In this document: positions 1-29,257 of the stretch, in pieces
Layout: each line of letters opens with the position of its first letter
How positions within the stretch are numbered: position 1 is the first letter of the stretch
Source: a virus
IMG/VR virus record: IMGVR_UViG_3300030450_001770
Coordinates: 1 to 29,257 of that record
Reading direction: 5' to 3' (one strand)
DNA length: 29,257 nt
Made by a program: the position numbers and the translations under genes
Notes under the pieces: generated by a model
The model's input: the letters and a program-made list of their open reading frames with translations, nothing else
What the model was told of the DNA's origin: nothing
Database searches by the model: none

Positions 1-261
1 CGGATAATCACCGTCCCAAAATCCGGCACCATGTCCATTTCTAGTTAACCAAAAATCATGAGCTATGTCGGTATCGTCAAAACCATCAAGTAAATCACCG
101 GCTTTTTCTATAAATAAATCGCATTCTTTATCAGCTTGTTTTAAAGCTTCTTCGGAAAAATCATAGATAAAATAATTGCGATCAAAAGGATCGTCGTTGT
201 CGTCAATACTCGACCATAAAGCTGTAGCCAAATATTGCTCCAAAAAACTAGTCATTTTCAT
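1..261 (-). CDS. Conserved phage hypothetical protein, cut by left edge
   Basis: This open frame runs off the left edge, so only the first 87 residues are visible. The chosen start is the ATG at 261-259, which overlaps the TGA stop of the upstream gene (258-260) as ATGA, implying translational coupling. A GGAG lies 8 bases upstream of it. A second in-frame ATG is two codons in. The product is acidic and ends in a motif reading HDFWLTRNGHGAGFWDGDYP. I recognise this His/Gly/Trp-rich motif from small hypothetical proteins in many phages, but no function is known to me. It is the third gene of a leftward small-gene operon. The gene itself is near certain; its function is unknown. Confidence 0.8.
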   Translation of the reverse strand, partial: MKMTSFLEQYLATALWSSIDDNDDPFDRNYFIYDFSEEALKQADKECDLFIEKAGDLLDGFDDTDIAHDFWLTRNGHGAGFWDGDYP

Positions 262-608
262 TTTCCAGTCTCCTTTTTATTGGTTACTAACCAACCGTTT
301 TTATAATCAGTGACAATTTCATCATTCCAGTGATCTATAATCTCTTGAGCGGCATAAAGAACTCGGTTAAGATTGCCTATTTTTCGAATTTCTGACCTAT
401 AACCATCAGTTTGAGTCAAAATAAACTGACCTTGACCCATGTACTTAATTTTTAATTCTGTAAAAATTGCATGACCTATGGCCCTTTCATCCCTTGCAAA
501 AGTCCCATTGTTGTTAATGTAGTGGCATGGCAATTTGTAAGATAGTCGGCTATATTTCCAACCACGAAACGGACCTGACGTTTTGGTGTATCCTTCAAAT
601 AGATTCAT
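258..608 (-). CDS. Hypothetical protein, 116 aa
   Basis: I do not recognise this protein. It is 116 residues, mixed charge, with no membrane segment or signal peptide, and is rich in Tyr, Lys and Asn. The start ATG (608-606) is preceded by a strong GGGGGA Shine-Dalgarno about 6 bases upstream. A textbook sigma70-like promoter (TTGACT, 17-base spacer, TATAAT, leftward at 668-640) sits just upstream, so this gene is probably first in its own transcript. Its stop overlaps the start of the next leftward gene. The position suggests an early accessory protein acting on host or phage regulation; that is inference from location only. Confidence 0.8.
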   Translation of the reverse strand: MNLFEGYTKTSGPFRGWKYSRLSYKLPCHYINNNGTFARDERAIGHAIFTELKIKYMGQGQFILTQTDGYRSEIRKIGNLNRVLYAAQEIIDHWNDEIVTDYKNGWLVTNKKETGK

Positions 609-639
609 AAATCCCCCTTTATATAATGCTTATAGCTTT

Positions 640-668
640 ATTATAGCGTAGCGTTATATTAGAGTCAA
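640..668 (-). promoter_or_regulatory. Leftward sigma70-like promoter
   Basis: Read on the minus strand, TTGACT (668-663) and TATAAT (645-640) are separated by exactly 17 bases. This is 5/6 and 6/6 to the bacterial housekeeping consensus with ideal spacing. It lies 32 bases before the start codon of the 116-residue gene and points at it. This suggests early transcription by host RNA polymerase. Confidence 0.75.
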
Positions 669-741
669 TGCTCCGTGTAAACTTTACAAAACAAGTGTAA
701 GAAAAATGAGTGTTTTCAGCGCGTTAGGGTGTTACGGTAAA

Positions 742-755
742 GGTAACGTGTTACC
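742..755. repeat. GGTAAC-GT-GTTACC inverted repeat
   Basis: Perfect 6-bp arms with a 2-base spacer, next to another GTTAC at 731-735 that can pair with GTAAC at 743-747. It is operator-like in form, and no cognate protein can be assigned. Confidence 0.5.
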
Positions 756-922
756 CTTTTATTGAAATGTTTTGTGTATTGTGCCACGTTTTTGTGGTAC
801 GCACTGGCATGTATGCAATGATTGCAAGGCATTAGTTGTTACTGTCAAAAAGCGTAACTGTTCCCTTTTGTTCCTGTTTTTGGTGCGTGGCAAACTTCAC
901 GATATTGTTTAGGAAATTACTA

Positions 923-1046
923 TTTGTTACTATGTTACTTTATTATAGTTATAAGTATAAATAAATAGCATATAGGTTTTTTAAAAAATTAGAAATTTCT
1001 AGAATTTCTCAGAAAAGTTTTGAAATAAAGAGTAACAAGTAACAAA
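923..1046. repeat. 16-bp inverted repeat flanking AT-rich core
   Basis: The left arm (923-939) is TTTGTTACTATGTTACT. The right arm (1031-1046), read on the minus strand, is TTTGTTACTTGTTACT. They match at 16 positions with one extra base in the left arm. Each arm carries two GTTAC units. The roughly 90 bases between are almost all A and T and include the palindrome AGAAATTTCT at 991-1000. Paired short repeats around an AT-rich unwinding core is a common origin design, but the assignment is inference. Confidence 0.55.
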
Positions 1047-1114
1047 GGTACATTTGCCTAAATTTGCGACAATGTAAGAAAGCTATTTTAGCTGATATTT
1101 ATCATAAACAACGT

Positions 1115-1303
1115 TTAACCTTCCTCCTTCTTGACGGCTTTAAAGTATTCCAAGATCTTGATGATAGGTGCGATAATAAACCCTAAAAGAATAAAGATAA
1201 AAGGCGATAAGATAACTATCTTAAGGACCGCCTGACCGTAAATTAAAGATAATACTATAGCGCTTAATATAAAGATGACTGGTAAAGTTGCGTCTGATTT
1301 CAT
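1115..1303 (-). CDS. Small two-helix membrane protein, 62 aa
   Basis: This 62-residue protein has two hydrophobic segments, roughly residues 7-24 and 28-50, joined by a short turn (YGQAVLK), and a charged C-terminal tail (residues 51-62, KAVKKEEG). The shape is a helical hairpin in the inner membrane. The start ATG (1303-1301) has a strong AGGAGG site 6 bases upstream, so the gene is well supported. It is the first leftward gene after the divergent control region and is probably driven by the extended -10 promoter at 1336-1344. Small two-helix proteins can be holins, superinfection-exclusion proteins or other membrane effectors. Its place in the early arm, far from the endolysin, argues against a holin. 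Function unknown. Confidence 0.75.
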   Translation of the reverse strand: MKSDATLPVIFILSAIVLSLIYGQAVLKIVILSPFIFILLGFIIAPIIKILEYFKAVKKEEG

Positions 1304-1316
1304 GCTGCCTCCTTAT

Positions 1317-1339
1317 TAATGATTATTATATAATCATTA
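1317..1339. promoter_or_regulatory. Operator-like 9-bp dyad at leftward promoter
   Basis: TAATGATTA (1317-1325) and TAATCATTA (1331-1339) are perfect inverted arms around TTATA. The dyad lies between the -10 element (1336-1341) and the ribosome-binding site of the membrane-protein gene, so it overlaps the expected start of transcription. A repressor or autoregulator bound here would block leftward transcription. Confidence 0.55.
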
Positions 1340-1344
1340 TAACA
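1336..1344 (-). promoter_or_regulatory. Extended -10 leftward promoter
   Basis: Read leftward, the sequence is TGTTATAAT, an exact TGn-TATAAT extended -10. I see no good -35 at 16-18 bases, which extended -10 promoters can tolerate. Transcription would start near 1329, about 26 bases before the start codon of the 62-residue membrane protein. Confidence 0.5.
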
Positions 1345-1363
1345 CTAAGCAGTAACAACGTAC

Positions 1364-1492
1364 CTTAAGAAAACATTAATATTTACCTTAAGACAACCTT
1401 AAGATAAGTCACTGACCTAAGATCCTTAAGCTAATCTTAAGACAAACTAAAGACCGCCCTTAAGTCAGCGGCTTACTTAAATTAGCCTTAAG
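1364..1492. repeat. Array of seven CTTAAG palindromes
   Basis: Perfect CTTAAG hexamers start at 1364, 1387, 1398, 1425, 1436, 1459 and 1487. The spacings are 23, 11, 27, 11, 23 and 28, so the first six are mirror-symmetric about base 1414, next to a GTCA-C-TGAC dyad at 1408-1416. Most sit in the longer context CCTTAAGA. Five-of-six copies occur at 1416-1421 and 1476-1481. The 11 and 23 spacings fit one and two helical turns, suggesting co-operative protein binding. Confidence 0.75.
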
Positions 1493-1554
1493 AAAATCTT
1501 TAGGTTGCAATGCTATGTATATAAAAAGACGATGGTGTAAATGAAGATTGTTTA

Positions 1555-1568
1555 GGGGGTGCACCCCC
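1555..1568. repeat. 14-bp GC-rich perfect palindrome
   Basis: GGGGGTGCACCCCC is its own reverse complement and stands out in AT-rich DNA. It could be a protein site, or form a 5-bp G-C stem with a TGCA loop. No T run follows on either strand, so it is not a simple terminator. Confidence 0.55.
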
Positions 1569-1652
1569 AAATCATGTAAAGTTTATATTACGTATATGTC
1601 CCTCGTCACACCGAGGAGTAAAATCTCAAATACTTTAACGCATAATCCCATA

Positions 1653-1658
1653 TATAAT
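1653..1658 (+). promoter_or_regulatory. Possible -10 of rightward promoter
   Basis: A consensus TATAAT lies 35 bases before the terminase small subunit start. The best -35 at 16-17 bases (TACTTT or ATACTT) is weak, so either an activator is used or this is chance in AT-rich DNA. Confidence 0.3.
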
Positions 1659-1692
1659 AGACAAAATGCAAAAACTAAACTAAATAAGTTGA

Positions 1693-2253
1693 ATGAAGCT
1701 AACAAAAAGAAATCAAGACGCAATCCAAGCTAAGACGCCTGCGGAGTATGGAGACCTAACCCAAATCACTAGTCGGTATAGACCTGACGTAGGAGATGCA
1801 GTTTGTTTGCTGGTCCGACAAGGAATCACGCTAAAAGAAATAGCCCAAAGATTGCCGATCAAAGATGTGACAACTATTTATAGTTGGCGTAGCACCCACA
1901 TGGATTTCAGAGAAAAATTAGAACAAGCCCGAAAGGATGCTGCTGATAATTTCATCGATAAGATCCAAGAGATTGCTGACGCTAACAACTTACCTAAAGA
2001 TGAAGTACCAGGTGCTAGGTTAAGAGTTGATTCCTACAAATGGCTTGCAGAAAAAGCTAACCCACAAAAATACTCGCCTAAAAGTGTGATAGCGGCTGAT
2101 GAGGATAACCCTTTGCAGATAGTAATTGACACTGGCATTAAACGAGACGAACCAGTCGAAGCCGATTACACTAATATTGATGGCAGCGGTAAGACTATTA
2201 CTTATACAGAAGAACAACATTCACAAGATAGTGATGATGGACGTTCTTCCTGA
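1693..2253 (+). CDS. terS: Terminase small subunit
   Basis: This is the DNA-recognition subunit of the packaging motor, expected to bind the packaging site and recruit the large subunit. The protein has 186 residues. A helix-turn-helix-like stretch lies at about residues 44-66 (GITLKEIAQRLP, then IYSWR). A helical region with the family-typical order EKLEQARKDAADN, GARLRVDSYKWLAEKANP and QKYSPKS follows at 75-130, then an acidic disordered tail rich in Asp, Glu and Ser. It sits just before the large subunit, as in most tailed phages. The start ATG at 1693 lacks a good Shine-Dalgarno and is chosen because the family homology begins soon after. The 3' end overlaps the next small gene. Confidence 0.85.
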   Translation: MKLTKRNQDAIQAKTPAEYGDLTQITSRYRPDVGDAVCLLVRQGITLKEIAQRLPIKDVTTIYSWRSTHMDFREKLEQARKDAADNFIDKIQEIADANNLPKDEVPGARLRVDSYKWLAEKANPQKYSPKSVIAADEDNPLQIVIDTGIKRDEPVEADYTNIDGSGKTITYTEEQHSQDSDDGRSS

Positions 2254-2377
2254 TGAGGAAGTAGCGGACTATCTATGTCTATGGGATGGTGCTGAAGAAG
2301 AAGATAAAGATAACCTAATCGGCTATTACCTTTACAAGGTGAGTAAGCATGGTCTTATTTATAAAGAAGAAGATTAG
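2234..2377 (+). CDS. Small acidic protein overlapping terminase gene
   Basis: I do not recognise this 47-residue acidic protein, which begins MMDVLPDEEVADYLCLW and ends YKEED. It uses a different frame from the terminase small subunit and overlaps its last 20 bases. Starts are possible at ATG 2234, ATG 2237 or GTG 2231; a much longer upstream extension is open but would run antiparallel to good sense, inside the small subunit gene. No clear Shine-Dalgarno is visible, so translation may be coupled to the upstream gene. The 48-codon frame has a non-random acidic composition and otherwise fills a gap between two packaging genes. Confidence 0.5.
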   Translation: MMDVLPDEEVADYLCLWDGAEEEDKDNLIGYYLYKVSKHGLIYKEED

Positions 2378-2481
2378 TAGAGTGCTTTGTTTTGCTGGCG
2401 TACATGTGATGTTTAGATATAAAACGCTATCGGAAACATTCCCTGTTATCCATAAATGTGAATGCGGTAGGAGACACGATA

Positions 2482-3807
2482 TTGACTGTAATACCTGACG
2501 ATCGAATTAAAAAAATTTCTACCGGATACAATCCTAGACCTTTGCAAAAAATTATTCACTTTAGTATGAAGCGTTTTAATGTGCTGGTTCTGCATAGACG
2601 TTTTGGAAAAACTGTTCTCTCAATAAACGAGACAATTGATCGGGCATTACGCTGTTCTTTAAAAAGCCCCCAATATGCTTACATAGCACCGACCTACGGT
2701 CAGGCCAAAAGGATTGCATGGGAATACTTGAAGGAATATACGAAGGACATACCAGGAGCTAAGCCTAATGAAGCTGAGCTTCGTGTAGATATTCCTAGAC
2801 CGAGTTCGAAAGATAAAATAAGATTTATGCTCCTTGGTTCGGAAAACCCTGACACTATAAGGGGGATCTATCTAGATGGCGTTGTACTTGACGAATTTGC
2901 AGTCTGTGACCCTACAATCTGGGGACAAGTCGTGCGTCCTGCGCTTGCTGACCGTTCGGGCTGGGCGATTTTTCTCGGGACCCCTAAGGGTCAAAATCAT
3001 TTTTTTGATCTATACAACAAAGCGAAAAAAAATAAAGACTGGTATGTCTGCACGTATCGAGCTTCAGAGACAAAAGTTCTTTCCGACTATGAGCTTAAAG
3101 CTGCAAAAGATGAGATGAGTGAAGAAGAGTTCCTCCAAGAGTTTGAGTGCAGTTTTACAGCCGCTAACACAGGCGCATATTACCAAAAGCTTATGCTATC
3201 AGCAGAAAGCGAGGGACGTATCACTAGCGTACCATACGATAGCGCATGCTATGTCGATACGTATTGGGATTTAGGAATAGGTGATACAACTGCTATTTGG
3301 TTCTTGCAGTCTGTTGGTCATGAATATCACTTGATTGATTATATCGAAATGTCGGGTAAGGGTCTTGATTGGTTTGTTTCGGAAATTAATAAAAAGCCTT
3401 ATACTTATAGGGAGCATATCTTGCCTCATGATGCTAGTGCTAGAGAGTTGGGTACTGGTAAAAGTAGACAAGAGACATTGCGTACTTTAGGACTAACACG
3501 ATTATATATTTTACCTCGCTGGAAAGTAGATGATGGGATCAACGCTGTTAGAACGATCCTTAGTAAGTGTTGGTTTGATAAGGATAAATGTGAGAGGGGT
3601 ATCACTGCTTTGATGGCATACGAGAGAAAGTGGGATGCTAGGAATCAGATATTCATGGAAAAGCCTAAACACAACTGGGCTTCTCATGGGGCTGATGCGT
3701 TTAGGTATTTAGCAATGGGTGTACGACCGGAATCACAAAGAGTACAATCTCAAATGCTGACTAATTATCGGGAAGCGCAGAGTGAATATGATATATTTGA
3801 ATTATAG
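2482..3807 (+). CDS. terL: Terminase large subunit, ATPase and nuclease
   Basis: This is the packaging motor: an ATPase that drives DNA into the prohead through the portal and a nuclease that cuts the concatemer. In a 449-residue numbering from GTG 2458, the Walker A-type motif is HRRFGKT (46-52). Walker B is VVLDE (142-146) and the coupling motif is GTPKG (174-178). The RNase H-fold nuclease acidic residues are probably Asp271 (WDLGIGDT), Asp325 (LPHDAS) and Asp413 (GADAFR). I prefer the TTG at 2482 as start because TAGGAG lies 8 bases upstream, whereas GTG 2458 has no ribosome site; this removes 8 residues. The product is full length for the family and all motifs are intact. The hypothetical gene at 3818 and the portal gene follow closely. 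Confidence 0.93.
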   Translation: MTVIPDDRIKKISTGYNPRPLQKIIHFSMKRFNVLVLHRRFGKTVLSINETIDRALRCSLKSPQYAYIAPTYGQAKRIAWEYLKEYTKDIPGAKPNEAELRVDIPRPSSKDKIRFMLLGSENPDTIRGIYLDGVVLDEFAVCDPTIWGQVVRPALADRSGWAIFLGTPKGQNHFFDLYNKAKKNKDWYVCTYRASETKVLSDYELKAAKDEMSEEEFLQEFECSFTAANTGAYYQKLMLSAESEGRITSVPYDSACYVDTYWDLGIGDTTAIWFLQSVGHEYHLIDYIEMSGKGLDWFVSEINKKPYTYREHILPHDASARELGTGKSRQETLRTLGLTRLYILPRWKVDDGINAVRTILSKCWFDKDKCERGITALMAYERKWDARNQIFMEKPKHNWASHGADAFRYLAMGVRPESQRVQSQMLTNYREAQSEYDIFEL

Positions 3808-3817
3808 GAGATAAATT

Positions 3818-4273
3818 ATGGCACCAGTAACTAAGGTAGTAGATGCAGTATTAAATCCAAAAACAGGGGTAATTGCAGGAGCAATTAAAAAATTTGGTCA
3901 TGAAGGCGGTAAGCTTATAGGGGTGACTCAAGCTCAGCAAAGAAAAAAAGATTATTTTAATACTGGCAGAGTTGCTGACTATCAAAAGTTTGACCCTAAA
4001 GATATTGAAGCTTTTGCTAAAATGGAGACAGAGTTGACAGGGAAAACTCGGGCTGAAGTAGAAGCCGCTAAGCCTGTTGCTATGTCAGAAAAAGCTAAGT
4101 TAGCAGATCCAGGCGCAGCTAGATCAAGGGAAGCGCAGTACGCTTCTATGACTGCTTCACAAAGAGAAAGGATTCAAGGGCTTTATAGAGGAAGTCAGGC
4201 TAGACTAGGAGCGATTGAGCGAGGTAGATTAAGACCTGGCAGAAAGCAGACAGTTCTTACTAAAAGGATGTAG
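3818..4273 (+). CDS. Hypothetical protein between terminase and portal
   Basis: I do not recognise this 151-residue basic protein. It begins with an Ala/Val/Lys-rich helical stretch (MAPVTKVVDAVLNP), has a Gly-rich segment (residues 28-37) and ends with an Arg/Lys-rich tail (RPGRKQTVLTKRM). No membrane segment is seen. The ATG at 3818 has a good GGAG site 7 bases upstream, and only 2 bases separate its stop from the portal start. It lies in the packaging block and is probably a virion or head-assembly accessory protein; that is inference from position. Confidence 0.8.
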   Translation: MAPVTKVVDAVLNPKTGVIAGAIKKFGHEGGKLIGVTQAQQRKKDYFNTGRVADYQKFDPKDIEAFAKMETELTGKTRAEVEAAKPVAMSEKAKLADPGAARSREAQYASMTASQRERIQGLYRGSQARLGAIERGRLRPGRKQTVLTKRM

Positions 4274-4275
4274 CA

Positions 4276-5856
4276 ATGGCGATTGAGTATATAAAAAAGT
4301 TTGAGATGTTAAAAGCAGATAGGATGAATTGGGACTCTCACTGGGAAGAATGTGCTCAGTTTGCCCTACCTCGTAAGGATGATGTTTACCAAACGAGGAC
4401 GCCAGGTGAGAAGAAGTTTTCTAAAGTGTTTGAGAGTACGGCCATACACTCTAACGAACTTCTCTCTTCTGCCCTTCACAGTATGCTAACTAACAGTGCA
4501 ACTAACTGGTTTGAGTTAACAACAGGTGACGATACGCTTGATATGGATGACGAAGTTCGTTTGTGGTTACAAGATACTGTTAAGAAAATGCATAACGTCA
4601 TCAACGGATCAAACTTTCATACTCACATCCATGAACTATATGTAGATCTAGGTGTCTTTGGGACAGGCTTAATGCGTGTTGAAGAGGACGATGAGGAAGT
4701 TATAAGGGTTCAGACTAGACCGATCTATGAAGCCTATATAAGAGAGGATGCGCATAGCAAGGTTAATACAGTTTACAGAATCTTCAAGATGGACATTAGG
4801 CAGATTGCTGACATGTTTGGAACGGAGACGTTTGACGCCCAATTAGAGAACTTGCTTAAAGGCAACGACAATCAGAAGTATGACATCCTTCATGTTGTTG
4901 AACCTGTAGACAAAGACGATGAGTTTGATAAGAAAGGTTTTGGGTTTAAGAGTATATACATTTTAAAAAATCGTAAGATGTATTTGCAGCAGGGTGGGTT
5001 TAAAGAATTTCCTTATGTTGTTCCTAGATGGACCAAGATAGCAGGGGAAGTTTATGGCCGTAGTCCTACGATGAAGGCGCTCGCTGACATTAAGATGACA
5101 AACGTAGTAACGAAAACAACTATTAGATCTGCTCAGAAGATAGTAGATCCTCCTCTATTAGCACCTGATGACGGCTATACTTTACCTTTAAAAACAGCGC
5201 CAGGTGGGATTAACTTTTATCGTCCAGGGTCTCAGCCAATTGTTCCATTGCAAACTGGTAGTAGGATTGACTTTGGTATTCAGTTTATAGAACAGATTAA
5301 CAGAAGAATTAGAGAAGCTTTCTTTATTGATCAGCTTCAGCTTAATGTTGGTCCACAAATGACTGCGACTGAGGTTTCTCAGAGAACAGAAGAGAAGCTT
5401 AGGCTTCTTGGTCCTGTACTCGGTCGTCAGCACTACGAACTTTTGAAACCATTGGTAAACAGAATCTTTAACATAATGATGAGAAAGAATATGTTTTCTG
5501 AAGTTCCAGAAGTTTTACAGGAACAAAATATTCAAGTTCAATATAGCTCAAAGATAGCAAAAGCACAGCGGAGTGCTGATGCTGACGTTCTTGTTAAAGT
5601 CATGAATGTTATCGGTCCAATGATTCAGCTTCAGCCTGAGATTATTGATAATGTTAATGGCGACTTGTTGCTAAGATATGTAGCTAAAGCGTACGGACTA
5701 CCGGAGCAAGTGCTTCGTCCATTTGACGATGTTGTTCAAGATAGAGTAGAACGCCAGCAGCAACAACAAGAAATGGCAGCGATGCAACAGGCACAGCAAA
5801 TGGCTGATGTAGCTAACAAAACAGCACCGCTTATGCAACAACAACAGGGCGTTTAA
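4276..5856 (+). CDS. Portal (head-tail connector) protein
   Basis: The portal forms the dodecameric ring at one capsid vertex through which DNA enters and leaves. The 526-residue length fits podovirus connectors of the Head-tail_con type (T7 gp8-like). Family-like features are the N-terminal HWEECAQFALPR, a central GEVYGRSPTMKALADIK segment (about 254-270) and the later helix GPQMTATEVSQRTEEKLRLL (about 359-378) followed by GPVLGRQHYELLKPLV. The C-terminus is a Gln-rich tail (residues about 495-526, RQQQQQEMAAMQQAQQ). The stop overlaps the next start as TAATG, showing tight coupling. Confidence 0.9.
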   Translation: MAIEYIKKFEMLKADRMNWDSHWEECAQFALPRKDDVYQTRTPGEKKFSKVFESTAIHSNELLSSALHSMLTNSATNWFELTTGDDTLDMDDEVRLWLQDTVKKMHNVINGSNFHTHIHELYVDLGVFGTGLMRVEEDDEEVIRVQTRPIYEAYIREDAHSKVNTVYRIFKMDIRQIADMFGTETFDAQLENLLKGNDNQKYDILHVVEPVDKDDEFDKKGFGFKSIYILKNRKMYLQQGGFKEFPYVVPRWTKIAGEVYGRSPTMKALADIKMTNVVTKTTIRSAQKIVDPPLLAPDDGYTLPLKTAPGGINFYRPGSQPIVPLQTGSRIDFGIQFIEQINRRIREAFFIDQLQLNVGPQMTATEVSQRTEEKLRLLGPVLGRQHYELLKPLVNRIFNIMMRKNMFSEVPEVLQEQNIQVQYSSKIAKAQRSADADVLVKVMNVIGPMIQLQPEIIDNVNGDLLLRYVAKAYGLPEQVLRPFDDVVQDRVERQQQQQEMAAMQQAQQMADVANKTAPLMQQQQGV

Positions 5857-6152
5857 TGGCCAGAAAAAAAGTCTCTACTAAACAGTTAGATGTTACTTCT
5901 GACTACAAAACTGTATTCACTTCTGAAGCTGGTAAGCGTGTCCTATGGGATATCCTACGAAACAGTTTTGTTTTAGGAAGTGTGTACTGTGATAACCCCC
6001 ATGAAACAGCGTTGAGAGAAGGGCAGAGAAATAGTGCTCTTAGAATTTTGTCTATATTACAAACTGATGAAAAGAAGTTACTTGAACAAATAGAGGAAGG
6101 TTTACAGTATGACAGAGAATACGGAGACGAGTGGGGAAGAGACTACCCTTAA
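5856..6152 (+). CDS. Bbp19-like phage protein
   Basis: This is a 98-residue protein. The segment EAGKRVLWDILRNSFV then NPHETALREGQRNSALRI resembles the Bbp19 family, named after a Bordetella phage BPP-1 protein and usually found between portal and capsid genes. Its molecular role is not established to my knowledge. The ATG shares a base with the portal stop, and its last 44 bases overlap the scaffold gene in another frame, so the three are probably translated from one message. The family call is from memory of the pattern and is moderately sure. Confidence 0.7.
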   Translation: MARKKVSTKQLDVTSDYKTVFTSEAGKRVLWDILRNSFVLGSVYCDNPHETALREGQRNSALRILSILQTDEKKLLEQIEEGLQYDREYGDEWGRDYP

Positions 6153-6900
6153 CGAAGCAGAAGCTAATTGGAAGGACGCTTTACCAGAAGATGTGAAGCA
6201 AGATCCTAGTATGCAAGCAATTCAGACAGTAGATAACTTAGCTAAGAGTTATGTTAATGCTCAGAAGATGATAGGTGCGGATAAGATTATCGTACCTAAC
6301 AAGTATGCTGAAGCAAATGAATGGCAAGATGTTTTCACTAAGCTTGGCTTACCCGAATCACCTGATAAGTATGAGATAGCGGTTAATGACAAAGAAGTTG
6401 ATAAAGAGTTTTTTGATAACTTTAAACAAGCTGCTCACGGTGCTGGCGTATTACCGAACCAAGCCCAGAAACTATTTGACTGGTATAACGAAGCTAGTGA
6501 GAAGATTGTTCAAGATCAAGTTAATCAGAAGCAAGCAACGGAGCAGCAAGCAGTTGATAGCTTAAAGTCAGAGTGGGGGTCAGCTTATGATTCCAAACTA
6601 AAAGCTGCGCAAGCTGGGGTCGCCCACTACGGTAATGACGAACTAACTTCGTTTTTAGAGGAGACTGGTCTTGGCAACAATCCTAATCTTATAAAAACAT
6701 TTGCTAAGATTGGTGAAACTCTGTCAGAAGATGCGTTTAAAGACGGTGGACAGGTTAACTTTGGTATGACTCCGCAGGACGCTCAGACACAAATTAATAG
6801 TGTAATGGCAGATAAAAAACATCCTTACCACGATAAATACCACCCAAATCATACTAATGCAGTCGCAGAAGTTAGTAAGCTTTTTGAGCATTTAGCTTGA
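6109..6900 (+). CDS. Capsid scaffolding/assembly protein
   Basis: This probably guides capsid subunits into a prohead and then leaves or is degraded. The 263-residue acidic, largely helical protein has a disordered Glu/Thr-rich start. A family-typical stretch follows, QTVDNLAKSYVNAQKMIGAD (about 40-59), with PESPDKYEI soon after, and then helical segments to the C-terminus. It lies directly before the major capsid gene, the standard scaffold position. The start ATG at 6109 has GGAAGG upstream and lies inside the end of the Bbp19-like gene. Its stop codon (6898-6900) overlaps the -35 of the proposed capsid promoter. Confidence 0.8.
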   Translation: MTENTETSGEETTLNEAEANWKDALPEDVKQDPSMQAIQTVDNLAKSYVNAQKMIGADKIIVPNKYAEANEWQDVFTKLGLPESPDKYEIAVNDKEVDKEFFDNFKQAAHGAGVLPNQAQKLFDWYNEASEKIVQDQVNQKQATEQQAVDSLKSEWGSAYDSKLKAAQAGVAHYGNDELTSFLEETGLGNNPNLIKTFAKIGETLSEDAFKDGGQVNFGMTPQDAQTQINSVMADKKHPYHDKYHPNHTNAVAEVSKLFEHLA

Positions 6901-6924
6901 CGCTACTCCAAATTTCATTATTAT
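6897..6924 (+). promoter_or_regulatory. Putative capsid promoter
   Basis: TTGACG (6897-6902) and TATTAT (6919-6924) are separated by 16 bases, each 5/6 to the sigma70 consensus. The -35 overlaps the scaffold stop codon. Transcription would begin near 6931, inside the left arm of the stem-loop 6926-6975, and the message would have a leader of about 110 bases before the capsid start at 7043. Confidence 0.5.
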
Positions 6925-6925
6925 A

Positions 6926-6975
6926 GAATTGAGCACGAGATAATCTGAAAAGACCTCACCTTTGGTGCTCAATTC
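6926..6975 (+). promoter_or_regulatory. Stem-loop before major capsid gene
   Basis: GAATTGAGCAC (6926-6936) and GTGCTCAATTC (6965-6975) are perfect 11-bp inverted arms around a 28-base loop. A second small hairpin CCTG/CAGG follows (6980-6993), then another CAATTC (6995-7000) that could compete for the left arm. No T run follows, so it is not an intrinsic terminator. RNA processing, message stabilisation or an operator role are all possible. Confidence 0.6.
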
Positions 6976-7042
6976 GAATCCTGTAATTTCAGGGCAATTC
7001 ACCAAACAACATTTAATATTAACTTTAGTAATGGAGAAAAAT

Positions 7043-7984
7043 ATGAGTTCTGAAATTACTACAGCGTTTGTTAAGCAGTTTAGCGCAAACGTTTTCCATC
7101 TTTCTCAGCAGAAAGGATCTAGGCTTGCTCCTTTCGTAAGAAATGAAAGCCAAAGAGGTAAGAGTGCTTTTTATGACAGAATCGGTGCGGTTACTGCTCA
7201 GAAAAGAACTTCTCGTCACGCTGACACTCCTCAACTAGATACTCCTCATTCAAGACGTAGGGTTACTTTGGTAGACTACGAGTGGGCAGATCTAATTGAC
7301 GATGCTGACAAACTTAGAATGTTGATCGATCCAACTTCTGACTATGCTCAAGCTGCCATGTGGGCTTTAGGTAGAGCTAAAGATGATGTCATCATTGAAA
7401 ACGCTCTTGGTAATGCTTATGGCGGAGAAGAAGGTTCTTCTACAGTAGCTTTAGCTAACGCTAACAAAGTTGCTGCTTTTGACGGTACTGCTACTACAGG
7501 TAACAACCTAAACCTTCAAACTCTTAGAAAAGTAAAAGAGAAGTTTGACTCTAACGATGTTGATGAATCTATTCCAAGATACATCGCTATCGGTTCTTCT
7601 CAGTTGAACAGCCTTTTAGGTGAAACTTCTATCACAAGTGCTGACTTCAACAGTGTTAAAGCTTTAGTCCAAGGTGAGATTGATACTTTCCTAGGATTCA
7701 AGTTTATTAGAACTGAGAGACTAGCTACTCTTTCTGGGTCTTTTACTTATAACAAAGACACAGGAGCTTACGGTTCTGGTTCACAAACTTTTGATGCTGG
7801 CGCTAGAAGATGTTTTGCTTGGGCTCAAGACGGACTACTTCTTGCTACTGCTAAAGACGTTACTGGTAAAATTTCTGAAAGGGCTGACAAGTCTTACTCT
7901 ACTCAAGTTTATGCTTGTATGGGTATCGGTGCTACCAGAATGGAAGAAAACAAAGTAGTAGAGATTGCTTGTAACGAATCATAA
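7043..7984 (+). CDS. Major capsid protein
   Basis: This is the shell-forming protein, expected to have an HK97-type fold. The 313-residue sequence begins MSSEITTAFVKQFSANVFHL and contains the typical segment RVTLVDYEWADLIDDADKLR (about 73-92). It resembles the capsid group that includes BPP-1 Bbp17 and many marine podovirus capsids. The ATG at 7043 is chosen because GGAG (7033-7036) sits 6 bases upstream and family homology begins there; a longer open frame from 6962 would translate the stem-loop region. Codons are richer in GCT and ACT than in neighbouring genes, as expected for high expression. It probably shares a transcript with the next gene. Confidence 0.9.
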   Translation: MSSEITTAFVKQFSANVFHLSQQKGSRLAPFVRNESQRGKSAFYDRIGAVTAQKRTSRHADTPQLDTPHSRRRVTLVDYEWADLIDDADKLRMLIDPTSDYAQAAMWALGRAKDDVIIENALGNAYGGEEGSSTVALANANKVAAFDGTATTGNNLNLQTLRKVKEKFDSNDVDESIPRYIAIGSSQLNSLLGETSITSADFNSVKALVQGEIDTFLGFKFIRTERLATLSGSFTYNKDTGAYGSGSQTFDAGARRCFAWAQDGLLLATAKDVTGKISERADKSYSTQVYACMGIGATRMEENKVVEIACNES

Positions 7985-7997
7985 GAGGGGGTAGATA

Positions 7998-8468
7998 ATG
8001 ACTAGTTTTTACGGTGTAAACAACACCAAAGCTTATCAAAACGTACCAGCAGAAAAGATTCCTGCTGGTGAGCAAGCTGGTAGGCTTAGAGTTGCTTACG
8101 ATAAAATTTCACTTTCAGAAACAATTGTTGGTGACGTTCTACATATGATGAAGATCCCTAAGGGAGCTAGAGTATTAGACGTTATCGTTAAATTTGTCGA
8201 TCTTGATACAGGTAACACTGATGCAAGAATGGACATTGGTTGGGCAGCTTCTTCTGACGCTGTTGAAGCGGCTGATGACAATGGCTTCTTTGATGCTCTT
8301 GATATCAGTGCGATTGGTTGTAAAGGTATGGTAGCTAACGCTGCTCATGTGCCTGGTCACATGAAAAAATTTACAGCCGAGTGTGAGATTCAAATCATTC
8401 CTGGCGGCGGTACTTCTGACGTTGCTTCTGGTGATATTGAGCTTATGCTTGTTTACGTAATGGATTAA
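7998..8468 (+). CDS. Putative capsid cement/decoration protein
   Basis: This is a 156-residue protein without membrane segments, predicted to be mostly beta strand, with Gly/Asp turns. A characteristic stretch is IPKGARVLDVIVKFVDLDTG (about 53-72). It follows the capsid gene by 13 bases with a strong GGGGG site, and a terminator follows it. In Bordetella phage BPP-1 the gene next to the capsid (bbp16) encodes a jelly-roll cement protein, and this gene sits in the equivalent place. The cement call is therefore by position and fold impression, not by a diagnostic motif. Confidence 0.65.
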   Translation: MTSFYGVNNTKAYQNVPAEKIPAGEQAGRLRVAYDKISLSETIVGDVLHMMKIPKGARVLDVIVKFVDLDTGNTDARMDIGWAASSDAVEAADDNGFFDALDISAIGCKGMVANAAHVPGHMKKFTAECEIQIIPGGGTSDVASGDIELMLVYVMD

Positions 8469-8472
8469 TGAT

Positions 8473-8497
8473 GGGGGCTTCGGCCCCTTTCTTTTTT
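8473..8497 (+). terminator. Rho-independent terminator with UUCG loop
   Basis: GGGGC (8474-8478), loop TTCG (8479-8482) and GCCCC (8483-8487) form a very stable hairpin, followed directly by TTTCTTTTTT (8488-8497). It lies 5 bases after the putative cement gene stop and before the tail adaptor gene, so it would close a capsid-cement transcript. Some read-through is needed for the tail genes unless they have another promoter. Confidence 0.92.
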
Positions 8498-8508
8498 AAA
8501 GGTGATTT

Positions 8509-9075
8509 ATGTCTCTAACGACTACTGAAACTTCAATTTGTAATAGTGCGCTTATCAAGATAGGCGCTGATAGGATTAACTCCTTAACTGAAACAAATAA
8601 ACGTGCTCAGCTATGTAGTGAGCAATATAGTAAAGTTAGAGATGAAGTATTAAGAAGTCATCCTTGGAACTTTGCTATTACAAGGGCAGAGTTTGCGCAG
8701 TTATCGACTACTCCTGCTTTTGGTTATACTTACCACTTTTCTATTCCTTCAGATTGTTTAAGGATCTTAAATCTATCTGACGAGACTATTGAGTGGAAGC
8801 AGGAAGGAAATAAAATTCTTACAGACAGTGCAACGATCAAAGCACGTTATATAAAGAGAGTAACAGCGCCAGCGGAGTTTGATAGCTTTTTTATTGAAGC
8901 CTTAGCTTTGCGGTTAGCGGCTGATCTCTCTTACAGTTTAGTTCAATCAACTACGTTGTCATCTCTGATGACTCAGCAGTATGAGAAACATTTGGCATTT
9001 GCCAGAAGCTATGATGCTCAGGAAGGGACACCACCGGAGCTAACTGACGATTCATTTATTGAGGCCAGACTATGA
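8509..9075 (+). CDS. Tail tubular protein A / adaptor (T7 gp11-like)
   Basis: This adaptor ring sits under the portal and joins it to the tail nozzle. The 188-residue protein shows the family-typical N-terminus TSICNSALIKIGADRI, then EQYSKVRDEVLRSHPWNFA (about 38-56), an IPSDCLRIL segment, and a C-terminal helix IEALALRLAADLSYSL. Length is close to T7 gp11 (about 196). The ATG is preceded by AAAGGTG. The stop overlaps the nozzle start as ATGA, so the two tail-tube proteins are coupled. No residue looks missing. Confidence 0.88.
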   Translation: MSLTTTETSICNSALIKIGADRINSLTETNKRAQLCSEQYSKVRDEVLRSHPWNFAITRAEFAQLSTTPAFGYTYHFSIPSDCLRILNLSDETIEWKQEGNKILTDSATIKARYIKRVTAPAEFDSFFIEALALRLAADLSYSLVQSTTLSSLMTQQYEKHLAFARSYDAQEGTPPELTDDSFIEARL

Positions 9076-12000
9076 AATATAGGTATGTACAAAATGCCTT
9101 TTCAAGTGGTGAGTTACATCCTCGTTTAGATGGAAGGACTGACCTTGAAGAATATGCTAGAGGCGTAGATACCTTACAAAATTTTATTACCTTTCGTCAG
9201 GGCGGTGTCGCTAGACGAATGGGGTCTAGGCACGTAAAAGATCTTTCACCAGCAGCAGGTACTAGCTATATAGGACTTTATCCGTTTATTTTTAGTAAGA
9301 CAGAATCTTATGTCATATCTATTGAAATACTTTCTACTACTTCCCTAAAGTTTCAGATCTATGATCCTGATGGGAACTTAGCAAGTATTACCACAAGCAA
9401 GGACGATCCAACGGACCTTGCTACATCTAAAAACATTACGATATCAGGTCGTGGTCTATCGAATCTTACTACGGAAGTTAATAAGTTCAACTACGCTCAA
9501 AGTGCTGACTTGTTCATTATCACTCATAGTTCTGGTAGAATGAAGCCTCTAGTTGTAGCTAGGACAGATTCAAATACGTTTTTTATAAAGGATATAGAAG
9601 ATTATTTTTGGACGACTAATCCAGAGAAAACTTTTTTTACTCCTTTTAAAGATGCTAACGTAGACGCTGGTAAACACGCCCATGTTAGTGGGGCTACTAC
9701 TTCTGTCACGATAGCAATGAAAGATGATTCTTCTGGGACTAACCTAGTTCCTTTCTTTGCGGCTGATGCTACTGCTAATCATAAAGAAGCTTTTTTTCGT
9801 ACTAAAAATGGTAGTAACCACAATTTATTTAAAATAAATTCGGCTAGTATACCAGCGGCTTTTACCGGAAATTTTAGTTCTAATACACTAAACTCTTCTT
9901 CACATGGTTTGTTAACTGGGGATATCGTAAGGTTATCTGGCACTATTCCTAGTGGGTTATCGTCAACTGTTGATTACTACATTATAAAAATAAACACAAA
10001 CGATATAAAGCTTGCGACTACGTTAGCTAATGCTAGGGCCACAACAGTTTTAACAGTAGCCAACACCAGTAGTGTTACAATAAACCCAAAGTTTATTTCT
10101 ACAATTATTGCTACAGATTATTCTAAAGTTAGCCCTAGCACCACCCATAGTTTTAACACGGATAACTGGAATGAAAGTTCTTTTAACAATTATCAGGGCT
10201 TTCCACGTACCATTTCAATTTTTGAACAAAGACTTATTTATGGTGGTACTATTCTTAGTCCTGATACTTTATATGGATCAATGACAGGAAACTTTTTTCA
10301 TTTTACTGAAACAAGGTATACCGATGGAGGCGATGCCCACGCTATAGGGGATAATGTTGACTTTATAGGGGACTCTGTAGCTACCGATCCATTTCAATTT
10401 ACTATTGCCTCTCAAGAAGTAAACGAGATAACATGGCTTGCGCCTAGAAACCATTTAGAGGTAGGTACTCTTGGAACTGAGTACATTGTAACTGGTGGTG
10501 ACAATGCCCTATCAGCTACGACTCCTCCATTTATTAAGGCGCAAACTAGTAACGGATCATCTCCTGTACAAGCAACGAAGGTAGATCAATCGACTATCTT
10601 TGTATCAAGGGATGGTAGACTTTTAAGAGAGTTTAAATACAACAATGACAACGGCTCTTATGTATCTCGAAGCCTTTCAGTTAGTGCAGAGCACATCGTT
10701 AGCCATTTATTTGATGGCGATAGCACTGACGCTAGCGCAGGGATTGAAATAGTTCAGTTTGTTTATCAAGCTTCAAAAGGTATTATTTGGTGCCTGACTA
10801 GTAGGAACGCTTTAATTGGACTAACTTTAGATAACGATACTCAAACAGCAGCGTGGCATAAGCATGTACTTGGTGGAACTTCTGTTAAAATCAACTCACT
10901 TACTGTTATTCCTAATACTAGTGGTACTCATGATGACTTATATTTGTCACTCTCTAGGACTATAAACGGTTCTACGGTTCATAAGCTAGAAAAGATTGGG
11001 GAAGATTTTTCTCACACTAAATTAAAAAACACATCTACAAGTGACGATGACCAAGCTTATTTTAGTGATTCGTCAAAGCGTGTACAAATCTCTACACTCA
11101 CAAAAACGTTTACAACTATAGCTTCTAATGGAACAACTATTTCAGGTCATGGGCTAGGTACTGGTACTAAACTACAGCTAACAACTGGCGGATCTTTGCC
11201 AACAGGGTTGGCAGTATCAACAGATTATTATCTAATAAAGAAAGATGCGAACACGGTACAATTTGCGACTACAGCTAAGAATGCTTTTGATCATATCCCT
11301 ATTACTATATCTGGGGGTTCTGGTACTCATACTATTACACCAAGTGAAGCTTATATATTTCCTGGATTTTCACATTTAATAGAGGAAGATGTTGAAGTTT
11401 TAGCTGATGGATTTTATGAGCAAAACGGTTATGTACCACCGACTTTAACGGTTCTTTATAATAAAGTTAACGCTAGTAATGACCGAATCAATCTTGTTTA
11501 TTCTGGTAATCCAGCTCCAGTTATTGCCCATTACTTAGTTACTGGAACTGAGATTTATTACAAGTCTTTTGCCAACGCTGCAATAGGTGGGATAACAGAA
11601 GATACCACTTACTACGTCATAAGACATGATGACGATTATTTTGAGCTTGCGACTACATACGAAAATGCATTAGCTGGTACGCCTATAAACCTAACCACTT
11701 CAGGTATTACAAGCGGACATTTCGAGTTCTACCCCAGCAATGCCCCAACTCGGATTGATGAGGGTGGGTTCTTACGATTAAATGAACCTGTCTCTGAAGT
11801 CATCGTAGGATTGAAATATACTAGTAAGCTTAAGACAATGAAGCTAGAAGCAGGGGCGCAGTTTGGAACTTCTCAGGGAAGCATTAAACGAAATGACTCA
11901 ATTGTTCTTCGATTCCAAGGAACTTATGGGGGAAAATTCGGGATTGCTTCCAACGAAGATAATCTTGAAGAAATTGTATTTAGGCCTGCCGGTCACGGAA

Positions 12001-12149
12001 TGGGGAGTGACCTTGCTCTTTTCACTGGCGACAAGTTTCTGGATTTTCCAGGTGATTATGAAAGATTCTTCCAAGTAGTAGTTGAGCAAGAAAAACCATT
12101 ACCTATGAATTTGTTAGCAATCGTACACAGGGGGATAACATATGACTGA
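9072..12149 (+). CDS. Tail nozzle / tubular protein B (T7 gp12-like)
   Basis: This protein forms the tail nozzle through which DNA leaves. It is 1025 residues, longer than T7 gp12 (about 790). The N-terminus carries the recognised signature FSSGELHPRLDGRTDLEEYA (10-29), then LQNFITFRQGGVARRMGSRH. The extra length is partly explained by three related modules at roughly residues 266-335, 680-750 and 808-875. Each has the pattern HGL-TG or similar, then TxYYxI and a LATT-x3-NA ending, a beta-rich insert type also seen in other phage tail proteins. These inserts probably decorate the outside of the nozzle. It overlaps the next gene by 8 bases. Confidence 0.85.
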   Translation: MKYRYVQNAFSSGELHPRLDGRTDLEEYARGVDTLQNFITFRQGGVARRMGSRHVKDLSPAAGTSYIGLYPFIFSKTESYVISIEILSTTSLKFQIYDPDGNLASITTSKDDPTDLATSKNITISGRGLSNLTTEVNKFNYAQSADLFIITHSSGRMKPLVVARTDSNTFFIKDIEDYFWTTNPEKTFFTPFKDANVDAGKHAHVSGATTSVTIAMKDDSSGTNLVPFFAADATANHKEAFFRTKNGSNHNLFKINSASIPAAFTGNFSSNTLNSSSHGLLTGDIVRLSGTIPSGLSSTVDYYIIKINTNDIKLATTLANARATTVLTVANTSSVTINPKFISTIIATDYSKVSPSTTHSFNTDNWNESSFNNYQGFPRTISIFEQRLIYGGTILSPDTLYGSMTGNFFHFTETRYTDGGDAHAIGDNVDFIGDSVATDPFQFTIASQEVNEITWLAPRNHLEVGTLGTEYIVTGGDNALSATTPPFIKAQTSNGSSPVQATKVDQSTIFVSRDGRLLREFKYNNDNGSYVSRSLSVSAEHIVSHLFDGDSTDASAGIEIVQFVYQASKGIIWCLTSRNALIGLTLDNDTQTAAWHKHVLGGTSVKINSLTVIPNTSGTHDDLYLSLSRTINGSTVHKLEKIGEDFSHTKLKNTSTSDDDQAYFSDSSKRVQISTLTKTFTTIASNGTTISGHGLGTGTKLQLTTGGSLPTGLAVSTDYYLIKKDANTVQFATTAKNAFDHIPITISGGSGTHTITPSEAYIFPGFSHLIEEDVEVLADGFYEQNGYVPPTLTVLYNKVNASNDRINLVYSGNPAPVIAHYLVTGTEIYYKSFANAAIGGITEDTTYYVIRHDDDYFELATTYENALAGTPINLTTSGITSGHFEFYPSNAPTRIDEGGFLRLNEPVSEVIVGLKYTSKLKTMKLEAGAQFGTSQGSIKRNDSIVLRFQGTYGGKFGIASNEDNLEEIVFRPAGHGMGSDLALFTGDKFLDFPGDYERFFQVVVEQEKPLPMNLLAIVHRGITYD

Positions 12150-12567
12150 TACCATATGCAATTTTTTCCCTGAACACATTGATTATTTAAACGCTCCTGA
12201 GTCAAGTAAGGAAGGTATCCTTACTAATTACGGACTAAAAAACTTTGTGTTTATGTCTATTATAAAAAGCGAAAAGCTATTAGGAGTTCTAGGTTGTAGG
12301 TTTTTAAACAACAACACTTGTGAGCTTTACGCAATACCTGACGTAGTTCATAGCAAAAAGTATAATAAAACTTTTCACAAATCTACTCTTTCAATAATCA
12401 AAAGATTAATGACAAAGAGTACATTTAATAGATTTCAGTTCCTTGTAGATGTAGACTTTAATGAGGGTCAACGATGGGCCAAAGCTTTAGGGTTTGAATA
12501 CGAAGCTACATTAAAAAAGTATGATCAAAACGGTAAGGATCAATTTATGTATGTGAGGTTTAAGTAA
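12142..12567 (+). CDS. GNAT-like internal virion protein A (T7 gp13-like)
   Basis: This 141-residue protein resembles the GNAT-fold relatives found at the T7 gp13 position between nozzle and internal core genes. The C-terminal third carries the gp13-like pattern NEGQRWAKALGFEYEATLKK (about 111-130) and ends in QFMYVRF. The GNAT acetyl-CoA loop (R/QxxGxG/A) is not evident, so catalysis is doubtful and a structural or assembly role is likely. The call rests on gene order (nozzle, this gene, then gp14-, gp15- and gp16-like genes) and the C-terminal pattern. It overlaps the nozzle gene by 8 bases and ends TAATG with the next start. Confidence 0.72.
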   Translation: MTDTICNFFPEHIDYLNAPESSKEGILTNYGLKNFVFMSIIKSEKLLGVLGCRFLNNNTCELYAIPDVVHSKKYNKTFHKSTLSIIKRLMTKSTFNRFQFLVDVDFNEGQRWAKALGFEYEATLKKYDQNGKDQFMYVRFK

Positions 12568-13043
12568 TGAGCATACCTGGCGCTGTATTAGCGGCAACAG
12601 CCGTAACATCTTCTATAATGCAGGGGCAAGCGCAAACTGCCCAGCTAGAGGCGCAACAAGCTGCCCTTGAAGATGAAAAAAAATATTTAGATCAGCAAAG
12701 AGCTTTTTTAGATGAAGCTAGGGATGAGGAGCTTGATCTGTTCCAAAAAGATACGGCTGAGTTACTTGGGGTCCAAGAAGTTTCTTTTGCTAAGGCTGGC
12801 GTTGAAATGTCAGGTAGCGCCCTTAGAGTTTTAAGGGAAACTGCTCAAGAAGCGCAGGAAGAAGAAGGAAGAATAATAAAACAATATGCTCATTATAAAA
12901 CTATGAACGAAATGAAAAGAGATGCGGCTAACAGACAGATATCAAATATTGGCACCCAAAAAAGTGGTATACCGCTTCTTACAGGTATCTCAGCTATCTC
13001 TGGAGCCGCTACTGGTTATGCTACTGGAAAGAAACTTACATAG
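12567..13043 (+). CDS. Internal virion protein B (T7 gp14-like)
   Basis: In T7, gp14 is ejected first and forms the outer-membrane channel part of the DNA-ejection tube. This 158-residue protein has an Ala/Gln-rich start (AVLAATAVTSSIMQGQAQTA), a long charged helix (about 25-120, coiled-coil-like, ending in EEGRIIKQYAHYK) and a C-terminal Gly/Ala/Ile-rich hydrophobic stretch (PLLTGISAISGAATGYATG, about 137-155). That order and length (T7 about 196) match gp14-like proteins. It directly precedes the gp15-like gene. Confidence 0.78.
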   Translation: MSIPGAVLAATAVTSSIMQGQAQTAQLEAQQAALEDEKKYLDQQRAFLDEARDEELDLFQKDTAELLGVQEVSFAKAGVEMSGSALRVLRETAQEAQEEEGRIIKQYAHYKTMNEMKRDAANRQISNIGTQKSGIPLLTGISAISGAATGYATGKKLT

Positions 13044-13052
13044 AGGATTATA

Positions 13053-15050
13053 ATGATTTTTATACCACGTTTTAAAAGTAGAAAAAGATTAGATACTAGA
13101 GGTGGTATGTCTGCAAAGGTACCAGCGAAGATTAGCTCAGCCGGTGCCCAACAACAAGTAGCCGCAACAGTTTTAGGAACAATAGCAAATAAAATAGGCC
13201 CTACTCTTTTAAAAATTTTAAAAGATGAAAGAGATGAAGAACAAAACACGTTTGTAACAAATGGGCAAAAAGAATTAAATAATCAGTTTAGCGGTTTATC
13301 TAGACAAGCTTCAGCCGAGCAATTTGACGGCTCAGTAGGTACTGCTTACAGAAAGTTACAAGAAAGTGACGTATATAAAGATAATCAAAAAGTAAAAGAT
13401 GCTATAGACTTAAAGTTTGGGGGAATGCGGCAAAAGTTTAATGCTAATTTAACTACTCGTACTTATAACAAAATTTCAACAGCTAAAAACAAAAATTTAT
13501 TTGAGGGCATTAAATTAGATTTAGAAGAAGCTGACATAAATAATGTTGCTAGAATTAATCTTTTAACTGAAGCCGCATATGAAAAGCAGTTACAAAATAT
13601 TGAGTGGGAAGAATCTTCTAGTGGAAAAACTGACGAGTTCGGTAAACCTTTTAGTATTAATAGTAGAAATTACGACAAAATAATGAACAGGCCTGACGTT
13701 AAGCTTAGAGTTGAAACACTTGATAATTTTATTAAATCCTCTATTAAAAATAAAGCTATAAAATATTTAAAGAATAATGATTTTAGTGAAACTGATGTAA
13801 GCACTTTAGATAAACAAATAAAAGAAGTTGATAAATGGTTTGATAACGATACTAAATCTTCAAGGTCTAAAGAGTTTCAATTTTTACCTTTAACTGAAGC
13901 GTATGGCATAGATAAAGAAAAATTTAAATTAGATGCAATGGAAGCCTTACGAATAAACTCTGTAGCTAAGCGAAGGTTTGATAACGAACTTGAGGCCAGA
14001 ATTATTCACGAAAATGAGCAAGAATTTTTAAATGCAAAAGCGCAAATGGACCTCCTTATAAAAGGTCCTAGCAGCGAAAAAAATAAAAAAGAGTATAAAA
14101 AGCTTAGAACTTATTTAGATAATACTTTTGGAAAAAAATCGCTACCTTACGATATAGCTAATTCTAATAATTTAAAAAGACAGAAAGCTCAATTTAGTCT
14201 TGATTTAATGGGTAAGGTATTTGAAAAAATAGAAAATGACGGTAGCCATTTTGCTGGCGATATTAAAACAAAACAAAAGTTACTTAGTGAAATGGGGATA
14301 CCTTTAGAGCATTTTAAAGAAGCTTTATCTTATGTAAAAATAGGAGAAAAAAAAGAAACAAGAAAAGTGGTCGGGCATATTAAGCAGTCTTTAAATAATT
14401 ACAAAAGTGTTGTTCGTAAATTTAAAGAAGCTAGAAAAAATGCTAACTCTTTAAATCTACCTGGTGATCTTAGCAGAATGAGGTTTCTTTTAGATCCTGC
14501 TGCGGCAAAGTTAGAGCAAGAGTTAGGTAGTAATATTATTCAATTTGAAAATGAAATGAAAAACCTTATTATTGAAGCAACAACTTCTAACGATCCTTCA
14601 TTGTTAGATAAAAATTCTGAAAATTATGTTGGTAATAGGGCTAGACAAAATTATGTAGACTATGTTTTTAACCCAATAAAAGGGTATGTGATTAACACTA
14701 TTGAAAAGATATTTCCTGCTCACGCCCGACATGTACCTGGGAGCCCTATAAAAAAAGCTATTAATGAACTTTATAATGCACAATTTTTAGGAGCACCTGA
14801 CAGAGGTATGGCCCCTTTAGACAATACTTCTGCTGTAAAATCTTTGGCTACGGCTATTAAATCTCTTAGACAAGAATTAAAAAGTACAAAGCAATATACT
14901 GACGATAAAGACAAAGAAATTAATGCCGTTCTTAAAGCGTTGCCTTTAATTAGTGACATACCTATGGACACAGAAAATTTATTAAGGATGTCACAAAAAG
15001 CGGTTAGAGGATCAAAAAATAATACTAATGTTGGGGTTTTTGAAAAATAA
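13053..15050 (+). CDS. Internal virion protein C (T7 gp15-like)
   Basis: By order and size (665 residues; T7 gp15 about 747) this is the middle ejection protein that forms the periplasmic part of the DNA tube. It is highly helical and charged, rich in Lys, Asn and Glu, with no membrane segment. The ATG has AGAGGAT upstream, 9 bases after the previous stop. The DNA is visibly more A-rich than the capsid and portal genes. No catalytic motif is seen. The call depends mainly on position between gp14-like and gp16-like genes. Confidence 0.75.
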   Translation: MIFIPRFKSRKRLDTRGGMSAKVPAKISSAGAQQQVAATVLGTIANKIGPTLLKILKDERDEEQNTFVTNGQKELNNQFSGLSRQASAEQFDGSVGTAYRKLQESDVYKDNQKVKDAIDLKFGGMRQKFNANLTTRTYNKISTAKNKNLFEGIKLDLEEADINNVARINLLTEAAYEKQLQNIEWEESSSGKTDEFGKPFSINSRNYDKIMNRPDVKLRVETLDNFIKSSIKNKAIKYLKNNDFSETDVSTLDKQIKEVDKWFDNDTKSSRSKEFQFLPLTEAYGIDKEKFKLDAMEALRINSVAKRRFDNELEARIIHENEQEFLNAKAQMDLLIKGPSSEKNKKEYKKLRTYLDNTFGKKSLPYDIANSNNLKRQKAQFSLDLMGKVFEKIENDGSHFAGDIKTKQKLLSEMGIPLEHFKEALSYVKIGEKKETRKVVGHIKQSLNNYKSVVRKFKEARKNANSLNLPGDLSRMRFLLDPAAAKLEQELGSNIIQFENEMKNLIIEATTSNDPSLLDKNSENYVGNRARQNYVDYVFNPIKGYVINTIEKIFPAHARHVPGSPIKKAINELYNAQFLGAPDRGMAPLDNTSAVKSLATAIKSLRQELKSTKQYTDDKDKEINAVLKALPLISDIPMDTENLLRMSQKAVRGSKNNTNVGVFEK

Positions 15051-15062
15051 TTAGGATTAAAT

Positions 15063-18000
15063 ATGTCAGAAGAATTTAAAGAAAATAACCCTTTTTACCA
15101 GCATTTGGCTAATGAATATAATTTGCTGAACTCTAATGAGTACGCCAGCGCATCGGTTGATAGTGCTTTAAATGAAATGACTCAGCTTAATATGGTTGAT
15201 TATTACAATAACCACACAGATTTTGAGCACAAAGAAAGATTAAAAAAAATAGATGCGCAAAGGTCTGAGTTTGTTACTAGAATAGATGATCACATTAATC
15301 AAAATGTCCCCACACCTACTCCTCTTAAAAAACCTAAAGAACCGAAACTTGAGTTAGATCCTGTTACTAAAGCTGCGCAAGCTGTAGCTGACCCTATGAC
15401 AGCAGGTTTAAAAGCCGCTTCTTTGTTAGCCGATACAGATATCCCTGTTTTAAAACAGTACGGTCAAGCCGCAGAAATCTCCCTTGATTTTATTAATGGT
15501 TTAAAAAAATCTATAACCGGAACAGTAGCGGCTATTCCACAATTAATTGAAGATGGTTTAGCTGCCGCAAATGTTGAGTCGCAAACATTAAACAATTTTA
15601 ATGATAGAACTAGCGAAATTATAGACGCATCTTTTAGGTCTAGTGGTAAGTATACAGCAAATATAAAAGGCTACGATGTAGATGTACCACATTTAACAGG
15701 TGAGATATTGGGGCATTTTGCGTTGCCTGCTGGGGTGGGGGCTGCTGTTCTCAAAGCTACTAAAAACGCTGGCATGATAACAAAAGGAGCTAGTCTTTTA
15801 TTGTCTGAAGCGGCTGTTGGGGCAGTGACTACAGACAAAGAGTCGGGAACTCTTTTAAACATGTTTTACGAAAAAGACGAGCATGAAAGACTGTACCCGA
15901 TGCTTCGTATGCTACACATTGATGAAGACGACACTGCGTTTGAAGCTAGGATGAAAGGGGCGTTGGAAGGTGTCCTTCCTGTTGGAGCAATTGGTGCGGT
16001 AAAAGGGATTATTGAAACTGGTAAACAAGCTAGTAGGGGAATAAGGGCGGTCCGTGATGTTGCGGTAATTAAGCAAATAAATAAAAAACCAGGTTTAGCC
16101 GTAGACTTTTTGTACGCTAATAAAGGTGCTGATTTTAATGAATCTAAATTTAAAGATTTTGTCTTTCGAGATTTTAAAAAAGATTCTTACGATAATTTAA
16201 TTAACGCTACTTTTAAATATTTAAAAGATGAAGAAGGCGCTATTTTTATTGGTAAAAAAGAAAAGCACATTGCAAGAATTGAAAAAGCTAGAGATAAATT
16301 ATTAAAAAATATAGAAGAAAAAGAACTTCAAATTTCTAAAATTGATAAAAATTCTCCAGAAGCAAAACAGCTTAGAAAAGAAATACTCGCAATTAAAAAG
16401 AATGAGTACGAAATAGATTCTTTTAAAGAAAAATTTCTTACAGATTTAAAAAAAGGCGACTTTACAGATTCTACTGAATCTTTAAAACAGCTAAGCAAAA
16501 AAATGCCAACGCTAAAAACTGACACAGAAATGGATATAGCGTTAAAAGCTTTCGACGACCAAGTTAAATTTATAGACGATTTAAAAAGAAAAGACCTTAC
16601 AACTTATAATAAACTTAAAGGTATTTTTAGCAATAAAAGTTTAAAAGAAGTTTCTAGAGAAGATATTGAAAACTTTGATTTTTTAAGTGCTTTTAACAAA
16701 GAAGGTGGGTCTTACGAAGATATTGCACATGCGGTTTCTGATCCTGATTTTACATCAAAAGAAGTCTCAAACATCCTCCAAACTTTTTACAAAACTGATG
16801 ACATTAAAAAGTATACCGATGCTGAACTTGCAAAAAAAGCTAAAGACGTTATAGAGGTTTATGGAGGTAATCCTGAAGCAGTAGAAAAAATGAGTCGAGA
16901 AGGATTACTTTCTTTTCCTGAAGCAGTAGCCGCTGATCATTTATTGGTAAAAAATGGGTTCACTGAATTAGCAGATGCAGCAGACAAGCTTAGTAAAGCT
17001 AAAGCAAAGCCAGGTAATAAAAAAGAACTGCAAGTCTATCTTGTTAATTTTTTAGATAAACAAGCTGCGTTTAATAAATTAGTAGCTAATATGACCCAAA
17101 GAAGGTCTGACGCTGGTACTTCACTTAGATTACAAACAACAGATGTTAGGTCTAAAATTATCCAACAAACTGCTAGAAAAGAATTTCAAGATTTTAATTT
17201 TAATGATCCAGAAGTCCAGGCACAATTTTTTGAAAAAATTCTTCATGCTGATCCAGGCGAGGTAAAACGTATATCTAGTGAAGTTAGCGATATATTTAAA
17301 CTTATTAGTGAAAATAAAATTTCAATGAATGAAGCTTTAAAAGAAATGGCTTATAGGGGAGCAAAAGCCAAAAGAAATAATAATTTAAAAATATTTTTCT
17401 ATAACAACATGCTTTCTTCTTTTGGTACGATGGCAAAAAACTTAGTAGGATTGCAGTTTAACAAAATGACTGACGACCTTACAGAAGTTTTTTCTAAGAT
17501 GGCCAGTAAGTCTGAGTATTACAACGCTGAAAATTTTGACACCGAAACCTTTAATAAGCTTTTAAAAGTAATGGACGAAATGGATGTCCATGAAGAAGCA
17601 ACGTCAGAATTTTTACAAAACTCTAAATTTCTATCTGGTTTTTATGATAAAAAATCAGGAAAAATGAAATCTAAATCTAAAATATTTAAAGATTCTTTTA
17701 CTATAGGAAAATCCATTCTTGATCCAGGTGGGGAAAAGTATGGTGTTGGTTATAAGTCTCTTACTGATGCAGAAAAAATGGCTTTAGACAGCCATTCATT
17801 TACATTTGGGAAGAAGCCGTCAACTGATGAAATAGCTATGACGTTTTTTAAAGAACAAGTATTAAATGATGCTAATAAGATTCAGCAAGACTTTAATGCT
17901 TTATCTCCTGCCAGTATACACAGTATTCCTCTTAGAACTTTAAACGCTATGGACGAAGCTTACAAAGCTAAAATTGTGTATGAAAAAATGCTATTGACAG

Positions 18001-19556
18001 CAAAGAGAAAATTAAATGCTGATATTTTAAAATTAAAAAATGAATCACCTGAATCGTATTCTAAATATATGTCTAATTTAGAAAAGAATTACAGCAAAGG
18101 TATTAAACAGTATTTAAATGATAGCTCAAATTTTGACGAAGCTATGGGGGAAGCCAGAAATATAACCCTTACAAAGCAATACAACAGTGCTACTGGAGAA
18201 GATTATTCTTTAACTGCTCTTGGGGAAATTGGGAATATTAGTTCCTTAATGAGTAAATTTCAGGAAATGCCTGTTTTAAATTGGTTCTACCCTTTTGCAA
18301 GGATATCTATAAATGTAGCAGACTTCTTAACTCAATACCTTCCCCTTGGATTAAATAGATGGAACAAAGGCATTGCTGATGATTTACAAGCAGGGGGTTA
18401 TAGGGCGGCTAAGGCTACAGCTAAAGCAAGAGTTGGTCTTGTGTTTTCTGGAATGGCTTACGGTTTAGCTAGAAATAATGTTATTACAGGAAATGGCCCT
18501 GTAGATCCTTACGGTAAACAGCAATGGAGACAATTAGGGATTAGGGAACGGAGCATTAATATAGGCGATATTTCCATTCCAGTAGATACTATAGATCCAT
18601 TTGGTAAATATTTGGTAGCGGTAGCCGATGTTAAAGATGGTCTTACAAGAGCTTTTAATGATGGCGATGAAGAACTAATAGAAAAATCAGGTCCAGTTTT
18701 AGCAAATTTAGCATTAGCTTTATCTGAAATTGCCACACCTGATGTTTTAAAAGAAACTTTTTTAGGGATGACAAATGTAGGATTAGCCCTAAAAAGAGGC
18801 GATTACTCAAAAGGCTCTTTCCAAACAGGTCGTTTTTTATCAACAGCTACAGGTAAAATAGTTCCTTTTTCGTCTGCTGTACGAAGTTTTTTTAAACCAG
18901 AAGAAAGAATGTCTTACGTTGAATATGACAAAGACGGTTTAAATTTTTTAGATACTGCTGTTAAAGGTGTTACTTCTTTGTTTGGGTCTCCTGGTAGCGT
19001 TCCAGAAAAAAATATTTTTAACGATAAAGTTTATTACCATTCAATACCTAAAGAAGTTTTAGGAGAAGCGGTAGACCAAGATTATATTAACAGGTATGCA
19101 GTTAGTCCGATGAAAAAAGCTTTGAAACTTACAGGACTAGCTAAGTATCAAGAAAAAAGACAAGACCCTGTATACAAAAAACTTAGGGATCTAGTCCTTC
19201 ACTTACCAGAAAAAAGTTATAAAAATAGAGATTTGCCTCTTCCTCGTTTAAGCAGAACGCTTAGAATACAGAACGAGTCGGTTACTCTTGATAATAAACA
19301 ATATAGCGACCTAATTGGCTACACAAATGGTTATCATCCTGACGGTAGAAAGTTTATGAAGCCTATGAAAGAATACTTAAACGAGTTGGTACAGACAGAT
19401 AAGTTTAACGCTTATCCTGAAGAATTACAGTCTGAACTTATTAAAAGTATTGTAAGAGAGTACCACAAAGCTGGTCGTTCTATGTTTAAAGCAATGAACA
19501 AACAATTTCAGAATGATGCTATTACAAAAATTAATGAAAGTATGGGGATAGAATAA
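15063..19556 (+). CDS. Internal virion protein D (T7 gp16-like)
   Basis: This is the largest ejection protein, 1497 residues (T7 gp16 about 1318), expected to form the inner-membrane end of the DNA-translocation tube. Visible features are hydrophobic helices near residues 214-230 and 297-318, a long charged coiled coil at about 398-460, and a late hydrophobic block NWFYPFARISINVADFLTQY (about 1076-1095), followed by LVFSGMAYGLA (about 1124-1134). The N-terminal 100 residues lack the Glu-Ser and GLMQ motifs of the lytic transglycosylase domain found in T7 gp16. The ATG has AGGATT upstream, and the stop overlaps the fibre start as TAATG. Confidence 0.8.
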   Translation: MSEEFKENNPFYQHLANEYNLLNSNEYASASVDSALNEMTQLNMVDYYNNHTDFEHKERLKKIDAQRSEFVTRIDDHINQNVPTPTPLKKPKEPKLELDPVTKAAQAVADPMTAGLKAASLLADTDIPVLKQYGQAAEISLDFINGLKKSITGTVAAIPQLIEDGLAAANVESQTLNNFNDRTSEIIDASFRSSGKYTANIKGYDVDVPHLTGEILGHFALPAGVGAAVLKATKNAGMITKGASLLLSEAAVGAVTTDKESGTLLNMFYEKDEHERLYPMLRMLHIDEDDTAFEARMKGALEGVLPVGAIGAVKGIIETGKQASRGIRAVRDVAVIKQINKKPGLAVDFLYANKGADFNESKFKDFVFRDFKKDSYDNLINATFKYLKDEEGAIFIGKKEKHIARIEKARDKLLKNIEEKELQISKIDKNSPEAKQLRKEILAIKKNEYEIDSFKEKFLTDLKKGDFTDSTESLKQLSKKMPTLKTDTEMDIALKAFDDQVKFIDDLKRKDLTTYNKLKGIFSNKSLKEVSREDIENFDFLSAFNKEGGSYEDIAHAVSDPDFTSKEVSNILQTFYKTDDIKKYTDAELAKKAKDVIEVYGGNPEAVEKMSREGLLSFPEAVAADHLLVKNGFTELADAADKLSKAKAKPGNKKELQVYLVNFLDKQAAFNKLVANMTQRRSDAGTSLRLQTTDVRSKIIQQTARKEFQDFNFNDPEVQAQFFEKILHADPGEVKRISSEVSDIFKLISENKISMNEALKEMAYRGAKAKRNNNLKIFFYNNMLSSFGTMAKNLVGLQFNKMTDDLTEVFSKMASKSEYYNAENFDTETFNKLLKVMDEMDVHEEATSEFLQNSKFLSGFYDKKSGKMKSKSKIFKDSFTIGKSILDPGGEKYGVGYKSLTDAEKMALDSHSFTFGKKPSTDEIAMTFFKEQVLNDANKIQQDFNALSPASIHSIPLRTLNAMDEAYKAKIVYEKMLLTAKRKLNADILKLKNESPESYSKYMSNLEKNYSKGIKQYLNDSSNFDEAMGEARNITLTKQYNSATGEDYSLTALGEIGNISSLMSKFQEMPVLNWFYPFARISINVADFLTQYLPLGLNRWNKGIADDLQAGGYRAAKATAKARVGLVFSGMAYGLARNNVITGNGPVDPYGKQQWRQLGIRERSINIGDISIPVDTIDPFGKYLVAVADVKDGLTRAFNDGDEELIEKSGPVLANLALALSEIATPDVLKETFLGMTNVGLALKRGDYSKGSFQTGRFLSTATGKIVPFSSAVRSFFKPEERMSYVEYDKDGLNFLDTAVKGVTSLFGSPGSVPEKNIFNDKVYYHSIPKEVLGEAVDQDYINRYAVSPMKKALKLTGLAKYQEKRQDPVYKKLRDLVLHLPEKSYKNRDLPLPRLSRTLRIQNESVTLDNKQYSDLIGYTNGYHPDGRKFMKPMKEYLNELVQTDKFNAYPEELQSELIKSIVREYHKAGRSMFKAMNKQFQNDAITKINESMGIE

Positions 19557-22500
19557 TGACAGTAAGTAATACAACTGTAACAACAAGCTCAAACGGTACA
19601 GGAACAAATGGGTCTGATGGCGCATTTTCATTTGCTATAGGGAACATAAAGTTTTCTGATAATTCTGACCTTGATGTTTACATTAGAGATGTAGGTGAAA
19701 GCCCTCCTACAGAAGCTTTAAAAACTATTACTACCCATTATTTTATAACAGATAGCTCAGGCAATCAGGTTAACCCTGGAACTCATATTAGGTTTGATAC
19801 TTCTGCTGGCCATAGCCGCCCACTTAATGACCAAAAAGTTGTTGTCAAAAGAAAGGTAGAGCTAACACAAAGTACAGACTACGCCTCAGGCGATGCCTTC
19901 CCTGCTGACTCTCACGAAGATGCTCTTGATAAGCTAACGTTGTTAGTTCAGCAAATGCAGGAGCAACTTGATAGGGCGTGGACTTATCCCGAAACATACA
20001 GCACGTTAGCTAATGTTAAAATGCCTGAGCCAGCTAATGATGGTATTATAAAGTATAATGCCGATGCGACTGCTCTAGTTCTAGATACTGACCTTGTTAA
20101 CTCTACCTATAAACTTTATGCTAGTAACACTTCAGATACTACGGCTGGATTTTTAAATGACAAACTAGCTGCTGGTACTGGTCTTTCTAAATCTAATACT
20201 GATGGTGTAGAGAACCAGCAAGTTACTTTATCTGTAGATCTTAAGACCTCAACTGATTTAAATGAAAATTCTGCAAGCCATGCAGCTTCTCAACGATCTA
20301 TTAAAACTTATGTTGATGCAGTTACAACTTCGCTAGGATTACAGGATTTAGATTTTTCTGGTGATTCAGGTGGCGCGCAAAGTGTAGACCTTGATACCCA
20401 ATCCCTCACCGTAGAAGGTGGAACAGGTATTGATACGACGGGGTCGTCTCAAAAGATTAGTGTCGCCATTGACTCTACGGTAACTACAAATTCTGGCACT
20501 CAAACATTAACAAACAAAACCCTTACTAGTCCCAAATTAAATGAAGATGTTGCAATCACGGCAACTGCTACAGAAGTAAATATATTAGATGGGGTTACGG
20601 CTTCTACTTCCGAATTAAATATTATGGATGGAGTTACGGCTACTACTTCTGAATTAAATATAATGGATGGGGTTACGTCTACGGCTTCTGAACTAAACAT
20701 ATTAGATGGTGTAACTTCTACGGCCTCTGAACTAAACATATTGGACGGAGTAACAGCGTCTACTTCTGAACTAAATATAATGGACGGAGTGACCGCATCT
20801 ACTTCCGAACTAAACATAATGGACGGGGTGACTGCATCTACTTCTGAATTGAATATAATGGATGGAGTAACAGCGTCTACTTCTGAACTAAATATAATGG
20901 ATGGGGTAACATCTACTGCTTCTGAATTAAATATATTGGATGGGGTTACGTCTACTGCTACCGAGTTAAATATACTAGATGGAGTAACAGCGTCTACTTC
21001 AGAAATAAATGTATTAGATGGTGCTACAGCCGGAACCAACGTAGCTAGTAAAGCCCTCGTTGTAGACAGTAATAAAAAAATTAATGAACTTATTCAAAAT
21101 TATGGTGAATTTAAACACCAAGGTTCGGACCCTGCGAATGCTACAGCTTCTCAGGATGTTCGCCTCTATGCCAAAGATAGTAAGTTATATACAAAAGATA
21201 ATAGTGGTACAGTTACCGAACTTGGAGCAGGCGGTGGTGTAGGAAGTATTGACACTATCTTTACCCTTCAAGCTAAAACGGCTGATGCTGTTAGCGATGC
21301 TAGTGGTGACGATGCAGTTTTTAGAGGGGCAGCAGCTTCTATAACTTCAGCGCCTACTTTAGACACAACCGCTGGCAAATTAATTAACACTGAAAAAGTA
21401 TTTAAATATACATCAGCTTCAGGCTCTACAAATGACTGGTGGTTGTACTCTCAAGCTATTCCTCAAGGTTATCAGAATAGAAACATGGTCCTCCAGTTAC
21501 AGTATTATATGGTAGAGACTTCTGGCGATAACTTAGATCAAGCTTTTAGATTCGTAGCTAGGGATGCTACCAATGGTAAGGTTACTCAATTAAACGGTGC
21601 AGTTAGCTCTTCTAACACTATTACTCTTGATGCTTTTGCTGATGGAGACTTTACAGTAGGAGACAGAGTAACCTTCAAGGATACTGGTGGGGCCATTCAC
21701 TTTAGATATATTACTAGTGTAACCCATGGTAGTGAACAGCTTACAATATCAGGTGCAACGGTTTCAATAGCTGACGATGCTTACTTTGTATCTGGTATTC
21801 TCACTGATGAACTAGATTACCTACCAAATTTTAAACCAACTACAGCAGGGCAAGATGGTTCTAAAGCTTATCGTAAACAATTAGCTATACCTAGTAACTG
21901 TGACACCTTAGAATTTGGGTTCCATTATCTTGGTAGTCAGACTGACCAGTTCCTCTACTACGATGACATAGCTTTGAGTGCCAACCAATTCTTGCAGACT
22001 AGTAGTCAGGGGCAAACGGAGTGTTATGTAGCTCATAACCAATCGACTTTTTGGGGTGCTTCGGGAGCTTCAGACCAATTTAATAAAGCTTTATTATCTC
22101 CAGGCCCAGGGACACCCGCTTTGGCTGATAGTAAGTTAATAGAAATTACTGATGTTAGTAGTGATACTCGAATTATAGCTCGCCAAAGAATTGAATTAAA
22201 CGTTTCTGCTATAGCGGCCATGAATACGGGTCAGATGCTAAAAATTTATAATAGTGATGACGAGATGAGAATCGGGGCGCAAAATCCTGATGGAACAAGT
22301 GCAGCCGCTTATGTAGAGGTTACAGAGGTTTTAGTACTAGAAAAAAATGATTACATCTATTTCAAAACTGATGCAAAAGGTTCTCAATATGGAGCCATGA
22401 CTCTTACAGCTACCCCACAAGTCAATGACGTAATTTTATTAAATTCCCAAGATGAGATCTTTACGGACTGGCAGGTTTATACGCCTGCTGTCTCAGGGGG

Positions 22501-24007
22501 ACTTGTCGATTCAAGTGGGTCAGCTAATGGGTCGTTTGGTTCTACGATAACCTATAATAAGTGGCAGTGGCGAAGGATAGGCGGAGATATGGAAGTCCGA
22601 TGGGACTACAAACATACTGCCGCTGGCTCCGCAGGGTCTGGTGCCTACTATATGCAACTACCATCGGGATATGACATTGATTATGCTAGGCTCCCAGGGT
22701 CGGTAAACTCTGCTGTTGGGTCTGTTGTAGGAGTAGGAATTATTAGTAATGCATCAGGGCATGACTTACAGTACTATACACAGCCCTGTTATCCGGCAGT
22801 TGACACTACTAGTGGAAATTTAGTTGCGGCCCATACTAATGATATAAACTCTAGCAATTTAGACGGAGAGATGTATCCCACTGGTTGGAGTAGTGGTCAT
22901 ATTCATTTCAATACTGGAGGGATTCAAGTAAGTCTTTCTTTTAAAGTCCCCATAGCAGGCTGGACCTCAACTTTTAACCCTGTCCTGAGTATGCCGCTTG
23001 TGGATATTGGGGGGGCTATGGAGTATTGCCATCTCTATAACACCTCTGGGAGTACAGGTGGTTATTACCAAAAAATTCCTTATTTTGGGGCGACTCAAAA
23101 AAATACTGTTAGTAGTCTAGGGACGATCACGAACTCTAGCAGCGAAGGTTGCTATTTTACAGCATCTCAGAGAGTTAAGGTTACGAGTAATGTCTGGTTA
23201 TATTCGAATGCCACTAACTATTTTACAGTCGGATATGCACATAATATTACTACAGCAGAAAAAAACACAAACATTGGGTCACTCCCTGATTATAAAATAA
23301 TTGCTCAAAGTGATGGCTCTAATAATACTAGCAACATTGGTCGGGCAAGTTCTTGCTCTATCATCTTAGAGCCTGGAGAAACCCTTACCCCATCAACTGA
23401 AGCAGAGGGCATAGCAAGTGATAGCGGCGCCATAATTTTTACAGTAGAAAAAGACTACTCCAACACAAACATGGCCCACATTATTAAGCCTGCTGTTTGT
23501 ATAATTGAGGACCACAAAAGCCCTGACACAGGCGGTGGTGCGATGAATTCTAGTTCTTCGTCTACTCTTAACTTATATGATAGGGTTCTTAATACTTTCA
23601 AAGGCGAAACTTGGTTTGTTACACCTGGATCGGGAACGCTTGGCCGGGATGGAAACAATACAACCTTTAGTCTTATCGCCGGAACCTACGAACTTACCGC
23701 AAAACTTCCTAGTTTTTATACTGCAAGAACAATAGGTCGTTTGTATAACGTCACAGATTCCGTAATTCAATATCAGGGGCAAAATGGGGACGCAGCCATA
23801 TCAGGGTCGGTTAGTATAAATATTTTTATAGATTGTGTGTTTACAATTACAAAAACTACAGAGTTTAAATTTCAAACCGCAGGGTCATCCACAATTGGTA
23901 GTGCGAGTGATGTGGGACTTGGATTAGACCACGGAAATTCTAGTTATCTTGGATCTGGTGGTGGTGATGAAATTTACACTACAGTAAAAATAAGAAAACT
24001 TAAATAG
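19556..24007 (+). CDS. Tail fibre with T7 gp17-type anchor
   Basis: This is the receptor-binding fibre, 1483 residues. Residues 1-140 form the T7 gp17-type particle-binding domain (FSFAIGNIKFSDNSDLDVYI, later HEDALDKLTLLVQQMQEQLD). A region with NKTLTSPK precedes twelve 13-residue repeats of the type ELNIMDGVTASTS at about 340-495. A large beta-rich body follows. A segment WQVYTPAVSGG...WRRIGGDMEV (about 975-1020) is typical of modular receptor-binding tips. The C-terminus has a jelly-roll-like block, AGTYELTAKLP then RTIGRLYNVTDS, ending IYTTVKIRKL, common in phage fibres. No autocleaving chaperone domain is seen. A gene for a charged helical protein follows. Confidence 0.9.
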   Translation: MTVSNTTVTTSSNGTGTNGSDGAFSFAIGNIKFSDNSDLDVYIRDVGESPPTEALKTITTHYFITDSSGNQVNPGTHIRFDTSAGHSRPLNDQKVVVKRKVELTQSTDYASGDAFPADSHEDALDKLTLLVQQMQEQLDRAWTYPETYSTLANVKMPEPANDGIIKYNADATALVLDTDLVNSTYKLYASNTSDTTAGFLNDKLAAGTGLSKSNTDGVENQQVTLSVDLKTSTDLNENSASHAASQRSIKTYVDAVTTSLGLQDLDFSGDSGGAQSVDLDTQSLTVEGGTGIDTTGSSQKISVAIDSTVTTNSGTQTLTNKTLTSPKLNEDVAITATATEVNILDGVTASTSELNIMDGVTATTSELNIMDGVTSTASELNILDGVTSTASELNILDGVTASTSELNIMDGVTASTSELNIMDGVTASTSELNIMDGVTASTSELNIMDGVTSTASELNILDGVTSTATELNILDGVTASTSEINVLDGATAGTNVASKALVVDSNKKINELIQNYGEFKHQGSDPANATASQDVRLYAKDSKLYTKDNSGTVTELGAGGGVGSIDTIFTLQAKTADAVSDASGDDAVFRGAAASITSAPTLDTTAGKLINTEKVFKYTSASGSTNDWWLYSQAIPQGYQNRNMVLQLQYYMVETSGDNLDQAFRFVARDATNGKVTQLNGAVSSSNTITLDAFADGDFTVGDRVTFKDTGGAIHFRYITSVTHGSEQLTISGATVSIADDAYFVSGILTDELDYLPNFKPTTAGQDGSKAYRKQLAIPSNCDTLEFGFHYLGSQTDQFLYYDDIALSANQFLQTSSQGQTECYVAHNQSTFWGASGASDQFNKALLSPGPGTPALADSKLIEITDVSSDTRIIARQRIELNVSAIAAMNTGQMLKIYNSDDEMRIGAQNPDGTSAAAYVEVTEVLVLEKNDYIYFKTDAKGSQYGAMTLTATPQVNDVILLNSQDEIFTDWQVYTPAVSGGLVDSSGSANGSFGSTITYNKWQWRRIGGDMEVRWDYKHTAAGSAGSGAYYMQLPSGYDIDYARLPGSVNSAVGSVVGVGIISNASGHDLQYYTQPCYPAVDTTSGNLVAAHTNDINSSNLDGEMYPTGWSSGHIHFNTGGIQVSLSFKVPIAGWTSTFNPVLSMPLVDIGGAMEYCHLYNTSGSTGGYYQKIPYFGATQKNTVSSLGTITNSSSEGCYFTASQRVKVTSNVWLYSNATNYFTVGYAHNITTAEKNTNIGSLPDYKIIAQSDGSNNTSNIGRASSCSIILEPGETLTPSTEAEGIASDSGAIIFTVEKDYSNTNMAHIIKPAVCIIEDHKSPDTGGGAMNSSSSSTLNLYDRVLNTFKGETWFVTPGSGTLGRDGNNTTFSLIAGTYELTAKLPSFYTARTIGRLYNVTDSVIQYQGQNGDAAISGSVSINIFIDCVFTITKTTEFKFQTAGSSTIGSASDVGLGLDHGNSSYLGSGGGDEIYTTVKIRKLK
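20573..21040 (+). repeat. Twelve tandem 39-bp units in fibre gene
   Basis: Twelve in-frame 39-base units encode variants of ELNIMDGVTASTS. The first begins GAAGTAAATATA and the last GAAATAAATGTA. Central units are nearly identical in protein but differ at third codon positions. Such arrays can gain or lose units by recombination, changing fibre length. Confidence 0.95.
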
Positions 24008-24016
24008 GAATAGGTG

Positions 24017-24517
24017 ATGGGAAAAGTAAAAGAACTTGAAAGTGAGATACCAGAATTTAATCCTGAAACTCACAAGTGGGATTGGGAAAAGAAAGAGGTT
24101 GTTCCTCTTACGCCTGAAGAGTTGGCTGAGATTGCTAAAAGAAAAAGAAAAGCCGACTTAGAAAGGAGGTTTACTCCGCTAGTAAAAAACAATTCTTATT
24201 ATCAAAAAGCTTTTGGTTATAGAGTAAAAAAAATAAATGGTGACAACCATGTAATCCACTACGGAGAAGAAATAGCAGAATGGGACCGTGACAACCTCGA
24301 TGACTTTGAACAAAAAGTTTTGAAGTTGGAAACTGCCAAAAAAGAAATGGACGACAAGGCAGAACGTGAACGTCCCATGCTTGATCGTCGGAATGAATAC
24401 CGTAAGATTGATGAGTTACTCTTGGAAGCTATAGCAGAGAAGGAAGAGAACAATGCTGAGAAGATGACCGAGTATTTAAAACTTCGTGCTGCCATCAAGG
24501 AGAAGTTTCCTAAATGA
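24017..24517 (+). CDS. Charged helical protein after tail fibre
   Basis: I do not firmly recognise this 166-residue protein. The N-terminus (EIPEFNPETHKWDWEKKEVV) resembles the start of small proteins often encoded beside tail fibres, including fibre-assembly factors. The rest is highly charged and probably coiled coil, with two helical parts at about 34-50 and 95-160. It follows the fibre stop by 9 bases. The ATG at 24017 is preferred over GTG 24014 because AGGA is 7 bases upstream of it. A fibre chaperone or attachment role is possible by position only. Its stop overlaps the next start as ATGA. Confidence 0.78.
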   Translation: MGKVKELESEIPEFNPETHKWDWEKKEVVPLTPEELAEIAKRKRKADLERRFTPLVKNNSYYQKAFGYRVKKINGDNHVIHYGEEIAEWDRDNLDDFEQKVLKLETAKKEMDDKAERERPMLDRRNEYRKIDELLLEAIAEKEENNAEKMTEYLKLRAAIKEKFPK

Positions 24518-24633
24518 AAAATGATAATGGGGATTATGTTGTAATTGTATACATAGTCCTTTCATTTATATTGTGTTTTATTATAAGCTTATTTACACCC
24601 ATAGGTGCTAGCCCTATTACAATGTTGAGGTAA
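24514..24633 (+). CDS. Tiny single-helix membrane protein, 39 aa
   Basis: This short frame begins at ATG 24514, overlapping the previous TGA. It encodes a polar start (MKNDNGDY), one strong membrane helix of about 18-20 residues (VVIVYIVLSFILCFIISLF) and a short polar tail ending ITMLR. It lies at the head of the lysis region, so a holin-like or lysis-accessory role is plausible but unproven. The ATGA overlap and the clean membrane helix support a real gene despite its size. Confidence 0.6.
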   Translation: MKNDNGDYVVIVYIVLSFILCFIISLFTPIGASPITMLR

Positions 24634-24635
24634 AT

Positions 24636-24740
24636 ATGCCTGGATACCATAACGAATACATGAGTAAGCCTAAAAAAAAGCAGAAGAAAAAAAAGAAAAA
24701 GAAAAGTACGTTGCTGACTAGAAAAGTTAAGAGCTACTAG
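24636..24740 (+). CDS. Lysine-rich 34-aa peptide
   Basis: This 34-residue frame starts at ATG 24636, 2 bases after the previous stop, with TTGAGG just upstream as ribosome site. It is extremely basic: a central run of Lys interrupted by Gln (PKKKQKKKKKKKS), then TRKVKSY. Similar short Lys-rich proteins occur in many phages next to lysis genes. It may bind nucleic acid or membranes, or act in the virion; nothing decides this. Its TAG shares a base with the GTG start of the next gene. Confidence 0.55.
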   Translation: MPGYHNEYMSKPKKKQKKKKKKKSTLLTRKVKSY

Positions 24741-25006
24741 TGAAGGAAGTAGATGTCCTCTCTAATATTTTAGTGCAAGATTTTTTCCAACTTGTGCTAG
24801 TTATAGGGGGTATCTTAGTTAGCGTTATAGTGTACTTCATCAAGCAATTGCTAACACGGATAAACGAAACAAATGCTTTAGTCATTCAGCTTGATAAAAG
24901 AATTGCAGTCCTTGTTAATGATACTACTAGATATCGTCAACGCTTTGATACTATAGAACGTAGAATCGATGCTTTGGAGAAAGACGTATGGAAAAAACAA
25001 GACTAG
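24740..25006 (+). CDS. Membrane-anchored coiled-coil protein, lysis candidate
   Basis: The 88-residue protein has one membrane helix (about residues 16-35, LVLVIGGILVSVIVYFIKQL) followed by a soluble coiled coil (about 38-85, ending IERRIDALEKDVWKK). This resembles either an inner-membrane spanin or the small coiled-coil holin-like proteins found before endolysins. It starts with GTG at 24740, overlapping the previous stop as TAGTG, with little Shine-Dalgarno, so it is probably translationally coupled. It overlaps the endolysin gene by 19 bases. Holin versus spanin cannot be decided from sequence. Confidence 0.75.
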   Translation: MKEVDVLSNILVQDFFQLVLVIGGILVSVIVYFIKQLLTRINETNALVIQLDKRIAVLVNDTTRYRQRFDTIERRIDALEKDVWKKQD

Positions 25007-25377
25007 AAATAAAGCCCGAAGTTGATGTCTTTGATCTACTAAGAGTAGACCCTGTCATTTTAGCGATGATATCCTTTACATACGAGTACTGCACTCAATA
25101 TAATTTACCTTGTGTAATAACGTCGCTTATGGAGGATGCTCCTAATCGTAAATTTAAAACACATTCTGACGGAAGAGCAGCAGACCTCAGTTCTAGAGGG
25201 TGGGGTGATTTTCATATTGCGAGGTTTCAACATGAATTTAAAAAAGTGTTTAAGGGTAAGGGTGCCTTTAACTCAAAAGGTGAAGATAGACCTATAGTAT
25301 ATCACAAGGTGGAAGGTGGTGTTTCGCATTTTCATATGCAAGTCAGGCGACGAAACGGTAATAGAACGATTGTTTGA
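24988..25377 (+). CDS. Endolysin, M15-type peptidase
   Basis: This is a 129-residue cell-wall peptidase candidate, expected to cut peptide links in peptidoglycan and release progeny. Zinc-site motifs of the M15 (D,D-carboxypeptidase/endopeptidase) type are visible: THSDGRAADLSSRGW (58-72), giving His59 and Asp66, and VSHFHMQV (112-119), giving His114 and His116. There is no signal peptide, so it needs a holin to reach the wall. The start lies inside the 3' end of the upstream membrane-protein gene. Small, single-domain and apparently complete. Confidence 0.85.
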   Translation: MEKTRLEIKPEVDVFDLLRVDPVILAMISFTYEYCTQYNLPCVITSLMEDAPNRKFKTHSDGRAADLSSRGWGDFHIARFQHEFKKVFKGKGAFNSKGEDRPIVYHKVEGGVSHFHMQVRRRNGNRTIV

Positions 25378-25390
25378 AAAGGAGAAACTT

Positions 25391-25567
25391 ATGGAAGAAC
25401 AACTAAAAGATAAAATTAATTGGTTCGCTTTTGGGCGAAAACTTTGGTTCAGTGGAATCAGATCCGCATTGAATGAAGAAATTGTTATTAAAACAGAAAA
25501 CCGTTTTGATGACTTAGCAATCACAATGATGGATAACTTAGTGGACCGACTCCTTCCAGAAGAATAA
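25391..25567 (+). CDS. Small hypothetical protein, 58 aa
   Basis: I do not recognise a function. The ATG at 25391 is preferred because AAGGAG lies 6 bases upstream, although the frame is open further back into the endolysin gene. The 58-residue product contains INWFAFGRKLWFSGIRSALN and an acidic helical C-terminus ending RLLPEE. No clear membrane segment or signal peptide is present. It sits within the probable lysis cassette, 13 bases after the endolysin stop. Confidence 0.7.
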   Translation: MEEQLKDKINWFAFGRKLWFSGIRSALNEEIVIKTENRFDDLAITMMDNLVDRLLPEE

Positions 25568-25604
25568 CATCTTTAGCGACTCCTACTAAGGAAGGAGGAA
25601 GTCC

Positions 25605-25865
25605 ATGTTAGATTTACTTTCATCAGCTATGAAACTTGCGGATAAAATTTTAGACGTTCATACGCTTCACCAAAAAAACAAGTACAAGAGAAAGTTGCAT
25701 AAGTTAAAGAAGGAGCTACAGTTTGAACTTGAAAAACCGGATCATCTCAAAACTGACTCTATTATTGATGATCTTAATTTTGAACTCAGCCTGCTCCTCA
25801 ACGTCTTTAGCGAGGAAATTACATCCCAAAACATTCAGAAAAAGAACTTACCGCCCATGCACTAA
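25605..25865 (+). CDS. Small charged protein containing an embedded gene
   Basis: This 86-residue protein has an amphipathic N-terminus (MLDLLSSAMKLADKILDV) and a basic coiled-coil middle (KNKYKRKLHKLKKELQFELE, about 25-44), then an acidic/hydrophobic tail. I see no true membrane helix, so it does not fit a standard inner-membrane spanin, although its overlap with the following lipoprotein gene is laid out like Rz/Rz1. The ATG has a very strong AAGGAGG site. Its 3' half overlaps the next gene for 143 bases in the other frame. Confidence 0.72.
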   Translation: MLDLLSSAMKLADKILDVHTLHQKNKYKRKLHKLKKELQFELEKPDHLKTDSIIDDLNFELSLLLNVFSEEITSQNIQKKNLPPMH

Positions 25866-26034
25866 ACTTGAGATGTCTAACAATGTTGCAAAACTCTGCT
25901 ACCGTTATTGTTCCAAGCAGATATTATGGAATAAGTGTGCTGGTAAGGAGTTAATCATTGAAGATTTAAACGATAAGGAAGTCTGGAAAAAATTTATAGA
26001 CGCAGGGTTTGTGTTTAGAAAGAGGTTTGCTTAG
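25723..26034 (+). CDS. Putative outer-membrane lipoprotein, o-spanin candidate
   Basis: This is a 103-residue protein that starts with TTG at 25723, with AAGGAG 7 bases upstream. It begins inside the preceding gene in the +1 frame and runs 169 bases past it. The N-terminus looks like a lipoprotein signal: basic NLKNRIISK, a hydrophobic LTLLLMILIL stretch, then NSAC with Cys24 as the likely lipidated residue (the -3 position is Asn, slightly off consensus). The mature part has four more Cys residues. The embedded +1-frame lipoprotein beside an endolysin resembles Rz1-type o-spanins, but it is longer than usual and Cys-rich. The 3' end overlaps the convergent nuclease gene by 20 bases. Confidence 0.65.
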   Translation: MNLKNRIISKLTLLLMILILNSACSSTSLARKLHPKTFRKRTYRPCTKLEMSNNVAKLCYRYCSKQILWNKCAGKELIIEDLNDKEVWKKFIDAGFVFRKRFA

Positions 26035-26314
26035 TAATATAGCCCTTTACCTCCTCAAAGTTTTCGGGATTAGTCACCAAAGCAATACCACCAGCTTTAT
26101 CAACTTCTTCCAGCACATATTCTTGCAGTTTATCAGCTTTTTCTTGGTGGGATTTTTTTAATTCTAGGGCCACAAATCTACCGTTTACTACACCAATGAT
26201 ATCAGGAATACCACGAATAGAAAGCTGCTGGATTTTTATCCAATAACTATTTTTCATTTCTCTAAGTTCTTCAAGAACCTTCTCTTTGAAAATGGTTTCG
26301 GGCTTCTTTGGCAT
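26015..26314 (-). CDS. VRR-NUC domain nuclease
   Basis: This is a 99-residue nuclease of the PD-(D/E)XK superfamily, VRR-NUC type. The catalytic pattern is visible: RGIPD (34-38, with Asp38), then ALELK (49-53, with Glu51 and Lys53), then Gln64. Phage VRR-NUC proteins act on branched or structured DNA during replication and recombination and are usually single-domain like this. The ATG (26314-26312) has GGGAG upstream and lies 44 bases inside the end of the polymerase gene, so the two are expressed together leftward. Its own end overlaps the convergent lipoprotein gene. Confidence 0.85.
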   Translation of the reverse strand: MPKKPETIFKEKVLEELREMKNSYWIKIQQLSIRGIPDIIGVVNGRFVALELKKSHQEKADKLQEYVLEEVDKAGGIALVTNPENFEEVKGYITKQTSF

Positions 26315-28088
26315 CAGGTGCTCCCTCTATTTTGTCTCCCCAAGATTTAAAAGAATAACCTACACTACAAGTAAGATGTAGTCCATTGAGTGGTTTATAG
26401 ATGCCTTCCATGATAGTTTTTAAATCATCGATGATATGCACTTCATCCCGATGGATTTCAAAAATAATTTCGTCATGGACTTGCAGAACCATCGCACTGA
26501 GTTTGTCAGACAAATAAGTGTGGAGCTTAAGCATAGCAAGTTTAACAACGTCAGCTCCAGAACTTTGTATAAGGTGGTTAACAGCAACGAACTCTCTACC
26601 TTTCTTGACATGCAATCTCCTGCCAGCAAAGTTGTGAATAAAACCTTTGTTTTTACTTTCGTTAATAGTCTGCCTGATAAACTGTTTGATGTTTGGAAGA
26701 ACAGAAAAATACTTTTGTTTTAATCTTAAAGCTTCTTCTTCTGTAGTGCTAAGAGTTTTAGCTAAGGTAGCTGCGCCAGCACCGTAGAGTAACGCAAAGT
26801 TAATCGTCTTAGCTGTAAAACGATCAACTCGCATTAGCTCAGCGGTGGCCGTATGGACATCTTTTCCCTCGCACACTTGCTTAATCAAAGATCGTTCGCA
26901 AGCTAAGTCAGCGAGGAGTCGGTATTCCTGCTGGTCAAAATCAATCATTGTAAAAAAGTGGTCTTTCCTAGGGGGAAAAATTTTTCGTACATGACTGTCT
27001 CTGGGTACATTTTGTAGGTTAGGTGATCTATAAGAAAACCGTCCTGTCTCTGTCCCAGATTGCAAAGGGAAAGGTTTAATGATGCCCTGGCTATGTGAAG
27101 ATAAATAAGTACTATAATAAGTACCTATAAATTTCTCTTTCTTCCTAATCTCTAAAATAAGTTTTGGCAAGGGGTGATCTATACTTTTAAAAGCATCTTC
27201 ATTTAGACGAGGATTCCCCTTGTCCGTAAGGGGAACCTCTAACTTAAACTTTTGAAATAAACTGGAGATTTCTTTTCTGCTTTTCGTGTAGTGTCTGCCA
27301 AAACCACTATAGAATTGTCGTTTCAAATTATCAACTTCTTCAACTGCGTTGTCAAATCCCTGCTGACATAAATCTAAATTGATTGTGATGCCTCGGGTAT
27401 ACATATCTAAAACCGCTGGTGTTAACATACACTCTGAAGAGCCAATTTTACCTAGTTTTTGTGTTTTTATTCTGTTTTTTTGGAATACTCCTAGCTTAAA
27501 GCATACTTCAGCATCTCTATGACCATATCGTGCCATTAGTTCTAGTGGTACGAAGTCATAGTGCATCTTCTTAACGGTAGTGTCCTTGCCGTTAATCTTC
27601 CACTTAGTAAAACACTTATGCTTATTGATGTAGTCTTTAACTTCATCGCCTAGTTTTAAGGTCATGCCTGGGATAACCTTTTCATATTCTTTAGCTAAAG
27701 CGTCCAAAGAGTATTGCATGCGATTGTTTTGAAGAACCCTTTCCAAGGTCATCGTACAATATACTTTGCCTTTTAAATAAAGATCTTCTTTAGCAAGCAT
27801 AGCTAAGTCAAAGATAGCGTTGTGAATAAACCAACTTTTGCTTTTATCTTCAAATAAAGGTTTGAATAGTTTGAAAGATTCTTGAGGTAGGTGTTCTTCT
27901 TCTTCGCTGTTAAAGTTGAAATAGTAAGATCGTAGAGGGGAGTAGATGATTAAACCGAATATTCGGTCATGGTCATCTAATCCCGTAGTCTCTACGTCCA
28001 AAGCAAATTGCGACTCAAGCTGCTGTCCTGAAAGGTCCTGCACCGCAACCGTTAAAGCTTTTAGTGCAGAAATAGTAACTTCAGTCAT
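26271..28088 (-). CDS. DNA polymerase, family A, with 3'-5' exonuclease
   Basis: This is the replicative polymerase, 605 residues. The N-terminal DEDD proofreading exonuclease is intact: Asp31 and Glu33 (DVETTG), Asp94 (HNAIFDLAM), and Tyr188/Asp192 (YGHRD). The polymerase domain shows TGRFSYRSPNLQNVPR (348-363). Motif A is DFDQQEYR with Asp383, and motif B is RFTAKTINFALLYG (423-436) with Arg423, Lys427, Phe431 and Tyr435. Motif C is VHDE (537-540) with Asp539. There is no 5'-3' exonuclease domain. Phe431 corresponds to E. coli Phe762. The start overlaps the stop of the upstream small gene as ATGA. It is shorter than T7 polymerase (704). Confidence 0.95.
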   Translation of the reverse strand: MTEVTISALKALTVAVQDLSGQQLESQFALDVETTGLDDHDRIFGLIIYSPLRSYYFNFNSEEEEHLPQESFKLFKPLFEDKSKSWFIHNAIFDLAMLAKEDLYLKGKVYCTMTLERVLQNNRMQYSLDALAKEYEKVIPGMTLKLGDEVKDYINKHKCFTKWKINGKDTTVKKMHYDFVPLELMARYGHRDAEVCFKLGVFQKNRIKTQKLGKIGSSECMLTPAVLDMYTRGITINLDLCQQGFDNAVEEVDNLKRQFYSGFGRHYTKSRKEISSLFQKFKLEVPLTDKGNPRLNEDAFKSIDHPLPKLILEIRKKEKFIGTYYSTYLSSHSQGIIKPFPLQSGTETGRFSYRSPNLQNVPRDSHVRKIFPPRKDHFFTMIDFDQQEYRLLADLACERSLIKQVCEGKDVHTATAELMRVDRFTAKTINFALLYGAGAATLAKTLSTTEEEALRLKQKYFSVLPNIKQFIRQTINESKNKGFIHNFAGRRLHVKKGREFVAVNHLIQSSGADVVKLAMLKLHTYLSDKLSAMVLQVHDEIIFEIHRDEVHIIDDLKTIMEGIYKPLNGLHLTCSVGYSFKSWGDKIEGAPDAKEARNHFQREGS

Positions 28089-28321
28089 TTAGTTTTTCTA
28101 GTTGTTTTTTTATTTTTTGCGTATTCACGAATAAGACCTGTAAAAAATTCTGAAAGTGTTAGCCTTTCTTCTTGAAGTGCTTTACGAACGATATCTCTAT
28201 CTTTCTCTTCAATATTTCTAATGTAGATAACACATGGTTTTTTAACCTTAGCGGCAAACCTACCAAAGTTTTTTCTTACACCAACCTGGGCCGTTACTTT
28301 CTTTACTCTTACGTTGCTCAT
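28085..28321 (-). CDS. Small basic protein, ribbon-helix-helix-like
   Basis: This is a 78-residue very basic protein. The middle has a short strand-like segment VIYIRNI (about 31-37) followed by two helices, EEKDRDIVRKALQEE and TLSEFFTGLIREYA (about 38-68), which resembles the ribbon-helix-helix DNA-binding fold, with basic extensions at both ends. It could be an autoregulator or a DNA-binding accessory to replication. The start ATG has AAAGGA about 7 bases upstream, and its stop overlaps the polymerase start, so both are co-translated. The fold call is by eye and tentative. Confidence 0.75.
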   Translation of the reverse strand: MSNVRVKKVTAQVGVRKNFGRFAAKVKKPCVIYIRNIEEKDRDIVRKALQEERLTLSEFFTGLIREYAKNKKTTRKTK

Positions 28322-28332
28322 TCATAAATCCT

Positions 28333-29043
28333 TTAAAAAAATTGTTCGTTACTTGCCTCTGCTATATCTACACTATTAATAGATGACATGTCGTTAAATA
28401 ATTCTTGCAGAAGCGCAAGCTTATCTTTATCAACAACCTCTTCTGTTTTTTTAATTTCCATTTTGTAAAAGCTGTTGCCTTTCCAAGTGTCTTGCGTAGA
28501 ACTTATCTCAAAAGATAAAGCAAAAGGTGGTTTTCTTAAGTTTTTATAGGTCACAATTGCCTGTGTAATCTGCTTTCCTGCCCACCTACTAGCACCCTTA
28601 AACGTAAGCTGATAAGGAATGGGTTTGGCTTTAGCTTTGACGTATTCTTCTAGCTCAGTCATGGGTAAGCAAATAAGCTGGAACCCTTCTTTTCTTTCTA
28701 GCGTTCCTTCAGCTACTTCCTCTGTTTTAGGTAGCTGCCTAGTTCTTAAAACATCTTGATAGCTAACGGTGTTGTCATTGCTATCTTTGACTGTTTCAGA
28801 ATAGATAGGCTTTATAGGTGTGATAGGAACAATAATCATGTTTGTTTTCTTATCACCAAAAAGCTTATTAGAAATGTTGTCTCTAAACTCACCAATTTTA
28901 GCCGCTTCTTCCTCAACTGGTTTAGAAGCTTTTTGCATTAAAGCAATCTTAGGCATGATTAGGTCATCAGCATTGACAACAAAATCCGAGTAGTAATTTT
29001 TAGTAGTGACTTCATTGGTTTCTTTTTTAACGACTTTACTCAT
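28333..29043 (-). CDS. Putative ssDNA-binding protein
   Basis: This is a 236-residue protein in the replication block, upstream of the polymerase in the same direction. The N-terminal part (DDLIMPKIALMQKASKPVEE, then AKIGEFRDNIS) and the following beta-rich core (MIIVPITPI) resemble phage proteins often labelled single-stranded DNA-binding or of unknown function. The C-terminus is acidic and ends in aromatic residues (EASNEQFF), a feature typical of SSB-type proteins that dock partners. The ATG has AAGGAAA about 7 bases upstream. The C-terminal feature and position favour ssDNA binding; no diagnostic motif proves it. Confidence 0.6.
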   Translation of the reverse strand: MSKVVKKETNEVTTKNYYSDFVVNADDLIMPKIALMQKASKPVEEEAAKIGEFRDNISNKLFGDKKTNMIIVPITPIKPIYSETVKDSNDNTVSYQDVLRTRQLPKTEEVAEGTLERKEGFQLICLPMTELEEYVKAKAKPIPYQLTFKGASRWAGKQITQAIVTYKNLRKPPFALSFEISSTQDTWKGNSFYKMEIKKTEEVVDKDKLALLQELFNDMSSINSVDIAEASNEQFF

Positions 29044-29078
29044 AATTTTTCCTTTTTTAAACGTTTAACGGTTATAGG

Positions 29079-29257
29079 TTATTTCTTAGTAAAACTTAGG
29101 TTCTGATCTAAAACAGGTTCACCAACTCCAGGAATACTAAAGTGCGGGTCATTTTCTTTTTCTTCGTTATAAAGTGAGCGAAGTGTTTGCGAATGAACCG
29201 TGAGCAACATGTCGCTTTCTTCTCCTTTTTGTTTAAAGTAGTCAAGCATTTTTCTTT
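29079..29257 (-). CDS. Truncated leftward gene at right edge
   Basis: This leftward frame ends with TAA at 29081-29079 and is open to the window edge, so the N-terminus may be missing. The visible part reads through MLDYFKQKGEESDMLLTVHS and ends DQNLSFTKK. An internal ATG at 29249 could give a complete 56-residue protein, but no ribosome site precedes it, so truncation is more likely. I do not recognise it. It belongs to the leftward replication operon. Confidence 0.6.
   Translation of the reverse strand, partial: RKMLDYFKQKGEESDMLLTVHSQTLRSLYNEEKENDPHFSIPGVGEPVLDQNLSFTKK

Follow-up and report, generated by a model that had tools for sequence, protein, structure and literature searches.

The DNA analysed here (the window) is a viral record of 29,257 bases. 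It is classed as having no end repeat and is probably a fragment, from which most of the early region is absent. The gene terS (1693..2253, plus strand) codes for a small terminase of the Sf6 gp1 type (PF20901), as indicated by profile and structure matches. It is followed by terL (2458..3807, plus strand), the product of which is 44-50% identical to the TerL of HTVC010P-type pelagiphage and Methylophilales phage Venkman. Further rightward are genes for a head-tail adaptor, a capsid protein and tail proteins. On the minus strand, the opposite end of the window has genes for a nuclease and a DNA polymerase of family A. One ORF (19556-24007), coding for a putative tail fibre protein, contains tandem peptide repeats of the type TASELNI(L/M)DGVT (20500-21039). 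The phage groups with HTVC010P-type podoviruses, its TerL being 44-47% identical to those of pelagiphages and the divergent terS-terL arrangement being the same. When genome contigs were scanned for a host, a single remote TerL match (30%) was obtained, in a CPR bin.

About 200 bp upstream of terS, between this gene and a putative leftward early promoter, lies an array of seven perfect CTTAAG palindromes. On the promoter side, the first leftward ORF (1115..1303, minus strand), taken from the ORF list and from relatives, codes for a hydrophobic protein of 62 aa. In several relatives, this slot is occupied by a different sequence; even L002-L005, which are otherwise nearly identical, differ here. 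The promoter has a predicted -10 (TATAAT on the minus strand, 1336..1341), while a consensus scan of the window gave no full sigma-70 match. A perfect inverted repeat with 10-bp arms (1317..1339, no strand) is operator-like and overlaps the -10/start region. A related palindrome is retained in the relatives, with changed sequence. On the terS side, a terS-proximal block (1549..1642, plus strand) was delimited by alignment. It contains a GGGGG/CCCCC hairpin, CCTCG..CGAGG and AAATACTTTAACGC, and parts of it are kept in every relative that was compared, whether or not the array is present. The block may be a core packaging site or a late promoter region, and as an essential element of either kind it is a better candidate than the array.

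The palindromes start at 1364, 1387, 1398, 1425, 1436, 1459 and 1487 (span 1364..1492, no strand), with spacings of 23-11-27-11-23-28. The original prediction had reported these seven copies in 129 bases with the same spacings, and a sequence scan confirmed both. It had also put the chance expectation well under one, which is correct: about 0.07 copies are expected per 129 bases at shuffle density. Seven is the top local count for any hexamer within the window, and CTTAAG clusters reached at most three copies in 100 Markov simulations. CTTAAG is not over-represented in the window as a whole (12 observed versus 16.0 +/- 4.2 in shuffles of the 29,257 bases), so that the unusual feature is the clustering alone. 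The five copies outside the array (1220, 11829, 20240, 26526 and 28535) agree in number with the earlier count, although three of the approximate positions given there were off by one.

Two degenerate copies, CTAAAG (1447..1452, no strand; 11 bp past 1436) and CTTTAG (1498..1503, no strand; 11 bp past 1487), hold the 11-12 bp phase. The array therefore extends to 1503, and its unit is better written CTWWAG. There are nine CTWWAG copies in 140 bp, and five of the eight steps are 11 or 12 bp. Further near-misses are CCTAAG at 1416 and CTTAAA at 1476. The one-turn phasing that had been pointed out is thus real, and it recurs in unrelated phages (see below). We give next to no credence to chance or a repeat-expansion artefact without function. 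The array does grow and shrink quickly among relatives, as an artefact of this kind might, but the cluster is far outside the simulations, and CTTAAG is independently enriched upstream of terS in another TerS family (see below).

Phages with dense CtrA sites, e.g., Brevundimonas phage vB_BsubS-Delta, for which "lytic deferment" has been proposed (PMC9437464), resemble the window in that TTAA is densely repeated in the gap separating two divergent modules, next to the terminase end; the window also shares their signature of perfect TTAA-N7-TTAA. Four such pairs (1365, 1388, 1426 and 1477) are found within 127 bp, half of the eight in the window. Distant relatives of the phage infect Pelagibacter, so the sites might be those of CtrA from an alphaproteobacterial host. 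This explanation is nevertheless disfavoured and seems very improbable, as it is CTTAAG, and not TTAA, that is conserved as the unit. In the array region, seven of nine TTAA are part of CTTAAG, versus 5 of 288 elsewhere, and the degenerate copies preserve the outer C and G but not TTAA. In the relatives, N8 separates the first pair (12 bp). Pseudomonas phage UFV-P2 has a similar array (see below), and pseudomonads are not known to have CtrA. Streptococcal CiaR and staphylococcal SaeR sites were considered and rejected. A CiaR site requires A/T before the second TTAAG, where the array has C, and the known relatives infect aquatic proteobacteria.

The terS loci of 15 relatives were found; an alignment search for more TerS relatives led to the same contigs again. 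Three of them (L007, L014 and L016) do not extend far enough on the upstream side. L002-L004 have seven CTTAAG with spacings of 12-11-27-11-23-28, L005 has five and L006 four; in a sister group, L013 has two, and L012 and L015 have one each. No CTTAAG is present in this gap in L008-L011, although the flanking terS and terL are kept. The comparison with related phages that had been suggested as a check thus gave a mixed outcome: close relatives keep the phase and four to seven sites, but the array can be absent next to conserved terminase genes. It is clade-specific rather than essential throughout the family. Comparison with the wider HTVC010P-type group, in which HTVC010P, HTVC024P and HTVC100P were included, revealed no similarly dense cluster of CTTAAG or CTWWAG, so that packaging in this family, cultured pelagiphages included, does not generally depend on such an array. 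A lag-correlation scan for other arrays detected no 11-bp signal in L008, L010, L012 and L013, and a weak 12/24/36-bp signal in HTVC100P. The corresponding gap in HTVC100P (L303, 34127-34606) contains another short repeat, ACAAAC, in steps of about 11-12 bp. Two HTVC pelagiphage records begin at the first base of a CDS; they look rotated and are uninformative on genome ends.

The best conserved core of the array (1380..1418, no strand) was identified by alignment. It contains ACCTTAAGACAACCTTAAGATAAGTCACTGACC, which is kept in L002-L006; CCTTAAGATAAG is found together with a partly similar tail also in L012 and L015. Around the first site, the alignment of the window with L002 has substitutions only and no indel, and the site is shifted by exactly 11 bp. 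The mirror symmetry of the first six sites, one of the features originally highlighted, exists in the window as described, but it is private to the window and is not seen in L002-L004. We consider it accidental, since the first site moved by exactly 11 bp through substitutions, which left the one-turn phase intact. Nor is the symmetry centred on a dyad as had been proposed: the dyad GTCACTGAC (1408-1416) has its centre at 1412, the array at 1414. In L005 and L018, which have near-identical TerS, the right half of the array is lost past the site equivalent to 1436. Unrelated sequence replaces it there, and identity returns at the terS-proximal block. Apparently, recombination has occurred inside the array here. 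Taken as a whole, the array is real, clade-specific and functional-looking.

The sites are also positioned relative to the leftward promoter. In the window, CTTAAG is found 22, 45, 56, 83, 94, 117 and 145 bp upstream of the -10. All relatives that carry sites (L002-L006, L012, L013 and L015) have a CTTAAG 33 bp upstream of the -10, which in most of them is the nearest copy; a CTTAAG at 22 bp, one turn nearer, is present in the window and in L013. The distance from the array to terS varies among relatives; that to the -10 is constant (33 bp) except in the window. The main rival explanation is accordingly an operator or activator array, bound by a transcription regulator that controls the leftward early promoter. 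The regulator could be phage-encoded or of the host OmpR/PhoB type, which binds 11-bp direct repeats, and the palindrome at 1317-1339, which overlaps the -10, would be a second operator. Direct repeats with an 11-bp period make up some of the well-known sites of the OmpR family. It is the constant distance to the promoter that keeps this explanation in place as the main rival, but the 33 bp could simply reflect shared ancestry. No regulator-family match was obtained among the scanned minus-strand ORFs of the window, from which most of the early region is missing. On balance we regard a regulator as possible but doubtful. A regulatory role and a TerS-binding role would be compatible if TerS silences the early promoter.

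In this clade, the number of sites varies together with the recognition helix of TerS. In the predicted model of TerS (pLDDT of about 75-87 in the helix-turn-helix region, 55.8 for the whole model), the recognition helix comprises residues 59-68 (VTTIYSWRST; codons 1867..1896, plus strand), and this predicted helix matches Sf6 gp1 structures. The TerS proteins of L006, L008, L013, L012 and L009 are 80%, 73%, 67%, 64% and 59% identical to that of the window. The helix IYSWRSTH goes with four to seven sites and IYSWRSNH (TerS 64-67% identical) with one or two. Neither IFRWRRQY (73%) nor IYHWRRSQ (59%) goes with any site. Thus, the number of sites tracks the recognition helix and not the order of overall TerS identity. 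Residue 64 (codon 1882-1884, plus strand) is S in the lineages with sites and R or H in those without. It aligns with R48 of Sf6 TerS, and DNA binding is reduced in the Sf6 R48A mutant (PMC9611059). This co-variation would point to TerS as the protein that reads the array, but it is suggestive only, being based on sequences from about four lineages in which other genes differ too.

Viral contigs were scanned for three CTTAAG at 11-12 bp steps, which resulted in 77 stretches, mostly with spacings of 11,11. The control palindrome CTATAG yielded at least 120 phased stretches, so that phased hexamers as such are common. Phased CTTAAG is thus not singular in how widely it occurs, and our claim is limited to the position near terminases. 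Proximity was assessed only in contigs with a terL found by the phrog_2 profile, and non-redundant families were collapsed by eye. CTTAAG arrays are within 1 kb of terL in 11 of 18 non-redundant contigs versus an expectation of 3.6; placing them at random 5000 times never gave so many. CTATAG arrays are within 500 bp of terL in 8 of 15 versus 2.8 expected, typically 48-335 bp after a T7-type terL. The link to terminases is therefore that of a motif class and not of CTTAAG alone. Phased CTATAG arrays at 48-335 bp 3' of a T7-type terL were seen in L182, L185, L187, L190, L193, L194, L210, L224, L236, L238, L240, L254 and L257. In other phages, some arrays are directly 3' of terL, at the end of the late operon. 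A promoter activator would be unexpected at this place, which speaks against the regulator.

Four of the array contigs (L103, L142, L146 and L155) have TerS proteins that make up a separate, second family; the one from L155 has no PHROG match, the TerS of the window has three. By protein search, 80 members of this family were fetched, which were dereplicated to 18. In the 500 bp upstream of their terS, CTTAAG ranks first of 2080 hexamers (49 copies versus 6.1 expected), and without the two seeds there are still 35 versus 5.2 expected, with adjacent spacings mainly of 11-13 or 52-71 bp. CTATAG and CTAAAG are also raised, and the mix differs between helix classes, in statistics that ignore phylogeny. 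Among L343-L361, most members share a fixed arrangement of two CTTAAG pairs (11, 55, 11 bp), located roughly 260-350 bp ahead of terS. The 55-bp gap between such groups is also found in the L149 family. It is tempting to speculate that phased CTWWAG arrays (mostly CTTAAG, CTATAG or CTAAAG) are a widespread terminase recognition signal, converged or inherited across unrelated lineages with different TerS families, the exact hexamer co-evolving with the TerS recognition helix. In this generality, we consider the idea rather unlikely.

Nothing direct on CTTAAG or CCTAAAG arrays near terminases was found in the literature searched. The original statement that no phage element with this layout has been described is, however, too strong, because T7 has a close analogue. 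According to its sequence record, T7 has 11 CCTAAAG at the left end (three within bases 1-66, eight within 175-332), which mostly follow one another at intervals of 13 bp or a multiple of it, and another five in the last 270 bases at the right end. These are the terminal short-repeat arrays called SRL/SRR in the T7 literature. They resemble the array in being clustered CTWWAG-type hexamers in roughly helical phase, and they lie near a genome end and early promoters. They differ in that the period is mostly 13 bp and the unit is non-palindromic, and the ends of T7 are known. In Pseudomonas phage UFV-P2 (PaP3-like), CTTAAG occurs at 45048, 45059, 45071 and 45201, between terS (which ends at 44845) and the end of the record, the last 22 nt of which are identical to the first 22 nt. 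Here, ACCTTAAGACTACCTTAAG corresponds to ACCTTAAGACAACCTTAAG in the window, in both cases 5' of terS and close to the end of a record, but the TerS of UFV-P2 belongs to other PHROG families and its genome arrangement is different. In both the T7 and the UFV-P2 records, CTWWAG clusters thus accompany genome ends. Their function need not involve TerS. T7-type terminal short repeats might serve, for example, in concatemer processing or in duplication of terminal repeats, as would be in line with the location of the T7 arrays at both ends and with the CTATAG arrays that follow T7-type terL. Alternatively, the sites might be replication-origin iterons, but no initiator gene was recognised beside the array among the ORFs and profile matches of the window, which lacks most of the early region. 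Explanations of this type appear improbable to us.

Since CTTAAG clusters occur near packaging genes in unrelated phages, the array probably serves the packaging enzyme as a landing pad, rather than being a private curiosity. Three roles had been offered at the outset (a co-operative regulator, an origin array and a terminase-binding site next to terS); the third is now the best supported, although not proven. We favour the view that the sites, in phase with the DNA helix, are recognized by the ring-forming TerS (Sf6 gp1 type) of the phage itself and belong to the packaging-initiation or genome-terminus region, and would assign this reading a probability of roughly 0.45. Terminase binding best accounts for the fact that such arrays are next to terminase genes (5' of terS or 3' of terL), lie close to genome ends, keep helical phase and, in this clade, co-vary with the recognition helix. 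Counting against it, half of the array has gone from L005/L018 despite a near-identical TerS, the wider family has no comparable cluster, the distance to terS is variable and that to the leftward -10 nearly constant, and the control palindrome CTATAG also forms phased arrays near terL. Multiple sites in a packaging region are also known from the R sites of lambda cosB and from SPP1 pacL. In lambda and SPP1, they are bound by TerS; the repeat sequences are different from those of the array, for which TerS binding is a proposal from sequence. SPP1 TerS was reported to wrap pacL in a nucleosome-like manner (PMC4856287), but the evidence for wrapping of the SPP1 type is disputed (PMC9611059). DNA spooling has been proposed for Sf6, as is apparent from the title of reference 61 in PMC9611059.

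For the array, we infer the following sequence of events. One or two TerS rings would contact the array through several helix-turn-helix domains that face outward; each domain would occupy one CTWWAG, at intervals of one or two helical turns, and a ring of this kind would suit sites that are repeated every turn. The exact 11-bp shift of the first site between near-identical relatives is what selection for phase would predict. Binding would spool the DNA and place TerL at a nearby cut site, perhaps within the terS-proximal block (1549-1642). Since the leftward early promoter directly adjoins the first sites, it could also be shut by TerS on the array late in infection.

The way in which TerS recognizes DNA is regarded in PMC9611059 as a central question still to be answered. 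With a compact and phased array of palindromes beside an Sf6-type terS, and with relatives that have seven, five, four, two, one or no sites and matching helix variants, nucleosome-like spooling becomes directly testable against other models. The array ties the long-known terminal short repeats of T7 to similar arrays beside the terminase genes of many uncultured phages. It is new as a variant, and its wider interest comes mainly from the recurrence of the motif class beside terminases. If true, the co-evolution of CTWWAG and the TerS helix would amount to a readable DNA code for packaging initiation.
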